NCBI GenBank assembly: GCA_016180645.1
Contig: JACPAV010000019.1
Location: forward strand, 78,560-142,559
Length of the DNA: 64,000 nucleotides
Direction: 5' to 3'
Source of the DNA: Nitrospirota bacterium
Lineage (GTDB): Bacteria; JACPQY01
In this document: one piece after another, positions 1 through 64,000 of the stretch
Position numbering within the stretch: the stretch's first letter is position 1
Layout: each line of letters begins with the position of its first letter
The notes under the pieces: generated by a model
What the model was told of the DNA's origin: nothing
The model's input: only the letters and a program-made list of their open reading frames with translations
Databases searched by the model: none
Translations under genes and position numbers: made by a program

Positions 1-914
1 TCTGGTCCCGTTTCTGCTTCTCCAGATCGAAGAGACGCGCCTTGAGAATTTTCATCGCTATGTCCCGGTTCTTGTGCTGATAGCGCTCATTCTGACACTG
101 CACAATGATGCCGCTGGGCAGGTGGGTGATCCGGACCGCGGTCTCCACCTTGTTCACGTTCTGGCCCCCGTGCCCGCCGGCGCGGTAGGTGTCGATCTTC
201 AGGTCCTCCGGCTTGATCTCGATCTGAATGTCGTCCTGCACTTGCGAGATGACGGAAACGGACGCGAAGGACGTGTGGCGTCGATGATTGGCGTCGAAGG
301 GCGATATTCGGATGAGACGGTGAACGCCCGACTCGGGACGGAGAAATCCGCACGCGCGATCGCCTTCGACCAGGACCGTTGCGCTCTTGATCCCCGCCTC
401 TTCCCCTTCCAGTTGGCTCACCACCTCGGTCTTGAACCCCTTCACCGCGCACCAACGAAGATACATGCGCAGAAGCATCGAGGCCCAATCTTGGGCTTCG
501 GTTCCGCCGGCTCCGGCATGAACGGTGAGAATGGCGTTCTTCTCATCCTCCTCGCCGGACAGAAGGAGTCGAAGCCGGGCGCCGTCGAGTGCGCCCCGAA
601 CTTCGCCGAGAAACGCCGCGGCCTCCCGGAAGGACTCCGCGGTGGGATTCTCACCCACGAGGTCCGCCATGACTTGAGCTTCTTCGACCTGGCGGTCCAC
701 CTTTCCCCAGAAGGTGATGGATTCAAGAAGACGGGTTCTTTGTTTCAGGAGGGACTGGGTCCGGCGAGCGTTGGCGTTCGCCCACGCGTCACCCCTTTCA
801 AGTTCCCGGTCGATCTGTTCGATGTCGCGCTTGAGTTTGGAGAGGTCAAAGATGGCCCCGGAGCCTGGCGTGGTCCGCCTGCAACTGCTGCAACATGTCC
901 GTTAGTTCTTTCAC
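1..914 (-). CDS. prfB: Peptide chain release factor 2 (RF2), C-terminus off the left edge
   Basis: RF2 recognises UGA and UAA stop codons and triggers peptidyl-tRNA hydrolysis on the ribosome. The visible protein has about 304 residues of a usual 365 or so and runs off the window edge. It shows the RF2 anticodon tripeptide SPF (in IRISPFDAN) and the catalytic GGQ loop ([16 protein letters not shown]). The reading frame is split. A short frame starting with GTG at 914 ([10 protein letters not shown]) ends at an in-frame TGA after 22 codons, and the body of the protein continues in the +1 frame from GAC at 847. This is the classic autoregulatory arrangement of prfB. It is divergent from the ATPase gene at 1036. 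The start could instead be the ATG six codons in; the identity is secure. Confidence 0.95.
845..866 (-). promoter_or_regulatory. Programmed +1 frameshift site of prfB
   Basis: On the minus strand the codons read AGG CTC CGG GGC CAT CTT TGA C. The slippery CTT followed by in-frame TGA and C (CTTTGAC, 845-851) matches the known RF2 recoding site. A purine-rich CGGGG stretch lies just upstream, where an internal Shine-Dalgarno-like element is expected. Low RF2 should make ribosomes pause on TGA and slip to GAC, restoring RF2 synthesis. The internal SD-like element is weaker than the E. coli AGGGGG. Confidence 0.9.
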
Positions 915-1035
915 CGGGGCACCTACCCTTTCAAGTCTTTGATGAGTGCAAACCTTCCGACAGGCTCATTCTACCAGCATTCGCCGTCTTATCAATGTGC
1001 ACGCGTCACAGCCAGCGCGTATACTCCCGTTGGCC

Positions 1036-2253
1036 ATGAACCTTATTCTTGAAACATCCATCCGGGCCTTGCTCGAGAACTCCCCCCGCGCATCGGACCT
1101 GATCTTCGTGCCGGGCCGCGCGCCGCAGGCTCAAGCCGACGGCGCCCTGGCCGATTCTCCCCCCGGCCTCCCCCCCCTATCCCCGGAGGACATGCGCGTC
1201 ATCGCGGAGGATTTCATGAAGGACCAATCGTATCTCCGTGCCCAGTTCGATTCCCAGGGCAATTGCGATCTGTCGTTCGCCTTTCGCGATCTCTGCTACT
1301 TCCGTGCAAGTCTTTTCCAGGCGCGCCAGGGCATCACCCTCGTGCTCCGCGTCATCCCCAAGGGGGTGCCGACCCTGGAGGATCTCCATCTTCCCAAGCC
1401 ACTCCACGATATCGCCCGCCAGAAGGCCGGCCTCGTGCTCGTGACGGGGGCGACCGGCTCCGGCAAGAGCTCCACCCTCGCCGCCATGATCCACCTGATC
1501 AACAGCGAACAGCCCGTCCACATCATCACCGTCGAGGATCCCGTGGAGTTCGTCCACACCCCCATCAAAGCAACCATTACTCAACGTCAACTTGGACAGG
1601 ATGTCCCTACTTTTTCCATGGCGCTCCGGGCCGCCCTTCGGCAGGCCCCCCAGGTTCTTCTCGTGGGGGAAATCCGGGACGCCGAGACTGCCGAGATCGC
1701 CTTTGAAGCGGCGGAAACCGGCCACCTCGTCCTAAGCACCCTGCACACACCGGATACCCTCCGAACCGTGGAACGGTTCATCGGGCTATTTTCGGAGCGG
1801 GACATCGACTACGTCCGCACGCGCTTCTCACGGGCATTCAAGACCGTCGTCAGCCAGAAACTCCTTCCCCGCAAGGATGGCCCCGGCCGTATTCCGGCCG
1901 TCGAAATCCTCCAGGCGACGCTCCGCACACAGGAGTACGTCCGACTTGGCGACCGGCCGGGCCGTTACTTGGAAGAGGCCCTCGAAGAAGGCGCCCTGGA
2001 AGGAATGCAGTCGTTCGATCAGGACCTCGAACGACTGACCAAGGCCGGACTGATCACCCTGGAGACCGCCCTCGCCCATGCCACGCGTCGCGCCAACCTG
2101 GAACTCCACCTGAGAGCGGATGAAGACATCCAGCTCGATCGGCCTGATCGTGTCTTCTTCCGCCTCAAATCCCCCCATTCGGCAAACGCTCCGTCTCCGG
2201 ACCGTTCCAAGACCGGCCCGGTCGTCTTGCCGTTGAGGCCCAAGAAAAAGTAA
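1036..2253 (+). CDS. PilT/PilU-family type IV pilus retraction ATPase
   Basis: A cytoplasmic hexameric ATPase of the type IV pilus/type II secretion family, 405 residues from the ATG at 1036. The Walker A motif GATGSGKS is at about 138-145, the Asp box EDPVEF at about 168-173, the Walker B region VLLVGEIRD at about 207-215, and the His box TGHLVLSTLHT at about 228-238. The C-terminal GMQSFDQDLERLTKAGLI segment resembles PilU more than PilT. An in-frame extension to 946 would overlap the prfB leader, so 1036 is preferred. No other pilus gene lies in the window. The four-helix-bundle gene starts 18 bases downstream. The family assignment is firm; PilU versus PilT is inference. Confidence 0.88.
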   Translation: MNLILETSIRALLENSPRASDLIFVPGRAPQAQADGALADSPPGLPPLSPEDMRVIAEDFMKDQSYLRAQFDSQGNCDLSFAFRDLCYFRASLFQARQGITLVLRVIPKGVPTLEDLHLPKPLHDIARQKAGLVLVTGATGSGKSSTLAAMIHLINSEQPVHIITVEDPVEFVHTPIKATITQRQLGQDVPTFSMALRAALRQAPQVLLVGEIRDAETAEIAFEAAETGHLVLSTLHTPDTLRTVERFIGLFSERDIDYVRTRFSRAFKTVVSQKLLPRKDGPGRIPAVEILQATLRTQEYVRLGDRPGRYLEEALEEGALEGMQSFDQDLERLTKAGLITLETALAHATRRANLELHLRADEDIQLDRPDRVFFRLKSPHSANAPSPDRSKTGPVVLPLRPKKK

Positions 2254-2255
2254 GC

Positions 2256-2287
2256 ATGGGGTGATGGAGTCATGGAATCATCTGGAA
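2256..2287 (+). repeat. Short 8-bp repeat array, left of the S23-type gene
   Basis: Three units in strict 8-base phase (ATGGGGTG, ATGGAGTC, ATGGAATC), followed by a decayed unit. The third unit supplies the start codon of the gene at 2272. Read as GGRRTCAT, the units are the reverse complement of the ATGAYYCC units on the other side of that gene. For example, 2271-2281 is exactly complementary to 2765-2775. Confidence 0.75.
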
Positions 2288-2658
2288 ATCCATCTCAATC
2301 GGAGGGATTGAAACAGCGTACGAAAACTTTCGCCCTAACCGTCATCCGCCTGTTCCGAACACTGCCGAAAACGGCAGATGCCCAGGTCATCGGCAGACAA
2401 CTGCTTAGATCATCAACTTCCGTTGCGGCGAACTACCGCGCCGCGAGGCGCTCCCGTTCACGGGCGGAATTCATATCCAAGATCGGGCTTGTCGTGGAAG
2501 AGACCGACGAATCGCTTTTTTGGCTTGAACTGATTGCAGAGAGTGGCATCCTTCCACCGGAACAAATTGAGGATCTGATGAAGGAGGCAGGTGAACTGTT
2601 GGCGATATTCGCCGCGTCGCAGCGGACGGCGAAGGCCAACCGTACTAAACTTCGATGA
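2272..2658 (+). CDS. Four-helix-bundle protein, S23/23S intervening-sequence family
   Basis: A 128-residue protein with the family hallmarks LKQRTKTFALTVIRLFRTLP, QLLRSSTSVAANYRAA, RSRAEFISKIGLVVEETDES and FWLELI. Relatives are encoded inside intervening sequences of 23S rRNA genes in Leptospira and Coxiella, and as free-standing chromosomal genes in many environmental bacteria. The Avd accessory protein of diversity-generating retroelements has the same fold. Biochemical function is not established for this type. Here it is free-standing, with no rRNA and no reverse transcriptase nearby. Its start codon is part of an 8-bp repeat, and inverted arrays of that repeat lie on both sides. The first ten or so residues come from repeat-like sequence and do not align to the family core. 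The length is complete. Confidence 0.85.
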   Translation: MESSGNPSQSEGLKQRTKTFALTVIRLFRTLPKTADAQVIGRQLLRSSTSVAANYRAARRSRSRAEFISKIGLVVEETDESLFWLELIAESGILPPEQIEDLMKEAGELLAIFAASQRTAKANRTKLR

Positions 2659-2780
2659 TCCGATGGCCACATGAACATGATTCGATGAATCCATGACCCC
2701 ATGTTTCCATGAATCCATGACCCCATGACCCGATGATAACGTGAATCCATCAAAACATGACCCCATGATTCCATGAATAC
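2655..2780 (+). repeat. 8-bp tandem repeat array (ATGAYYCC), right of the S23-type gene
   Basis: Units of eight bases run in unbroken phase from 2677 to 2780 (13 units such as ATGAATCC, ATGACCCC, ATGATTCC). Two more units lie at 2655-2670, before a 6-base slip. The array overlaps the last codons of the S23-type gene and ends about eight bases before the Shine-Dalgarno sequence GGAGGT of the acyl-CoA dehydrogenase. It is inverted relative to the shorter array at 2256-2287. Confidence 0.85.
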
Positions 2781-2801
2781 ATTCTACGGAGGTAGCCACT
2801 A

Positions 2802-3965
2802 ATGGACAGCAGCCTGCACTGTGACTGGAGCCAATACTTCAAGGAAGAGCACAATATCTTCCGTCAAACGATCCGCAAGTGGATCGAGGCCGAGCTGGCC
2901 CCGAATGCGGACAAGTGGGAGGAAGCCGAGGATTTCCCCAACTGGGTCTTCAAGCGCGCGGGCGAACAGGGATTCCTCGGTCTCCGTTATCCCGAGGACG
3001 TGGGCGGCCTCGGCGGCGACTACTGGTACACCGTCGCCTATGCGGAAGAACTTCCCCGTGCCCAATGCGGCGGGGTCCCCATGGCCCTCATGGTCCAGTC
3101 GGATATGGCCACCTACTCGATCCACCTGCACGGCACGCCCGAGCAGAAAAAGGAATTCCTGATTCCCGCGATCAAAGGTGAGAAGATTGCCGCCCTCGGC
3201 GTCTCCGAACCGTTTGTGGGATCGGACGTGGCCAACCTGAAAACGACGGCGAAGAAAGTCGGCGGCGACTACATCATCAACGGCTCCAAGACCTTCATCA
3301 CCAGCGGCGCGCGCGCGAACTTCATCAACCTGGCGGTCCGCACAGGGGACACCGGCTTTGGCGGCATCTCCATGATCCTGTTCCCCACCGACACGAAGGG
3401 CTTTCAGGTGACCAAGCGCCTCAAGAAAGTCGGGATGCACTCCTCCGATACGGCGGAGCTGTTTTTCGACAACTGCAAGGTCCCGGCGCGATACCTCCTG
3501 GGAGAGGAAGGACACGGTTTCTACTACATCATGGAAGGATTCCAAGGCGAACGCCTGATCGCGGCGATCACGGCGCTGTCGGGCGCCCGGCTGACGTGGG
3601 ACCAGACGTACAAATACGCCCTCGAAAGGAAAGCCTTCGGGAGGCCGATCGGAAAATTCCAGGTTCAGCGCCACCGCTTGGTGGAGCTGATCTCGGAGAT
3701 CGAATGCAATCAGGCTTTTGTCTACTACGTGTGCGATCTGTTCAACCGCAACGTTCCCTGCGTGAAAGAAGTGTCGATGGCCAAGATTCTGGCCGGCGAG
3801 CTCCAGACGAGGGTCACGGACCGCTGCATGCAGGTTCACGGCGGCTATGGCTACATCGAGGAGTACCACGTCGCCCGCGCATGGCGTGATTCCCGGCTGA
3901 TCACCATCGGGGGTGGTACGACCGAGATCATGAAGGAGATCATCGGGAAAATGATCGGGCTGTAG
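2802..3965 (+). CDS. Acyl-CoA dehydrogenase
   Basis: A flavoprotein that oxidises acyl-CoA to trans-2-enoyl-CoA and passes electrons to ETF. It has 387 residues, typical of the family. A clear GGAGGT site nine bases upstream fixes the ATG. FAD and substrate motifs include GVSEPFVGSDVANLKTTA (about 133-150) and MQVHGGYGYIEEYHVARAWRD (about 343-363). The usual C-terminal catalytic Glu of medium-chain enzymes is replaced (ITIGGGTTEI). Glu250 in EGFQGERLIAA instead occupies the helix-G position used by isovaleryl-CoA and long-chain dehydrogenases. A branched or long-chain substrate is therefore inferred. The CoA-transferase/racemase gene follows 24 bases on, which suggests a shared acyl-CoA catabolic role. 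Confidence 0.93.
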   Translation: MDSSLHCDWSQYFKEEHNIFRQTIRKWIEAELAPNADKWEEAEDFPNWVFKRAGEQGFLGLRYPEDVGGLGGDYWYTVAYAEELPRAQCGGVPMALMVQSDMATYSIHLHGTPEQKKEFLIPAIKGEKIAALGVSEPFVGSDVANLKTTAKKVGGDYIINGSKTFITSGARANFINLAVRTGDTGFGGISMILFPTDTKGFQVTKRLKKVGMHSSDTAELFFDNCKVPARYLLGEEGHGFYYIMEGFQGERLIAAITALSGARLTWDQTYKYALERKAFGRPIGKFQVQRHRLVELISEIECNQAFVYYVCDLFNRNVPCVKEVSMAKILAGELQTRVTDRCMQVHGGYGYIEEYHVARAWRDSRLITIGGGTTEIMKEIIGKMIGL

Positions 3966-3989
3966 AACGTAAGGAGAGAGGCGGGAGGA

Positions 3990-5243
3990 GTGAGGCGCAG
4001 GGCGAGGGGCGAAGGGCGCAAGGCGAAGAAGTCACCAGGAACCAGGAACGAGGAACCCGGAACTCCGCCCCTTCCCCTTGCGGGAATCCGCGTACTCGAC
4101 CTATCGAGGCTGCTGCCGGGTCCGTACTGCACGATGGTCCTCGCGCTCATGGGAGCCGAGGTCATCAAGATTGAAGATCCGGGGGGGGGCGACTACGTGC
4201 GCTACCTGCCGCCGTTGATCGGAGATACGAGCTCGATTTTCTGCGCGCTGAATCGAAACAAAAAAAGCATCACGCTCAATCTCAAGCAACCGGACGCCAA
4301 GGCGATCTTCCTCAAACTCCTCAAAACCGCAGACGGCGTGGTCGAGAGTTTCCGTCCCGGCGTCATGGAAAAGCTCGGCCTCTCCTACTCCTCACTCCTC
4401 ACTCATCACCCGTCACTCATCTACCTGGCCATCAGTGGCTACGGCCAGACCGGTCCTTATCGGCTGAAGGCCGGGCACGACATGAACTACAACAGCCTTT
4501 CCGGAGTTCTCAGCATCACCGGTGACCAAGCGGGCCGGCCGATTATCCCCGGGGCTCAACTCGCCGACGTCCCCGGCGGCGCCCTCTTTGGAACGATCGC
4601 GTTTCTCGGGGCATTGGAGGCGAGGCACCGCACGGGCAAGGGGGCGTACATCGACATGTCGATGACCGAGGGATCCCTCGCCCTGCTGACGCAGTATTTC
4701 ACTCAATTCGGCGTCGATGGCATCAATCACGCGCCCCGCTCCATGCCCCTGAACGGTCTGAATCCCTGTTACAACATCTATCGGACGAAGGACGGCCGCT
4801 ACATGAGCCTCGGTGCGCTCGAACCCAAGTTCTGGGAGGCGTTTTGCAACGTGGCGGGCAAGCCGGAATGGATCGGCGACGCCTTCCCGACTTCCGATCA
4901 GCGTCAGGCCGTGCTTGAACGCGTCGAGGAACTCTTCAAGACCAAGACGCAGGCCGAATGGGTCGCGCTCCTTTCGAATGTAGATTGCTGCTGTGAACCG
5001 ATCCTGGATTTCTCGGAGGTCGTGCGGCACCCCCAGCATGCCGAGCGGGGCGTCTTCCTCCGGGAGAAACACAATGGCGAGGACGTCACCTTGGTCCGCG
5101 CACCCTTTCTCTTCGACGGTCGTTCCGTGAATCCACCCTACCTGCCCGCTCCCACATTGGGCGAGCACACGGAATCCGTTCTCGCTTCCGTGGGAGTTCG
5201 CCCCGCGGACCTCGCTCGTCTCCGCTCCGCCGGCGCCGTCTGA
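3990..5243 (+). CDS. CaiB/BaiF family III CoA transferase, possibly alpha-methylacyl-CoA racemase-like
   Basis: A 417-residue family III CoA-transferase-fold protein. The core begins at about residue 29 with LPLAGIRVLDLSRLLPGPYC. The conserved Asp of the family is D164 in AGHDMNYNSLSG. The His-Asp pair there, the ADVPGG segment and LGALEPKFWEAFC are arranged as in alpha-methylacyl-CoA racemases, so racemisation of branched acyl-CoA is as likely as CoA transfer. The start is GTG at 3990 behind a purine-rich stretch. The first 27 residues are basic and derive from AGGAACC-type repetitive DNA, so the true start is uncertain. It lies directly behind the acyl-CoA dehydrogenase, probably in the same transcript. 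Confidence 0.85.
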   Translation: MRRRARGEGRKAKKSPGTRNEEPGTPPLPLAGIRVLDLSRLLPGPYCTMVLALMGAEVIKIEDPGGGDYVRYLPPLIGDTSSIFCALNRNKKSITLNLKQPDAKAIFLKLLKTADGVVESFRPGVMEKLGLSYSSLLTHHPSLIYLAISGYGQTGPYRLKAGHDMNYNSLSGVLSITGDQAGRPIIPGAQLADVPGGALFGTIAFLGALEARHRTGKGAYIDMSMTEGSLALLTQYFTQFGVDGINHAPRSMPLNGLNPCYNIYRTKDGRYMSLGALEPKFWEAFCNVAGKPEWIGDAFPTSDQRQAVLERVEELFKTKTQAEWVALLSNVDCCCEPILDFSEVVRHPQHAERGVFLREKHNGEDVTLVRAPFLFDGRSVNPPYLPAPTLGEHTESVLASVGVRPADLARLRSAGAV

Positions 5244-5254
5244 TTTCCGGAGAA

Positions 5255-5395
5255 CGCGGGCTAAAGCCCGCGCCTACCAAGCATACACACCCTCGTCTCG
5301 GTAGCCGCAGGCCATGTTCATGCCGCACCATCCGTGGTGCGGCGACATATCATGGTCCCATTCCCTCCGTGGCATGGGGCTTCAGCCTGCGTCTT
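5255..5395. repeat. Dispersed multi-hairpin repeat, copy A
   Basis: It begins with the palindrome CGCGGGCTAAAGCCCGCG (5255-5272). It then has a stem-loop with GCCGC and GCGGC arms around CCATCCGTGG (5322-5343), the string GACATATCATGGTCCC, and a GGCATGGGGCTTCAGCC segment. The same order of elements occurs at 53565-53700, partly at 43925-44056, and inverted at 63905-64000. It lies between the convergent genes ending at 5243 and 5487. Confidence 0.8.
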
Positions 5396-5486
5396 CAGAT
5401 CATGGCTGAAAGGCGACCTATGCCGCTTTTTATTCGAGGGGGTCGAGCCGGCGCTCGATGTCCTTCAGTTCCTGGCGGACCGAGGA

Positions 5487-6302
5487 CTATCTCGGCCGGA
5501 GCAGCCGTTGCATCGCCGTGTGTATCCGGCCGTTGGAGGAAAGAATGTTCTTCGCATAGGGATCGAACGGCTCACCGCGGAGGCCGGTCACGCGACCGCC
5601 CGCTTCCGTCACGATCAATGCGCCGGCCGCCACGTCCCACGGGCTTAGGCGCAGTTCCCAGAAGCCGTCGAACCGGCCACACGCCGTGTAGCACAAATCC
5701 AACGCCGCCGAGCCGTCCCGCCGAATGGCCTGGGCCTTGAGAAGAAAGCGTTTCCAGCATTCCAAATTGCGCAACGCCCACCGCCGGTTGTACGAAAAGC
5801 CCGTACACACAAGCGATCGCTCCAGTTTCGACGCCGTCGATACGTGGATCCGCCGACCGTTGAGGAAGGCCCCCTTCCCTTTCACGGCCGAAAACATTTC
5901 TCCGGCCATCGGATCGAAAACCACTCCAACCTGAATCTTCCCGCGGTACGCGAACGCGATCGAGACGCAAAAGCGGGGATAGCTGTGCGCATAGTTGGTC
6001 GTTCCGTCGAGCGGATCCACAAACCACTGACACTCGGCCTCCCGGCTCCCCGCCATCGGGTTCTCCTCCTCCTCCGCCACGACCACGTGATCGGGAAAGG
6101 CGGCGCCGACCCTCCGGAGAATCAAGGCCTGTGCTCGGTGATCGAGATCGGTGACGAGATTCCGCCGACCTTTGAAGCGAACGTTCAGCGCTCGACCGTA
6201 GGATCCCCGCAGCAATGCGCCCGCCTCCTTCGCGGTGGCCGACGCCACTCGCGCGATGTTCGAGTCATCGACGCTCAGAGTCCGCGGTGGAGGTGTTCTC
6301 AT
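5487..6302 (-). CDS. Inositol-phosphate phosphatase family protein
   Basis: A Mg-dependent phosphatase of the inositol monophosphatase/SuhB fold, 271 residues from the ATG at 6302. Metal-binding motifs are complete: the acidic pair in VAEEEENP (about 77-78), DPLDGTTNYAHSYP (96-109) and SPWDVAAGALIVTEAGG with Asp223. The substrate could be inositol phosphate, a nucleotide such as PAP, or a sugar phosphate, and cannot be decided from sequence. An in-frame extension to 6398 would read through a common dispersed repeat (6303-6330) and overlap the divergent gene at 6345, so the shorter start is chosen. It stands alone between convergent and divergent neighbours. Confidence 0.88.
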   Translation of the reverse strand: MRTPPPRTLSVDDSNIARVASATAKEAGALLRGSYGRALNVRFKGRRNLVTDLDHRAQALILRRVGAAFPDHVVVAEEEENPMAGSREAECQWFVDPLDGTTNYAHSYPRFCVSIAFAYRGKIQVGVVFDPMAGEMFSAVKGKGAFLNGRRIHVSTASKLERSLVCTGFSYNRRWALRNLECWKRFLLKAQAIRRDGSAALDLCYTACGRFDGFWELRLSPWDVAAGALIVTEAGGRVTGLRGEPFDPYAKNILSSNGRIHTAMQRLLRPR

Positions 6303-6330
6303 GCGATTGCTTCGCTCCGCTCGCAATGAC
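6303..6330. repeat. Dispersed GCGATTGCTTCGC-type hairpin repeat
   Basis: The sequence GCGATTGCTTCGC followed by TCCGCTCGCAATGAC is a small inverted repeat with GATTGC/GCAAT arms. Close relatives of this motif are scattered in many bacterial genomes. It occupies the short gap between the divergent genes starting at 6302 and 6345. Confidence 0.6.
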
Positions 6331-6344
6331 ACCATACGCCCGTC

Positions 6345-6869
6345 ATGGTCGAACCCGGCTCCCCCGTATTTCAAGCCTTCTGCACGGCCTGCAAGCACGA
6401 GATCGATGTTTCCATTCTCGAACCGCTCGATACCTTCGCGTGCAGCCGCTGCCTCACGATACAGACCTTCGGCCAGGACCAGACCCGACCGGCGTTCGTC
6501 GACCCCGTCCCACGGCGTGTGGTGACGGCGCTCTTGCTCCTCCAGATCGCCATCGATTCGCTGGTTCTATGGAGACTCCAACGCCTCGGCGGTTCCGTTG
6601 GGACGATCCCCATCGTCGCTGTGGCCACGATGGCCGCCTCAGTCGTCTTCTTCCTCCGCGTCAAATCACCCCCACTCAACGCAGGCTTCGCCCTGCTTTC
6701 GATCTCCGTCGCGCTGGCTTTCGTGGCCATGAGAGGATTCCCCACAGAACGGGCCGGAGGGGCGGAGGAGTGGACGGTCCTTGTGTTTGCACTCGCAGCC
6801 ATCCTCTCCCTTGGGTTGGTCTTCATGGTGGGGGAACTTCTCCGGATTTCTCGATTGCCGCGAGCGTAG
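6345..6869 (+). CDS. Hypothetical membrane protein with N-terminal zinc-ribbon-like Cys pairs
   Basis: A 174-residue protein I do not recognise as a family. The N-terminus has two CxxC pairs (FCTACKH at about 12-17 and FACSRCLT at about 31-36), which suggests a small zinc ribbon. Four hydrophobic segments follow (for example VVTALLLLQIAIDSLVLW and TVLVFALAAILSLGLVFMVG), so it should sit in the inner membrane with the ribbon on one side. It is convergent with larE, five bases away, and divergent from the phosphatase at 6302. Nothing in the context gives a function. Confidence 0.7.
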   Translation: MVEPGSPVFQAFCTACKHEIDVSILEPLDTFACSRCLTIQTFGQDQTRPAFVDPVPRRVVTALLLLQIAIDSLVLWRLQRLGGSVGTIPIVAVATMAASVVFFLRVKSPPLNAGFALLSISVALAFVAMRGFPTERAGGAEEWTVLVFALAAILSLGLVFMVGELLRISRLPRA

Positions 6870-6874
6870 GCGTT

Positions 6875-7729
6875 CTACGCGCGGCTCAAACGACCGCTCT
6901 TGAACTCTTCCAGGTCCAGGCAAACGTACTTGAATCCCTCTTCCTTCAAACCCGCCACCACCTGCCTGCGGATAGGCTCTCGATTCAAGCGATCAAACTC
7001 TTCCGGGGAAACCTCGATCCGCGCAATGTCCTCGTGCAGGCGAACCCGGAATTCACGAAATCCCAGCTTCCTGAGCAGTGATTCGCTTCGACCCACGCGC
7101 GTCAGGTTCTCCACGGTGATCCGTGTGCCCTGCGGAAATCGCGACGACAGGCACGGCGAGGCCGGTCGATCCCACACGTCCAATCCCACTCGACGGCCTA
7201 GTTCGCGGATCTCACTTTTCGATAGTCCGGCCTCCGCGAGCGGACTTCGTACGCCGATTTCGCGAGCGGCTTTCAAGCCCGGTCGGATATCCCCCAGGTC
7301 ATCGGCGTTCGTTCCATCTGCGACAACCGGGATGCCGCGCTCCTCGGCGATCCGTCCACACGTGGTGTACACCTCCGTCTTGCAGAAGTAGCAACGATCG
7401 GCATCGTTCCGCACGAAATCCTCGATCTCCATGTGACGAGTGGCGATCACAAGATGCTCCACGCCCAGTTCGCCCGTGATTCGGGCGGCATCGCGTCGAT
7501 CATGCTCCGGGACGGTATCCGACAGGGCCGTGAGGGCGATCACCCGCTCCGCCCCCAGTAGGTCGCGCGCCGTCTTGAGGACAAACGCGCTGTCCACCCC
7601 CCCCGAGAAGGCCACCAGGACACGCTCGAACGCCTGGATGCCGGCCTTCAGGTCGCCGTATTTTTGGTCGAGACCACGGGTGGTATCCGACCCCTCATCC
7701 CTTGCGGTGGCCGGCTCAAAAACGCCCAT
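6875..7729 (-). CDS. larE: ATP-dependent sacrificial sulfur transferase LarE
   Basis: LarE adenylates and thiolates the carboxylates of the pyridinium biscarboxylate precursor of the nickel-pincer nucleotide cofactor of lactate racemase and related enzymes. The protein has 284 residues. The PP-loop SGGVDS is at 42-47, the RCYFCK pair at Cys113/Cys116, and the sacrificial-type cysteine lies in RPASPCLSSR (Cys193). It is the last gene of the minus-strand run, 30 bases behind hisH. larB lies about 40 kb away at 47363; larC and a larA homologue are not in this window. Some LarE proteins use a [4Fe-4S] cluster instead of sacrificing a Cys; which applies here is not decided. Confidence 0.92.
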   Translation of the reverse strand: MGVFEPATARDEGSDTTRGLDQKYGDLKAGIQAFERVLVAFSGGVDSAFVLKTARDLLGAERVIALTALSDTVPEHDRRDAARITGELGVEHLVIATRHMEIEDFVRNDADRCYFCKTEVYTTCGRIAEERGIPVVADGTNADDLGDIRPGLKAAREIGVRSPLAEAGLSKSEIRELGRRVGLDVWDRPASPCLSSRFPQGTRITVENLTRVGRSESLLRKLGFREFRVRLHEDIARIEVSPEEFDRLNREPIRRQVVAGLKEEGFKYVCLDLEEFKSGRLSRA

Positions 7730-7759
7730 CTGTACAGTCTAGCATCATCGGAAGCACCC

Positions 7760-8359
7760 TCACAGCAATCCGTTCGGACGCAGGAACCGCTCCCGAAGAA
7801 ACCGAAGTCCCGCCGCCTGACTCTTCTCAGGGTGGAACTGGCAGGCCAGAACGTTTTCCCACTCGATCGCGGACACGAAACGGGCTCCGTACTCGGTCTC
7901 CGCCGCGATCACGTCGCGGTCCACCGGCACGGGAGCGTACGAGTGCACAAAGTAAAAGAACTCCCCCGACCCGTTCCGAAACTGCGCGCGATTCCATCCC
8001 ATGTGTGGAAGCTTGAGGCGCCTGCCACCCCTGTCCAACTCCCCCACACGACCACGGAGAATCCCCAGGCCTTTCGAGCGGGGAGCTTCGTCGCTCCCAT
8101 CGAAGAGGAGTTGGAGCCCCAGGCAGATCCCCAGAAACGGCTTTCCGGATTGGATCGCGCGCACGACGGCCTCGCGCAGCCCCGAGGCCGCCAGGTTGCG
8201 CTCCGCGGCGCCGAAGTGGCCCACGCCCGGCAACACCACGGCGGCGGCTCGATCGACGTCCCGTGCCTTCCCGCTTACTCGAACCGTGGCCCCGAGAAAT
8301 TCCAGCGCCTTCGAAACGCTTCGGAGGTTTCCCATGCCGTAATCGATTACGACGATCAT
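7760..8359 (-). CDS. hisH: Imidazole glycerol phosphate synthase, glutaminase subunit HisH
   Basis: The glutamine amidotransferase subunit that feeds ammonia to HisF in histidine biosynthesis. It has 199 residues, a usual length. It starts MIVVIDYGMGNLRSV, carries the nucleophile Cys79 in GICLGLQLLF, and the His176/Glu178 pair in CQFHPEKS. It follows hisB by 17 bases in the hisG-hisD-hisB-hisH run. Its partner hisF and hisA are not downstream here; larE follows instead, so they must be encoded elsewhere. Confidence 0.95.
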   Translation of the reverse strand: MIVVIDYGMGNLRSVSKALEFLGATVRVSGKARDVDRAAAVVLPGVGHFGAAERNLAASGLREAVVRAIQSGKPFLGICLGLQLLFDGSDEAPRSKGLGILRGRVGELDRGGRRLKLPHMGWNRAQFRNGSGEFFYFVHSYAPVPVDRDVIAAETEYGARFVSAIEWENVLACQFHPEKSQAAGLRFLRERFLRPNGLL

Positions 8360-8376
8360 CAGCGCGGAGAGGGTGG

Positions 8377-8994
8377 CTACAGAACGCCCTTCGTCGAGGG
8401 CACGCCGGGCAGACGGGTATCCGCGGCCACCGCGCTGCGCAGGGCATGCGCGGCCGCCTTGAAGATGGCCTCCAGGATGTGGTGGCGATTCTTGCCGTAC
8501 GGCGCCTGAATGTGCAGCGTCATATCCGCGTGGGTGCAGAACGATGAGAAAAAACTCTCGGCCAGCTCTACGTCGAACGATCCGACCCGCCCTTTGGCCA
8601 CTCTCACGTCATACCGCAGGAAGGGCCGTCCGGAGAAATCCAGCGTCACGTCCGCCAAGGCCTCATCCATCGGAACGCGGCCGTGGCCGTAGCGATTGAT
8701 TCCCTTCTTGTCGCCCAGGGCTTTCTTGAACGCCTCGCCCAGGCAGATGCCCACGTCGTCCACCACGTGGTGATAATCCACCGCAGTGTCTCCCGTCGCT
8801 TTCACCGTCAGATCGAATCGCCCGTGCAACGCGAGCAGCTCCAGCATGTGGTCCAGGAACGCCACGGTCGTCGAAATGGAATACTGCGCGGACCCGTCGA
8901 TCCGCAGGTCGACGGCCACGTCCGTCTCCTTCGTCTTGCGTCGGATCTCAGCTTCCCGTTTGGCTGATTCTACTTTTCTTGCGATCTTTGACAC
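8377..8994 (-). CDS. hisB: Imidazoleglycerol-phosphate dehydratase HisB
   Basis: A Mn-dependent enzyme converting imidazole glycerol phosphate to imidazole acetol phosphate. It has 205 residues and is monofunctional (no HAD phosphatase domain). Recognisable motifs are FLDHMLELLALHGRFDL, VDYHHVVDDVGICLGEAF, and NRHHILEAIFKAAAHAL. In the first metal motif the usual HHxxE reads HHVVD, a conservative Glu-to-Asp change at a metal-ligand position. The GTG start at 8994 lies inside hisD, giving a 47-base overlap; the residues before EIRRKTKETDV are not conserved, so a later start is possible. Translation is probably coupled to hisD. Confidence 0.93.
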   Translation of the reverse strand: MSKIARKVESAKREAEIRRKTKETDVAVDLRIDGSAQYSISTTVAFLDHMLELLALHGRFDLTVKATGDTAVDYHHVVDDVGICLGEAFKKALGDKKGINRYGHGRVPMDEALADVTLDFSGRPFLRYDVRVAKGRVGSFDVELAESFFSSFCTHADMTLHIQAPYGKNRHHILEAIFKAAAHALRSAVAADTRLPGVPSTKGVL

Positions 8995-10252
8995 GTTTCA
9001 CCACCGAGTAGGCATGATAAACGAAACCTTCCGCGTCGGCCAGTTCCGCCGCGCTCCTCGCCAGCCGATCGAAATCCGCTTCTTGCACCGAGATCAGATT
9101 CATTCGTCGGAGAAAGTCTTCGACTCCGAGCGGCGATGAAAACCTCGCGCTCCCGCCCGTGGGCAGGACATGACTCGGCCCCGCCACGTAATCTCCCAGA
9201 GCCACAGGCGACAGAGGACCGACGAATACGGCTCCTGCGGTGTGGATGCTCTGGACCATCGCCCCGGCCTCCCGTAATTGGATGTGGACGTGCTCCGGCG
9301 CCAGTCGATTCGTCAGATCCGCCGCCGCCTGCCCGTGGGACACCATCACCGCCGCACATCGCTCCCTGGCCTGGGTATCCATCGTTTTCAACTTCCGCTC
9401 TTTACCGAGCGCCCGGGCCACCCCGTCCGCCAGGGACCTGGACGCCGTGACCAAGACGGCCCTCGACCCCGGCCCATGCTCCGCCTGGGCCGCCAGATCG
9501 GCAGCGATCCACTCGGCGTTCACCGAGTCGTCGGCAATGACCACCAGCTCCGTCGGTCCCGCCGGCATGTCGATCCCAACACTCCCATACACCAGCCGCT
9601 TCGCGAGCGTGACGAATGCATTGCCGGGACCGACGATCTTGTCCACGCGCGGGATCGTTTCCGTTCCGTACGTCAAGGCGGCGATCGCCATGGGTCCACC
9701 CACCTGGAACAGGCGGTCCACCCCGGCCACCTCGCAGGCGGCCAGGACGGCCGGCGAAGGTCCACCCTTTCGCGGAGGCGTGACCACCACGATCTCCGGC
9801 ACCCCCGCCACCTTCGCGGGCACGGCGGTCATCAGCACGGTGGACGGATAGCCGTTCTTTCCGCCCGGCACATAAATCCCCACGCGCCGCAGAGGAACAA
9901 ACATCTTGCCGAAGTGGGAGTCGCCGTCTTTCCATATAGCGTTTACCGGAACCCCCTTGAGATGGAATTCCCGGATGCGCTCGGCCGCCACATTCAATGC
10001 GCGGCGCGTCTTCGATTCCAATTTGGCCGCCGCTCTTCCCCACTTCGCGCGGGGAACCTCAATCTCCGCCGGCCGCAGACGGATGCCGTCCAGCTTTTTC
10101 GACCACTCACCTATCGCCTTGTCGCCGCTCTTTTGCACGGCGTCCAGAATCGATTGCACACGCGCAGCGTCGGCACGCGAAACCACGGAGTCGGATTCGA
10201 GTTGCTGGGCGGCCCACTCTACGGGCCGGCGACCGAGTTCAATGACCTTCAT
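8948..10252 (-). CDS. hisD: Histidinol dehydrogenase HisD
   Basis: A zinc- and NAD-dependent enzyme that carries out the last two oxidations of histidine synthesis. It has 434 residues. Visible signatures are VGIYVPGGKNGYPSTVLM, KIVGPGNAFVTLAK, the zinc-ligand region DLAAQAEHGP, NRLAPEHVHI and YVAGPSHVLPTGGSARFSS. Its ATG overlaps the hisG stop by four bases (ATGA), and its 3' end overlaps hisB. The basic tail (KRVKDRKKSR) falls inside the hisB overlap and is probably not functional in catalysis. Confidence 0.96.
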   Translation of the reverse strand: MKVIELGRRPVEWAAQQLESDSVVSRADAARVQSILDAVQKSGDKAIGEWSKKLDGIRLRPAEIEVPRAKWGRAAAKLESKTRRALNVAAERIREFHLKGVPVNAIWKDGDSHFGKMFVPLRRVGIYVPGGKNGYPSTVLMTAVPAKVAGVPEIVVVTPPRKGGPSPAVLAACEVAGVDRLFQVGGPMAIAALTYGTETIPRVDKIVGPGNAFVTLAKRLVYGSVGIDMPAGPTELVVIADDSVNAEWIAADLAAQAEHGPGSRAVLVTASRSLADGVARALGKERKLKTMDTQARERCAAVMVSHGQAAADLTNRLAPEHVHIQLREAGAMVQSIHTAGAVFVGPLSPVALGDYVAGPSHVLPTGGSARFSSPLGVEDFLRRMNLISVQEADFDRLARSAAELADAEGFVYHAYSVVKRVKDRKKSRISQTGS

Positions 10253-10935
10253 CGACCGACCGCCTTCTCAACGCGGGATAGCCAACGGTGGATTTCTTCA
10301 TATCGCAGCTTCGAGGCCGCTCGGTTGAGGATCACCCAGGTTGAGATGTCCTGGATCGTTTCGATTTCGGCCAGCCCGACGCTCCGAAGTGTGCTGCCCG
10401 TCTGCACGAGATCCACCACCGAATCCGCCAGCCCGAGGGATGGGGCCAGTTCGATGGAGCCGTAAAGCTCCACCACCTCGACCGTCCTCCCGTGGGACTC
10501 GAAGAATCGGGCAGTGAGCCGCGGGTACTTCGTTGCCACGCGAGAGCCCAATACGGATGAAGCGCGCGCGCCTCCGTTTCGCCCCATCCTCCCCGTTCGA
10601 TCCGCACCCCCCCTTGCGGACGGCCCGCACCAGACCAGCCGGCATCGACCCAGCCCCAGGTCCAGCGGCTCGTACACGTCCTTCTCCTGCTCCATCAGAA
10701 CGTCCTTCCCCACCATGCCGACATCACAGACGCCGTATTCCACGAAGGTGGGGATATCCCGGTCGCGAACGATGTAGAATTCCGTGCGGGAGGTGGGATC
10801 GGAAAAACGAAGGGCGCCCGCCGCCGCCGGCCTACCGGCCGCGCGGAATCCGGCCCGGACGAGGAGATCCAGGATCGGGTCCTGCACCTTCCCCTTGGGC
10901 AAAGCTACCTTCAGGAATGGAGTGTGCTTCCGCAT
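10249..10935 (-). CDS. hisG: ATP phosphoribosyltransferase, short form HisG
   Basis: Catalyses the first step of histidine biosynthesis, ATP plus PRPP. At 228 residues and without a C-terminal ACT-like domain it is the short (HisGS) form, which normally needs HisZ for regulation; no hisZ is in the window. Motifs: LKVALPKGK at the N-terminus and the PRPP-binding loop VVDLVQTGSTLRSVGL. Between RCRLVWCGP and SRVATKYPRL there is a Gly/Arg-rich insertion of about 25 residues (SARGGADRTGRMGRNGG onward) not usual in the family. It lies 14 bases downstream of murA and shares ATGA with hisD. Confidence 0.93.
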   Translation of the reverse strand: MRKHTPFLKVALPKGKVQDPILDLLVRAGFRAAGRPAAAGALRFSDPTSRTEFYIVRDRDIPTFVEYGVCDVGMVGKDVLMEQEKDVYEPLDLGLGRCRLVWCGPSARGGADRTGRMGRNGGARASSVLGSRVATKYPRLTARFFESHGRTVEVVELYGSIELAPSLGLADSVVDLVQTGSTLRSVGLAEIETIQDISTWVILNRAASKLRYEEIHRWLSRVEKAVGR

Positions 10936-10949
10936 GGTCGCCTTTCGAA

Positions 10950-12206
10950 CTATGACACACGGTCAATGGTGGCACCCACGGCCTTCAATTTGTTTTCGAT
11001 TCTCTCATATCCCCGATCCAAATGGTACACGCGATGCACCGTGGTCGTTCCCTTCGCGATCAATCCCGCCAGGATGAGACACGCGCTCGCCCGAAGGTCC
11101 GTGGCCATGACCTCGGCCCCGACCAGCGAGGGCACGCCTTTCACCACCGCCTGGGCGCCCGTCACGGTGATGTGCGCCCCCATTCGTCGCAGCTCGCTGA
11201 CGTGGATGAAACGCTGCGGGAACACGCGCTCGGCAATAGTGCTCGAACTCTTCCCCACGGCCATCCAGGACATGAATTGCGCCTGCATATCCGTGGCAAA
11301 CGCCGGGTATGGATCCGTCGTGATGTCGACGCTATCCGGCCGGTCGATCCCGATCACACGGAGTCGCTTTTCACCCTCCTCGATTTGCCCGCCGGCCGCC
11401 GCGATTTTCTCCAGCAGCGCGGAGAGGTGAGACGGCCGACAATTCTCAAGAACCAGGTCGCCGCCGGTCATCGCCGCGGCCAGGGCGAACGTTCCGCTCT
11501 CGATCCGATCCGGAATAACGTCCCAATCCACCGGCTTCAGCGCCTGCACACCCTGAACACGAATCGTCGGGGTTCCCTCCCCTTCGATCCTGGCTCCCAT
11601 CGCTCGAAGCAGGCGGGCCAATTCCACAACTTCCGGCTCCCGGGCGGCGTTTTCCAAGACGCTCTCGCCCTCCGCAAGAACGGCAGCCATCAGGATGTTC
11701 TCCGCACCCGTCACGGTCGACACCGGAAATACGATTCTTGCCCCTCGCAGTTTCGCCGCTTTCGCGTGGATGTACCCCTCGACCAAATCTATCTCGGCCC
11801 CCAACTTTTTCAGCCCTTCGATGTGGAAGTCCACCGGCCGGCTTCCGATGGAGCAGCCACCCGGCAGCGAGACCCTGGCCCGCCCGAATCTCGCCATCAG
11901 CGGGCCGAGAACCAAGACCGACGCCCGCATCGTACGGACGAGATCGTAGAGCGCCTCGGGCTTATGGGTTCCCGTACCGTCCACGGTCATCACCCCGGCG
12001 TCGGTATCGTACTCACACGCCGCTCCCATGCTGGCCACCAGTTTCTGCATGGTCCTGACATCCGCCAAGTTCGGTACGTGGCTGAAGCGCTGCGGCCCCT
12101 CCGCCAGGAGCGCCGCCGCCATGCACGGGAGGGCGGAGTTTTTCGCGCCGCTGATCCGGACCGTTCCCTTGAGCGGACTCCCGCCCATCACTTTGATCTT
12201 ATCCAC
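10950..12206 (-). CDS. murA: UDP-N-acetylglucosamine 1-carboxyvinyltransferase MurA
   Basis: The cytoplasmic enzyme that transfers enolpyruvate from PEP to UDP-GlcNAc, the first committed step of peptidoglycan synthesis and the fosfomycin target. With the GTG at 12206 it has 418 residues. That start has GGAGG seven bases upstream and overlaps the prmC stop by eight bases; a TTG at 12242 would add a non-homologous tail. The PEP-binding cysteine is present (Cys118 in LPGGCSIGSRPVDFH), so the protein is of the fosfomycin-sensitive Cys type. KNSALPCMAAALL and DLRASACLILAGL are further signatures. The murA-hisG order matches some Deltaproteobacteria. Confidence 0.96.
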   Translation of the reverse strand: MDKIKVMGGSPLKGTVRISGAKNSALPCMAAALLAEGPQRFSHVPNLADVRTMQKLVASMGAACEYDTDAGVMTVDGTGTHKPEALYDLVRTMRASVLVLGPLMARFGRARVSLPGGCSIGSRPVDFHIEGLKKLGAEIDLVEGYIHAKAAKLRGARIVFPVSTVTGAENILMAAVLAEGESVLENAAREPEVVELARLLRAMGARIEGEGTPTIRVQGVQALKPVDWDVIPDRIESGTFALAAAMTGGDLVLENCRPSHLSALLEKIAAAGGQIEEGEKRLRVIGIDRPDSVDITTDPYPAFATDMQAQFMSWMAVGKSSSTIAERVFPQRFIHVSELRRMGAHITVTGAQAVVKGVPSLVGAEVMATDLRASACLILAGLIAKGTTTVHRVYHLDRGYERIENKLKAVGATIDRVS

Positions 12207-13002
12207 GCGGAGCCTCCATGGAACCCTTCCTCCCACAGACAATACGTTTCCGGCCCGCGAGGTCGCGGCGCACCTCCACGTCCTGCCAGCCGGAACGCGT
12301 GAACACCCGGCACACCTTGTCCGCTCGAAGGGGTGAAACTTCCATCATCAACCAGCCATCCGGACGCGTAACGTACTGGAGATCGGCCACGGATGCCAGA
12401 TAGAACCGCATCCCATCCGGGCCTCCATCCAATGCTTCACGGGGTTCGAACCGCACCTCGCGTTGAACCTTCCGCAGTTCATCCGATGTGAGATAGGGTG
12501 GATTAAACACCACGAGATCGAAGGCGCGCCGCAGCGCCACGCCTTCGGCCAGGTCGCCTCGCCATAGAGACACTCGTTCTTTCATCTCCAGTCGAACCGC
12601 ATTCCGAGCGGCCCAATCGATCGCCTGCCGCTCCCGGTCCATCCCGAAACCCCGCGAGTTGGAAAACTCCCTCAGCAGGCTGAGGATGAGCGCCCCCGAT
12701 CCCACTCCCAACTCCAGGATGTTTAGCCTCTCTCCGTTTCGGGTAGCCAGCTTCTCCACCGCTGTTTCCACCAGCAGTTCCGTCTCGGGTCGCGGCACCA
12801 AAACGCCCGGACCCACTAGGAACGAATCCTGCCAGAAGCCCCACTCGCCGAGCAGATATTGGATGGGATAGTGTGACCGTCGGCGACGAATCCATCGACG
12901 GTACCGAGCGGCATCCCGGCTCGGAACGGGCGCCTCGCAATTCATGATGAGCCACTCCTTTGAAACGCCCAATGCGGAGGCCAGGAGCAGTGTGGATTCC
13001 AA
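12199..13002 (-). CDS. prmC: Peptide chain release factor N5-glutamine methyltransferase PrmC (start uncertain)
   Basis: PrmC methylates the GGQ glutamine of RF1 and RF2, both encoded in this window. Signatures are RPETELLVE, the SAM-binding LNILELGVGSGALILSLL, and the catalytic NPPYLT with FEPREALDGG downstream. From the TTG at 13002 the protein has 267 residues. However, the frame remains open and homologous-looking upstream (RSLLLEGKRSLGRSH to SAGLESTLLLASALG), and contains no ATG, GTG or TTG before the frame closes at a TGA inside the previous gene. An ATT at 13090-13092, overlapping the stop of that gene, is a possible rare start. It is part of the rho-to-larE run and overlaps murA. Confidence 0.9.
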   Translation of the reverse strand: MESTLLLASALGVSKEWLIMNCEAPVPSRDAARYRRWIRRRRSHYPIQYLLGEWGFWQDSFLVGPGVLVPRPETELLVETAVEKLATRNGERLNILELGVGSGALILSLLREFSNSRGFGMDRERQAIDWAARNAVRLEMKERVSLWRGDLAEGVALRRAFDLVVFNPPYLTSDELRKVQREVRFEPREALDGGPDGMRFYLASVADLQYVTRPDGWLMMEVSPLRADKVCRVFTRSGWQDVEVRRDLAGRKRIVCGRKGSMEAPRG

Positions 13003-13087
13003 GCCGGCGGAGGAAATGTGGGACCGGCCGAGGCTCCGCTTCCCCTCCAGGAGAAGCGAACGTACGCTCGGCCTGCCTGCTCTCCGA

Positions 13088-13558
13088 TTAATACTGGATA
13101 TTGCCGAAGGTCAGGACTTCGTCCGCCTCACGGAGTCGTCCGCAAAGCTCCCGTACGAAGCCTTTGTACACCTTCACCGCCATATCCGAATCTTCCGCCA
13201 GCAGTCCGTGGAATTTATCGCCGGGGATTTGATAGATCTCGCAGTCCCTCTGCGCCAGGACGGAAGCGGACCGGGGATGGGCGTCCACCAGGCTGAGCTC
13301 GCCGAAGTGTTCGCCGGGCGCGAGCACCGTCAGAAACACCTCGTTGCCCTGTTCGCCTTTCTTCACCACCTTCACGTAGCCGGTGCGCACAATGAACATG
13401 GCCTGCCCCTGGCTGCCCTCTTCGACGATCTTCTCGGATTCCTTGTACCCGTGCTTCTCCGTGATCCCCGCAATTTTCTGAAACTCCTCCGGAGAGAGAT
13501 CTTTGAAGATCGAGACTTTCCTCAGGAATTCAATTTCGGCAAGATCGGCTTTTCCCAT
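13088..13558 (-). CDS. Stand-alone cyclic nucleotide-binding domain protein
   Basis: A 156-residue cNMP-binding (CRP-N) domain with no DNA-binding helix-turn-helix. The phosphate-binding cassette FGELSLVDAHPRSASV is intact, with Glu87 and Arg96 in the positions that contact cyclic nucleotide. The start ATG is preceded by GAGGAGG. It is placed between prfA (18 bases) and prmC, and probably co-transcribed with them. Such single-domain proteins may sense a nucleotide or act as regulatory subunits; the partner is unknown. An effect on neighbouring translation-termination genes would be speculation. Confidence 0.85.
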   Translation of the reverse strand: MGKADLAEIEFLRKVSIFKDLSPEEFQKIAGITEKHGYKESEKIVEEGSQGQAMFIVRTGYVKVVKKGEQGNEVFLTVLAPGEHFGELSLVDAHPRSASVLAQRDCEIYQIPGDKFHGLLAEDSDMAVKVYKGFVRELCGRLREADEVLTFGNIQY

Positions 13559-13575
13559 CGGTGGTCCTCCTCGTC

Positions 13576-14664
13576 TCAGGCGCGCGACAGCTCCTGGATT
13601 TGTTCTTCAACAACGCGATTCTGGTCGACTTCCATGAGCGGCACGATGATCTTTGCCATCTCACCATCCAGGAAAGTCTTGAGATCGTACAGGGTCAGCT
13701 TGATGCGGTGGTCGGTCACCCGGCTCTCCGGGAAATGATACGTCCGGATCTTCTCGCTCCGCTCCCCGGTCCCGACCTGCGACCGCCGCATCCGGCTGAT
13801 CTCGCTCTTCTGCTCCTGCTGCTTCAGATCGTACAGGCGGGCCATCAGAATCTTCATAGCACGGCCCTTGTTTTTATGCTGAGATTTCTCGTCCTGGCAG
13901 GTGACCACGATCCCCGTCGGCACGTGGGTCAGTCGGACGGCCGAATCGGTCTTGTTCACGTGCTGGCCGCCGGGTCCCGACGCCCGGAACGTATCCAGCC
14001 GCAATTCGCCCGGATCGATCTTCACTTCCACTTCATCCACTTCCGGGAGTACGGCCACGGTAACGGTCGAGGTGTGAATCCGTCCCTGCGACTCGGTGAC
14101 GGGCACACGTTGCACGCGATGCACGCCGCTTTCGTATTTCAAATGGGCATAGGCGCTTGCCCCCTCCACCGCGGCGATGACTTCCTTGTACCCTCCCTTG
14201 CCCGTGTCGCTGGCACTGAGCACTTCGAATTCCCAATCCCGAAGCGCGGAAAAGCGCTGATACATTCGAAGAAGATCCGCCGCAAATAGGGCCGCCTCCT
14301 CCCCTCCCGCTCCCGCGCGAATTTCCAGGATCACGCCCTTGTCGTGGCCCGATCCCCCCTCGTTGAGCATGGTGATGAGCCGGGATTCGAGGCTGCTCTT
14401 TTCGCGCGTGAGGTCTTCCCTCTCCTGGCGGGCGAGTACGGCCAGCTCGGTGTCGTTCTCCGCCAGGAGCTGCTCCACGCCCCGCAACTGTTCGTGGGTC
14501 TTCTTGAGCTTTCGGAAGATGTCGACCAGCTTCCCCAGGCGCGCGTACCGCTGGGTGAGCTGTTTGTATTCCCTGGGATTGACGACCGATTGCTGGTTCG
14601 AGAGCTGCCGGGCCAATTCTTCGTACCGCTCTTCCACACCGCCGAGCCGGCTGACCAGTTCCAT
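13576..14664 (-). CDS. prfA: Peptide chain release factor 1 (RF1)
   Basis: RF1 reads UAG and UAA stop codons. It has 362 residues from the ATG at 14664, a normal length. It has the RF1 tripeptide of PxT type (PVT in VQRVPVTESQGR) and the catalytic loop SGPGGQHVNKTDSAVRLTH. A longer in-frame reading upstream runs through rpmE in another frame and has no homology, so it is discarded. The gene starts 11 bases behind the rpmE stop. RF2 is encoded at the left edge of the window. Confidence 0.97.
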   Translation of the reverse strand: MELVSRLGGVEERYEELARQLSNQQSVVNPREYKQLTQRYARLGKLVDIFRKLKKTHEQLRGVEQLLAENDTELAVLARQEREDLTREKSSLESRLITMLNEGGSGHDKGVILEIRAGAGGEEAALFAADLLRMYQRFSALRDWEFEVLSASDTGKGGYKEVIAAVEGASAYAHLKYESGVHRVQRVPVTESQGRIHTSTVTVAVLPEVDEVEVKIDPGELRLDTFRASGPGGQHVNKTDSAVRLTHVPTGIVVTCQDEKSQHKNKGRAMKILMARLYDLKQQEQKSEISRMRRSQVGTGERSEKIRTYHFPESRVTDHRIKLTLYDLKTFLDGEMAKIIVPLMEVDQNRVVEEQIQELSRA

Positions 14665-14675
14665 GCGCCCTGGCC

Positions 14676-14876
14676 CTAGGAGCGCTTGTATTTCTTCCTG
14701 AATCTTTCGACTCGGCCCTCGGCATCGACCAGTTTCTGCTTCCCGGCGAAGAAGGGATGACAGGCCGAGCAGACGTCCACCTTGATCGACTTCATCGTCG
14801 ATCGCGTCTCGAACGTGTTCCCGCACGCGCACTGCACGGTACACACTTCGTACTTCGGATGGATGCCTGATTTCAT
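14676..14876 (-). CDS. rpmE: Ribosomal protein bL31, zinc-binding form
   Basis: A 66-residue large-subunit protein of the zinc-containing (C+) type. Cys16, Cys18, Cys36 and Cys39 appear in [13 protein letters not shown] and [16 protein letters not shown]. The paralogous C- form, used under zinc limitation, is not in the window. It is located between rho and prfA, its common place in many Gram-negative genomes. Confidence 0.97.
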
Positions 14877-14921
14877 CGGTGTGTTCTCTATCGTATTTTG
14901 CAGCGAAATTCAACGGGATCG

Positions 14922-14936
14922 GACCCCTTCGGGGTC
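14922..14936. other. Small stem-loop at the rho stop codon
   Basis: GACCCCTTCGGGGTC is a perfect six-pair stem with a three-base loop. It overlaps the TGA of rho and lies in the gap before rpmE. No T-run follows in the direction of transcription, so it may be an intercistronic processing or attenuating hairpin rather than a terminator. Confidence 0.4.
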
Positions 14937-16188
14937 ACGCGTTCATCTTCTTCAGAAACTCCTCGTTGCTCTTGGTCTTGCGCATGTTCTCCACGAGGAA
15001 TTCCACCGCTTCCACGTTGCCCATGTTCTGCACGACCTTGCGGAGGATGTAGATTTTTGGGAGCCACTCCTTCGGGATGAGGAGATCCTCCTTGCGGGTC
15101 CCGGAGCGCCCGATCTCCAGCGCAGGATACACGCGCCGATCCGCCAGGCGCCGGTCCAGATGAAGCTCCATGTTGCCCGTGCCCTTGAACTCCTCGAAGA
15201 TCACCTCGTCCATCCGGCTCCCGGTGTCGATCAGCGCCGTGGCGATGATCGTGAGACTCCCGCCTTCCTCGATCGCGCGCGCCGCGCCGAAAAAGCGCTT
15301 CGGCTTCTCCAGCGCCGTGGCCTCGATACCCCCGGACATCACGCGTCCGCTGGACGGCGTGACGCTGTTATAGGCCCGCGCCGTCCGCGTGAGGCTGTCC
15401 AATAGAATGACCACGTGCCGTCCGTGCTCCACCAACCGCTTCGATTTCTCGAGCACCATCTCGATCACCTGCACGTGCCGGGAGGGCGGCTCATCGAAGG
15501 TGGAACTGACCACCTCACCCTTGACGTTCCGAATCATGTCCGTCACCTCTTCGGGGCGCTCGTCGATGAGCAGCACGATCAGATACACCTCGGGATGGTT
15601 CTTCGTGATGCTGTTGGCGATCTGCTGGAGGAGAATCGTTTTTCCCGTCCGCGGGGCGGCCACGATCAGCGCGCGCTGCCCCTTCCCGATCGGCACGAGC
15701 AGATCGAGGATCCGCATCGCCACGTGCTCCTGGGTGGTTTCCAGCTTCAGTTTCTCGAAGGGATGAAGCGGCGTGAGGTTGTCAAACATGACCTTTTCCT
15801 TGAGCCGCTCCGGTTCGTCGTTGTTGACTTTCTCGATCTTGACCAGCGCAAAATACTTTTCGCTGTCCTTCGGGGGGCGAATGACGCCGGACACGGTGTC
15901 GCCCGTGCGCAACGCAAACTTCTTGATCTGAGAGGGAGAAACGTAAATGTCGTCCGGGCCGGGAAGGTAACTGTAATCGGGCGCCCGGAGGAACCCGAAA
16001 CTCTCCGGCAGGACGTCCAGCACTCCCTCACCCATGATGTTCCCGTCCTCGCCGGCCCGCGATTGCGCGTTCAGGATCGAGAAAATGAGCTCCTGGCGGC
16101 GCATGTTGGCCGCGCCGTCGATGTTCAGTTTCTTCGCGAGGTTGACGAGCTCGCTGACTTTCTTAACTTTCAGTTCGTTGAGATGCAT
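14935..16188 (-). CDS. rho: Transcription termination factor Rho
   Basis: A hexameric RNA-dependent ATPase that ends transcription. It has 417 residues. The N-terminal Rho domain begins [20 protein letters not shown], followed by the RNA-binding cold-shock-like domain ([20 protein letters not shown]). The Walker A region [15 protein letters not shown] spans about 170-184, and [16 protein letters not shown] carries Walker B. The ATG is preceded by GGGGGAG. It is the first gene of the minus-strand run; its leader carries two hairpin repeats (16231-16292). Confidence 0.97.
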
Positions 16189-16230
16189 ACTCTCCCCCTA
16201 CGTTCCCGCGCATGTCATGCGAGGGATAAC

Positions 16231-16292
16231 GTAGCCGAGCCCAAAGCCCGGCTACAACACTGCCCCTCCGTAGCGGAGCCTTCAGGCTCCGC
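16231..16292. repeat. Two dispersed hairpins in the rho leader
   Basis: The first hairpin (16231-16255) has GTAGCCGAGC and GCCCGGCTAC arms. The second (16273-16292) is a perfect GCGGAGCC/GGCTCCGC stem with a TTCA loop. Both resemble the GTAGC...CTTCAG repeats seen at other gene boundaries here. They lie in the 282-base divergent gap between rho and the gene at 16471. I see no convincing promoter in the rest of that gap. Confidence 0.6.
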
Positions 16293-16470
16293 GAGGTTTT
16301 CAGGACATCACGCAACATTTGTTACCCCGTGTTTGGGAAAGGCACATGGCATGAATTCAGAGTCCTCTGTGCAAGTGCTAGCTGTTCTTGTTCCTTGCGG
16401 TGAGCAAAATCCAATTTAGACAACCCCCTCCGGTTTGTCAAGCTCTCACTTTCGCGGATACAATCCCACG

Positions 16471-18285
16471 ATGAGATTCATTCTGCTTCTGGTGACGCTC
16501 CTTCTTGCCGCGCCTCCGCTCCCGAGCCACGCCGACCGGCCGATCCCATGGTCCACCGATCCCGACGCCGCCCTCAAGCGCGCGCGTTTGGAACACAAAC
16601 CCATTCTGCTCAGCATGTCGCCGCCATGGTCGTATTGGAGCCGGCGGATGGAAACGGAAACCTTCACGGATGCCAAGGTCGTCCGGGCCGCAACCGAACG
16701 AAGCATCCCGCTGAAGCTCGATCCCGATCTCCGCCCGGATGTAGCCAGCCGCTATCTCAACCGTGGGTATCCGATCACCGCGTTCCTGACGGAGACCGGA
16801 CGCGTTATCGCCTCCGCCCAGACGATCGACAAGGATCACATGGTGCGCCTGCTGGATTCGCTCACCGATGTCTATCGCAACTATGCGGGGCCGATGCCCC
16901 CGCCCGGCGCGAAGACATCCTCGCCCTCGACTACTCCCCTCACCTCCAAGCAGGTCAAAGCCACCCTCGAAGAGTGGTTGAAAAAGGAATTCGATCGGGC
17001 CCACGGTGGATTCGGTCGCGGTGGAAAGAACCTCCCGATCGATGCCCTCGAATGGTCGCTCCACGAAGCCGGCACCACCCGCACGGCCGTTTTTGAAGAC
17101 ATGGCCCTCAAAACGTTGAACGGCATCCTGGGCGGAACGGTGTACGACCCGGCACAGGGCCGGTTCCGCCGGTCGTCCAAGGATGCCGATTGGAGCACCG
17201 CCTCCGCGGAAGTGCTCCTGGACGACCAAGCCAGAATGGGATGGCTTCTTTTTTTCGCCTACCAGGTGACCGACCGGAGCGCGTTCCTCGACGCCGGATT
17301 GAAGACCATCGGTTACATGCGGAACGATCTTTGGTCCCCCAAGCAAAAGTTATTCTCTTTTGGGCGAGCCGGAAAGACCGAGTCGGTTACCCGCCTAACC
17401 TCCACAGGCCCCGCCGGACCCCTCCTCCCGATGCTCCTCACCGGCTCCAACCTGCGGGCCGCTCGCGCGCTGATGTACGCTCACGTCTTCAAGCCCCAGG
17501 CCGGCTACTGGGATCAGGCCCGGGACGTCATTCAACGCATTCGGGCCGCCGCCCACACACCCGGCCAAGGAATCGTGAGGGAAATTCGGGCCGGCAAGGG
17601 AACAGGCATCCGATACCTGGAGGATCAGGTGGAATGGGCATCGAGCCTTCTGGATTTGTACCAGCTCACGGCGGATCCCGGCACACTCAAAGAGATCGAG
17701 GCATTTGTTGAGCAGGACATGGCCCAGTTCGTCGAGGGCGATCTCTTCGCGGATCTCCCCCGCGCCGACCGAAAAGGCCTCGTCTCCGACGCCCGTTTCC
17801 CCTTGGCGGAAAACGCCCGGATATTTCTCCTGCTCCAATCTCTCGCGGCCCTCACAGGGGAGTTCGAGTATCGCGACCGCGCCGATCGGCTCCTCCGCTC
17901 GCTCATCGCGGAATCGGGCCGGCTCCTCACGAGGGAGGGCGCGGTCGGCACCGAACTGGGGCTTCCCCTCGTCGCCCTCGCCATTCTCCGCCAACAACAG
18001 GAACCCTTCCACATCTCCATCCTGTCGCCGGCCGCCCATGCGGAAAGCCGCTCACTTCTCCAGAGAAGTCTCACCTGGCCTCGTCCCTTCACGCTCGTTC
18101 AGGCCCTGGATCCGTCCCGCCACCGCGCGCAGATCGAACGCCTCGGCTATGAAATCCCCACCCGGCCGGCCGCGTACGTGTGCCAGGGACTCGTCTGTCT
18201 CAGCATGGTGGAAACAGCCGACAAGCTCGATGCCTTCAGAAAAGAATTGACGCAACGCGCCATAGGACTACAATCGAAACCGTGA
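16471..18285 (+). CDS. Secreted DUF255/YyaL-like protein with a cysteine-less thioredoxin site
   Basis: A 604-residue protein with a signal peptide (MRFILLLVTLLLAAPPLPSHA). Next comes a thioredoxin-like domain, then an alpha/alpha-toroid region as in DUF255 (YyaL/SSP411) proteins. The family normally carries a CHWC motif in the thioredoxin domain. Here the aligned stretch SPPWSYWSRRMETETF has SYWS (54-57), so both redox cysteines are serine. The C-terminal YVCQGLVC element typical of the family is retained. The protein is therefore probably not a thiol oxidoreductase; a sugar- or protein-binding role in the periplasm is inference. An in-frame start at 16435 would precede the signal peptide and is less likely. 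The stop overlaps the next gene by GTGA. Confidence 0.75.
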   Translation: MRFILLLVTLLLAAPPLPSHADRPIPWSTDPDAALKRARLEHKPILLSMSPPWSYWSRRMETETFTDAKVVRAATERSIPLKLDPDLRPDVASRYLNRGYPITAFLTETGRVIASAQTIDKDHMVRLLDSLTDVYRNYAGPMPPPGAKTSSPSTTPLTSKQVKATLEEWLKKEFDRAHGGFGRGGKNLPIDALEWSLHEAGTTRTAVFEDMALKTLNGILGGTVYDPAQGRFRRSSKDADWSTASAEVLLDDQARMGWLLFFAYQVTDRSAFLDAGLKTIGYMRNDLWSPKQKLFSFGRAGKTESVTRLTSTGPAGPLLPMLLTGSNLRAARALMYAHVFKPQAGYWDQARDVIQRIRAAAHTPGQGIVREIRAGKGTGIRYLEDQVEWASSLLDLYQLTADPGTLKEIEAFVEQDMAQFVEGDLFADLPRADRKGLVSDARFPLAENARIFLLLQSLAALTGEFEYRDRADRLLRSLIAESGRLLTREGAVGTELGLPLVALAILRQQQEPFHISILSPAAHAESRSLLQRSLTWPRPFTLVQALDPSRHRAQIERLGYEIPTRPAAYVCQGLVCLSMVETADKLDAFRKELTQRAIGLQSKP

Positions 18286-18659
18286 GCAAGCCCAATTCAT
18301 CCGTCAAACCCGTGCGGGTGCCCAAGCCATGGGGCCACGAACTGATTTTCGCGCGCACGCGCCGCTACGTGGGCAAGGTTCTGCACATTCGCAAGGGGCG
18401 CCGTCTTTCTCTCCAGTTCCACAAGAAGAAGGATGAGTCGATCCTCGTCGTGGATGGCAAGCTCCACTTGACGTACGGCCGGAATCCGAAGCGCCTGGCC
18501 ACGCGCGTTCTCAAACCCGGACAGACCTTTCACGTGACACCGCGACTCATTCACCGATTCCGCGCCCTTGAGACGTGTTCCCTGTTCGAGGTGTCGACCC
18601 CTGAGCTGTGGGACGTGGTGCGGCTCCAAGACGACTACGGCCGGGGCGGATCGGCATGA
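18282..18659 (+). CDS. Mannose-6-phosphate isomerase type II-like cupin
   Basis: A small cupin of 125 residues from the GTG at 18282, which overlaps the previous stop by four bases. The double-stranded beta-helix motifs are LHIRKGRRLSLQFHKKKDES and LKPGQTFHVTPRLIHRF, ending in the typical ELWDVVRLQDDYGR. It matches the isomerase domain that is fused to the C-terminus of many ManC proteins, but here it is a separate gene upstream of manC. Its likely role is fructose-6-phosphate/mannose-6-phosphate isomerisation for GDP-mannose synthesis. Confidence 0.85.
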   Translation: MSKPNSSVKPVRVPKPWGHELIFARTRRYVGKVLHIRKGRRLSLQFHKKKDESILVVDGKLHLTYGRNPKRLATRVLKPGQTFHVTPRLIHRFRALETCSLFEVSTPELWDVVRLQDDYGRGGSA

Positions 18660-18762
18660 CTCTTCCTATCGCCGTCCTTGAAGCCCAGCGGCCGCTCCGG
18701 GCTCCTGCCCTCACGCGGCACTTCCTCCTTCCTGGAGGTCGGAAAGGGCGGGGTGAGTCAGC

Positions 18763-19845
18763 ATGACTCCCTGGCGGGGCGGACGGCCCCAGGCCATCAT
18801 CCTGGCGGGCGGACAGGGACAGCGTTTCTGGCCCCTCTCGCGTGTGGACCGCCCCAAACAACTTCTCAACATTTTCGGAGGCGTTACCCTCCTCCGCTCG
18901 ACCTACGAACGGCTCAAGTTTATTTTCGGCCCGGAAAATATCTGGCTCGTCACACTCGAACGCTACAAGAATGCGATTCCGGTTCAGCTCCCGGAGGTGC
19001 CGCCCGACCAGATCCTCCTTGAACCCTTCGGACGTAACACGGCGCCGTCCATCGCCCTGGCGGCCCACTTGGTGGAGAAAAAAATCGGACCCACCACGGC
19101 CGCGGTGTTCCCCTGCGACCACATCATCACCGGCCGCGAGCAGTTCAATCTTGCGGTCGAAACATGCCTGAAAGCCCTGGAAACCGAAGATCTCATCGTA
19201 ACGATCGGCGTCAAACCCCGCGGCTTTGAAACCGGTTTCGGATACATCCGCAAGGGCAGGAAATTGGCCACGGTGAACTCAATTCCGCTCTTCCGGGGGG
19301 AACGTTTCGTCGAGAAACCGGACCGCAAGCGCGCCGAGGCCTTCGTCCGATCGAAACAGTACGTCTGGAACGCCGGCATGTTCATCTTCAGAACCCCCAC
19401 CATGCTGGCCGCCTTCAAGAAACACCTGCCCAAACTCTACAAGCTCCTCTCGCCCCTTCCCCATCCGCCGTCCGCCGACCAGATCCGCGCGCTTTATGAA
19501 AAGTGTCCGTCCGATTCCATCGACTACGCCGTGATGGAGAAATCGAAAAACATCGCCGTCTATCCGGGGAATTTCGTGTGGAGCGACGTGGGAAGCTGGA
19601 GCGCCCTGGAAAGATTCTTCGAAAAGGATGCCAGCGGCATCGCGGCCAAAGGGCGCGTCGTCCAAATCCAGAGCAAGGACTGTTTCGTATTCAACACCAC
19701 GCGTCTTGTCGCCCTCGTCGGCGTGGAGAACCTCCACGTGGTGGAAACGGACGACGCCATCCTCATCTGCCGGAGGGATCTCGACCAGAACATCAAACCG
19801 GTGGTGCACGCGTTGAACGACAAGGGATGGAAGGAGTTCGTTTAG
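18763..19845 (+). CDS. manC: Mannose-1-phosphate guanylyltransferase
   Basis: A nucleotidyltransferase making GDP-mannose from mannose-1-phosphate and GTP, 360 residues. The N-terminal signature LAGGQGQRFWPLSR (14-27) is followed by RPKQLL, then EPFGRNTAPSIALAA, FVEKPDRKRAEAF and WNAGMFIFR. It lacks the C-terminal cupin domain of bifunctional enzymes, which is encoded by the gene just upstream. Its TAG stop shares a base with the GTG start of the phosphohexomutase, so the cassette is probably translationally coupled. Confidence 0.93.
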   Translation: MTPWRGGRPQAIILAGGQGQRFWPLSRVDRPKQLLNIFGGVTLLRSTYERLKFIFGPENIWLVTLERYKNAIPVQLPEVPPDQILLEPFGRNTAPSIALAAHLVEKKIGPTTAAVFPCDHIITGREQFNLAVETCLKALETEDLIVTIGVKPRGFETGFGYIRKGRKLATVNSIPLFRGERFVEKPDRKRAEAFVRSKQYVWNAGMFIFRTPTMLAAFKKHLPKLYKLLSPLPHPPSADQIRALYEKCPSDSIDYAVMEKSKNIAVYPGNFVWSDVGSWSALERFFEKDASGIAAKGRVVQIQSKDCFVFNTTRLVALVGVENLHVVETDDAILICRRDLDQNIKPVVHALNDKGWKEFV

Positions 19846-21311
19846 TGGGTGGGGCGGACGTCCAATTCGGAACCGACGGCTGGCGCGGCATCATCGCGGA
19901 CAATTTCACGTTCGAGCGCGTCGACCGCGTCGCCCGCGCGATCACGCGTTTTCTGCTCCAGGAAAAAAAGAGCCGCCCCGCCCCGGTTGGCGGCAGCAAG
20001 CCGGCTGCGGCACGACCGAGCCACCCTGGCGCCGTGGTCATTGGATACGACACGCGCTTCCAGTCCGATCGCTTCGCGGAATGCGCAGCTCAAGCCGCCG
20101 CCGCCACGGGCGCGAAAGTTCTCCTGGCCGACCGTTTTGTCACCACCCCCATGGTCTCCCTCGCCGTCAAGCGCCTCGGCGCGGCTGGCGGTATCGTGGT
20201 CACCGCCAGCCACAACCCACCGATCTACAACGGCCTCAAAGTGAAAGCCTCCTACGGCGGGCCTGCCATCGGCAACATGATCCAGAAAATCGAACTGAAC
20301 TACGCTCGGATGCCCAAGCGCCCCCCCACAAAGCCCGGGGTTGCCCCGATCAAATTGATCGATCTTACTAATGTTTATGCCGATTACCTAAACGAAGTCA
20401 TCCAGTGGGAACCCATCAAGAAGCTCAGCCTGCGCCTAGCCGTGGACTATATGTACGGTGCCGGCCAGCGGTATTTCTCGCGCTTCGTTCAGGGGCATGT
20501 TTCCGAGGTGATCGAACTTAGGGCCGATTGCAACCCGGGGTTCAATGGAGTGGCGCCGGAACCCCTGGAACACAAATTGGAGACCCTCAAGAAGACCGTT
20601 GTGGAGCACCGGCTCGACGCGGGGTTCGCGTTCGATGGCGATGCCGACCGGATTGCCGCGGTGGACGATCTCGGGCGATACGTCGATTCCCATCGCATCT
20701 TCGCCCTGCTCCTCGAATACCTCTGGAACCACAAGAAAATCCGTGGGAAGGTCGGCAAAACCTTTTCTTCCACGTCCATGGTGGACAAGATTGCGAAAAA
20801 ACTGGGGGCAACCGTCAAGGAGACCCCGATCGGGTTCAAACACATCTGCGAACAGATGCTCAAGGACGACGTCTTCATCGGCGGCGAGGAAAGCGGCGGC
20901 GTGGGCATGAAGCACCACATGATGGAACGCGACGGCTTCTTCTGCGCTCTCCTCCTCCTGGAGTACAGCGCCATCTCGGGGCGGAAACTGAGTCAGCTGG
21001 TGGACGACCTCCATAACCGCTTCGGGCCGCATCACTTCACCCGGGAAGACGTCCATTGGCAGAAGCTCACCGTCCCCCGCGAACGGCTCTACGCCTCGCT
21101 CAAGAAGAAGCTGGGCACCCAGATTGCAGGCCGAAAGATCGAGCGCATGGACGACATGGACGGCCTGAAGGTCTTTTTCGACAACGGCGATTGGCTCTTG
21201 TTTCGCTTTAGCGGTACCGAGCCAACCCTACGAATATACGCTGAAATGTCACAGCCTTCTCAGCTCACAGAGTCGATCGCCCAGGCGAAGGTAATCGTCG
21301 CCAAGCTCTAG
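19845..21311 (+). CDS. Phosphoglucomutase/phosphomannomutase family protein
   Basis: A phosphohexomutase of 488 residues from the GTG at 19845. The phosphoserine loop is IVVTASHNPPIYNGLKVK with Ser122; the metal loop FDGDADRIAA is near 261-270; the sugar-specificity loop GGEESGGVGMKH is near 346-357; and the phosphate-binding RFSGTEPTLRIYAE is near 453-466. By context it should interconvert mannose-6-phosphate and mannose-1-phosphate for ManC; glucose phosphate is also possible for this family. A 17-residue Pro/Ala/Lys-rich insertion (about 42-59) follows the first helix. Confidence 0.92.
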   Translation: MGGADVQFGTDGWRGIIADNFTFERVDRVARAITRFLLQEKKSRPAPVGGSKPAAARPSHPGAVVIGYDTRFQSDRFAECAAQAAAATGAKVLLADRFVTTPMVSLAVKRLGAAGGIVVTASHNPPIYNGLKVKASYGGPAIGNMIQKIELNYARMPKRPPTKPGVAPIKLIDLTNVYADYLNEVIQWEPIKKLSLRLAVDYMYGAGQRYFSRFVQGHVSEVIELRADCNPGFNGVAPEPLEHKLETLKKTVVEHRLDAGFAFDGDADRIAAVDDLGRYVDSHRIFALLLEYLWNHKKIRGKVGKTFSSTSMVDKIAKKLGATVKETPIGFKHICEQMLKDDVFIGGEESGGVGMKHHMMERDGFFCALLLLEYSAISGRKLSQLVDDLHNRFGPHHFTREDVHWQKLTVPRERLYASLKKKLGTQIAGRKIERMDDMDGLKVFFDNGDWLLFRFSGTEPTLRIYAEMSQPSQLTESIAQAKVIVAKL

Positions 21312-21368
21312 TCCTCCGCCGCCGGCCCCGCCCTTTTCAAGCCCCCCAAAACGGCGTACCATATACCC

Positions 21369-21956
21369 ATGGCATTCCATCTCGCCGACGTGAATGACCT
21401 GCGCTTGGTTCTTCCCCGAATGGCCGCCCCCGTCAGCCAGGCCGTCGAGATGCCCATCCGGGCCGTTGCGGGCGTAAAGAACTCCTCCCCACAGTCTTCC
21501 GCGCCACGGCTGGAGACAGGTGAAGCCGCCGACAAGCCCCGGCGCCCCGTACGCGTGGGGCTCAGGTCCATTTTTGACATGCTGGCTCAGGACGAACTCC
21601 ACGATCTTATCAACATCGCGAACGCCCAGTTCCGGAACGGCAACCTCGCCTCCGCGGCCAACATGATTCGCCGTGCCCACCGGTTGGTGAACCGCCCACC
21701 GGAAGACCAGGAGGAGAGCATCCAAGGACTTCCATCCCCCTATGAGGATGAAGAGGATGCCCAGTCCGCACCGGAGTCGTCCTATCTCACCCGCGAAGGC
21801 GCGAATGCCACCGTGCACAGCCGGCTGCAAACCGCCGCCCCGTTCGACTTCCCCGAATTCGACGACGCCGCCAAGGCCACCCTATGGCGCTCCACGCAGG
21901 AGTTCATGACCGTCCAGCCCCCTTCGGCCGGCATACAAGTCAGCCTCTACATCTGA
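21369..21956 (+). CDS. Hypothetical protein
   Basis: A 195-residue protein of no family I recognise. Residues about 67-104 (IFDMLAQDELHDLINIANAQ and on) look like a pair of amphipathic helices, TPR-like, flanked by low-complexity, proline- and acid-rich stretches. It has no signal peptide and no membrane segment. It lies between the phosphohexomutase and the HAD gene on the same strand with short gaps, and codon use resembles its neighbours, so it is probably a real gene. Confidence 0.6.
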   Translation: MAFHLADVNDLRLVLPRMAAPVSQAVEMPIRAVAGVKNSSPQSSAPRLETGEAADKPRRPVRVGLRSIFDMLAQDELHDLINIANAQFRNGNLASAANMIRRAHRLVNRPPEDQEESIQGLPSPYEDEEDAQSAPESSYLTREGANATVHSRLQTAAPFDFPEFDDAAKATLWRSTQEFMTVQPPSAGIQVSLYI

Positions 21957-21998
21957 TCCCGCCTCTCGCCTTGCGCCCTGCGCCATGACATCGGATCG

Positions 21999-22745
21999 AT
22001 GAGACCCACCACCATCGGCTTGGATTTCGTCGAGACTCTCTATTCCGTGGACACTCAAAATCTGCCTGAAGTCGAATTCGGCGGACGTCCCTTCAGGAGC
22101 ACCATACCCCTGACGTTCGAGTTGGTGAGGGCTCAGGCCCGCGATCTCACCCTGGATCGTTACTGCCAGGCCGTGTTCGAGGCGTACCGGGATGCCGAAG
22201 TGGAACGCGAGGCGACCTCCAGGGAGATTTTATCCGACGACATCTACAGAAAGATCGTGCGCTCCGTCCTCCCGGCGGGAACGGCCGAGGATCTTGCCTT
22301 GGAGGTCGGCCGGCTCCATAGAACCCATCTCGCCACAGCACTGGTCCTCCCCCGGGAGCACGTGGCCATGCTGAAACAGCTCCGGGAAAGATTCGCCCTT
22401 GGGGTCATCTCGAACTTCGACTCAACCTCAGTAGTGGAAACGGTGCTTCGGCGGGACGGGATCGCCGACCTCTTTGCGGCCGTCGTCATCTCGGCGGAAG
22501 TCGGCTGGCGCAAGCCCCACGCCAGGATATTCCAAACTTTCACCGATCGGCTCGGTGTCGAGCCGTCGGAAGTGCTTTTTGTCGGCGATCACTACCGATA
22601 CGACGTCGTCGGCGCCCGGAAGGCCGGAATGCAGGCGGTATGGCTCGGCAAGAGCGGCGACCACGGCATGCCCCCGGAATCGGACCGTGCATCCACTCTG
22701 GCTGCGCTCACTGAATTGCCCGCCTACATCGACTCGCTCTCGTAA
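21999..22745 (+). CDS. HAD-superfamily hydrolase with a variant motif I
   Basis: A 248-residue protein of the HAD fold. The nucleophile Asp9 is present in GLDFVETLY, but the acid/base Asp expected two residues on is valine. Motif II is VISNFD, motif III the Lys in GWRKPHARIF, and motif IV VGDHYRYDVVGARKAGM. A helical cap lies between motifs I and II. Loss of the second Asp argues against ordinary phosphatase chemistry; relatives with other residues there include dehalogenases and phosphonatases. The substrate is unknown. Confidence 0.82.
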   Translation: MRPTTIGLDFVETLYSVDTQNLPEVEFGGRPFRSTIPLTFELVRAQARDLTLDRYCQAVFEAYRDAEVEREATSREILSDDIYRKIVRSVLPAGTAEDLALEVGRLHRTHLATALVLPREHVAMLKQLRERFALGVISNFDSTSVVETVLRRDGIADLFAAVVISAEVGWRKPHARIFQTFTDRLGVEPSEVLFVGDHYRYDVVGARKAGMQAVWLGKSGDHGMPPESDRASTLAALTELPAYIDSLS

Positions 22746-22772
22746 TCCATGGACAATTTCATAGGAGGCCCC

Positions 22773-23288
22773 ATGAAACATCTTGTTCGCAACATCCTTG
22801 TCGCCCTGCTCCTCGCAACCCCCGCGTGTTCCCGAGGCTCCCGCAGACTTCCGGCATCACACGAAGCCCTTCAGGGCCAGATCCAGGAACTATGCACCGC
22901 CGCCCTGGAGCACCTCGACCGGAATCGCATGCCCATGCAGAAGTATCTTTCCCCGCTTGACCAAGGCGTGAATTACGTGCTCATCCACAAGGGTGAATTG
23001 TCACTGGATGAAGGAACGGTGGAAGACCTCCTCGACCTCCGCGTTTCGGTGGAGAAAGACGTCAACAAGATAGAAGCCAAGATCAAGACCCTGTCCGCGC
23101 AAATTCGTGCCGCCATCGAAGTGGACGGCCTGGCGGACGCCGACATCGAGGACCCCCTCCAGCAGATCGGCGAGCTTCAGGCCGAAATCGAACACCTCAA
23201 GGCGAAAGGACTCGCCAAGGCCATGAAAGAGTTATCCGACGGTCAACAAAAAGACCTCGGGAAAATACTTCTGGAAGAATTGGGCTGA
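22773..23288 (+). CDS. Putative lipoprotein with helical body
   Basis: A 171-residue protein from the ATG at 22773, preceded by AGGAGG. The signal peptide ends in a lipobox (LLLATPAC, Cys19). The mature part is strongly helical and charged, with a predicted coiled coil over about 80-150 (VEKDVNKIEAKIKTLSAQI, LQAEIEHLKAKGLAKAMKEL). No family recognised. The gene ends four bases before a perfect palindrome shared with another convergent junction. Confidence 0.7.
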   Translation: MKHLVRNILVALLLATPACSRGSRRLPASHEALQGQIQELCTAALEHLDRNRMPMQKYLSPLDQGVNYVLIHKGELSLDEGTVEDLLDLRVSVEKDVNKIEAKIKTLSAQIRAAIEVDGLADADIEDPLQQIGELQAEIEHLKAKGLAKAMKELSDGQQKDLGKILLEELG

Positions 23289-23291
23289 GCA

Positions 23292-23348
23292 GGATAAACG
23301 GTGACAGTATACTCTATTGGAATAATAGTATACTGTCACCGTTTATCC
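23292..23348. repeat. Perfect palindrome with GGTGACAGTATACT core, copy 1
   Basis: Arms of 22 bases (23292-23313 and 23327-23348) are exact reverse complements around a 13-base AT-rich loop. The arm contains AACGGTGACAGTATACT. A second copy lies at 42015-42071. Both sit between convergent genes, four bases or fewer from a stop codon. It could act as a two-way terminator or be a REP-type element. Confidence 0.85.
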
Positions 23349-23435
23349 AACCTGCGCGCGGGACGAACGGTTGAGTCTTCCGAATCCCTGCGACGACGAA
23401 GGTGATACGATCAGCCTGTCGCCCAGCACCGCATG

Positions 23436-25544
23436 TCAATGACAGTGTCGGGCAAGATCCGTGAAACGATATTCTTGGCAAAGTCTGCGGAAAGCGTCCA
23501 ACGCATCGGGATCATGTCCCAAATCGATTGCTCTACGATACGCCGAAATGGCCTCGCCGATATTGCCTTCAACTTGTGAAATCGCACCATACACCTTCCA
23601 CGCTTGCGGACTGCTACTGTCGATATCCTTCGCTTTTCGAATATGTTTATTTGCGGTAGCCAGATCCTGCCTCTCGAACGCATTGATGGCTAGGTTGAGG
23701 TGTGCGGATGCATTCCGAGGATCGATGTCGATCGCCTTGAAATACATTTCACGGGCCTCCGCGTGCAGACCCTCCTCGGAGAATGTGTTCCCGAGCCCCA
23801 CGTAAGCATCACTGTAGTGAGGATCGCGATCAATGGCCATCTTGAAGTACCTTGCCGACTCTTCCAATTCTCGCGCCTTGCGCGCAATTACCCCCAGTTC
23901 GTACGGAACCCTAGGATCGAGCGGCGAACTCGCAAGGAGCGTCTCAAAAAGGTCCCGAGCTTGATCGAGCCTGCCGAGCTGACTCCAGCAGAGCGCTCTG
24001 AGGAAGGACACCTCCAGATTGACCCGATCTCCAATCTCTTGGAGGAGATCTAGCATGTCCGCACACTTACTCTGCCTGAAAAGGCCGATCGCCTTGTTTA
24101 GAAGTGCCGGATTTCTAACGTCATCGTTCTTGGGTATCTGCGGAGGTAACAAGAACCCGATCAATAGCACGCCGACGGAGGCTGCAAGACCGAGAAACCG
24201 TCCCAAGCAGCGCCCAATGAATGCGGTCGCGGGAGCGCGAATGGCTGCCGATGCCCACGCGATTAGGGCATCGGTCCCCACTCCCGCGAGGACACCTAGC
24301 CATGGCACAAGCCAGACTCGAAATCGGGTGCTGACGAAGAAGACTAGTATGCTCAAGGCCAATGATCCGGCGCACATTTTAGCCAGCCCAGGAACTGTGC
24401 TGGACAAGACGCCAACCAGAGCCAAGGCACATAGGAGCGCGAATGGGATCAATTGATCGCCAGCCTTCTGCGGGCCAAGCGCACGAACCCTTTCCCAGTC
24501 GATATGTTCCGAGGCTTCCTCATTGGCAACAAGAAACCGGACCTTTCTCACTTGTAATGTGAGGAAGCGGAGCGGCATTTTGCGCATGAATTCGACAACT
24601 TTCCCTGTCCAGAAAGCGGATTGCACACCCGGACTTACGGGAGACCCCGATTCTCTTTCCACGATGACCTGTGAAGTTCTTGCAAGGTCCAGCGGTCCCC
24701 CGAAAAAGTGTTGCGGCAATGTGAACAGCCCCGTTGCCTCCGGATTGTTGCCAAAATATAGATTCAGCCCAGAGTGTGACGATAATGGAATCAATTCCCC
24801 ATGCACGGCAAAATTCCGGACAGTGAAAGGGAGAATAAACAGCCAGAGCCCCGCCGCAAACGACAGTGCCCTCCCCCACCGAGATCTCCTTACGGTTACG
24901 AGGTGAAAGACAACAAGAATGGTTCCGACCAAGAGCCAGTGGGGCCGAAACAGACAGGCAAGAGAAATTGAGGCCCCGTGCAAGAAGTACCACAATCTGC
25001 TCGCTTTCCTGTGAAGCATGACTATTGTGAACAAGATGGCAGCGGAGAGGGGTGATGCAAGTGCTTCACCCAAGTAGAAGTTCTCGTGGCTCATGAGTAG
25101 GGGAGAAACCGAGAGTATGATCCCTGTTATCAGCCCCGCCCGGTTACCGCCAAGGGACGCCACCAAGGATGCGATCACGGCCGCTCCACTGGCCCCAAGA
25201 ACTATCTGGACATGCCTCAGAGATCCTAGGAAGTCGTCGCCAAAAGCGTACAAGACGCTTAGCAGGTAGGGGTATCCAGGCGTGAAGTATATCGCGGTAT
25301 CTTTGAGAAGGACGTCTCCCGCCGAGATGCGCTTGGCTATTGCGAAATAGGCGGCTGCATCAGGCATGCCGGCGAGATCTATCGAAGCAAGCGCAATCGA
25401 GGCCCAAACACGAAACGAAAGGGCCAAGCAGAATACAACCAGAGGCAGCAATATTCTCTGCGAGCGGAAGTGAGACACGCAGTTCACTCTGTCGATGGAT
25501 TTGCGACCCGAACGACTAGGCGCGTATGGGGATCGCGCTCCCAT
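23436..25544 (-). CDS. Membrane glycosyltransferase (family 39-like) fused to TPR repeats
   Basis: A 702-residue inner-membrane protein from the ATG at 25544. The N-terminal 470 or so residues carry about ten hydrophobic segments and a first periplasmic loop with an acidic pair region (IDLAGMPDAAAYFAIAKRI). They also contain PLLMSHENFYLGEALASPL, in the style of ArnT/PMT-type (GT39) lipid-sugar-dependent transferases. The C-terminal 200 residues are tetratricopeptide repeats (for example YFKMAIDRDPHYSDAYVGLG, MYFKAIDIDPRNASAHLNLA). It probably adds a sugar to protein or lipid on the periplasmic face. The base composition is lower in GC than the surrounding genes. The giant secreted protein next door is a possible substrate, which is inference from position only. 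Confidence 0.78.
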   Translation of the reverse strand: MGARSPYAPSRSGRKSIDRVNCVSHFRSQRILLPLVVFCLALSFRVWASIALASIDLAGMPDAAAYFAIAKRISAGDVLLKDTAIYFTPGYPYLLSVLYAFGDDFLGSLRHVQIVLGASGAAVIASLVASLGGNRAGLITGIILSVSPLLMSHENFYLGEALASPLSAAILFTIVMLHRKASRLWYFLHGASISLACLFRPHWLLVGTILVVFHLVTVRRSRWGRALSFAAGLWLFILPFTVRNFAVHGELIPLSSHSGLNLYFGNNPEATGLFTLPQHFFGGPLDLARTSQVIVERESGSPVSPGVQSAFWTGKVVEFMRKMPLRFLTLQVRKVRFLVANEEASEHIDWERVRALGPQKAGDQLIPFALLCALALVGVLSSTVPGLAKMCAGSLALSILVFFVSTRFRVWLVPWLGVLAGVGTDALIAWASAAIRAPATAFIGRCLGRFLGLAASVGVLLIGFLLPPQIPKNDDVRNPALLNKAIGLFRQSKCADMLDLLQEIGDRVNLEVSFLRALCWSQLGRLDQARDLFETLLASSPLDPRVPYELGVIARKARELEESARYFKMAIDRDPHYSDAYVGLGNTFSEEGLHAEAREMYFKAIDIDPRNASAHLNLAINAFERQDLATANKHIRKAKDIDSSSPQAWKVYGAISQVEGNIGEAISAYRRAIDLGHDPDALDAFRRLCQEYRFTDLARHCH

Positions 25545-25631
25545 CAATCTTCATGCCAGCAAGCCACTCCACTCATTTGCACACACAGGGCGATTTCTTA
25601 TGTCCAACGCCCCCCAAGACCGCGCAAGACG

Positions 25632-28600
25632 TTACTTGAACAGGCATGTCAGGCGGTAAATATCACTGTCCGAAGGGCCGGCAGGGGGGTCATCCCAGTG
25701 GGTAAACACGACGCCGAGGGCATCGCCGGAGATGTCAGGATCCGCGTCATGGAATTCTGTTGACACCAAGAGCAAGCTGCCATCCGTACGCGCGACACAC
25801 AAGCGGTCGCCGGCCCCGCAGGCGAAGATCGCGTTGCTCCCGTCAAGACTCAATCTTATGTGGAAACCAGTATCATTTCCGGAAATGTGAGTCAGTCCTG
25901 TGCCATCAGCTTTGACAACGTATCCGCCCCCAACATTCGCACCGTTCCGTGTGAAGGCAATCAGCAAACCGTCACCCGAGATGTCAGACACCAGATCCAC
26001 CTCAGGGAAACCCAACCCTCCTCTGTCCGTGAGTTGAGTCGGGCTACCTCCACTGGACGAAACGACATACACGTCCCCTCCCGAATCAAAGGCAACAAAC
26101 CTTCCGTCATCGGAAATGACCGGTCTGCGCGCATCAGCCAACTGTGAAGTCAGTTGAGTCTCGCCGGCACCCTCTCGGAAGAGGAACACCTGCCACATCC
26201 CCATCCGCGAGGAAGAGTAAACGATCCTAGACCCGTCTCCCGCGATAGATGGTGGATCCCAGTGCGAGCCGCTTCCATTCGGCGTAATCTGTACGAGGTT
26301 GGCCCCGTTTGAATCGATTGCAAACACATGGACCTCAGTTCCCACCTGTCCAAGAAAGGCCACTCGTCTCCCATCTCCAGAGATAGCGGGAGCAAACTCA
26401 GACAATGGTGTAGCTGCCAAGGCAACCTGGTTTGATCCGTCGAAATCCATGAGAAAAATGTCCTGTGATCCCTGCCGTGTTGACACGAATGCTATCTTGG
26501 CCCCGTCATTTGAAATGGATGCTGAACCATCTGACGCGGGATCAAACGTGAGCCTCGTTCTTCCCGTGCATCCATTGACCGACCAAGCACAAGTGGCAGG
26601 CGTGTGGTCGGTATTGCCCCCAGGGTCCATGGCTCGCACGCTGAACAAGTGGGTTCCGATTGAAAGGGAGATGAACGTTTGAGGGGAAAAACACAGATAG
26701 AACCCCGAGCCGTCCAGTTCACACTCGAAGCTCGACCCCAGTTCCGTCGACAGAAAGTTGAAACTCTGTGAGGGTTGGTCCGTCGAGCTTGTTGGACAAT
26801 CAAGAATGCTCGTCTCCGGGGGAACGGTATCGACCGTCCACGTACACGTCGCGGGCGTCGTATCTACATTGCCAGCCGCATCAACCGCTTGAACCCTAAA
26901 GGCATGACTTCCGTCCGACAAAGAAGAAAATGTCTGTGGGGTCGTACACCCCGAATACCCGAGCCCATCCCATTCGCATCCGAAACCGGAATCGGGTTCC
27001 GTGGAAGCAAAGTCAAAAGTGGCGCTCGTCTGGTTCGTCACACTTGCAGGACATGCCGCGATGCTTGTCTCCGGGGGAACGGTATCGACCGTCCACGTGC
27101 ACGTAGCTGGCGTCGGGTCGATGTTGCCTGCGCTGTCAACCGCACGGACTCGGAACACGTGCGAGCCATCGGAGAGACCGAAAAAGTTCTGTGGGGAAAA
27201 ACAGGCAACAAATCCTCCGGAATCCAGTGCGCATCGAAATGAGGAGCCAATCTCCGTGGAAGAAAAGGCAAAGCTTGCACTCGTCTGGTTTGTGAGGAAA
27301 GGCGGGCATGCTGAGATGGTTGTCTCCGGAGGGGCCGTGTCCGGGCTGACCACGCTGACTGGAACAGGCAAGCTGGTCACCGAATCGGCCGATGCGGTGA
27401 CGAACGTGGTTCCCGGTGACAACGCGGTGAGGACAGCCGTACCCTGCTGGACCGTGGCGACAGAGGGGTTGGTAGAGGAAAACGTGACCTGATCCGCGCA
27501 TGGGAAGGTCTGGCCGAGGCTGTTGGTGCAGGCGACTCCGAGCTGGATCTGCTGGCCCACTTGGAGGCTGAACCCGGTCGGCGGCGCGAAAATCTGCACG
27601 GCCACAATCGTGGGCGGCGGAGGCGGCGGCGGGGCGATGATGACGTTGGCGCTACCCAAGTTCCAGAAGTAGTCAAAGCCAAAACCGCGTTCGTCGGCCG
27701 AGAGGATGTTCTCGATGAAGGCATCGACGACGGTTCCGGCGGGCAGATTGAAGTACACGAAGCGCTGAAATCCGTTGAGATCGAGGGGCACATAAAGGGT
27801 GCCATTTGCAATGGTATCTCCGAAAGGGATCGAGAGGAGTGCTGCGCTGAAATTCGTCACGCCATCCACACCTGGGACGGGGGTATTGTCGGCGAACACA
27901 AATCCGGGCTCACCGCCTAGTGATGGAATGAGGAACACTGTTGCCGGTCCCGGTACTATGGGAGGCCCGAGGACATAGGGGACGCCAGACAAGGATAGCG
28001 GTGTCAAGGAAGATACATATCCGCCAGTAGCGACATCGAAATCGAGAAATCCCGGAAACGTGAATCCGGCGACCCCGGAGATCGGCGAGCTTGTGACCGT
28101 CACTTGCACGAAATCGCTCGTGGCACCCTCTACGGAACCGGAAACCAACGCCACCCCAGGGGTGAGGGCTTGAAGCGTGGCCGTCCCGTTTGCAACCGCC
28201 ACTTGGGCCACGGCGGGATCGGTCGTCACCCAGTCGACCCGACCCGTGCAGTCGGCTGAACTCGCATCGGAGAGGCTGCACCCCGCTTCCAGGCTGAGAG
28301 ACCCCCCTACCGTCAGAGTGACGGCCGGGTCGGCGCCCGAAATGTGAACGCCAGTGATAAACGGGGTCGAGGCGACCACGTAGAATTCAAAGGAGTTGCT
28401 GATGACGTCACTCAAAGAAGCATGGATGGAAACCGTTCCAAAGCTCGATGCATGAAACACCCCACCGCCGAGGGAAGCGGCAACGGTGGTGTTCTCCGAT
28501 TGCCACTGCACGCGGCTCGTGCAATCCGTCGAGTCGCCAAACGCAAAATTGCAGAACGCCGCAAATCGGATGTCCTCTCCCGGACGCAGGACAACGCTGG

Positions 28601-31406
28601 ACAAGGGATCGACAAGCTGAACTTCGATCGAGACGAGACCGCCCTCGCCCGAATCGGCCAGCAAGCCGTTCAATTGGGCCTCCAACTGATTCCGCAGCCC
28701 CGGATCGGTCACGAGTCTATCCAAGGCGGGCAGCAGGTCCCGAATAATTTCCCGTTGAAAGCCGGGAAGATTACCGGCCTCGATTCTCCTGCGAAGAACC
28801 GTGATCTTCCCCCGAAGACCCGTCCGCCCGCCGGGCGCGAACGCGGCATCGGGCGCTCCGTCCACGAGGGTGATCAACTCGTCCACCCCCTCCTCCAGAA
28901 AATCCATGCCGGCCTGATCCTGCTCTTTCTTCATCTCCTCGAGATCCAAAACAAGTTGGACTATCCCTTGGATGGTGTTTGTCCAACGGTCGGATGTTTC
29001 CTGATCAATAAGGCCCGCGCTGAGAGACTCCCCGATGAAATCGACCAATCCGCGCAGGAGCGACACCGATTCGTCCAGGAAAGCCAACCCCGCCGCCAGA
29101 TCGCCCTCCGAATTGGCGAGAATCGCGTCGTTCACAAGATTGATGCAGTTGATGATGTCCTCCACGATCCGATCGATCGGTGGAGGGACTTGACCGTGGT
29201 ACCGCTTGCCTATCTCGCGGACAAGAACGGGGAGCCGGTCGGTAATGATGCGCTGATAGTCGGCCGGGAGCGGCAAGGGCTGGCTCTCGATGTCACCGAT
29301 CACTGTCCGCGGATGGACAAACGGCGGTGGAGGCGACGGTGGCGGGGAGCCCGCCGGAGCGGTCACTACGCCGCCTCCCCCGCCCGGTGGAACCGGTTGG
29401 AACGGAGGCTGGGGAAGATACGGATTCAGGGCCTCGATCCGGGGCCTGGGATTGCCCCCACGCTGGATGATGGTAACGATCTCTTCGATGGGTGGCAGCA
29501 GTTCCGGGGGAATGGGCGGCGAGTAGGTGAAAACGTCGGGAGGGGGACTCGGAACGATCTCAATCGGCACGGGCTGGACGACGATTCGCTCCAAGGGCTG
29601 CCGGGGCGCTGCTGTCCGGATTTCAATGGGGGTCGTTCCGATCACGGGGGGCACGGGCCTGCCAGGGAACGGAGGAACAAACCCGGATCCCGGCTGGATT
29701 CCGATGACCACGCCTCCCTCGGAAGGTCCACCTGGCTCGAAAATCAGATCGCCCGGTTCCGCTTCCGCCCCGAACTGCGGAGTGGTGCGAGTGCCGACCC
29801 TCACGACGGTTCGCGTTCCCGGCCTGCGATTCCTGACGGGGATGGGATGAATTCTCTTGCGAGGGGTGGGGACGAAGATGCGCGTGAGCATGCTGAAGCA
29901 GTCGGCCTTCACATTGTTCGTCTCATCGCACTCCGCCACTTGATCGAGGGAATCCACGGTGACGCGATAGTGAATCAGAGTGGGGAGCGTCGGGATGCTT
30001 TGGCGGGATACGAGGGCCGATTGCCCGGGCGCGAGGCAGCCGGTGTACATCTTGGTCCCCAGTTCGACGTAATCCTTGAAGAAGCCCTCGGCGGCCACTT
30101 CAAACTTCACACGGAAATCACAAGCCGGTGCGAACCCCTTGTTCCGGATCTGGGCAAAAACCTCCACGCGCTGGCCGGGCCGGGGATTGAGCGGGCGCTG
30201 GTCGAATCGAAGGATTTGAAGGTCCGGCAGGCCCGTGCACTGGGCGGGCGGAGGTGGAAGGCCCGGCGGCCCGTCGAACACCGATTCCGTCTCGACGAGG
30301 TTGCCCCCGAGATCCTGCACCGAGGCTTGAAGAACGTTTCGGCCGGAGGTCAGAGGAACGAGCGACGACGTGGCCCCACCTCGCGTGGCCACGAAGCGAT
30401 CGGAAATATCCTCGCCGTTGAGATCGACCGATAGAGTTTCCGGATCGACGCCGGACACGGGCTCCTCGAAATCAAGCTCTACGGATAGCGCGCTGTCCGT
30501 CTGGATCGAACCCGGCGCCGGAGCGGCAACCATCCGCGGTGGGGTCACGTCCAGGGTGACGCTCCCTGGCTCCGTCGATACCACATCAATGAGCTTGACC
30601 TCCACGCGAAGGTCCTTCGAAGAACCGGCCAGAGTGCGCTTGAGAGTCTCCACCAAGGACTGCTGCTCGGCGGACAGGTGTGCAGCCCCTCCAATCCGAA
30701 CCTCGGGCCTGGGACCGCCTCTCACTTTGATCTTCAGCTTCGAATGGGGGGTTCCGGGGGACACAATCAAGGCATCGCGAAGATGATCAAGTGCGGTTCT
30801 TTGGACGGGTGAGAGGGCGACCCCTCCCTGCTTCTCACGGGAAAGCGCGGCGAAAGGTTTATACGAATAGACCGCATCCGGCACGGCCTGACCGGATTCA
30901 TTGAGTCCGTTCCAAAGCATGGCGAGGGAAACGGAAAGCTGTCCCCGATCGTTCCGGCGTCCGCGATGGACCCTGGCTTGGACCTCGCTTGAATCATCGA
31001 TCAACCGGACGGGCAAACCGAACGGATCTCCGATCTGCGCGACTCCCACAACCACAAAACGCGTGGAGGTCTTTCCGCCGCTCTCGCCGGGATCGTCGTC
31101 ATCGTCGTCTCCCCCTCGCTTGTCGACTTGGATCGCTTCTTGGGAAACCTGCACGAGGGCCAGGATGCCGGCTTCATCTTTCACGCCATCCCGGTTGGGA
31201 GAAAACGGATTGGGTTCGGCCTGCACGGAAAGGATCTTCAGCTTCCCGTCGCCCTTGTGACGGTCACCTTCGTGATCTCGCCCGGCCGCTCCGCGAGTCG
31301 ACAGGGAGCTTTCCGAAACGATGCCACGAGACTCAACTGGATCTTGAGCCGGATTCCCCCCCCCCCCCCGCGCATGAGAAACACAAAGTATCGCAACGAG
31401 TCTTTT
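25632..31406 (-). CDS. Giant secreted multidomain protein (CARDB, Ig-like, TolB-type propeller) with poly-G tract
   Basis: A 1,924-residue protein from the GTG at 31406 (GAGGGGG upstream); a GTG at 31439 is an alternative. The start VKRLVAILCVSHA looks like a short signal peptide. Next is RGGGG, encoded by a 14-base G tract. Domains in order: a FlgD-like EPNPFSPNRDGVKDE segment (about 65), an Asp run, a CARDB-like domain ending VAECDETNNV (about 390-500), and a proline-rich stretch (about 510-710). A helical segment follows, then Ig-like (BIG2-type) domains (about 925-1100 and 1265-1352), three tandem 85-residue repeats beginning PPETxI (about 1355-1605), and a C-terminal TolB/PD40-type beta-propeller. 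It is probably surface-exposed or secreted; ligand unknown. No sorting signal is obvious. Confidence 0.8.
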   Translation of the reverse strand, partial: KRLVAILCVSHARGGGGNPAQDPVESRGIVSESSLSTRGAAGRDHEGDRHKGDGKLKILSVQAEPNPFSPNRDGVKDEAGILALVQVSQEAIQVDKRGGDDDDDDPGESGGKTSTRFVVVGVAQIGDPFGLPVRLIDDSSEVQARVHRGRRNDRGQLSVSLAMLWNGLNESGQAVPDAVYSYKPFAALSREKQGGVALSPVQRTALDHLRDALIVSPGTPHSKLKIKVRGGPRPEVRIGGAAHLSAEQQSLVETLKRTLAGSSKDLRVEVKLIDVVSTEPGSVTLDVTPPRMVAAPAPGSIQTDSALSVELDFEEPVSGVDPETLSVDLNGEDISDRFVATRGGATSSLVPLTSGRNVLQASVQDLGGNLVETESVFDGPPGLPPPPAQCTGLPDLQILRFDQRPLNPRPGQRVEVFAQIRNKGFAPACDFRVKFEVAAEGFFKDYVELGTKMYTGCLAPGQSALVSRQSIPTLPTLIHYRVTVDSLDQVAECDETNNVKADCFSMLTRIFVPTPRKRIHPIPVRNRRPGTRTVVRVGTRTTPQFGAEAEPGDLIFEPGGPSEGGVVIGIQPGSGFVPPFPGRPVPPVIGTTPIEIRTAAPRQPLERIVVQPVPIEIVPSPPPDVFTYSPPIPPELLPPIEEIVTIIQRGGNPRPRIEALNPYLPQPPFQPVPPGGGGGVVTAPAGSPPPSPPPPFVHPRTVIGDIESQPLPLPADYQRIITDRLPVLVREIGKRYHGQVPPPIDRIVEDIINCINLVNDAILANSEGDLAAGLAFLDESVSLLRGLVDFIGESLSAGLIDQETSDRWTNTIQGIVQLVLDLEEMKKEQDQAGMDFLEEGVDELITLVDGAPDAAFAPGGRTGLRGKITVLRRRIEAGNLPGFQREIIRDLLPALDRLVTDPGLRNQLEAQLNGLLADSGEGGLVSIEVQLVDPLSSVVLRPGEDIRFAAFCNFAFGDSTDCTSRVQWQSENTTVAASLGGGVFHASSFGTVSIHASLSDVISNSFEFYVVASTPFITGVHISGADPAVTLTVGGSLSLEAGCSLSDASSADCTGRVDWVTTDPAVAQVAVANGTATLQALTPGVALVSGSVEGATSDFVQVTVTSSPISGVAGFTFPGFLDFDVATGGYVSSLTPLSLSGVPYVLGPPIVPGPATVFLIPSLGGEPGFVFADNTPVPGVDGVTNFSAALLSIPFGDTIANGTLYVPLDLNGFQRFVYFNLPAGTVVDAFIENILSADERGFGFDYFWNLGSANVIIAPPPPPPPTIVAVQIFAPPTGFSLQVGQQIQLGVACTNSLGQTFPCADQVTFSSTNPSVATVQQGTAVLTALSPGTTFVTASADSVTSLPVPVSVVSPDTAPPETTISACPPFLTNQTSASFAFSSTEIGSSFRCALDSGGFVACFSPQNFFGLSDGSHVFRVRAVDSAGNIDPTPATCTWTVDTVPPETSIAACPASVTNQTSATFDFASTEPDSGFGCEWDGLGYSGCTTPQTFSSLSDGSHAFRVQAVDAAGNVDTTPATCTWTVDTVPPETSILDCPTSSTDQPSQSFNFLSTELGSSFECELDGSGFYLCFSPQTFISLSIGTHLFSVRAMDPGGNTDHTPATCAWSVNGCTGRTRLTFDPASDGSASISNDGAKIAFVSTRQGSQDIFLMDFDGSNQVALAATPLSEFAPAISGDGRRVAFLGQVGTEVHVFAIDSNGANLVQITPNGSGSHWDPPSIAGDGSRIVYSSSRMGMWQVFLFREGAGETQLTSQLADARRPVISDDGRFVAFDSGGDVYVVSSSGGSPTQLTDRGGLGFPEVDLVSDISGDGLLIAFTRNGANVGGGYVVKADGTGLTHISGNDTGFHIRLSLDGSNAIFACGAGDRLCVARTDGSLLLVSTEFHDADPDISGDALGVVFTHWDDPPAGPSDSDIYRLTCLFK
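31356..31369. repeat. Homopolymer of 14 C (14 G in the coding strand)
   Basis: Fourteen consecutive C bases on the plus strand encode Arg-Gly-Gly-Gly-Gly just after the signal peptide of the giant secreted protein. A gain or loss of one base would put the gene out of frame, with a stop soon after. This is the normal layout of a slipped-strand phase-variation switch, though homopolymer length is also prone to sequencing error. Confidence 0.9.
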
Positions 31407-31590
31407 CACCGCACACCCCCTCTGGAACGCATACGCCACATCCTCATTTTGGGGTCCTTACCGCACCCTCCGATCACTTCCGCACACGTATCGCGCCTGG
31501 ATGCACATGTCAAGCATGATCGTCCTCGAGTTTACTGATTCTCCCTCGTGCCCAACGGGGCGTGAGCATTCGGTCTGCGACCGTCTCATT

Positions 31591-31629
31591 GAGGCTAAAC
31601 CTCGATAGCGGCTATCGAGGTTTAGCCTC
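31591..31629. repeat. Perfect 39-base palindrome between the giant gene and the regulator remnant
   Basis: Nineteen-base arms (starting GAGGCTAAACCTCG) are exact reverse complements around a single G. It lies about 60 bases downstream of the regulator remnant and about 185 bases upstream of the giant gene, both on the minus strand. No T-run follows. It could be a terminator for the two-component operon or a dispersed element. The rest of the 281-base gap shows nothing I can name. Confidence 0.8.
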
Positions 31630-31687
31630 GGGACCTGAGCCACTCTGCCTGCGACTGGCTGGATGCCACCAAGCTGGGCCGATGGCA

Positions 31688-32436
31688 TCACCCCAGGTTG
31701 AACTTCGCGAGCCTGGATCTCAACTTGGACCGCGTGAGGCCGAGGAGCTTCGCGGCCTCGCTCTGATTGCCGCCGCTCATTTCCAAGGCGCGCTCGATCA
31801 TCTGCTTTTCGACCGTGTCAATCGGCACGCCCCGTGAAATCCAATCGCCGACGTCCATCGCTCCACCCGCCTTTTCACCGGATGCGTCCCCAAGTCGCAG
31901 TTCCGCCTCCGTGAGGTACTCGCCGGAACAGAGGATCACCGCGCGCTCGATGACGTTCTCCAGTTCGCGAACATTCCCCGGCCAGGAGTAGGCCTCCAAT
32001 CGGCGCCGCGCACCATCCGTCAGGCCGCGAATCTTTCTTCCCACCACTCCGGCATGGTGCTTCAGGAACAAATCCGCCAGAAGGCCGACGTCGCCTTTCC
32101 GCTCGCGCAATGGCGGGAGATGAACGGGAAACACGCTCAGTAGTCATACGCCCCCTCACGAACGGCCTCAACGGCCGACTCCACCGTACCGAACGCCGTC
32201 AGCACGATCACCGGCACGCCCCCACCCTTCTCTCGCACCGCCTTGAGCACCCCCAATCCATCCCCATCTCCCAGTTTCAAATCGGTCAGGATCACATCGG
32301 CTGCCTCCAACTTGCCGAGCGCCTCGGAAACAGAACCCGTAGGAATCGCCTCATACTTCCGGCTCCGCAGCAGCACGCAAAGCACGTCCCTCAGCCCGGT
32401 TTCATCCTCAACCACGAGCACCGTCCCCCGGCTCAT
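31688..32436 (-). pseudogene. NtrC-type response regulator with the AAA+ core deleted and frame broken
   Basis: The N-terminal part (32137-32436, 99 residues) is a receiver domain: VLVVEDETGLR, the phospho-acceptor in VILTDLKLGDGDGLGVL, and VIVLTAFGTVESAVEAVREG. It stops at GAYDY, where intact proteins continue with the conserved Lys. Three bases later, in another frame, sequence resumes at VFPVHLPPLRERKGDV. This is the end of the sigma-54 AAA+ domain, followed by YSWPGNVRELENVIERAVIL and a Fis-type helix-turn-helix (NQSEAAKLLGLTRSKLRSRL). About 200 residues including Walker A, GAFTGA and Walker B are missing. The receiver overlaps the kinase gene by ATGA. Two separate polypeptides could still be made (a GTG at 32134 follows the TGA), but neither would be a normal activator. 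Confidence 0.85.
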
Positions 32437-33680
32437 GCCTCCTCCGGTAGTACGATCTTGAACGCGGCCCCGCCGCCCTCCCTCTCCCCCACGTCCAATG
32501 TTCCTCCGTGAACGTCCACAATCTGCTTCACCACCGAGAGGCCCAACCCCGATCCCTTGGCTTTCGTCGTGAAGAACGGCTCGAGGATCTTTCGGCGAAG
32601 TTCAATCGACACGCCCGGACCATTGTCATTCACCTCCAGCGCAACAGCGGATGGCCCGACGGGCATTACCTTGATCCACACCCGGCCGCCCACGGCGACG
32701 GCTTGCCTCGCGTTCTGGACGAGATTCAGCAGCGCCTCGAATAATTGATCGGCATCGGCTCTCACGCGGTGGGGACGGCCGCCGGTTTCACAATCAAGCT
32801 TCACGCCACTGGGAGCGAACTCCATCCGCACCTGATTCTCGACACGGCGGACGATCTCCCCCAAGTCAACCTCTCTCAGATTCGGCTCCCGCGGCCTCGC
32901 GAAGCGAAGGTAGTCGACGACCAGGCGATCCAATCGGTCCACCTCGCCTCGGATGGTATCGCTCATGCGGGTCCGATCCGGAGCGGACAGGTCATCGCGC
33001 CCCAAGAGACCCGCCGCTCCCCGAATAGCGCCGAGCGGGTTCTTGATCTCATGAGCCACAACCGCGGAGAAATGCCCCAGTGCCGCCCAGCGCTCCTTCT
33101 CCTGCATCCGCAGTTCTATTTCTCTTTCCCGGATTTTCCCCGCCAGGGAGCCGCTCCCGTAGGAGACGAGCAGCATGAACGCCAGGAGGGACACAGGGAT
33201 AAACACTACGTAAGGCAACTGGAGGTAAAGGCCCGGATCCTCCCGGTGGGAGAAAAGCGGCACGTGCGGGAGCGCACCCTCATATTCCAGAAGTCCCATG
33301 GCCAGCAGGAGCAAGCCCGCCAGAACGCTCATCAACACACTTGTCTTGAAGTCCACGTGAACGCTCGATCCCACGGCCAGGATGGCGAAAAGCGGCAGGA
33401 ACGGGCTCTGCACCCCACTCGTCCAGTGAATCGCCACGATAAGGAGGAACACGTTCAGCACAATGCCAAGTAGAACGATCCCGCCGACATGGGTGGACCT
33501 CCGATAGAGGCGTCTACCGACCAGATTCGCGGGGAGCAGAACGGCGCCCAAAACAAGAAACGCGAGGCCGGTTCGGATGCTGAAGAATCCCAAGAGCCGC
33601 ATCAGGGGATACAGAACCCCAATGCCTACGGCCGTCACTTCACCGTAGCGCAGGCCCCAGATAAAGCGCTCGCGGGTCAT
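32433..33680 (-). CDS. Membrane sensor histidine kinase (NtrB/AtoS type)
   Basis: A 415-residue kinase from the ATG at 33680. The N-terminal half has about six hydrophobic segments (for example YPLMRLLGFFSI and SVLMSVLAGLLLLAMGLL) and little periplasmic sequence. The HisKA motif is HFSAVVAHEIKNPLGAIRGA with the phospho-accepting His. The ATPase domain has LVQNARQAV (N box), DNGPGV (G1), and FFTTKAKGSGLGLSVVKQI (F and G2 boxes). Its stop overlaps the start of the response regulator, which is truncated here, so the kinase has no intact cognate partner in the window. The signal is unknown; sensing of membrane state is plausible from its topology. Confidence 0.9.
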   Translation of the reverse strand: MTRERFIWGLRYGEVTAVGIGVLYPLMRLLGFFSIRTGLAFLVLGAVLLPANLVGRRLYRRSTHVGGIVLLGIVLNVFLLIVAIHWTSGVQSPFLPLFAILAVGSSVHVDFKTSVLMSVLAGLLLLAMGLLEYEGALPHVPLFSHREDPGLYLQLPYVVFIPVSLLAFMLLVSYGSGSLAGKIREREIELRMQEKERWAALGHFSAVVAHEIKNPLGAIRGAAGLLGRDDLSAPDRTRMSDTIRGEVDRLDRLVVDYLRFARPREPNLREVDLGEIVRRVENQVRMEFAPSGVKLDCETGGRPHRVRADADQLFEALLNLVQNARQAVAVGGRVWIKVMPVGPSAVALEVNDNGPGVSIELRRKILEPFFTTKAKGSGLGLSVVKQIVDVHGGTLDVGEREGGGAAFKIVLPEEA

Positions 33681-33739
33681 GAACCCCGCTACCTCGCCGG
33701 GGCCTGCCTGCCCGACGGGCGCCGCGCGCTGGCGCGTAT

Positions 33740-34282
33740 CTACCACTTCTTCGGCTCGGTTCCCCCTCGCTTCTGGGCGGCGAGCGCCATGGCGAAGAGG
33801 AGATCCGAGAGCCGATTCAGATACCGGATGGCCAGAGCCGGCACAGGTTCTTTGCGGGACAACTCCACCACGCGTCGCTCCGCGCGTCGGCACACCGTTC
33901 TGGCCACGTGCAGTGCGGCCGATTCCGGCGTACCCCCCGGCAGCACGAAGCTCTTGAGAGGTCCAACTTCCGCCATGCAGCGATCAATCGATCCTTCAAA
34001 CCGTCCGATCCGGTCCGGCGGGATCGCCGTCTTCTCTTTCACTCGATGCTTCCCGTACGCGGGGTCGGCGAGCTGTGCCTGGATCGCGAAGAGGTCGTTC
34101 TGCACATCGCTAAGATCCGCCCTCAACTCAGCGTCGGCGAGCTGCGTCAGCATCCAGCCGAGTACAGAATTCAATTCGTCCACCTCCCCGTAAGCTTCCA
34201 CGCGCAGCGAGTATTTCTTCACCCGCTTCCCGCCCATGAGCGACGTTTCGCCTTCATCCCCTTTCCGCGTGTAAATCTTCAC
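33740..34282 (-). CDS. pduO: Cob(I)yrinic acid a,c-diamide adenosyltransferase, PduO type
   Basis: Transfers the adenosyl group of ATP to cob(I)alamin to make coenzyme B12. It has 180 residues, one domain. It starts MKIYTRKGDEGETSL and continues with the ATP-binding RVEAYGEVDELNSVLGW, FVLPGGTPESAALHVARTVC, RRAERRVVEL and YLNRLSDLLFAMAL, all hallmarks of the PduO family. It lies downstream of the ferritin-like gene by 24 bases on the same strand. An adenosylcobalamin-dependent enzyme is implied elsewhere in the genome. Confidence 0.94.
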   Translation of the reverse strand: MKIYTRKGDEGETSLMGGKRVKKYSLRVEAYGEVDELNSVLGWMLTQLADAELRADLSDVQNDLFAIQAQLADPAYGKHRVKEKTAIPPDRIGRFEGSIDRCMAEVGPLKSFVLPGGTPESAALHVARTVCRRAERRVVELSRKEPVPALAIRYLNRLSDLLFAMALAAQKRGGTEPKKW

Positions 34283-34306
34283 TTTTCCTCCCGCCTCACG
34301 CCCAGC

Positions 34307-34963
34307 CTAGCATCCCGGCGCGTGATGAATACCGCTCTTTCTCCTCACCACCTCCTGAAGCTCCTCCGCCAGGGCAAGCGTCCGCTCGGCTGCCGCCCGG
34401 GCCGCACTCTGAGCTTCCTCAGCCTCAGCGTATCGCTCCAGCATCGAACGGCCCAACTGCTGATGGTAAGTTTCGTCAGGCTGAATGATCTCTTCGTACA
34501 GCTTCGCGGTCTCCGCATCCCCCTGACTCCGGCAGAGTTCGATGAACTGTCCGTTCTTGATGATCGCGATGGCTTCGCGCGTGAACTGCCCGGCGGCGAC
34601 ACGTTCCACCGTCGTCTTGAGTCCCGCGAGAAACGTGAACAGCGGGCTGTAGCCCTTCTCCAAGGGATTGAACCCATCGAGCGCATCTCCAAGCTCGATT
34701 AGGCGTTTCTCGATCAATCGATAATGCCGGCTCTCATCGCCCACCTGCCGGCCGAAGCCCATCTTCGCGTCGATTTCCGGGGTGGTCGACATCCAGAGCG
34801 CCGCAATCTCCGCAGCCTCGATTTCGTTTTTGAGCGCCATTCTGAGCATCGGAACGATTTGGAACGCAGGGTCTTGGAGGGGAATCGGCAGAGGCGATTT
34901 CAATTGGGCGAGGGATTTCTCATTTTCTTCGGAAAGCGACTGAACAAACCTACGGGAATCCAT
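34307..34963 (-). CDS. Ferritin-like di-iron protein
   Basis: A 218-residue helical protein with a probable di-iron site. Candidate ligands are Glu47 or Glu52 (KNEIEAAEIAALW), the ExxH Glu77/His80 (GDESRHYRLI), Glu130 (FTREAIAII), and a second ExxH, Glu164/His167 (PDETYHQQLG). This fits the ferritin-like superfamily (MiaE or DUF455-type oxygenases, rubrerythrin relatives). The C-terminal 45 residues are a long charged helix. The substrate is unknown. It may be co-transcribed with the cobalamin adenosyltransferase. Confidence 0.7.
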   Translation of the reverse strand: MDSRRFVQSLSEENEKSLAQLKSPLPIPLQDPAFQIVPMLRMALKNEIEAAEIAALWMSTTPEIDAKMGFGRQVGDESRHYRLIEKRLIELGDALDGFNPLEKGYSPLFTFLAGLKTTVERVAAGQFTREAIAIIKNGQFIELCRSQGDAETAKLYEEIIQPDETYHQQLGRSMLERYAEAEEAQSAARAAAERTLALAEELQEVVRRKSGIHHAPGC

Positions 34964-34991
34964 TCAACGGTGGTAGCAAAATTGGGCTACC

Positions 34992-35019
34992 TTGACAACA
35001 ACCGCTGATAGGCTATGGT
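34992..35019 (+). promoter_or_regulatory. Sigma-70-type promoter of the initiator tRNA
   Basis: TTGACA (34992-34997) and TATGGT (35014-35019) are separated by 16 bases. The predicted start point falls a few bases before the tRNA 5' end at 35033. The -35 box is a consensus match; the -10 box matches four of six positions. Confidence 0.7.
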
Positions 35020-35032
35020 GAAGGAACCTGAT

Positions 35033-35106
<74 letters not shown>

Positions 35107-35212
35107 CCCGCCGCGCGGGGAGCGGGATCCGCACGCAGGAGGGGAGTCCGACCTCATTGGAATTGCGCGGATCAGGGTCGCCCGGCCAACCCGGCCCATT
35201 CGCATCATCCCA

Positions 35213-36484
35213 TCATGAGATGTGATTCATGCCTCCCATGTACGGACGGAGCGCCTCCGGCACGACGACCGTTCCGTCCGATTGCTGATGGTTTTCCAAC
35301 ACGGCCACAAGAGTTCGCCCCACGGCCAGGCCGGAGCCGTTCAGCGTATGCACAAAATCCAGTTTCTTGTCCTTGGAGCGGCGGTATCGGATGTTCGCCC
35401 GCCTCGCCTGGAACGCCTCGCAATTGCTGCACGACGAAATTTCCTTATATCCCCCCTCGCCGGGCAGCCACACCTCCAAATCATAGGTCCTTGCCGCTGA
35501 AAACCCCAGATCGCCCGCGCACAGTTCCATGACTCGATAGGGCAACCCCAGTTTCTGAAGTATGCTTTCCGCATCGGTCGTCAGACTCTCAAGCTCCGAA
35601 TACGACTGCTCGGGTGTCGCAAATTTGACGATCTCGATCTTGTTGAACTGGTGCTGGCGGATGATCCCCTTCACGTCTTTCCCATGAGAGCCGGCCTCTT
35701 TTCGGAAGCAGGGCGTGTACGCCGCATACTTCAGCGGGAGTCGCTCCTCCTCCAGAATCTCGTCGCGGTGGAGATTCGTCAGAGGCACCTCCGCCGTGGG
35801 GACCAGGTAGTGATCCCACCCCTCCACCTTGAACATGTCCTCCGCGAATTTCGGGAGTTGTCCGGTGCCGACCATGATCTCGCGTCCCACGAGCGAGGGC
35901 GGCAGAATTTCCTCGTAGCCGTTTTCCCTCGTTTGAGTATCGAGCATGAAATTGATCAACGCACGTTCCATCCGGGCCGCGGCGCCTCGGTAGACCACGA
36001 ACCGGCTGCCGGAAAGTTTCGCGGCGCGCTCGAAATCAAGAATGCCCAGCGTTTCGCCGATGTCCCAATGCGCGCGCGGCTTGAAGTTGAACGAGGGTTT
36101 TGCTCCCGATTCACGCACCAGCCGGTTGTCCTGAGCCGTCTTCCCATCGGGCACGCCGTCACTGGGAAGATTGGGAATCAGCAGCAGCCAATCGCGAAGC
36201 GCGGCCTCAGCCAGCACCACCTCCTTCTCGATCGCCGCGATCTCCTCCCCCAGCTTCCGCACTTCGGCCTTCTTTTCCTCGATTCCCTCGCCCTTCCCGC
36301 GCGCTTTCCCAATTTGCTCCGACATGGTCTTCCGCCGGTTGCGCATCGCATCGGCCTTCGGCACCAGTTCGCGCCGTTTCTGATAAAGCTCCTGAAACCT
36401 CCCCCAATCGCACTCCCCCCCCCGACGCGCCATCCGCGCCTTCACGGCCTCCAGGTTTTCGAAAATGAACCGAGCATCGAGCAT
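35213..36484 (-). CDS. serS: Seryl-tRNA synthetase
   Basis: A class II aminoacyl-tRNA synthetase charging tRNA-Ser and tRNA-Sec. It has 423 residues from the ATG at 36484 ([15 protein letters not shown]); an ATG four codons upstream is also possible. The N-terminal long coiled coil is present (about 30-100). Motif 2 is [18 protein letters not shown], and motif 3 is [39 protein letters not shown] is the conserved serine-site segment. It is convergent with the initiator tRNA and divergent from the lipoprotein gene at 36551, with a 66-base gap. Confidence 0.97.
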
Positions 36485-36550
36485 GATCGCGGGCATTATA
36501 ATTCAGAACTGCGTTGATTGTGACTGGATTCCACCCTACAATCCGCTCCC

Positions 36551-38056
36551 ATGTACCTACGGAGGGGGAGCATCGAAAGGGCTCTCGCGGTCTTCACGGC
36601 ATGGGCAGTTGCCGGATGCGATGCTTTCCGAACTCCGGCGCCCGTCGGCCCGATCCTCCTCTCCCGGTCGGAACCCGCGTCGCTCGACCTCCTGCTGGCG
36701 GACTCGACCTTGCCCGTGCAAGTCGACGCCACCCATCTCTCGCCGGGGGACTACTTCGGTTCAATCACCATCACGGAACCATCGTCGGATTCCAATCCGG
36801 TCTCCGTTCGCCTCCATGCACGAGTCCGCTCGCCCTCAGCGGAAGAACCACCCAACATGGATACAGCGACGGGAACGGATTCCGTTTCCTCCGACTCCGT
36901 CCGCAAGGATGGCTCGGGGAAAACCGAGGAACCGTCGTGGGTCGTTCCTCCTCCCACCGAAGTCGAGCCCGGAGTCGAGTACGCCGTCGAATACACCCGC
37001 CCGCGGTCCGCGGAAGGAGATCTCCTGTACAGTTCGTTTCGTGTCTCCTCCGATCCAGACGGATCCGGATACGTTTCCCATAGTTCGGACACATCGATCG
37101 ACCCTGCCGACCAAACGAAAGCCAAGGCAACCATTACGTTCACCTCATGTTCATCGGGTCCGGTGTATGTTTTCTTCGAGTGGTTCGAAGGAGGAACGTG
37201 GCGCCTCTCCCAAACCTCAATCACCATCAACCTCCTCCGTCCGACGGCGCCCACACCGGCACTCGATTTCGACTCCAGCAACCTATTTCGAACGACTCCC
37301 ACCGTATCACGCCAGCGGATAGGCCAACTCTACGTGTCGTCTATCTGCGGCCTCCCGATGGCCTGGAGAGCATCCTCAAGCGAACGCTGGCTTGAGATTG
37401 CTCCGTCTGCCGGCAACATCCGTGAAGGGGATTCGGGGCGGAACCGCATGGAACTGTGGACCACCAAACTTCTCATGCCCGGAAGCTACGCGAGCACGGT
37501 GACGGTCACCGCCGATGAATCGGGCCGACATGACTCGCAAAGTGAATACCTCGTGGTCGCCCCCGTGCGCCTCGAATGGTTGGACGCCGCACCCGCAAGT
37601 GTGCAATCCGGGGAGGAGATCCTCCTGAGACTCCGACCCCTGAGCGGATATGCACCTCAGAGCATCTGGATCGAACCGATCAACCTGGGTGGCCCGAGAT
37701 GGTCCACCGACCCGGGCACGATCCCGGCGCTTCCGTTGCCCGATGGAACCTTCGTAGCGCCCCTTCGACTGGTTGCCTGTAGCGAATCCCGCTATCGCAT
37801 CTCCGCATGGGGAGGTTATTCCCAATACTCCACCTCCGCGGATCAGGACGGCGCCAGCCCTCCCGTCGAAATCCAGGTGACTCCGTTGGGTCGCACGGTC
37901 TTGATCGTTAAGCCGACCGTGCTGATAGTTGAGGTTGCAGCCGGGATGAAATCCAGGAGCCAGGAGATTCGGCTGGATTTCCCCTGTCAGAACAGCGGAG
38001 AACGCCTGAAAATTTCCCCGAGCCATTCGTGGATCCTCTTGGCCCCTCCCGAGTAG
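36551..38056 (+). CDS. Putative surface lipoprotein with BACON-like domains
   Basis: A 501-residue exported protein. The N-terminus ends in a lipobox (AWAVAGC, Cys23). Two stretches resemble BACON/Ig-like modules: about 45-90 (HLSPGDYFGSITITEP) and about 275-325 (RWLEIAPSAGNI, then MPGSYASTVTVTADESG). A Ser/Thr-rich linker at about 93-130 and several beta-rich segments lie between and after them. I cannot name a specific family. The gene is 13 bases upstream of a predicted outer-membrane protein, and both are probably transcribed together as a cell-surface pair. Confidence 0.65.
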   Translation: MYLRRGSIERALAVFTAWAVAGCDAFRTPAPVGPILLSRSEPASLDLLLADSTLPVQVDATHLSPGDYFGSITITEPSSDSNPVSVRLHARVRSPSAEEPPNMDTATGTDSVSSDSVRKDGSGKTEEPSWVVPPPTEVEPGVEYAVEYTRPRSAEGDLLYSSFRVSSDPDGSGYVSHSSDTSIDPADQTKAKATITFTSCSSGPVYVFFEWFEGGTWRLSQTSITINLLRPTAPTPALDFDSSNLFRTTPTVSRQRIGQLYVSSICGLPMAWRASSSERWLEIAPSAGNIREGDSGRNRMELWTTKLLMPGSYASTVTVTADESGRHDSQSEYLVVAPVRLEWLDAAPASVQSGEEILLRLRPLSGYAPQSIWIEPINLGGPRWSTDPGTIPALPLPDGTFVAPLRLVACSESRYRISAWGGYSQYSTSADQDGASPPVEIQVTPLGRTVLIVKPTVLIVEVAAGMKSRSQEIRLDFPCQNSGERLKISPSHSWILLAPPE

Positions 38057-38069
38057 AAAGGAGATTCCC

Positions 38070-39491
38070 ATGCGTCTTGATGACCACACACGGATTGTCC
38101 TGGCGACCATCCTTGGCCTTGCCGTGGCGCACGCTTCGCCCGAATCGGCCACGGCCACCCCTGCCCGCTCCCAATCCCTTCTTCAAAACCGCGGGATGGC
38201 GGATGACACCGACCTCTTCATCTTCCCGGCATCCATTTTCCTGTTCGACAACGCCGTCTACGCGGACTTGGGGGTGAATTCGTTCAACGGCGCGGGGGGT
38301 GTCCTCTTCCATCGGCACCGGGGCGCGGGACTGTTTGTCAATCGCCACAACGTGGGGCGTACCTCCCTGGGTTCGACCGACGATCTTACCCAGACCCAAC
38401 TGTCCCTCTCGGAATCCACCCAGACGCCCTCGATTCGGACGACCACACAATCGGACCTCCCTCCGTCGCCGGACAAAGTTCTCGACCTGATGCTCGCCAA
38501 GCCGCTTCGGGGGCCGGGCCGGTGGATGGGCCTTGGTCTCTCGATGAGCCACAAATCCGATGACCGCGGCGCGGCGGCCGCCACCCTGACCGACGATACC
38601 GGCCTTCCGATCACCGTTACCCGATCCCAAAAGGCCCGCTCCACACTCTTCGCAATCATGCCGGGCTACACGCGAATCACGGACTCCGACCGCATGGAAG
38701 TCTCTCTGAACGCCACGCTCTCGCTGTTCAGGATCGAGAACAGACTCGCGCAGGAAATCCCCCCGGATGTCAATGTCATTCCCCTCGGAAAGTCAGAGGG
38801 CACCGCGCTCAATCAGGCCGGTCCTCCTTCGGTGGGCGGCGCGTTCCGTTGGCAAACCAATCGAAATCCGGCTGCAACCGACTGGGTCTTCTACACCTCG
38901 CTGGACAGGAGGGACTATGACTCGGTTAGCCCCATCAATGAGACAAGCACCGAGGCCGATCAATACCAATTCTCCGTCCAGACCGGACCGCGTTGGCAGC
39001 CCGTCGAAAACGTCACGCTTACACTCCTGGGTGAAGCGGGATTCGACCAACTGGCCGTGGCGCCGAATCCCGGACCCAGCCGGCGCGTCACCACATACAT
39101 CTTTCCGGCGGTCCACGGTGCGGCCGAGGCCCGGATCTCCAAGCACATTTCCGTACGGGGAGCGGTGGTCAACGGCTTCGAGTGGACTCGTTCACGACTA
39201 CCGGGGACTCAACCCGAATCGCCTCGTCGGACGCTGAGCGAAACGGAGACCCGCTTCAATTGGGCCGTGGGCCTTTCCGGGCACCACAAGGCCTTCGACC
39301 TCGACGCCTCCGTTCGGTCAGCCCTTCTCACCAACGGCCCCGCCTTCATCGGCGGCGAAACGTCCCAATCGGGCGGCCCCGGACTATTCTCCCTCCTCTC
39401 CCTGACCTACCGATTCGGGGAGCCGGCCCAGACCAGCACGAACGACCCTCCACCCCCCTCATCAGACTCCGCCCCAAGTCCCTCACCCTGA
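38070..39491 (+). CDS. Putative outer-membrane beta-barrel protein
   Basis: A 473-residue protein with a signal peptide (RIVLATILGLAVAHA). Alternating hydrophobic strands follow (MGLGLSMSHKSD, LFAIMPGYTRI, VTLTLLGEAGF, ISVRGAVVNGFEW). It has a late strand ending in an aromatic residue (LFSLLSLTYRF), then a Pro/Ser-rich tail. The layout suggests a barrel with the tail outside or in the periplasm. No family recognised. It follows the BACON-like lipoprotein by 13 bases. Confidence 0.6.
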   Translation: MRLDDHTRIVLATILGLAVAHASPESATATPARSQSLLQNRGMADDTDLFIFPASIFLFDNAVYADLGVNSFNGAGGVLFHRHRGAGLFVNRHNVGRTSLGSTDDLTQTQLSLSESTQTPSIRTTTQSDLPPSPDKVLDLMLAKPLRGPGRWMGLGLSMSHKSDDRGAAAATLTDDTGLPITVTRSQKARSTLFAIMPGYTRITDSDRMEVSLNATLSLFRIENRLAQEIPPDVNVIPLGKSEGTALNQAGPPSVGGAFRWQTNRNPAATDWVFYTSLDRRDYDSVSPINETSTEADQYQFSVQTGPRWQPVENVTLTLLGEAGFDQLAVAPNPGPSRRVTTYIFPAVHGAAEARISKHISVRGAVVNGFEWTRSRLPGTQPESPRRTLSETETRFNWAVGLSGHHKAFDLDASVRSALLTNGPAFIGGETSQSGGPGLFSLLSLTYRFGEPAQTSTNDPPPPSSDSAPSPSP

Positions 39492-39543
39492 AATTCCAAC
39501 TCTCGGTACGCCGACTTTTTTTGTGATAGGATTCCCGAAACCT

Positions 39544-39618
39544 GGCGCGGTAGCCAAGTGGTAAGGCGGCAGTCTGCAAAACTGCTATACATCGGTTCAA
39601 TTCCGATCCGCGCCTCCA
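39544..39618 (+). tRNA. tRNA-Cys (GCA)
   Basis: A 75-base cloverleaf including an encoded CCA (39616-39618). Acceptor arms GGCGCGG/CCGCGCC pair perfectly. The anticodon loop CTGCAAA gives GCA, and the discriminator base is T (U73), as expected for tRNA-Cys. The T arm is ATCGG/CCGAT around TTCAATT. The roughly 200 bases downstream, up to pabB, hold GC-rich inverted sequence but nothing I can name. Confidence 0.95.
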
Positions 39619-39815
39619 GCCATGGACGGTGCGGTACCCCGCCCTGAAGGCCGACCACGACGGGAGGCGAAGGGAGGCGGGGTGCGTGCGTAGATCGCGC
39701 CGGCCACCTAGGCGACCTTCCGCGGTCGCCCATCCAGAATTCCCGATCCGCTCTGCACCCGGCCCACTCCTTGCCCCTTGATTTCATGGCTCGTCCGTGG
39801 TCCCCTTGAACGGCG

Positions 39816-41168
39816 ATGAGCACACCCGACAATCTGGCGCTCCGTTGGAAGGGACCTCTTGACGTCCTCTTCCTCCGACTCCTTCCCGCGAAGCCCATTG
39901 CGTTCATTCGTCGATCGGGAACGGTCTTCATCGGCTTCCAAGCAGCGGACCGATTCACACACACCTCCACCGCAGACACCACCCACCCATTCGACCGCCT
40001 CGAAGCCTGGGTCAACTCCCACTCGGTGCAGGACTCGGGACCCCAACTTTCGGTCGGATACATCAGCTACGACACCAAGAACTTCCTCGCGGATTTCAGC
40101 CGTCGCCGCGGCTACGCGCCCCTTTACCCCGAGATAACCTTTCTCCATTTCACCGAAGGCCTCTTTCTCGATACCGAAAAACAGGTCATGTATCTCCGCA
40201 TCCCGTCCGAATCCAAACGCGATGAGATCGCCGCTCTCCTCCTCGCAACCGAAAATCCCCGCTCGGCCATTCCCTCCTCACCGACCGACGTCCGTTTCAC
40301 CGCCTTCCCTGCCTACAGCGAAAAAATCCGCCGCATACAGCACTACCTCCGCGAGGGCGATTCCTACGAGGTGAACCATACGGAGCGCTTCACGTTCAAG
40401 TATCGGGGCGCCGCGGGGCCACTCTTCGCGCGACTCCTCGCCGAATCCGACGCCCTCCGCGCCACGTGGATCCGCGATGACTCGCTGACGATCCTTTCCG
40501 CCACCCTCGAGGATTTTGTGGCCGTCCGAGGTGAGAAAATCGAGAGCAAGCCCATGAAGGGAACCCGCGCCTCCGCGGGCCATAAACAACTTGACGACGC
40601 CCTCATCGAGGAACTTCGAAACAGTCGAAAGGATCGCGCGGAGCACGTCATGATCGTCGACGTCGTCCGGAATGACCTGGGACGCGTCTGCCGGCCGGGA
40701 ACGGTGGCCGTTACCCGCCCCTTCGAAGTGATCTCCTACCCCACCGTGCATCACATGGTTTCGACGATCGAAGGGCAACTCCGAACGGACACGCGCATGG
40801 CCGACATCCTTCGAGCCGTCTTCCCCGCGGCCTCCGTCACCGGCGCCCCCAAAATTCGCGCCACCGAAATCATCGACGAACTGGAGGAAACGCCGCGCGG
40901 CATCTACACCGGCGCGATCGGACTGATCGGCGGGCCGCAGGACTACGACCTCTCCATGGGCATCCGCACCCTCACCCTCCGCGGGGAAGATGCCGTTTAC
41001 GGAACCGGCGGCGGCATCGTCATCGATTCGGACCCCCGCGCCGAGTATGAGGAATGTTCGGCGAAGACCGAGGTCCTCCTCCGAGCCCTTTTCGGCGGAT
41101 CTCCCGCCGCCCCCGATGAAGAAAACATCCATCTGCTGGGTCAACGGCCGCTATCTCGCCCAGCCTGA
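39816..41168 (+). CDS. pabB: Aminodeoxychorismate synthase component I
   Basis: Joins ammonia to chorismate to give 4-amino-4-deoxychorismate, the precursor of p-aminobenzoate and folate. It has 450 residues, a usual length. The chorismate-binding core shows YLREGDSYEVNHTERF, the loop KPMKGTRASAG, EHVMIVDVVRNDLGRVC, HHMVSTIEGQL and FPAASVTGAPKIRATEII. The PIKGT-type Lys needed for the PabB covalent intermediate is present in KPMKGT. The first half is less conserved. It overlaps pabC by 53 bases. A PabA-type glutaminase is not in the window. Confidence 0.92.
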   Translation: MSTPDNLALRWKGPLDVLFLRLLPAKPIAFIRRSGTVFIGFQAADRFTHTSTADTTHPFDRLEAWVNSHSVQDSGPQLSVGYISYDTKNFLADFSRRRGYAPLYPEITFLHFTEGLFLDTEKQVMYLRIPSESKRDEIAALLLATENPRSAIPSSPTDVRFTAFPAYSEKIRRIQHYLREGDSYEVNHTERFTFKYRGAAGPLFARLLAESDALRATWIRDDSLTILSATLEDFVAVRGEKIESKPMKGTRASAGHKQLDDALIEELRNSRKDRAEHVMIVDVVRNDLGRVCRPGTVAVTRPFEVISYPTVHHMVSTIEGQLRTDTRMADILRAVFPAASVTGAPKIRATEIIDELEETPRGIYTGAIGLIGGPQDYDLSMGIRTLTLRGEDAVYGTGGGIVIDSDPRAEYEECSAKTEVLLRALFGGSPAAPDEENIHLLGQRPLSRPA

Positions 41169-41991
41169 AGCCCGCGTCTCTCCGTTCGACTCCGGATTCC
41201 TGTATGGCGACGGAGTGTACGACACCCTGCGCGCCTACCGCGGCCGGATCTTCAAATTGGAGCAACATCTCGGGCGCCTCCGGGAGAACCTTCGCTTCGT
41301 GGACATTCCCTTCTCCAAGTTCGATCTGCTCCAACGAGTGTTCACGAAACTCATCGTCATGAACCACAGCCCGGACGCGGTTCTCCGGGCCCAAATAACG
41401 CGCGGCGTCCAGCGGGAATTTCCGCCATACCCCCGTTTCGATTCGCCTACGGTTCTTGTATCCCTTCGCCCCGTTCCGCGCTATGACCCCACCCACTACA
41501 CGCGCGGTGTCGTCGTGACCCTGCTGGAGGCGCCGTTCGTTTTCGCCGGGCCGAAACCCAAATCGACCAACTTCCAGGCCAATCTACTCGCCCGCCTCCG
41601 CGCCGCTCGCGAAAAGGCGTTCGAAGCCGTTTTCATCTCCGGGAACCGAGTTCTCGAGGGGAGCATGTCGAACATCTTCTTCGTTCGCCGCGGACGACTC
41701 TTCACCCCGCGGCTTGACGGCATCCTGCCCGGAATCACTCGATCCACGGTTCTCGGCCTGGCGCGGCAACTCCAAATCCCCGCGCACGAATCCGTGTGCA
41801 CCGTCTCTCAACTCATGAAGGCCGATGAAGCCTTCCTCACCAGTACCACGCTGGAAGTCATGCCGATTTGCAAACTGCGGCGGCGTCGCCGCGCTCGCGC
41901 CTACGCCCGCCATCCCGTTGCGGATGCGTTGCGCGCTGCCTACCGGAAACGCGTGGAAGCCGACTGCTCTTCCCTGACCCCTGAACCCTGA
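41116..41991 (+). CDS. pabC: Class IV aminotransferase, probable aminodeoxychorismate lyase
   Basis: A PLP enzyme of fold type IV, 291 residues from the ATG at 41116. The substrate-entry motif VSPFDSGFLYGDGVYDTLRA is followed by the PLP lysine Lys149 in GPKPKSTNFQANLLARL. The cofactor-phosphate segment is RVLEGSMSNIFFV. Branched-chain and D-amino-acid aminotransferases look alike, but fusion-like overlap with pabB favours the pyruvate-releasing lyase that yields p-aminobenzoate. The C-terminus is unusually basic (KLRRRRRARAYARH). Confidence 0.85.
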   Translation: MKKTSICWVNGRYLAQPEARVSPFDSGFLYGDGVYDTLRAYRGRIFKLEQHLGRLRENLRFVDIPFSKFDLLQRVFTKLIVMNHSPDAVLRAQITRGVQREFPPYPRFDSPTVLVSLRPVPRYDPTHYTRGVVVTLLEAPFVFAGPKPKSTNFQANLLARLRAAREKAFEAVFISGNRVLEGSMSNIFFVRRGRLFTPRLDGILPGITRSTVLGLARQLQIPAHESVCTVSQLMKADEAFLTSTTLEVMPICKLRRRRRARAYARHPVADALRAAYRKRVEADCSSLTPEP

Positions 41992-42014
41992 CCCCCCTCC
42001 TCAGCCCTCTGGGT

Positions 42015-42071
42015 ATAATAGGTGACAGTATCCTCTATTTGGCCTAATAATAGTATACTGTCACCGTTTAT
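42015..42071. repeat. Palindrome with GGTGACAGTATACT core, copy 2
   Basis: Arms at 42015-42034 and 42052-42071 match in 17 of 20 positions; the right arm carries AGTATACTGTCACCGTTTAT, identical to copy 1 at 23329-23346 and flanks. It sits between convergent genes and abuts the stop codon of the acyl-CoA synthetase. Confidence 0.8.
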
Positions 42072-43865
42072 TCATGTGTACATCGAGTCCAACACCGACT
42101 GGTACTTCTTCGTCACTTCCTTCCGACGGACCTTCAGCGTCGGCGTCAGCATGTTGTTCTCCTGCGTGAAGTCCTCCTGAACCAGCTTGAACTTCTTCAC
42201 CTGCTCCCAGCTTCCCAGCTTGGAGTTCACCCCGTTCACCGCCTCCTGAACCCGGGCGACGAGCTTGTCGTTCTTGACGGCGTCCCCCATTTGTACCGAT
42301 TCGCCCAACCCGTTCGACTTCGCAAATACCTTGACTTCATCCGGATTCAAGGTAATCAGCGCCGTGCAGAATGGACGTCGGTCGCCATGAACCATCGCCT
42401 GACTGATGATCGGATCCTTCGCCTTCAGCAGATTTTCCACGTACTGCGGTGCGACGTATTTTCCACCCGCGGTCTTGATGAGATCCTTCTTCCGATCGGT
42501 GATTCGAAGGAATCCATCCGCATCGAACTCCCCGATGTCCCCGGTGGCGAACCAACCGTCGTCGAGAAACGCCTGTTTCGTCTCCTCCGCCAGTTTGTAA
42601 TAGCCCTTCGCAATGTTCGGTCCCCGACCCAGGATCTCCCCGTCCTCCGCGATCCGGATTTCCACCCCGGGAATCGGCTTCCCCACGGTGCCGAACTTGA
42701 AATCTTCCACGCGGTTGATCGTCACCGCGGGACACGTCTCCGTCAGCCCGTAGCCTTCGATCACCAGAATCCCCGCGGCGTGGAAGAACTCCGCGATTTC
42801 ACGCGAAAGCGGAGCACCACCCGAAATGCAAAACCGGATTCTCCCTCCCAGTTTCTCATGCAGCTTCGAAAACACCAGCTTGTGTGCCAGTTTCTTCTGG
42901 AGCCCCAGACTCAAAGGAATCGGCTCCTTCTTCTGAATCCTCCGGCTCACCTCCGTGCCCACGGCCACGGCCCAGTCGAAAATCTTCTTTTTCGCCGGAG
43001 AGGCCGCCGCGCCCGCAAGAACTTTCCCGTACACTTTCTCGTACACCCGGGGCACGCTCGCAAAGATGGTCGGGTGCGACTCCATCAGATTCTCGCCGAC
43101 CTTGTCGATGTTTTCCGCATACCACGTCTCATAGCCAAGATGGATCCCGGCGTACTCTTCCGAACGCGCAAAGGAATGGGCCAGAGGCAGAAAGAGGAGA
43201 TTGGAATCCCCCTCCCTGAAGTCACCGATGGTCCCGAGCATCCGCGCCATGCTGAGGTGATTGTCGTGGCTCTGCATGACGCCCTTCGGCACGCCGGTCG
43301 TCCCCGACGTGTAGACGATGGTCGCCAGATCGTCCGGCTTGATCGCGGAAATCCGCTTCTCCATCTCCCTCAAGTCGCCCTTCCGCCCGGCCTCGCACAC
43401 CTCGCGGAGAGAAAGCACGCCTTTTCCCTTCTTGTCCTTCTCTTCCATCACGATGATGTGCTTCAACGTCTTGAGCTGGTCCCGCAGGGCCTGGATTTTC
43501 TCGACCTGCGCGGCATTTTCCGCAATCACGGCAACGGATTCCGAATCGTTGAAGATGTAAGCGGCCTGCTCCGGCGTGCTCGAAGGGTAGATCGGGATAC
43601 TGATCCCGCCCGCGCTCATGATGGCCACGTCCGCCCATACCCACTCCGCGCGGCTCGCGCTGAAAATGGCCACGGCGTCTTTCGGTTGCGCGCCCAGGCC
43701 GATCAAACCCAACGCCAGGTCGTCCACAATTTGGCGGATCTCCTGCCATGTACGCGTGTCCCACTTCCCGTCCTTCTTCGAATGCTGGGCGGGCCTGGGA
43801 CCCGACTTGTTCACCCGCTCGCGGAAAAGCGCGGGAATGGTTCTCGCTTTCATCTCTTCAGCCAT
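42072..43865 (-). CDS. Long-chain fatty-acid-CoA ligase (FadD15-like)
   Basis: Activates fatty acids with ATP and CoA. It has 597 residues from the ATG at 43865, which has GGAGG upstream. The AMP-binding signature is TIVYTSGTTGVPKGVMQSH. GYGLTETCPAVTINRVED follows, then the hinge region WFATGDIGEFDADGFLRITD, and the catalytic C-terminal lysine region RKKDLIKTAGGKYVAPQYVE. Organisation resembles the bubblegum/FadD15 group of long-chain ligases. It is a monocistronic unit, convergent with pabC and divergent from the lipoprotein gene at 44168. Confidence 0.93.
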   Translation of the reverse strand: MAEEMKARTIPALFRERVNKSGPRPAQHSKKDGKWDTRTWQEIRQIVDDLALGLIGLGAQPKDAVAIFSASRAEWVWADVAIMSAGGISIPIYPSSTPEQAAYIFNDSESVAVIAENAAQVEKIQALRDQLKTLKHIIVMEEKDKKGKGVLSLREVCEAGRKGDLREMEKRISAIKPDDLATIVYTSGTTGVPKGVMQSHDNHLSMARMLGTIGDFREGDSNLLFLPLAHSFARSEEYAGIHLGYETWYAENIDKVGENLMESHPTIFASVPRVYEKVYGKVLAGAAASPAKKKIFDWAVAVGTEVSRRIQKKEPIPLSLGLQKKLAHKLVFSKLHEKLGGRIRFCISGGAPLSREIAEFFHAAGILVIEGYGLTETCPAVTINRVEDFKFGTVGKPIPGVEIRIAEDGEILGRGPNIAKGYYKLAEETKQAFLDDGWFATGDIGEFDADGFLRITDRKKDLIKTAGGKYVAPQYVENLLKAKDPIISQAMVHGDRRPFCTALITLNPDEVKVFAKSNGLGESVQMGDAVKNDKLVARVQEAVNGVNSKLGSWEQVKKFKLVQEDFTQENNMLTPTLKVRRKEVTKKYQSVLDSMYT

Positions 43866-43924
43866 GTGTCCTCCAATTGGTAGTAGCACTCATATCATGG
43901 TTCCCAGCGGCATACGACCTTCTC

Positions 43925-44056
43925 GCCGTTCCCGCGAAGACGGGAACCCAGACTGGACCATGGTCCATGCCGCGCCATCCTGGGCGCGGCGACATTGCAT
44001 GGTCCCGTGGCATCCTGGACACGGGATACCTGCTTTCGCAGGAATCACGAAGCCCG
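43925..44056. repeat. Composite dispersed repeat, copy C, in the 302-base gap before 44168
   Basis: The gap 43866-44167 between two divergent genes is largely repeat. It contains a TTCCCGCGAAGACGGGAA hairpin, then the copy-A-type hairpin with GCCGCGCC and GGGCGCGGC arms (43969-43990). GACATTGCATGGTCCC and a second hairpin (CCCGTGGCATCCTGGACACGGG without its last bases) follow, then CTGCTTTCGCAGG. No other feature or clear promoter is visible in the remaining 100 bases. Confidence 0.7.
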
Positions 44057-44167
44057 TTGCTGAGGCCGGTATCGGCACAGCTAGGTCATCAATGTGGGCG
44101 ATTCTACCCCGCTCTCCGCCATTTTCAACTTGACAATTCGTCCCATTTCTCTAATCTACGCCCACCA

Positions 44168-45949
44168 ATGAGGTTTCAACCATCCACAAGAATCTTCCGC
44201 TTGGCGACCCCGGCCATCCTTGTTTGCGCGATTTCGCTATCGACGTGCGGCGGCTCCGCCGAAGAGAAAGCGCAATTGTGCCTGGACCAAGGCGACTGGG
44301 ATTGCGTCATCACCGAATCCAATAACGTCCTGACCGGGCTGGGCGGAAGCGCCACCCCTCCTGCGGACACCGAGGGGTATGCCTCCTGGGTCAACGCCAA
44401 ACTGAATCTTGCAACGGCCTTTCTGGGTCAGGCCGGGTTCGACATGAGAAAATTTCTGCACGCTGCCGTGGACATCCAGAAGTCCAAGGACCCCACGAAA
44501 GATGCCTTCGATATCATTAAGAAGAAGGTTTTCGGCGTCGACACATCAAAATCCGAGGATATCTGGGTTCCCCAGTTGAATACCCAAATCATCAAGGTGT
44601 TTGCCGCGCAGAAGCAACTGGAAGAGCTCCTGTATGACAAGGGGAGTTTCGATGGGCGTTCGGGAACCGCCGCCGTGGAAGTGGACGACTCCGGCCTTCC
44701 GAAGCTCTCCGATTACGATTGCGGCAAGGCCACAGCAACCTCCGGCACGAGCTCGACCACAAAGACCAGCACCACCACCTCCACAGCGGCCACCACGGGG
44801 ACCACTGCCAAGAAGCAGACCGGCACTGGAACAACGACCACGGGCGCCACGACGGGTACCACCGCCACAACGACCAGCAGCTCCGGGGCCAAACTCTGCC
44901 GGTCGTTCCCGACCGGAACGACGGACCAAACTCGATATCTGATCGGCGACGGCGAATTCCTATTCGGCGCCGTTCTCCTTACGCGCACCATCATGCAGGC
45001 CTCGCTCATGGGGCTGGATACGGTGCTCTCCAGCTCAGACGTTTCCGCCGCCATTAAGAAGGCCGCTCTGTGTTTGCAATATGAAGCCTCTTACGCAGAG
45101 TTTGAACCCTTCGGAACGAGCAAACGTTACACCCTCCAAAATGCTTTGGCGGACATCACGGGGGCATTTTCCTACGTCATTAATAGCGATCCCGCTTTAT
45201 CAGACTCTTCGATCAAAACAACCTTCGACAGCATCAAGACGTCGATTTCGGATACCAAATCAAAGGCCATCGATCCCGCGATTGAAAGCGCCTGCACACA
45301 AATCGACGGTATTGCCACGCAGGCCGAGACCCAGCTGAAAACTCTTACCAGCTCCGGCGCCTTGGCCGGCGCAACCGTCGCCTGCACGAAGGACACCGGC
45401 AATATCTCCTGTTCGGTCTCCGTCTCCCAGACCCTGCCCGCTCCCCTCAGCACCGCCGTCACCGTCAAGATTACCCTCCCCATCACCGTGGGAGACCCCA
45501 AGAAAGATTGCAAGGACGAGCTCAAGGAGGCTTTCGGGCCGACGGGTATCGACAAATTCCTCTGCAAGGTGGACGACGACGGGGACGGCAATCTGGACCT
45601 TCTGAGCGCCGCCACGCCCCGCGTATGCGACAAAGTCAGCACCTCCTGCCCGACGGCGGTCTCAACCGACATCAACCCGACCACGGTCCTCGGTCAGGAC
45701 GTGAAGACACTGCTGGCTTCTTCCGGGCTCGTCGATGTGGACGCTCAACTCAAAGATCTTTCGTCCAAGTTCAATACCATTGTGTCGGAAGGTCTGGCTA
45801 CCGTGAAAAAGACCCTCGATGAAGCGTTTGGCAAGCCGGTCACCCGCGGAGGAAAGCTTCCGGCCGGAGTGGGCACCAAGGTCACGGCCACAACTTCGAC
45901 CACATCGACGACCTCTACAAGCAGCACAACCACCGGGAGCACAAAATGA
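44168..45949 (+). CDS. Putative lipoprotein with threonine-rich linkers
   Basis: A 593-residue exported protein. The signal peptide ends in a lipobox (ISLSTC, Cys27). Residues about 30-175 are helical and may be TPR-like (KAQLCLDQGDWDCVITESNN). A Thr/Ser/Gly linker (about 185-240) follows, then a second helical domain, a beta-rich part with paired cysteines, and a Thr/Ser-rich tail. Such linkers are typical of extracellular or periplasmic proteins and possible glycosylation sites. The stop overlaps the start of the next outer-membrane gene by ATGA, so the two are coupled. No family recognised. Confidence 0.65.
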   Translation: MRFQPSTRIFRLATPAILVCAISLSTCGGSAEEKAQLCLDQGDWDCVITESNNVLTGLGGSATPPADTEGYASWVNAKLNLATAFLGQAGFDMRKFLHAAVDIQKSKDPTKDAFDIIKKKVFGVDTSKSEDIWVPQLNTQIIKVFAAQKQLEELLYDKGSFDGRSGTAAVEVDDSGLPKLSDYDCGKATATSGTSSTTKTSTTTSTAATTGTTAKKQTGTGTTTTGATTGTTATTTSSSGAKLCRSFPTGTTDQTRYLIGDGEFLFGAVLLTRTIMQASLMGLDTVLSSSDVSAAIKKAALCLQYEASYAEFEPFGTSKRYTLQNALADITGAFSYVINSDPALSDSSIKTTFDSIKTSISDTKSKAIDPAIESACTQIDGIATQAETQLKTLTSSGALAGATVACTKDTGNISCSVSVSQTLPAPLSTAVTVKITLPITVGDPKKDCKDELKEAFGPTGIDKFLCKVDDDGDGNLDLLSAATPRVCDKVSTSCPTAVSTDINPTTVLGQDVKTLLASSGLVDVDAQLKDLSSKFNTIVSEGLATVKKTLDEAFGKPVTRGGKLPAGVGTKVTATTSTTSTTSTSSTTTGSTK

Positions 45950-47220
45950 GCCGCCGCATTCTCGCCGCAGCCGTCGCCCTCATGACGATCGGCTACACCG
46001 TTGAGTCCGCACTGGCCAAACCGATTCCCCGAACCTATCGGAGCGCCCGCGTCCTCTCGATGGGCGGCGCCCACACGGCCATCGCCGATGACGATGCCAC
46101 CCTCTTCATGAATCCCGCAGGGCTGGCCCAAACCCGAAGCTTTGATTTCCCATTCCTGTTGGAGCTTGAGACCAACATGGCGACCGTGGAAACCGGATTG
46201 GGCGCGGCCGATATCGCAACCGGCGGCACGGATGAGCAGTTGGAGAACGTGGCGAACCTCGTGGATGATCGTTTCGGAGACTCGATTGGAATCACCACCC
46301 GACTCTTCCCCAATATCATTGTCGGTGGTTTCGGATTCGGCCTGCTCGTCGACATTCCCATCGCGGTGCAAATTGCCAACCCTACTCTCACGGAGGCCCG
46401 CCTCGGCACCACACCCCAGGTGGGAATGGCCCTGGGATATGGCCTGAGCTTTCTTGAAGAGGAATCCCTCCGAGTGGGTCTCGTGGCCAAGGGTATGCTC
46501 CGAGCCGCTTTGCAAGCGAATGGACGGGTCAACCGTCTCATTGCGCTCACCGGCGAAGGCGAGAAAACGTGTGATTTCCTCGCGGAGGACGTACTCCCTG
46601 GAAGCCTCTGCCCCGATGCCCAGGGCGGCGTGGCGGCCAATGTCGATGTCGGAACGCTCTACAGCCTTCCCTCGTCGATGGGCGACCAGGTGGCCAAACT
46701 GAAACCGACGTTTGCCCTGGTGGCCCGGGACATTCCTGTCTGGGACCTCCCCGGCTCGAATTTTGCCGATGCCCTCAACCTCACCCTTTCTTCCGAAGAA
46801 ACACCGGTCATCCCCTGGTCCATCGGCCTCGGAGCCTCCATCTCCCCCTGGCTCGTTCCCTGGGACGAAGATTCCACCGGCAGCCGCTACATCCGCACAA
46901 AAGTCGGACTCGACATTGAAGACGTGACCCTGCACACCACGGATGACGGTGATCTCCTGAAACGAACCCACCTTGGCGCCGAATTCCAATTCGGGCCGTT
47001 TTTCAAGCAGCGAAAGAAATTTTTCCGCAGCGATACCAAAGTGAAAGAAGTTCCCTTTTTCTCCCTCGAAGCCGGCCTCAATCAGCTTCAATGGACTGCC
47101 GGCTTCAACCTGAATATCTGGAAGCTGCTTCAGATCGGCGCGGCCACCTATGGAGAGGAATTGGGTTCGACGGTAGGCGACCAAGTTGACCGCCGCTTCG
47201 TCGTCCGGATCGCGCTGTAG
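45946..47220 (+). CDS. Putative outer-membrane protein of the PorV/FadL-like type
   Basis: A 424-residue protein with a signal peptide (MSRRILAAAVALMTIGYTVE to SALA). It opens with SARVLSMGGAHTAIADDDATLFMNPAGLA, the pattern shared by PorV/UPF0164- and FadL-related barrels and by TraF-like proteins. Amphipathic strands continue to the end, which closes with FVVRIAL. It is probably a barrel in the outer membrane. It is translationally coupled to the Thr-rich lipoprotein upstream, and the two may form one complex. Confidence 0.72.
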   Translation: MSRRILAAAVALMTIGYTVESALAKPIPRTYRSARVLSMGGAHTAIADDDATLFMNPAGLAQTRSFDFPFLLELETNMATVETGLGAADIATGGTDEQLENVANLVDDRFGDSIGITTRLFPNIIVGGFGFGLLVDIPIAVQIANPTLTEARLGTTPQVGMALGYGLSFLEEESLRVGLVAKGMLRAALQANGRVNRLIALTGEGEKTCDFLAEDVLPGSLCPDAQGGVAANVDVGTLYSLPSSMGDQVAKLKPTFALVARDIPVWDLPGSNFADALNLTLSSEETPVIPWSIGLGASISPWLVPWDEDSTGSRYIRTKVGLDIEDVTLHTTDDGDLLKRTHLGAEFQFGPFFKQRKKFFRSDTKVKEVPFFSLEAGLNQLQWTAGFNLNIWKLLQIGAATYGEELGSTVGDQVDRRFVVRIAL

Positions 47221-47237
47221 CTCGTAAGTCGTAGGAG

Positions 47238-47332
47238 CCTCTAACAGAATGCCGACACGTAGGGGAGCATCTTCAGATGCTCCCTCTTGTCGGGAGGGTC
47301 TGAAGACCCTCCCCTACGCATTCTATTAGAGG
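47238..47332. repeat. Nested paired-hairpin repeat, copy E1
   Basis: Outermost arms of 15 bases (CCTCTAACAGAATGC and GCATTCTATTAGAGG) pair with one mismatch. Inside is GTAGGGGA...TCCCCTAC (47259-47317). Within that are two hairpins, GGGAGCATCTTCAGATGCTCCC in two halves and GGGAGGGTC/GACCCTCCC around TGAA. It lies between convergent genes. A second copy with different but self-consistent stems is at 56201-56256. Confidence 0.85.
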
Positions 47333-47362
47333 CGCTGATGGCTGACCGCTGAAAGCTGACCG

Positions 47363-48112
47363 CTACATCCTGTTAATCACCGCCGCCAGGTATCCGGCGC
47401 CGAATCCGTTATCGATGTTCACCACCCCGATTCCAGGGGCGCAGGAAGTCATCATCGCCAGAAGGGCCGTCAATCCGCTGAAACTGGCGCCGTAGCCCAC
47501 GCTCGTCGGCACCGCGATCACCGGGGCAGAAACCAGCCCCCCAACAACGCTGGGCAAAGCCCCCTCCATTCCCGCCACCACAATCACGACCCGCGCCTTC
47601 ATAATCGCCGGCGCCCGCCGAAGCAGCCGGTGCACCCCCGCCACGCCGACGTCGAAATGCCGCTCCACGTCGTTTCCCATGAAATGAGCCGTCACCGCAG
47701 CCTCCTCGGCCACCGGAAGATCCGAAGTGCCCGCCGCTACCACGGCAACGACGCCTCTCCCCATTCTCCTCCAGTGGTTCAATCGCAACGTCAGGACCCG
47801 CGCAACCTTGTCGTACGATACGCCGGCCACCCGGCGTCGAACGGCGACCGCCTTCTTCGGATCCACCCGGGTCACCAGTGCGTCGTGCCGATGCTCCTGG
47901 TACGCTCGCAGCAGGCGGACGATCTGCTCCGCCGTCTTCCCCGCCCCCCAAATGACCTCCGGGAATCCTTTCCGGATCGCCCGGTGCGTGTCGATCTGCG
48001 CAAACCCAAGATCCCGGATCGGCATCGCCCCAAACTCATGGACAGCCTTCTCCACCGACATCTTCCCGCCACGAACACGCCGCAGGAGGGCCTCGAGCTT
48101 TTCCCTGTCCAT
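47363..48112 (-). CDS. larB: Pyridinium-3,5-biscarboxylic acid mononucleotide synthase LarB
   Basis: LarB carboxylates nicotinic acid adenine dinucleotide to start nickel-pincer nucleotide synthesis; its C-terminal half resembles PurE. It has 249 residues from the ATG at 48112; an ATG five codons earlier is possible. Signatures: VIWGAGKTAEQI, VVAAGTSDLPVAEEAAVTA, FDVGVAGVHRLL, VVAGMEGALPSVVGGLV, and SCAPGIGVVNIDNGFGAGY. larE is at 6875, about 40 kb away. It is convergent with the outer-membrane gene at 45946. Confidence 0.94.
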   Translation of the reverse strand: MDREKLEALLRRVRGGKMSVEKAVHEFGAMPIRDLGFAQIDTHRAIRKGFPEVIWGAGKTAEQIVRLLRAYQEHRHDALVTRVDPKKAVAVRRRVAGVSYDKVARVLTLRLNHWRRMGRGVVAVVAAGTSDLPVAEEAAVTAHFMGNDVERHFDVGVAGVHRLLRRAPAIMKARVVIVVAGMEGALPSVVGGLVSAPVIAVPTSVGYGASFSGLTALLAMMTSCAPGIGVVNIDNGFGAGYLAAVINRM

Positions 48113-48162
48113 TATTGACTCCAGCATTGATAATGCTGTACCAGTTGAAACCTCCGCTCATG

Positions 48163-48272
48163 GTTCGACAAGCCCTTCGGCAAGCTCAGGACCTCATCAG
48201 GCCCTGAGTCAATCGAAGGGCTCACCACGAGCGGAAAGCAATCCGCTCGTCCTGAGCCTGTCGAAGGACGAA
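48163..48272. repeat. Dispersed CTTCGACA-GCTCAGGAC type repeat
   Basis: Two linked inverted segments: CTTCGGCAAGCTCAGGAC against GGCCCTGAGTCAATCGAAG, then GAGCGG...CCGCTC with TCCTGAGCCTGTCGAAGGA. Motifs of this kind are scattered in very many bacterial genomes. It occupies the gap between rlmN and larB, which are both on the minus strand. Confidence 0.65.
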
Positions 48273-48301
48273 GTTGCATGGGCAATGCGGGCATCAATAG
48301 T

Positions 48302-49444
48302 TCATCCGCCGATCTTGAGACTTTCCTGTTGACCCGATGACTCCATCGTCCCATGACCAGATTCCGCCATCACGGCCAACTGCCCGCAGGCCGCCAGGAT
48401 ATCCCGGCCCCGGCTCTTCCTCACCAGCGCGCGCACACCTCCCTGAGTTACGCCGTAGGAAAAACGCGCCAACTCGTCGTCCGTCGGCCTCTCGAAAGGA
48501 AGATCCGGCGACGAATTGAACGGGATGATATTGACCCTTGCCCGAACCTGCCCGGCGATCTCCCCCAGGGCCCTCGCATCCTGATCGCTGTCGTTGATTC
48601 CCCGCAGCAGAACGTATTCGAACGTCAGCCTGGCGCGCGACTGCTCCCGGAATCTCCTCGCGGCCGTGAGGAGTTCGGCCAGCGGATATTTCTTGTCCAC
48701 CGGCATGAGCCGACTCCTCAGATCATCCCTTACGGCATTGATGGATAGCGCCACGTTCACCTTCACATCCGACAGCCACTCCAGCGCGGGAACCACTCCA
48801 ACGGTTGAAACGGTGATCCTCCGGGGCGAAAGGCCGACTCCCTCCTTATGAACAAGATTCAGAATGGCGCGCCGCACCGCATCCCAATTGTCCGTGGGCT
48901 CTCCCATCCCCATGAACACCAGGTTGAGTCCCTCGAACCCCGTCTTCGCCGCCGCCTTGTCCTCAACCGCAGTGAAAACCTGCGCCACAATTTCTCCGGC
49001 CGTCAGGCTTCGTTTGAGCCCCATCAGCCCCGTGCGGCAGAACACACAGCCAAACGCGCATCCCACCTGGCTTGAAAGGCACAACGTCCGGCGCGGTTCT
49101 CGATCAGGACTCCTCTCGCCGCCTGCGGGGAGAAGCGAAGCGGGGCTCCGATCCTCCTCGGGAATGCAGACCGACTCGATGGCCTCCCCATCGGTCAACT
49201 CCAAAAGCCACTTCACCGTCCCATCGGATGCCACGCGCTTCTCCCGCACTTTGAGCCGCTGGATCCGGTACGCGGCGTCCAAACTCTCGCGAAACGAGGC
49301 AGGGAGGTTGCTCATCTCTTCGAATCGCCGGGCCCCACGCGCATAGATCCATTGCCAGACCTGCCGCGCACGGTACGCGGGCTGCCCCAGGGAGGCCAGC
49401 GCGGCCGTCAGTTCCTCCATACCGAGATCCAGGATGTTGTGCAT
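48302..49444 (-). CDS. rlmN: Dual-specificity RNA methyltransferase RlmN
   Basis: A radical-SAM enzyme that methylates C2 of A2503 in 23S rRNA and A37 in some tRNAs. It has 380 residues from the ATG at 49444. The [4Fe-4S] motif is CAFGCVFC (Cys129, 133, 136). FMGMGEPTDNWDAV, ALSINAVRDDLRSRLMPV and the second catalytic cysteine region LAACGQL are in place. Between IPEEDR and TLCLSSQVGC, normally adjacent, there is an insertion of about 19 residues (100-118) encoded by hairpin-like DNA at 49091-49147. It is divergent from the DJ-1 gene. Confidence 0.94.
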   Translation of the reverse strand: MHNILDLGMEELTAALASLGQPAYRARQVWQWIYARGARRFEEMSNLPASFRESLDAAYRIQRLKVREKRVASDGTVKWLLELTDGEAIESVCIPEEDRSPASLLPAGGERSPDREPRRTLCLSSQVGCAFGCVFCRTGLMGLKRSLTAGEIVAQVFTAVEDKAAAKTGFEGLNLVFMGMGEPTDNWDAVRRAILNLVHKEGVGLSPRRITVSTVGVVPALEWLSDVKVNVALSINAVRDDLRSRLMPVDKKYPLAELLTAARRFREQSRARLTFEYVLLRGINDSDQDARALGEIAGQVRARVNIIPFNSSPDLPFERPTDDELARFSYGVTQGGVRALVRKSRGRDILAACGQLAVMAESGHGTMESSGQQESLKIGG

Positions 49445-49531
49445 GGGGAGGGGATTATAATCCGTCCTCCTCTCCAAAGGAACATACGCGGACTTGACCC
49501 CACATCGATCCTCCGCTACATAGAGGGGCAA

Positions 49532-50062
49532 ATGAACCCGAGCTCATGCCGCGCCGCCATCCTGGTCGAGGATCTCTACCAGGACCAGGAAGTCTGGTAT
49601 CCGCTCTTCCGGCTCAGAGAGGCCGGCGCCAAAGTCAGCGTCCTCGGAACCGGCTCGAAGACCACCTACGCCAGCAAGCACGGCTACCCCATTCAGGTGG
49701 ACGGCAAAGTGGATGACGCCAAGGCCGGCGATTTTCAATGCGTCATTATTCCCGGCGGGTACGCACCCGACATCCTCCGCCGCTACGAAGGGGTCCTCCG
49801 ATTTGTTCGAGACGCGGATCAACGGGAAGCCGCCATCGGTTCCATCTGTCATGGACCCTGGGTCCTCTGCTCCGCGAACGTCCTCAAGGGACGCCGCGCG
49901 ACGTGCTTCCACGCCATCAAGGACGACGTGGTGAACGCCGGCGCCACGTACTCCGATGAAGAAGTCGTTGTGGACCGCAATCTGGTCACGTCCCGAAAGC
50001 CCGAAGATCTTCCGGCCTTCATGAGAGAGATCCTCAAGCTCCTGGAAACGAGGAAATCATGA
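49532..50062 (+). CDS. DJ-1/PfpI family protein
   Basis: A 176-residue class I glutamine-amidotransferase-like protein from the ATG at 49532. It has Glu13 in AILVEDLYQDQEVWYP and the nucleophile-elbow Cys106-His107 in GSICHGPWVL, the PfpI/YhbO arrangement. Members are described as proteases, chaperones or deglycases, and the activity of this one is not known. Its stop overlaps the transketolase start by ATGA, so it may be co-translated with it; a role dealing with reactive sugars would fit but is inference. Confidence 0.9.
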   Translation: MNPSSCRAAILVEDLYQDQEVWYPLFRLREAGAKVSVLGTGSKTTYASKHGYPIQVDGKVDDAKAGDFQCVIIPGGYAPDILRRYEGVLRFVRDADQREAAIGSICHGPWVLCSANVLKGRRATCFHAIKDDVVNAGATYSDEEVVVDRNLVTSRKPEDLPAFMREILKLLETRKS

Positions 50063-50952
50063 GCGCGCCATCCCTTTCGCTGTCCGCCGTCCCCACGCCG
50101 CCCTCCTCTCATCGCCTGTCTCCACAGGATCTGGCCCTGCTGAAGAAAACCGCATACGAGCTCCGGAAGGATGTCGTCACCATGGTCTATCGCGCGAAGT
50201 CCGGCCATCCCGGCGGAGCGCTGGGGCATCTGGACGTGCTCTGGGTCCTCTTCGCCAAGTTTATGCGTCACGATCCGCGCAATCCCAAGTGGCCCGACCG
50301 TGACCGGTTTGTCCTCTCGAACGGCCACACCTGTCCCGGCATCTACTCGGTTCTCGCGCACTTCGGATACTTCCCACGCGAGGACCTCTGGACCTTTCGC
50401 AAAATGGGCAGTCATGTCCAGGGCCACATCTCCAGCAAGCACACGCCCGGCGTGGAGACCGACGGCGGATCCCTCGGCATGGGTCTCTCGCAGGGAAAGG
50501 GAATCGCCATGGCCACAAGGCTCGATGGACGGCCCTCCCGCGTCTACGTCCTCATGAGCGACGGGGAACAACAGGAGGGCCAGACGTGGGAAGCGGCCAT
50601 GGGCGCCGCCCACTACAAAGTGGACAACCTGTGCGGGATCGTCGACTACAATCGCATTCAGATCGACGGCCCTCTTCCTCAGATCAAGGACGTCGCGCCC
50701 CTCGCCGCCAAGTACAAAGCCTTCGGATGGGAAGTGTTCGACATTGATGGGCACGACTACGAACAAATCTATGATGCCCTCTCCCGCTGCGGGGAGGTGC
50801 GCGGTCGCCCCTCCGTGATCATCTCCAACAACATCCCCGGTAAAGGAGTCTCCTACATGGAGAACACCTACAAGTGGCACCACGGCAGCCCCACGCCGGA
50901 GCAGTACGAACAGGCCATGAAGGAGCTCGATGCAGTTATCCATTCCCTCTAA
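50059..50952 (+). CDS. Transketolase, N-terminal subunit
   Basis: The thiamin-diphosphate-binding half of a split transketolase, 297 residues. Signatures: VTMVYRAKSGHPGGALGHLD, FVLSNGHTCPGIYSVLA, GGSLGMGLSQGKGIAMA, and the ThDP motif MSDGEQQEGQTWEAAM followed by LCGIVDYNRIQIDG. The first Gly of the usual GDG is Ser here. It works with the C-terminal subunit, whose gene overlaps its end by 23 bases, in the pentose phosphate pathway. Confidence 0.93.
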   Translation: MSAPSLSLSAVPTPPSSHRLSPQDLALLKKTAYELRKDVVTMVYRAKSGHPGGALGHLDVLWVLFAKFMRHDPRNPKWPDRDRFVLSNGHTCPGIYSVLAHFGYFPREDLWTFRKMGSHVQGHISSKHTPGVETDGGSLGMGLSQGKGIAMATRLDGRPSRVYVLMSDGEQQEGQTWEAAMGAAHYKVDNLCGIVDYNRIQIDGPLPQIKDVAPLAAKYKAFGWEVFDIDGHDYEQIYDALSRCGEVRGRPSVIISNNIPGKGVSYMENTYKWHHGSPTPEQYEQAMKELDAVIHSL

Positions 50953-51892
50953 GGAACAGGCCTTCACACGCGATGCCTACGGCGACGCCCTCGCCGAAGT
51001 CGGCGCCCTTTACAAAGACGTCGTCGCTCTGGATGCGGATCTCTCCTCCTCCACCAAAACCGCCATCTTTGGAAAGAAGTTTCCCGAGCGGTTCTTCAAC
51101 ATGGGCGTCTCCGAAGCCGATCTCATGTCCACGGCGGCCGGCATGGCCCGATCCGGGAAGATCCCTTTCGCCAGCACGTTCGCCATCTTCGGCGCCGGCA
51201 AGGCGTGGGAAATGATCCGCCAGTCCATCGCCTATTCCTCGCTGCCCGTACGGATCGTCCTGACCCACGCCGGGGTGACCGTCGGAGAAGACGGCGCCTC
51301 CCATCAAATGTTGGAGGATCTCGCCTTGATGCGCGCCCTCCCGAACATGACCGTGATCGTTCCAGCCGATGCCGTGGAAACCCGGAAGGTCATCCACGCC
51401 GTGGTCGATCTCCCCGGCCCGGCGTACGTCCGCCTCTCCCGCAACAAATCGCCCGTGTTCCTTCCCGCCGACTACGATTTCCACATCGGCAAAGCCACGG
51501 TCCTCCGGGAGGGCCGCGACGTCAGCCTCATCGCCTGCGGACAGCTCGTGTACCCCGCTCTGGAAGCCGCGGAAATCCTCCACTCGCAGGGTATCCAAGC
51601 ACGTGTGGTCAATATGTCCACCCTCAAGCCCATCGATGCGGACACGATCGCAACCTGCGCCCGGGAAACGCGCGGAATCGTCACCTTGGAGGAGCACAAC
51701 GTCATCGGCGGGCTCGCCGAAGCGGTATCGCGCGTGCTTGCCGCACGACAACCGGCCCGACTCCATCCCATTGCCGTGCAGGACCGATTCGGCCTCTCCG
51801 GCACGGCCGAGGAGCTTCTGGCCTTCTTCGGCTTCACGAAGGAAAAGATCGCCGAACAGACCCGCGCGTTCGTCGCCTCTTTGGGCGCCTGA
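50930..51892 (+). CDS. Transketolase, C-terminal subunit
   Basis: The pyrimidine-binding half of the split transketolase, 320 residues. It shows DADLSSSTKTAIFGKKFPER, FFNMGVSEADLMSTAAGMA, THAGVTVGEDGASHQMLEDL, and LPNMTVIVPADAVETRKVI. The last third is the transketolase C-terminal domain (VSLIACGQLVYPALEAAEIL, VTLEEHNVIGGLAEAV). It overlaps the N-subunit gene and is followed by a hairpin at 51904-51963. Confidence 0.93.
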   Translation: MQLSIPSKEQAFTRDAYGDALAEVGALYKDVVALDADLSSSTKTAIFGKKFPERFFNMGVSEADLMSTAAGMARSGKIPFASTFAIFGAGKAWEMIRQSIAYSSLPVRIVLTHAGVTVGEDGASHQMLEDLALMRALPNMTVIVPADAVETRKVIHAVVDLPGPAYVRLSRNKSPVFLPADYDFHIGKATVLREGRDVSLIACGQLVYPALEAAEILHSQGIQARVVNMSTLKPIDADTIATCARETRGIVTLEEHNVIGGLAEAVSRVLAARQPARLHPIAVQDRFGLSGTAEELLAFFGFTKEKIAEQTRAFVASLGA

Positions 51893-51903
51893 AGCGCGTT
51901 TGC

Positions 51904-51963
51904 GTGTCATGCTGAATTCGTTTCAGCATCCGGAAACATCCTGAAACAAATTCGGGACGACAC
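51904..51963. repeat. Inverted repeat between transketolase and ftsE
   Basis: Arms of 23 bases (51904-51926 and 51941-51963) match in 19 positions; they contain GAATTCGTTTCAG and CTGAAACAAATTC. Related GTCATGCTGAA...TTTCAGCAT motifs are dispersed in many bacteria. It may end the transketolase transcript. Confidence 0.65.
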
Positions 51964-51968
51964 CCAAC

Positions 51969-52628
51969 ATGGTCCAACTCCACCACGTCTTCGCAGGATA
52001 CGGAAAAGATTCTCCCGCCCTGCACGATCTCACCTTCAAGCTCGAAAAAGGGGAGTTTGTCTTTCTGACCGGACCGAGCGGCGCCGGGAAGACCACTCTC
52101 CTCCGGATCCTGTACGGCGATGTCCGACCCGCCGCGGGACAAGTCCTCGTGGGCGGCCGAAACCTGGGCCGGATTCCGCCTCGTGAAATTCCCTACCTCC
52201 GCCGCACGATCGGTGTGGTTTTCCAGGATTTCCAGTTGCTCCCGCATCGAACGGTCTTCGACAACGTGGCCCTCCCTCTCGAGATCCGAAGCTTCCCCCA
52301 AAGGGAAATCCATAGGCGCGTCACCGGAATCCTGAAGGTCGTGGGGCTCGCCCACCGTATGGAAGCTCCCGCGGAAAAACTCTCCGGAGGGGAACAGCAA
52401 CGCACCGCCATCGCCCGAGCCATCGTCGGGGAGCCTTCACTTGTCCTCGCCGACGAGCCGACCGGCAATCTGGATGACGCGCTGGCCGCAGAAATCATGG
52501 AGCTCTTCGAGCGAATCAACTTCAAGGGCTCCAGCGTCATCGTGGCCACACACAACCGCTGGCTTCTTCAGGAATATCCCCGCCGGACGCTGACCCTGGA
52601 CAAGGGCCGCCTCGAGGCCGAGAGCTGA
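51969..52628 (+). CDS. ftsE: Cell division ATP-binding protein FtsE
   Basis: The ATPase subunit of the FtsEX complex, which controls peptidoglycan hydrolysis at the septum through EnvC-type activators. It has 219 residues. Walker A GPSGAGKTTLL is at 35-45, the Q-loop is VFQDFQLLPH, the signature KLSGGEQQRTAIARAIV, Walker B VLADEPTGNLDD, and the H-loop ATHNRWLL. ftsX follows after five bases. Confidence 0.95.
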   Translation: MVQLHHVFAGYGKDSPALHDLTFKLEKGEFVFLTGPSGAGKTTLLRILYGDVRPAAGQVLVGGRNLGRIPPREIPYLRRTIGVVFQDFQLLPHRTVFDNVALPLEIRSFPQREIHRRVTGILKVVGLAHRMEAPAEKLSGGEQQRTAIARAIVGEPSLVLADEPTGNLDDALAAEIMELFERINFKGSSVIVATHNRWLLQEYPRRTLTLDKGRLEAES

Positions 52629-52633
52629 AGATC

Positions 52634-53527
52634 ATGGAGCGACTCCTATACTTCCTCGGGCGGACGTGGAGGCAACTCCGCTCGGCTACGGCCCTCAACC
52701 TTCTCAGCCTCCTGACCTTCGCGATCAGCATGACGATCCTCTCCGTCTACGCCCTGCTCTTCACCAACTTGTCCGAACTCACCCAGGTGTGGAACCGCCG
52801 GATCCAGATCCACGCTTACCTCAAGGACGGCCTCAAACCCGACGACGCTGAAGCCATACGCCACACCCTCCTCACCCTCCCGGGCGTGCGGGAGGCCGCC
52901 TACATCTCCAAGGATGAGGCCATCCGGGAGGTCCGGTCAAACCTCGGCGATTCGGCCAGCTTCCTCGAAGGGATCGAATCGAATCCATTTCCGGCCTCCT
53001 TTCAAGTCTCCCTCGAGCCCCGCTACCGGCATCCCGATCGCATTCGAGAGATCGTCGACCGCATCCGGCGCATGGAGGGAATCGAGGACGTCGAGTACGG
53101 TGAGTCCTGGGTCCGCAAGTTTTCCTCGATCCTCTCCATTCTGCGCGTGGGGGGTTATCTCCTCGGAGCGGCCCTCTTCATTGCCGTCGTCTTCATCGTC
53201 TCCAATACCATTCGCTTGTCCTTCCTTTCAAGAATGGACGAGATATCGGTCATGAAGCTCGTCGGCGCCACACCGACCTTCATCAAGATCCCTTTCTACC
53301 TCGAAGGGACCCTCCTCGGACTTGTCGGCGGTCTTTTGGGCCTGCTTTTCGCCTACGCCTTCTACGTGGCGACCAGTAATCGCATCGATGTCTCCCTCTT
53401 TCTTCTCCTGGGCGGTGAAACCTTCAGCTTCTTCACTCCCACAGGGCTGTCGGGCATACTCCTTCTGTCTTCCGGGCTGGGACTTCTCGGCAGCGCGCTC
53501 TCCCTCGCCCGCGCCCTGAAGTACTAG
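52634..53527 (+). CDS. ftsX: Cell division membrane protein FtsX
   Basis: The permease-like partner of FtsE, 297 residues. It has an N-terminal membrane segment, a periplasmic domain of about 120 residues (HAYLKDGLKPDDAEAIRHTL and SKDEAIREVRSNLGDSASFL), then three more membrane segments (GGYLLGAALFIAVVFIVSNT, LLGLVGGLLGLLFAYAFYV and a last one). NTIRLSFLSRMDEISVMKLV is the cytoplasmic coupling segment. The envC-like gene follows. Confidence 0.94.
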   Translation: MERLLYFLGRTWRQLRSATALNLLSLLTFAISMTILSVYALLFTNLSELTQVWNRRIQIHAYLKDGLKPDDAEAIRHTLLTLPGVREAAYISKDEAIREVRSNLGDSASFLEGIESNPFPASFQVSLEPRYRHPDRIREIVDRIRRMEGIEDVEYGESWVRKFSSILSILRVGGYLLGAALFIAVVFIVSNTIRLSFLSRMDEISVMKLVGATPTFIKIPFYLEGTLLGLVGGLLGLLFAYAFYVATSNRIDVSLFLLLGGETFSFFTPTGLSGILLLSSGLGLLGSALSLARALKY

Positions 53528-53564
53528 GAACATGTAACGAAATGGATATTCAGCCCAAGTCGTT

Positions 53565-53700
53565 CGCAGGCTTAAGCCTGCGCCTACCTCGGATCCACCT
53601 CTTGGGTAGCCGCGGGCCATGTTCAACGCCGCGCCATCCGTGGCGCGGCGACATATCATGGTCCCATACCCTCCGTGGCATGGGGCTTCAGCCCGCGTCC
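53565..53700. repeat. Dispersed multi-hairpin repeat, copy B
   Basis: It has the same order as copy A: palindrome CGCAGGCTTAAGCCTGCG (53565-53582), stem-loop with GCCGCGCC and GGCGCGGC arms (53628-53649), GACATATCATGGTCCC, and GGCATGGGGCTTCAGCC. The hairpin differs from copy A by a paired A-T to G-C change. It lies directly before the envC-like gene, and its reading frame is open into it. Confidence 0.82.
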
Positions 53701-53712
53701 TCCAGGAATCTC

Positions 53713-54855
53713 TTGCAGACGTCATTCAACGCGGGACTATTCATGGCTCTCCTCGCCGTCTCAACGCCTCTCCAAGCCGAGCCGCCATCACGCACTCTTT
53801 CGGAACTGCAACGGGTCCAGAACGAAATGAAGGAGGTCCAGGACGTCCTCGGCCGAATCAATAGGGACGAAACGCGCATCCTCAAGGAACTGGAGGATAT
53901 CGATCGGCGCGTCCAGACGACCCGCCGCGACCTTACACGCCTTCAGGGCGAATTGCGGCGCCGCACCCGCGAGGTGGCCGGGCTGAAGAAGGACCGGGAG
54001 AACCTTCGCAAAGGGCTCAGGCGAAAGGAAGTCGAGCTCACCCTCCGATTGCGGGCGTTCTACAAGTTTGGTAGGATGAGTTGGATCAAGATGATCCTCA
54101 ATCCTTCCGATCTGGAGGTGATTCCTCGCCAAGTCAAATATATGGTTTCGCTCGCCGAGTACGACTCCAGCCGAATCCGGGGCTATCAGAAGGATCTGAC
54201 CGTTCTCCGACGCAAGGAAGCCCGTCTGGAAGAGGCCAAGCAGGTGGTTGTCGTCCGCCTGGGCGAGCTTCAGCAGGAACAGAAGAAGCTCGACGCCGAT
54301 CGGCGGAAGAAGGTTGCCATTCGCTCCGAACTCTCCGCCCAGAAGGAACTGAACCAGAAGCTGCTCAGTGAGTTGGAAAAGGCCGCACAAGAACTGCAAC
54401 ACATGTTCGATGTGTTCGACGCGCAGCCTCGTCGCGACACCGGATGCGACCTGGCCCAGGCCAAGGGCCGGCTCACCTGGCCCGTTCACGGCAGCATCGT
54501 CACCGGCTTCGGACCTCGATTCGATTCGTCCGCCGGTGTAACCCTTCATTCCAACGGCATCGAGATCGCCGCCGCCGCGGGCACCCAGGTTCGCGCCGTC
54601 TGCGACGGCCAGGTGATTTTCGCCGACTGGTTCCGCGGCTACGGACAACTCGTCATTCTTTCCCACGGAGACCACTACTACTCCGTCTATGGGCATGCCT
54701 CGGAACTCCTCAAGCAGAAAGGCGACCTGGTCGTGCAGGGCGAACCTCTGGCCATCACCGGAGAGAGCGGTAGCGCGTCCACGACGGGCGTCTACTTCGA
54801 AGTCCGCCACCGGAATTCCGCCATGGATCCGCTCGATTGGCTCACGGCGCCATGA
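53713..54855 (+). CDS. envC: EnvC-type murein hydrolase activator (degenerate LytM domain)
   Basis: A periplasmic coiled-coil plus LytM/M23 protein that FtsEX uses to switch on amidases. From the TTG at 53713 (AGGA five bases upstream) it has 380 residues with a signal-like MQTSFNAGLFMALLAVSTPL. ATGs at 53680 (inside repeat copy B) and 53743 are alternatives. Two long coiled coils (about 30-125 and 160-235) precede the LytM domain (about 260-380). Its zinc site is degenerate: the usual HxxxD is HSNGIE and the usual HLHFE is VYFEV. This matches EnvC-type activators without catalysis. The ftsE-ftsX-envC-ctpA-yibQ order supports the role. Confidence 0.87.
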   Translation: MQTSFNAGLFMALLAVSTPLQAEPPSRTLSELQRVQNEMKEVQDVLGRINRDETRILKELEDIDRRVQTTRRDLTRLQGELRRRTREVAGLKKDRENLRKGLRRKEVELTLRLRAFYKFGRMSWIKMILNPSDLEVIPRQVKYMVSLAEYDSSRIRGYQKDLTVLRRKEARLEEAKQVVVVRLGELQQEQKKLDADRRKKVAIRSELSAQKELNQKLLSELEKAAQELQHMFDVFDAQPRRDTGCDLAQAKGRLTWPVHGSIVTGFGPRFDSSAGVTLHSNGIEIAAAAGTQVRAVCDGQVIFADWFRGYGQLVILSHGDHYYSVYGHASELLKQKGDLVVQGEPLAITGESGSASTTGVYFEVRHRNSAMDPLDWLTAP

Positions 54856-54915
54856 CCCCGCAACTCCGATGAAATCTCAAATCTCCAATCTGAAATCCCC
54901 GCTGCGGGGTGCACC

Positions 54916-56169
54916 TTGACCTCCCGTCGCGCCCTCTTCACGGTATTCATCCTTGCCGTGGGTCTCACCATGGCGCTCACTCCCGCGTGGATCGGTCCCT
55001 CCTTCCTCCGCGCGAAGGAAGACGACCACTACCAGAAACTCAAGATCTTCTCCGAAGCCCTCGACTATGTGGAGAAGAACTACGTCGAGGAAGTCGAGTT
55101 CGACAAACTCGTGGGCGGCGCCATCGACGGCATGCTCCGTTCCCTCGATCCCCACAGCTCCTTCATGAGCAAGGACATGTACCAGGAGATGCAGATTGAA
55201 ACATCCGGCCAGTTCGGGGGACTCGGTATGGAAATCACCATGCGCGACGGCATCCTCACGGTCGTTTCACCCATCGAGGAAACACCCGCCTTCCGGGCCG
55301 GAATCCAGGCCGGCGATCGAATCCTGCTCATCGATAATGAGTCGACGGCCCAAATGAGCCTCATGGACGCGCTGAGAAAGTTGAGAGGGCCAAAAGGGGC
55401 AAAAGTCTCCCTCAGCATCATCCGAGAGGGCGTCGATGAGCCCAAGGCGTATACGCTCACCCGGGACATCATCAAAATCCAGAGCGTGAAATGGGCCGAC
55501 CTCAACGACGGATACGGGTACCTCCGGGTTCGTTCTTTTCAGGAGGGCACGAGCAAGGAAATCGAGGCCGCACTGACCAAAATCGAGAAGAGTCCCACTC
55601 CACTGAGGGGCGTCATTCTCGATTTGCGCAACAATCCCGGCGGCCTGCTTGAGGAGGCGGTGAACGTCAGCGACCTGTTCCTTGAGGCCGGGGACATCGT
55701 GACGATCAAAGGGAGGCGCGTCGCCAAGAAGACGTACACGGCTAAGAACGACGGCAAGCATCCCGCCTTCCTCATGATCGTTCTCGTCAACAAGGGCTCC
55801 GCCAGCGCCTCGGAGATCGTGGCTTCCGCCCTGAGGGAGAACAACCGTGCCCTGCTTCTGGGGGCTCAGACCTTCGGGAAAGGCTCGGTACAGACCATCG
55901 TCCCCTTGGAAGACGGTTCCGCCATCCGCGTCACCACCGCCTTGTATTACACGCCCAAAGAACACTCGCTCCAGAACAAAGGGGTGATCCCGGACATTCA
56001 GGTGGACGAAAAGGAGCTGTATGCGAAGGCCGCCGGGGCCGATGGCAAGGGGCAGGATCAGGACGTCGTCCGCGCTTACGATCCCGCGCACGACCCGGTC
56101 GTGGGCAGGGCTCTGGAGCTCATCAAGAGCTGGGAGATCTTTTCAGCCGCTCTGAAGAAAGACAGTTGA
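54916..56169 (+). CDS. ctpA: Carboxyl-terminal processing protease, S41 family
   Basis: A periplasmic serine protease with a PDZ domain, 417 residues from a TTG at 54916. A signal anchor lies at about 8-25. The N-terminal helices (YVEKNYVEEVEFDKLVGGAI) and DPHSSFMSKDMY are followed by the PDZ domain (about 95-180). The catalytic Ser297 is in NKGSASASEIVASAL and Lys322 in TFGKGSVQTIVPL. Such proteases trim or degrade envelope proteins, in some species peptidoglycan hydrolases. It sits between envC and yibQ-like genes, a common arrangement. Confidence 0.93.
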   Translation: MTSRRALFTVFILAVGLTMALTPAWIGPSFLRAKEDDHYQKLKIFSEALDYVEKNYVEEVEFDKLVGGAIDGMLRSLDPHSSFMSKDMYQEMQIETSGQFGGLGMEITMRDGILTVVSPIEETPAFRAGIQAGDRILLIDNESTAQMSLMDALRKLRGPKGAKVSLSIIREGVDEPKAYTLTRDIIKIQSVKWADLNDGYGYLRVRSFQEGTSKEIEAALTKIEKSPTPLRGVILDLRNNPGGLLEEAVNVSDLFLEAGDIVTIKGRRVAKKTYTAKNDGKHPAFLMIVLVNKGSASASEIVASALRENNRALLLGAQTFGKGSVQTIVPLEDGSAIRVTTALYYTPKEHSLQNKGVIPDIQVDEKELYAKAAGADGKGQDQDVVRAYDPAHDPVVGRALELIKSWEIFSAALKKDS

Positions 56170-56200
56170 CCCCACCACCTGGAACGCCGCGCGAAGCGTG

Positions 56201-56256
56201 CAGGGGAGCAGCTTTAGCTGCTCCCAAGCAGGGAGGACCTGAAGGTCCTCCCCTAC
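56201..56256. repeat. Paired-hairpin repeat, copy E2
   Basis: AGGGGAGCAGC/GCTGCTCCC around TTTA, then GGGAGGACC/GGTCCTCCC around TGAA, closing with CCCTAC. It has the architecture of copy E1 at 47259-47317, with different stem bases that still pair. It lies in the gap between ctpA and the YibQ-type gene. Confidence 0.82.
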
Positions 56257-56306
56257 AGCAGGTGAGTATTGGGACGCACTCGGATCCCAACCCCCGGAGG
56301 GGCCCG

Positions 56307-57197
56307 ATGACCGGCGGAAAGCCGATTCTCGCGCTGGGCATCATTATCGGGATCGCCGCGGGTGCCATTGGGGCACTGGCCCTCCATCGTCTTCTCGAAC
56401 AACGGGAAGATCCCATCTCGGATTTCTCCTACCTGTTCGATCAGGATGAAGGGCCGCAGAGCACCGAGCTTCTGTTCGAGGGGTTCCAGGCGAGAGCCGA
56501 GACATGGTCCGCCCGCGCACCGAAGCCCGGATGGGCTTCCCCGCCTCTCCTTCGCCTCGTCGTCGATGACGTCGGTTACAACATCGATGCCGTTGATGTG
56601 CTCCTGAGCGCTTCCAATCAGATAACTCTGGCCGTCCTGCCCAATGCCCCGTTCCGTTCGGCGGCCGTCGATCGCGCCACCCGCGCGGGCGCATCCGTTC
56701 TCCTCCATATGCCCATGGAGGCCCATGATCGTTCGAAAAACCGCGAGCGGCCCATGCTCCTGACCTCCATGGAGGACCATGTGTTGGCCTCCGTTCTGGA
56801 GAAGTCCATCGCCGATCTCGGTCCGATCCAGGGTGTGTCCAACCACATGGGGTCACGCTTCACGGAAAACCGCCGGTCCCTGTCCCCCGTCATGGATGTC
56901 ATCTATGCCCATCAGTTCTACTTCCTGGACAGTGTCACCTCGTCGCGAACCATCGCCTTCCAGGCGGCCCGCGCCCGGGGCATTCCTGCGGCCGCACGCG
57001 ACATCTTCCTGGACGCCGATCACACCCCCGACGGCGTGCGCCGCGCATGGTCGGTGGCCATGCGAATTGCCCAGATCAAGGGAGATACCGTGGCCATCTA
57101 TCATCCCCATCCGGCCACCCTCCACACGATGGCTCAGCTTCTCCGCCAATCTTCATCTCAAGTATCATATGCTCTTATTACGCCAACTCCTCATTAG
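56307..57197 (+). CDS. Divergent polysaccharide deacetylase family protein (YibQ/DUF610)
   Basis: A 296-residue membrane-anchored periplasmic protein from the ATG at 56307, which has GGAGG upstream. The N-terminal segment KPILALGIIIGIAAGAIGAL anchors it. The deacetylase-like fold shows LRLVVDDVGYN, VLLHMPMEAHD, VSNHMGSRFTEN, FYFLDSVTSSRTIAF and AARDIFLDADH. It is regularly found with envC and ctpA in Gram-negative genomes; its substrate is not established, with a cell-wall glycan being inferred. The downstream lipoprotein gene overlaps it by 29 bases. Confidence 0.9.
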   Translation: MTGGKPILALGIIIGIAAGAIGALALHRLLEQREDPISDFSYLFDQDEGPQSTELLFEGFQARAETWSARAPKPGWASPPLLRLVVDDVGYNIDAVDVLLSASNQITLAVLPNAPFRSAAVDRATRAGASVLLHMPMEAHDRSKNRERPMLLTSMEDHVLASVLEKSIADLGPIQGVSNHMGSRFTENRRSLSPVMDVIYAHQFYFLDSVTSSRTIAFQAARARGIPAAARDIFLDADHTPDGVRRAWSVAMRIAQIKGDTVAIYHPHPATLHTMAQLLRQSSSQVSYALITPTPH

Positions 57198-58110
57198 TTC
57201 GTCGTTAACCGTCATCCTATTCGCCGGTTGTACAACCCACGGCCCGGGCAAGGACCGCTCACAGGAAGCCCTCGCGTGGGTCAACGACCAACCCATCCTG
57301 AAGCAACGCCTGATCCACGAGGTGGCTCAGGCGGGATTCAGGTCCCCCGACGAAATCGAAAAGATTCTTCGAAACCAAGCCTACGTCAACCAAGTCATCG
57401 CGAACCTGATCACCGAGGAGTTGCTCTATCAGGAGGCCGTGCGTCGATCGATTCGCCCCACACCCACCATGCCGCAATTGGCCGCTCAGGCGGACGCCTC
57501 AAAGGCGGCCCGGCCGAACGGGAATTCCCCGCCAACCCAGGCGAAGGGAAAAAAACGAGCCCCCAAGGGAGAGGAGGACGAGGTCAACATGCGGCGGCGG
57601 CTCATCGCCGCCCTCGTCGAGCAGGCTGTCGATCCGAAGATCCTCGTCTCGGACGGTGAGATCTACGCGAATTACACCGAGCACCTCGATGAATTTCGCC
57701 GCCCCGGCACCGTGCGGGCCCGGCAAATCCTCGTCTCTACACGCGAAGAGGCCCTGGAAATTCTCCAGACTCTGAAGTCCGGAATGGATTTCGCATCCGT
57801 CGCCCGCGAGAGGTCCATCTCCCCGGACGCGGAAACGGGCGGCGACCTCGGCTACTTCAGCGCGGATGAGACGCAGCCCGAAATTGCCCGGGCCTGCTTC
57901 GATCTCCCCGTCGGTGGAATCAGTCGCGAGGTGGAGTCCCCGTACGGATTCCATCTCTTCCAGGTGGTGGATAAAGTGCCTCCTCGAACTCTTCCCCTCG
58001 ATGAGGTTCGCGAATCCATCACAACCCGCCTCCGGAAGCAGAAGCGGGAAACCATCTACCGAAACTGGCTGTCCGATCTGAGGAAAAAGGCGAAGATTAC
58101 GCTGAAGTAG
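57169..58110 (+). CDS. Parvulin-type peptidyl-prolyl isomerase lipoprotein (SurA/PrsA-like)
   Basis: A periplasmic folding factor of 313 residues from the ATG at 57169. The lipobox is ILFAGC (Cys21). A SurA_N-like helical region follows (LAWVNDQPILKQRLIHEVAQ), interrupted by a charged Pro/Lys-rich loop (about 88-130). The PpiC parvulin domain runs at about 180-275 (VRARQILVSTREEALEILQ, SISPDAETGGDLGYFSADE, SPYGFHLFQVVDK). It probably assists outer-membrane or secreted proteins. It is the last gene of the plus-strand run. Confidence 0.9.
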   Translation: MLLLRQLLISSSLTVILFAGCTTHGPGKDRSQEALAWVNDQPILKQRLIHEVAQAGFRSPDEIEKILRNQAYVNQVIANLITEELLYQEAVRRSIRPTPTMPQLAAQADASKAARPNGNSPPTQAKGKKRAPKGEEDEVNMRRRLIAALVEQAVDPKILVSDGEIYANYTEHLDEFRRPGTVRARQILVSTREEALEILQTLKSGMDFASVARERSISPDAETGGDLGYFSADETQPEIARACFDLPVGGISREVESPYGFHLFQVVDKVPPRTLPLDEVRESITTRLRKQKRETIYRNWLSDLRKKAKITLK

Positions 58111-58127
58111 ACCGCCTCCCGAGCTTC

Positions 58128-58197
58128 GCGCAGCCTGAAGGCCGCGGCTACCGGATGGGGAGAGGATCCTTGGTAGGCGCACCCTTTAGGGTGCGTC
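58128..58197. repeat. Hairpin repeats between convergent genes
   Basis: A GCAGCCTGAAGGCCGCGGCTAC segment in two halves is followed by a stem-loop at 58177-58196 with GCGCACCCT and AGGGTGCGT arms. The position between the parvulin gene and ftsK stop codons suits a bidirectional terminator, although no long T-run is present. Confidence 0.6.
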
Positions 58198-58210
58198 TTG
58201 GGATAATGCC

Positions 58211-60520
58211 CTAACGCGGCGGAACCGCCCCCTGCGTCTCCGGAATGATCCCTTCCGCCTTCATCTTTTCCACGAACCGCGCCGCGCGGTTGTATCCGAT
58301 CCGGAGTCTCCGCTGAATAAATGAGGTCGAAACGTATCCGGCCTCCTTTACGATCTGCACCGCCCGCTCGTAAAGCTCCACGTCCTTGTCGTCCAAATCG
58401 TCCTCAAACATTTCCTCCTCATCCGCGGCCGGCCCGAACGATTCGGTAATGTACTGCGGCTCGCCCTGCTTCTTGAGAAAATGAGTGACTTCCTTGATTT
58501 CCTTGTCCGTTACGAGGGCGCCGTGGATACGGTGGACCTTCCCCCCCGTGGGCGGCTGATAGAGCATGTCGCCATGCCCCAGAAGATGCTCCGCGCCGCC
58601 CGAATCCATGATGGTCCGCGCATCCACCCGCGAGGTCACCTGAAAAGCAATGCGAGACGTGAAGTTGTTTTTGATGACCCCGGTGATGACGTCCACCGAT
58701 GGACGTTGTGTAGCCACAATGAGATGAATGCCGGCCGCCCTCGACATCTGGGCCAGCCTTCCGATGCAATCTTCCACATCCTTCGCCGCGACAGCCATCA
58801 AGTCGGCCAGTTCGTCCACCAGGACGACAATGAACGGCAGGGGCTCAGGCTGCGCCGCGCCGTCCAGCTCCAACGACAACTGCTTGCCGCCTTTCCGGAC
58901 CTTCTGGTTGTACGCCTCCAGATTCCGAACGCCCAGCTTTGCCAACAGGATGTACCGGCGCTCCATTTCGCGCACGGCCCACATCAATGCGAATTTCGCC
59001 CGCTTGGGCTCCGTGACCACCGGCGCCACAAGATGCGGGATTCCGTTGTAGCAGGAGAATTCCAACACTTTCGGATCGATCAGAAGCAGCCGCAAATCCT
59101 CCGGCGTCGCCTTGGCCAGCATGCTGAGAATCATGACGTTCAGGGAAACGCTCTTGCCTGCGCCCGTGGCTCCGGCCACGAGGAGATGCGGCATCTTCGC
59201 CAGATCCGCAACAAAAGGCTCGCCCACAATGTCCTTCCCGAGGGCCATCGTCATCGGGGAGGAGGCATTCTTGAACGCCTCCGACTCCAACATTTCACGC
59301 AGGTACACCGTCTGCCTCTGATGATTCGGGACCTCGATGCCGACGACGCCTTTCCCCGGTATCGGCGCCACGATGCGCACGTTCCCGCCACGAAGCGCCA
59401 AGGCAAGATCGTCCGCCAGCGCGGCAATTTGCGAAATCTTCACCCCCGGAGCCGGCTCGAATTCGTACATGGAAATAACGGGCCCCGGCTCGACGTGGAC
59501 CACTCTGCCCTTGACCCCAAAATCCCTCAGTTTGTCCTCCAACAACTTCGAACTGGCCTCCAGAACCTTGGTGTCCACCTTCGCGGCATCGCCTCCGGGA
59601 GGCTCCAACAACTCCACCGGAGGCGCGGCATAGTTCCGGGCGACGGCCAAGCGCAGATGCTTCCTCTGCTTTGCGGGCTTCGGTTCCTCCCCGTCAACCT
59701 CCTCGCCTTCCGAATCGAAAGAAGATCCGCCCTCAACCGTGGGTTCTTCTCCTTCCATCGCGGACTCCTGCGCGACCGGCTCCCCTTCGGGGACGGCGTC
59801 TACGGTGGGCGACAGAGCGCCCTCCGGCTGAGCCAGAAGCTCCGTCGGCAGCTTGATGGACGGTCCCTGGGTCTTTTTCATCACCCCTCGCAGGGACCGC
59901 AGACCTTCCCACAGACGCCCCCCCACGGGCCTCGCCCCCTTCAACGCGCCGATCAGCATCACCACCGGGGAAACGCGCAAGTTCATCATCAGCGTCAGGG
60001 AACCGAGAAAAACGGTCAGCAGGATCGTCCCTGCCCGGTTGAGATAGTGTTCGAAAAATCGGCCCAGTCCATAGCCCAGCAATCCGGCGGGGAGGTCCAT
60101 CCCCAGGAAAGGCGTTTTCAAGAGGGGCGTCATCAGATAGAGGCCCAGTGACAGCGAAAGAACCAGAAGCGTCAGCCCCCCCAAGGAGCCCGCCTGTGCC
60201 CGAAAACTGGAATTCAATACGAGCCGCAGGCCGCTCGTCACCAGCATGAGCGGGAGGATGTACGAAGACAGTCCGAAAAACTGCGCCAGAAGGTCCGCCC
60301 ACGTCGCACCGACGATCCCCCCCCAGTTCAAGGCCTGCTCACGAAGAAATACCGGTGTGCTGGAGGAGAACGCAAACAACGAAGGGTCATAAGAGTCGTA
60401 GGAGGCCAACGCGATCAGAGTAAACGCTCCCGTGAGTATAAGGCCGACGCCCAGGATATTGCGCCGCAAGTCGAAGCCGCCCTCGGCGGCCCTTTTCTTC
60501 TTTGACCGATCCTCGCTCAT
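58211..60520 (-). CDS. ftsK: DNA translocase FtsK
   Basis: A septal DNA pump for chromosome segregation, 769 residues from the ATG at 60520. An N-terminal domain has four or five membrane segments. An acidic linker follows (about 240-300, MEGEEPTVEGGSSFDSEGEE). The motor domain carries Walker A GATGAGKSVSLN (450-461) and Walker B FIVVLVDELADLMAVAAKD. IHLIVATQRPSVDVITGVI is also typical. The C-terminal gamma winged helix (EAGYVSTSFIQRRLRIGYNR) binds KOPS-type signals. Its ATG overlaps the uppP stop by four bases. The linker is short compared with E. coli FtsK. Confidence 0.95.
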   Translation of the reverse strand: MSEDRSKKKRAAEGGFDLRRNILGVGLILTGAFTLIALASYDSYDPSLFAFSSSTPVFLREQALNWGGIVGATWADLLAQFFGLSSYILPLMLVTSGLRLVLNSSFRAQAGSLGGLTLLVLSLSLGLYLMTPLLKTPFLGMDLPAGLLGYGLGRFFEHYLNRAGTILLTVFLGSLTLMMNLRVSPVVMLIGALKGARPVGGRLWEGLRSLRGVMKKTQGPSIKLPTELLAQPEGALSPTVDAVPEGEPVAQESAMEGEEPTVEGGSSFDSEGEEVDGEEPKPAKQRKHLRLAVARNYAAPPVELLEPPGGDAAKVDTKVLEASSKLLEDKLRDFGVKGRVVHVEPGPVISMYEFEPAPGVKISQIAALADDLALALRGGNVRIVAPIPGKGVVGIEVPNHQRQTVYLREMLESEAFKNASSPMTMALGKDIVGEPFVADLAKMPHLLVAGATGAGKSVSLNVMILSMLAKATPEDLRLLLIDPKVLEFSCYNGIPHLVAPVVTEPKRAKFALMWAVREMERRYILLAKLGVRNLEAYNQKVRKGGKQLSLELDGAAQPEPLPFIVVLVDELADLMAVAAKDVEDCIGRLAQMSRAAGIHLIVATQRPSVDVITGVIKNNFTSRIAFQVTSRVDARTIMDSGGAEHLLGHGDMLYQPPTGGKVHRIHGALVTDKEIKEVTHFLKKQGEPQYITESFGPAADEEEMFEDDLDDKDVELYERAVQIVKEAGYVSTSFIQRRLRIGYNRAARFVEKMKAEGIIPETQGAVPPR

Positions 60521-61317
60521 GACGGCGAAAACGAATAATCCCAAATCAGGACGGCGGGAACGAGCGCCCACAGGTAGTAGCTGAACGCCTTCAATCGAGC
60601 GCGATGCGCGATCGCGTAAACCATCGCAATGCTCCCCACTCCAACCACAAACGCGGCCGTGGCCCCGGCCGCGTATACCGTTCCCTGTCCGGATCGGAAA
60701 ACCGCGGCGAGGCTGGATGCGTGAAACACGTTGGCCCCCAGAATCGCGGGAATTGCCAGAAGAAAGGAAAAACTGACCGCCAAATCCGCTTCCAGTCCGA
60801 GGAGCAGTCCCGAAGCCAGCGTCATCCCCGAGCGCGACACACCCGGCAACAGGGCTACGGCCTGCGCCGTCCCGATGATCATGCTGTCCATCCACCTGAC
60901 TTCAATTCGTCCGGCTTGAAGTTGCCGGCGATCGGCCAAAAACAGGACAGCTCCGGTGAATACGAATCCCCCCAGGACAACGCCCAGCGAGCTGAAAGCC
61001 GCCTCCACGCGTTCCCCCCACAGGAGGAACACAACTCCCGCCGGCACACACCCCAGGGCCAATTTCGCGCCGAACGTCCATCCCTGTTGCATGAACGCTT
61101 TGGAGCGCCTCCAACTGAAGATTCCGAAAAAGAGTAGGAGAGACAGAAGCGTGCCCAGATGGAGAAGGACCTCAAACTCGATCCCCCCGGATCCCCGTGA
61201 GAGGAAAAACAGTCGCTCCACCACCACGAGATGGCCGCTGCTGGAGACAGGGAGGAATTCGGTCAGGCCCTGGACTGCGCCCAACCAGACCGATTGAGAG
61301 TATGACATCACGTCCAT
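60517..61317 (-). CDS. uppP: Undecaprenyl-diphosphatase UppP (BacA)
   Basis: Recycles undecaprenyl diphosphate to the carrier phosphate for cell-wall synthesis and gives bacitracin resistance when overproduced. It has 266 residues from the ATG at 61317. Eight or so membrane segments are visible. The two catalytic motifs are AVQGLTEFLPVSSSGHLVVV and ALLPGVSRSGMTLASGLLLG. It is coupled to ftsK by an ATGA overlap. Confidence 0.95.
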   Translation of the reverse strand: MDVMSYSQSVWLGAVQGLTEFLPVSSSGHLVVVERLFFLSRGSGGIEFEVLLHLGTLLSLLLFFGIFSWRRSKAFMQQGWTFGAKLALGCVPAGVVFLLWGERVEAAFSSLGVVLGGFVFTGAVLFLADRRQLQAGRIEVRWMDSMIIGTAQAVALLPGVSRSGMTLASGLLLGLEADLAVSFSFLLAIPAILGANVFHASSLAAVFRSGQGTVYAAGATAAFVVGVGSIAMVYAIAHRARLKAFSYYLWALVPAVLIWDYSFSPS

Positions 61318-61403
61318 GATGATACGGTGTTCTTCCTTAGTGCGCCCTCTGGGAGAAGAGTGTACCACACCCCCCCCGGAGCGTCAAATAAATTTCGCTT
61401 TGA

Positions 61404-62708
61404 TTACCCGAAGAAGATCGACTTGCGGCGCTGGAGACGGTAGATGATCATGTTCTGGATCGCCGCGCGGACGCGCTCACTCTGGCGGTTCACAAACAGG
61501 TCATCGTCCACTGAGGCCTTTCCCCCGCTTGTCACGTCCACCTCCTCGCCGAAATCGATGGTCCACTTCGTGGGAAGCGGCACCAGGCCCAGTACGCCCA
61601 GCCACGGGAACGTGATCGTGATCGGGAAATACGGCACCCGCAGCAGCTTGGCCATGAAAGTCGACTTCGTGATGATCGGCGCCGTTTCCTCCGCGCCCAC
61701 GACCGAAACGGGGAGGATCGGCGCGCGCGAGCGAATGCACAACTTGATGAATCCGCCGCGCCCGAATCGGGCGAGCTGGTACCGGTGCTTGTACGGTTTG
61801 CCGAGGCCCTTTACGCCCTCCGGATAGACCGCCACGAGTTGGTCGTGCTCCAGGAGCCGTTGAGCGTTTTCTTGACAAGCCCTCACGCCTCCAAACCGCG
61901 TAATGCCCGAACTCACGAATGGAAAATAGAATACGAAATCCTCGACGAGGAACCTCACCTCGCGCTGGGCCGGATGTTCCTTCCGGACGGCCAGCTTGGT
62001 CATCGCGCCGTCGAAGGGAAGCGTGCCCGAGTGGTTCGACACGAGCAGCGCGCGGCCCGTGCTCGGTATGTTCTTCACTCCGAAGGAATCGATCCGCCAC
62101 CACCGATGGTAGAAGAAGTCCAGAACCGGCATCGCCAGATCCTCGAACACCGGATCCATGCCGAATTCATCCACCTCCTCGGAACGACCGATCATGCGCG
62201 CCTCGCGAAGGAACTGGCGCGCCGCGGAGAAAAGGTTGAATCGCGCCCCCTTGCGCGCCACGGAGATGATGCCATCCAGGAATCCCAGCCGCTTCTTGCG
62301 ATCGCTCACCGGCTCCTGTTTCAATGTCCCCCGAACTTCCTCCGCGAGACGGTCCACCCGCTGCCGTACTTCCTTCTCCTTCTCCTGGACCTCCTCCTCC
62401 CAGCGGTGCCCATCCATCGCTTTCCGGAGCTGGCTCTCCAACCGGCCAAGGCGATTCAGAACATCCTGCTCGACCGTTTTCAGCTTCTGATCGAGCTTCC
62501 GGTCGATGACCTCGACGACTTTCTCGCCCTCCACCAAGGGCTCCAGCGAAAAGGAAGCGACGCCTGCCCTACCGGCGGCCGCGTTGCGGCCGTGCCCGTC
62601 GGACTTGTGCAACGGGCCTGCTCTCCGCCGAAACTCACGAATCGACTCCAGCGGACGTGCCGGTTCCGCCTGCACGGTCCCACGCCTCGCCCCTTCCGCT
62701 CGCGCCAT
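61404..62708 (-). CDS. PlsC-like 1-acylglycerol-phosphate acyltransferase family protein
   Basis: A 434-residue protein from the ATG at 62708, eight bases after the stop of the epimerase gene. The first 170 residues are charged, with a coiled coil (DQKLKTVEQDVLNRLGRLES, EEVQEKEKEVRQRVDRLAEE). The acyltransferase domain follows, with the HX4D catalytic motif in LVSNHSGTLPFDGAM and the glycerol-phosphate-binding VAVYPEGVKGLG. It probably acylates a lysophospholipid or related lipid at the inner membrane. The long coiled-coil N-terminus is not usual for PlsC. Confidence 0.85.
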   Translation of the reverse strand: MARAEGARRGTVQAEPARPLESIREFRRRAGPLHKSDGHGRNAAAGRAGVASFSLEPLVEGEKVVEVIDRKLDQKLKTVEQDVLNRLGRLESQLRKAMDGHRWEEEVQEKEKEVRQRVDRLAEEVRGTLKQEPVSDRKKRLGFLDGIISVARKGARFNLFSAARQFLREARMIGRSEEVDEFGMDPVFEDLAMPVLDFFYHRWWRIDSFGVKNIPSTGRALLVSNHSGTLPFDGAMTKLAVRKEHPAQREVRFLVEDFVFYFPFVSSGITRFGGVRACQENAQRLLEHDQLVAVYPEGVKGLGKPYKHRYQLARFGRGGFIKLCIRSRAPILPVSVVGAEETAPIITKSTFMAKLLRVPYFPITITFPWLGVLGLVPLPTKWTIDFGEEVDVTSGGKASVDDDLFVNRQSERVRAAIQNMIIYRLQRRKSIFFG

Positions 62709-62716
62709 GGATGGAG

Positions 62717-63748
62717 CTACTGGACCAGGTGGACGCGCCGAAGACGCTCGACACCCGCAAAAGCGAGCGCGGCGTCCTTGGTGGAGTACTTGGGAACAAA
62801 CGACAATTTCTCCTCCGCCTTCGCGCCATCCGCCACACAGAGGTATCGATGATAATCGAGATGTTGGGCGGGAATGTCGGACATCCCGGAGATCCAAAGC
62901 GTATTGACCAGCGGATAGGCGGCGAAGTGGCTCACCGGAAAGTTGACCCGGCCCAGAAGCCGGATCACCGTCGACAAGGGCAGCACACCCTTACCCACAA
63001 TGTTGTAGATGCCCGGCGCATCGATATCCACCACTCGGTTGAAGGCCTCGATCACATCCTCCTCGTGCACAAACTGCATAAGCGGGTCATAGCCGAGAAG
63101 CGTCATGATCACGAGACGCCGATAGTACTGCGTGATGAAATACTTGATCGTCGGCCCAAGGATCGGACAGTTGCGGAGGATCGTGACGCATTTGGAGGGG
63201 TTTTTCCGGACGAAGCGCGCCACCTGGCGCTCGACGTCCACCTTGTCCGACACGAACCTGTACCCCGGATTCGCTTGAAGCGGATGTTCTTCCGTCAGGT
63301 AGTTGGGATTCTTGGGATGGGCGCCGTACGCGAGGGTGCTGCCGCCCACGATCAGCTTCTCCACACCCTTCACCGCCGAACACGCGTGAAGGACATACAT
63401 CGTGCCCACGCTCTCCAGTTCGTGACCGTAGGCCGTATTGTGCGCGGGGCTTCCCAGGAACGCCAGATGGACGAAGGTGTCGGCCCTCTCTTCCTCGAGG
63501 ATCTCCGCCAACTTCGCGTCGGCCAGCGGCTCCGTCAGGTCCACCTTGTGGTAGCGCGCCTTCACACTCGTGGAGGGTGCGGGTTGCACATCGATCGCCA
63601 CAATGCGTGAAATTGAGGGGTCAAGGTTGAGCCTCTGAAACAGGTTGGAGCCGATGAAGCCGTTGACTCCGGTGATCGCAACGACGCGGTTCCTGTGTTT
63701 CCTGCTCCGACCGGCGAGCTTGTGCTTCGCCTTGTGCGACTGATCCAT
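62717..63748 (-). CDS. NAD-dependent epimerase/dehydratase (extended or atypical SDR)
   Basis: A 343-residue Rossmann protein from the ATG at 63748. The NAD-binding motif is VVAITGVNGFIGSNLFQRL. VHLAFLGSP, LIVGGSTLAYGAHPKNPNYL and LQFVHEEDVIEAF-like QFVHEEDVIEAFNRVVDIDA follow. The catalytic YxxxK is not clear: the equivalent stretch is GYRFVSDKVDVERQ, with a spacing that puts Phe rather than Tyr four residues before Lys. It is probably transcribed with the acyltransferase. The substrate, a sugar nucleotide or lipid, is unknown. Confidence 0.83.
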   Translation of the reverse strand: MDQSHKAKHKLAGRSRKHRNRVVAITGVNGFIGSNLFQRLNLDPSISRIVAIDVQPAPSTSVKARYHKVDLTEPLADAKLAEILEEERADTFVHLAFLGSPAHNTAYGHELESVGTMYVLHACSAVKGVEKLIVGGSTLAYGAHPKNPNYLTEEHPLQANPGYRFVSDKVDVERQVARFVRKNPSKCVTILRNCPILGPTIKYFITQYYRRLVIMTLLGYDPLMQFVHEEDVIEAFNRVVDIDAPGIYNIVGKGVLPLSTVIRLLGRVNFPVSHFAAYPLVNTLWISGMSDIPAQHLDYHRYLCVADGAKAEEKLSFVPKYSTKDAALAFAGVERLRRVHLVQ

Positions 63749-63904
63749 GGAAGTGAGTTTCTCCGTCCCTCTTGTTGACGAACCTGTTCCCAGCCTTTCT
63801 TTCCAGCTATCAGGTTTGTAACGGTCCGTCAAATCGAGCCGTTCAGACCGGAACGTGGCGGCACGTCGGACCCCTTCACCCTCCGCAGGACCGTGTCTGC
63901 CCAT

Positions 63905-64000
63905 TCCGGTAGGCGCGGGCTTCACGCCCCGTGCCACGGATGGTACGGGGCCATGCGATGCCGTGCGACATGCGGCCCATCCGTGGGCCGCTTCCGCTCA
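63905..64000. repeat. Dispersed multi-hairpin repeat, copy D (inverted, may run off the edge)
   Basis: Read on the minus strand it carries GCGGCCCACGGATGGGCCGC, then CGCATGGCCCCGTACC with ATCCGTGGCACGGGGC, and ends GAAGCCCGCGCCTACC. The CCATCCGTGG-type loops and the GCGCCTACC end match copies A and B in the opposite orientation. It lies upstream of the epimerase gene; the rest of the 250-base stretch shows nothing I can name. Confidence 0.65.

Follow-up and report, generated by a model that had tools for sequence, protein, structure and literature searches.

An intervening sequence (IVS) of 23S rRNA with an S23p ORF was reportedly the subject of a paper by Ralph and McClelland in 1993. IVSs that carry this ORF are known from Leptospira and Coxiella, and in the Coxiella IVS tandem heptamers, variable in copy number among strains, stand just 5' of the S23p start, with an RNase III cut at the first heptamer repeat (PMC4990558). 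The origin and function of IVSs have been termed unclear since their first description, and mobility has been proposed for them on the grounds of their inverted repeats and ORF (PMC4990558). Arrays of heptamers and octamers have also been published, without a tie to an S23-type gene (PMC4679880, PMC2700814). In the open-licence literature we found no paper that describes a general link between inverted short arrays and S23-type genes, which is weak evidence of novelty.

Here we analyse an S23-type gene that stands between inverted arrays of an 8-bp unit in a 64-kb stretch of DNA (the window), together with its relatives in the same genome (the host genome) and elsewhere. As in the rRNA IVSs, the ORF lies within terminal inverted repeats capable of forming a stem; the window copy is not inside an rRNA gene and sits between two protein genes. 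An Rfam scan of the 64-kb window returned two tRNAs only and no rRNA, in agreement with a preliminary description that had placed the gene outside any rRNA gene.

An S23-type gene between degenerate inverted arrays

The S23-type (four-helix-bundle) ORF is intact and encodes 128 aa (Table 1). The assignment to this family, proposed before any profile search, holds: the gene scores above the curated cut-offs of both PF05635 (53.7 bits vs 33.8, E = 2.7e-14) and TIGR02436 (78.4 bits vs 24, E = 4.3e-22), and as such is a member of the S23 / 23S_rRNA_IVP family. A relative of the protein in the PDB is 2RLD, with five chains (profile E = 1.7e-25). Profile searches recognised no catalytic domain (nuclease, transposase, or reverse transcriptase) in the S23-type protein. 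The ORF is the sole gene between the arrays and the unit holds no Y1 transposase, so that it is not an IS200/IS605 or RAYT element.

Table 1. Features of the S23-type locus and its neighbours (positions in the window).
Feature	Positions	Strand	Basis and remarks
Upstream neighbour, type II/IV secretion ATPase-like gene	946..2253	+	PF00437, E = 3.1e-43; ends just 5' of left array
Predicted closing stem, left strand	2252..2281	+	RNA fold and local alignment
Likely mobile-unit extent (putative ends)	2254..2785	+	Array limits and empty sites of other elements
Left array	2255..2281	+	~3.4 degenerate 8-bp copies, GGGGTGAT GGAGTCAT GGAATCAT; TRF and sequence
S23-type gene	2272..2658	+	PF05635, TIGR02436, 2RLD profile; ATG inside left array
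Out-of-phase units before main right array	2653..2675	-	ATGATCCG ATGGCCAC; sequence
Right array	2676..2782	-	~13 degenerate units, reverse complement of left unit; TRF
Predicted closing stem, right strand	2677..2706	+	RNA fold and local alignment
Downstream neighbour, acyl-CoA dehydrogenase	2802..3965	+	PF00441, PF02770, PF02771

The left array begins directly 3' of the upstream gene's stop codon and has 3.4 copies with a 78% match by TRF. For the right array, TRF reports 13.4 copies at period 8 (66% match, score 60) and a higher-order period of 32 (76% match, score 123). The preliminary description had counted three GGRRTCAT units in 8-base phase on the left and 15 ATGAYYCC units on the right. 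On the left, two of the three are exact and the third, GGGGTGAT, is not; on the right, the inverted array is real, but only four units are exact, the remaining in-phase units are imperfect, and the first two stand out of phase. Two further points were read correctly, i.e. that the start codon falls inside the left array (TRF and sequence), and that 2271-2281 (CATGGAATCAT) is the exact complement of 2765-2775 (ATGATTCCATG). A stem with the ORF in its loop had also been proposed, and the RNA fold of 2250-2795 (-187.9 kcal/mol, z = -3.4) predicts one, in which an interrupted stem of 27 pairs closes the ORF loop; the best pairing, however, joins the two strands given in Table 1 rather than this 11-bp match. 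Overall, the earlier observation is partly confirmed: it is real, with arrays more degenerate than stated.

The period-8 self-match peaks at 2681 in the window (36/48, with the runner-up at 25/48). Inverted arrays of one 8-bp unit, within the 7-9-bp range, stand on both sides of the gene, with an inverted-arm score of 40 by local alignment compared with 17 +/- 2 in shuffles; this score depends on including the part of the array that runs over the start codon, as trimming the left flank at the ATG gives 25. A sliding control along the window reached scores of up to 34 at ~21700-22600, away from the S23 gene. An exact-pattern search of the host genome for three perfect consensus units gave no match, because the units are degenerate.

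Inverted arrays are the rule in the S23 family

Relatives were scored by aligning the 250 bp upstream of each gene to the reverse complement of the 250 bp downstream, with a score of 28 or more taken as positive. In the sampled genomes, mostly one per family, 40 of 52 relatives have inverted arms, compared with 6 of 52 in direct orientation and with none of 29 control acyl-CoA dehydrogenase genes from those same genomes. The host genome has five PF05635 genes above the cut-off, and all five are flanked by inverted arrays, each with its own unit. Inverted arms are also present in 61 of the 78 scorable relatives among 80 named loci from 15 phylum-level groups, compared with 20 of 1369 control positions in those loci (1.5%); the named loci were picked by a motif of the window gene's own subfamily and are therefore not a random sample of the family. 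Inverted arrays are the rule for the S23 family and chance is rejected, with ~20% of relatives having no detectable inverted arms. Both counts (40/52 and 61/78) bear out the link between free-standing S23-family genes and inverted arrays that had been drawn from the window alone.

Viral contigs yielded one relative only. Genes of the GxxExxY family (PF13366) are flanked by inverted 8-9-bp arrays in 12 of 19 cases, often CACAGAGA-like (L056-L076), with few matches on plasmids. In one genome, many PF05635 matches form divergent pairs (L114-L118), unlike the single-gene units, and one such pair (L114) surrounds a hairpin. Another S23 element (L002) lies between divergent prepilin-like genes, where its array units are apparently part of predicted leader peptides.

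The sequence of the unit varies between elements, even inside one genome, and what is conserved is the inverted plan of 7-8 bp only. Of the 115 elements whose unit is clearly 7 or 8 bp long, 86 have heptamers and 29 have octamers. Unit length goes with the protein lineage: on the protein tree, which is built from few columns and has many weak forks, it changes 11 times compared with 26 in shuffles (0/500), and for 63 named rows it changes 5 times compared with 12.8 in within-phylum shuffles (0/2000). Host phylum changes 27 times on the protein tree of these 63 rows. Co-inheritance of the arms and the gene can explain the correlation with the tree without contact between protein and array.

Within elements, the order of the units agrees between the two arms, in register, more closely than when units are permuted (mean rank 0.65, 81 elements, p = 4e-5), which means that the arms are copied from each other or held by pairing; the match could reflect selection on RNA structure rather than copying. 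The S23-type gene itself has a dN/dS of 0.02-0.14 at orthologous sites, indicating strong purifying selection.

Gene and arrays come and go together

Copies other than that of the window show that the S23 inverted-array family is mobile. At site A, the gene with both arrays is present on the Trichormus and Scytonema plasmids, while plasmids of Aulosira, Tolypothrix, and Nostoc linckia, which are 97% identical, have neither gene nor arrays; GTAAT (5 bp) is duplicated at the insertion, and Nostoc C052 holds a decayed remnant. A comparison of occupied and empty plasmids at site G likewise reveals a duplicated TTCTA (5 bp), and the elements at sites A and G are related to each other. Plasmids also differ in whether sites C, E, and F are occupied or empty, and the junctions there are less regular, i.e. 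an imperfect duplication with ~35 extra bases at site F and junctions that are not clear-cut at sites C and E. The joint absence of gene and arrays from these empty sites supports the small mobile unit that the preliminary description had envisaged, and no homologous locus at the sites examined keeps the gene without the arrays. The growth by unit steps suggested there is seen as well, with array lengths that differ by 7, 14, or 21 bp, all multiples of 7, between near-identical plasmids (Nostoc, Trichormus/Scytonema, and Planktothrix).

At least four near-identical copies are present in one sampled genome, one of them apparently interrupting a ferritin-like gene (L110-L113); these copies are a larger composite unit that includes an S23-type gene, and the ends of this unit are not the arrays. 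For the window copy we found no empty site; the only genome of the same family has no syntenic context for the window neighbours. In Anabaena 90 an S23 element lies at a cas6-cas4 junction, and at that junction a 99% identical Dolichospermum plasmid bears a different, palindrome-ended insert.

An S23-type insert with heptamer arms in a 23S rRNA gene

Plasmid AZO_p2 of Azospirillum lipoferum 4B has an unannotated S23-type match inside a 23S rRNA gene (Rfam RF02541), and this rRNA-borne gene has inverted heptamer arrays on both sides. Where this 23S copy has 473 bp, the second copy on the plasmid has a 19-bp hairpin tip, GTGTGATCTTCGATCACGC. On the two sides of the insertion site, the copies are identical for 428 and 500 bp, which may result from a recent insertion or from gene conversion between rRNA operons. 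From the flanking sequence, we take the insertion site to be helix 45. Other Azospirillum plasmid records, among the matches listed, match the 23S region without the insert.

The A. lipoferum insert supports the link to rRNA IVSs that was first drawn for the window, and so do the heptamers and the RNase III cut of the Coxiella IVS (PMC4990558). Units that stand free and those in rRNA look like a single kind of mobile element, and it is likely that S23 units and rRNA IVSs share an origin.

Solo arrays and scattered units

In 456 kb of the host genome, surveyed in fetched stretches, we find 68 arrays, of which 57 lie away from S23-type genes. Inverted pairs at gene spacing occur in four places, in each case around an S23-type gene; two more inverted pairs enclose 38-bp loops and no gene, and the reversed-only control gave 0. 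Solo arrays exist in number, but gene-spaced inverted pairs are found only around S23-family genes in this sample. Units of the arms of resident elements recur in 17 of the 57 solo arrays, compared with 2 for permuted units. In other genomes, inverted pairs flank other genes too, mostly at places where a single unit recurs throughout a chemotaxis cluster. Given that solo arrays are common and units are scattered in some related loci, the gene is not required for arrays to arise or spread.

Three loci (L196, L216, and L225) have GAATGCG-type arrays across chemotaxis genes, coding linkers included, beside an S23 element with a GAATGCG-type unit. The window has solo arrays of its own. Two adjacent heptamer arrays, GGCGAAG-type then ACCAGGA-type, lie between two genes at 3972-4063, and the unit of the latter is common to the arms of S23 element L002 of the host genome. 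A CTCCTCA heptamer array lies within a CoA-transferase-like coding sequence (4382-4421), and the unit of a solo AAATCTC array (54872-54897) is that of the arms of S23 element L003.

Discussion

The window locus is probably a copy of a widespread mobile unit of ~0.43-0.53 kb, in which an S23-family gene is closed by inverted arrays of 7-8-bp units. In the family, the gene and both arrays are gained or lost as one unit at several sites, and the arrays gain or lose whole units. We propose that the ends may be recognised by their fold (a DNA or RNA hairpin) and repeat period, with no fixed sequence, and that the S23-type protein may bind them. The enzyme that cuts or copies the strands would be supplied in trans, since no nuclease, transposase, or reverse transcriptase domain is recognised in the sole gene of the unit. 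A unit between genes would be tolerated beside stop codons, and one in rRNA would be tolerated where its terminal stem replaces a hairpin tip, a stem that would be a natural substrate of RNase III. The S23-type protein may in addition be of use to the host or help to maintain itself, given that resident copies are under strong purifying selection. A broader class of small mobile units, with inverted tandem arrays as ends that are read by fold and period and not by sequence, is a tentative reading that we regard as possible; it would include at least two gene families with no relation to each other, S23-type and PD-(D/E)XK GxxExxY, leave solo arrays as footprints, and be the source of rRNA IVSs.

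The arrays might instead belong to an independent class of intergenic repeats, like the cyanobacterial STRR heptamers, in which S23-type genes merely settle. Such a class would account for the 57 arrays that stand alone in the 456-kb sample of the host genome, 17 of them with units of resident arms, for the arrays scattered in the chemotaxis clusters of three related loci, and for the published heptamer and octamer arrays with no tie to an S23-type gene (PMC4679880, PMC2700814). It is nonetheless improbable, because arrays are absent from empty sites along with the gene, the arms are inverted in 40 cases and direct in 6, i.e. they are not one continuous array, gene-spaced inverted pairs in the host-genome sample enclose S23-family genes only, and unit length tracks the protein tree. 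That the arms serve RNA, as a closing stem for RNase III or in translational control of an operon gene, in a domesticated unit that is now immobile, is possible if on balance unlikely. The predicted 27-pair closing stem (z = -3.4), the strong purifying selection at fixed orthologous sites, and the processing of rRNA IVSs by RNase III (PMC4990558) are all consistent with such a role, whereas presence/absence polymorphism on close plasmids and the different sites of related genes indicate movement of the family, though not of the window copy.

The source of the enzyme in trans bears on two other proposals. Resident HUH (Y1) transposases could act on the hairpin ends, which we consider rather unlikely. 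Y1 genes occur in 21 of 22 genomes with S23-type genes and in 17 of 38 without (Fisher p = 6e-5), the host genome having five, but this is a correlation in 60 genomes only and is open to confounding by the size of the genomes and their mobile-element load. Of 21 Y1 genes (L263-L282, mostly ~317 aa), 19 also have inverted ends whose inner part varies, but these ends commonly have TGGGGTCAG before the variable part, and sequence of this type is not seen in S23 arms. Duplications of 5 bp are not expected from IS200/IS605-type transposition, and those at sites A and G do not fit it. Movement by way of RNA, aided by a reverse transcriptase as for the homologous Avd in diversity-generating retroelements (DGRs), is very improbable: the arms, as RNA, would fold into a stable hairpin and S23 proteins are reported to be homologous to Avd (PMC10053308), but the host genome (97% complete) has no RVT_1 match, and hence no associated reverse transcriptase of the DGR kind, and across 60 genomes RVT_1 is not associated with S23-type genes (4/22 vs 10/38).

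A mobile S23 unit bears directly on the long-standing puzzle of the source of 23S rRNA IVSs. If this unit stands free in many phyla and is polymorphic in its presence, with empty sites, the proposal that IVSs are mobile becomes directly testable outside rRNA, in plasmids from cultured cyanobacteria. Some of the degenerate arrays of heptamers and octamers that have been a puzzle in bacterial genomes may have a common origin in it, and the unit raises the question of how ends are recognised when their sequence keeps changing.

Comparison with known systems

A REPIN is a palindrome of fixed sequence that contains no ORF. The S23 unit resembles REPINs with their RAYTs and other non-autonomous elements in being small mobile DNA with inverted ends and no enzyme of its own (PMC3116915), and differs from REPINs in having a conserved gene enclosed by tandem arrays, whose sequence changes, as its ends. 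The likeness to DGRs is based on Avd, a homologous four-helix-bundle protein (PMC10053308), and in contrast to a DGR the host genome has no detected reverse transcriptase. The cyanobacterial STRR/heptanucleotide arrays, the TAACTGA repeats of Beggiatoaceae, and the hepta- and octanucleotide sites of Geobacter, which are partly paired on opposite strands, are tandem 7-8-bp units like the S23 arms; they differ in being reported as regulatory or solo rather than as ends of an S23 mobile unit (PMC4679880, PMC2700814). With the rRNA IVSs, the window unit shares an S23-family ORF and stem-forming terminal inverted repeats, and with the Coxiella IVS in particular it shares short repeats at the start of the ORF. 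The window copy differs from them in its place between protein genes, its 8-bp unit, and its longer right array. The rRNA insert of A. lipoferum has the inverted heptamer arms of the free-standing units, a likeness that can be seen directly in its sequence.
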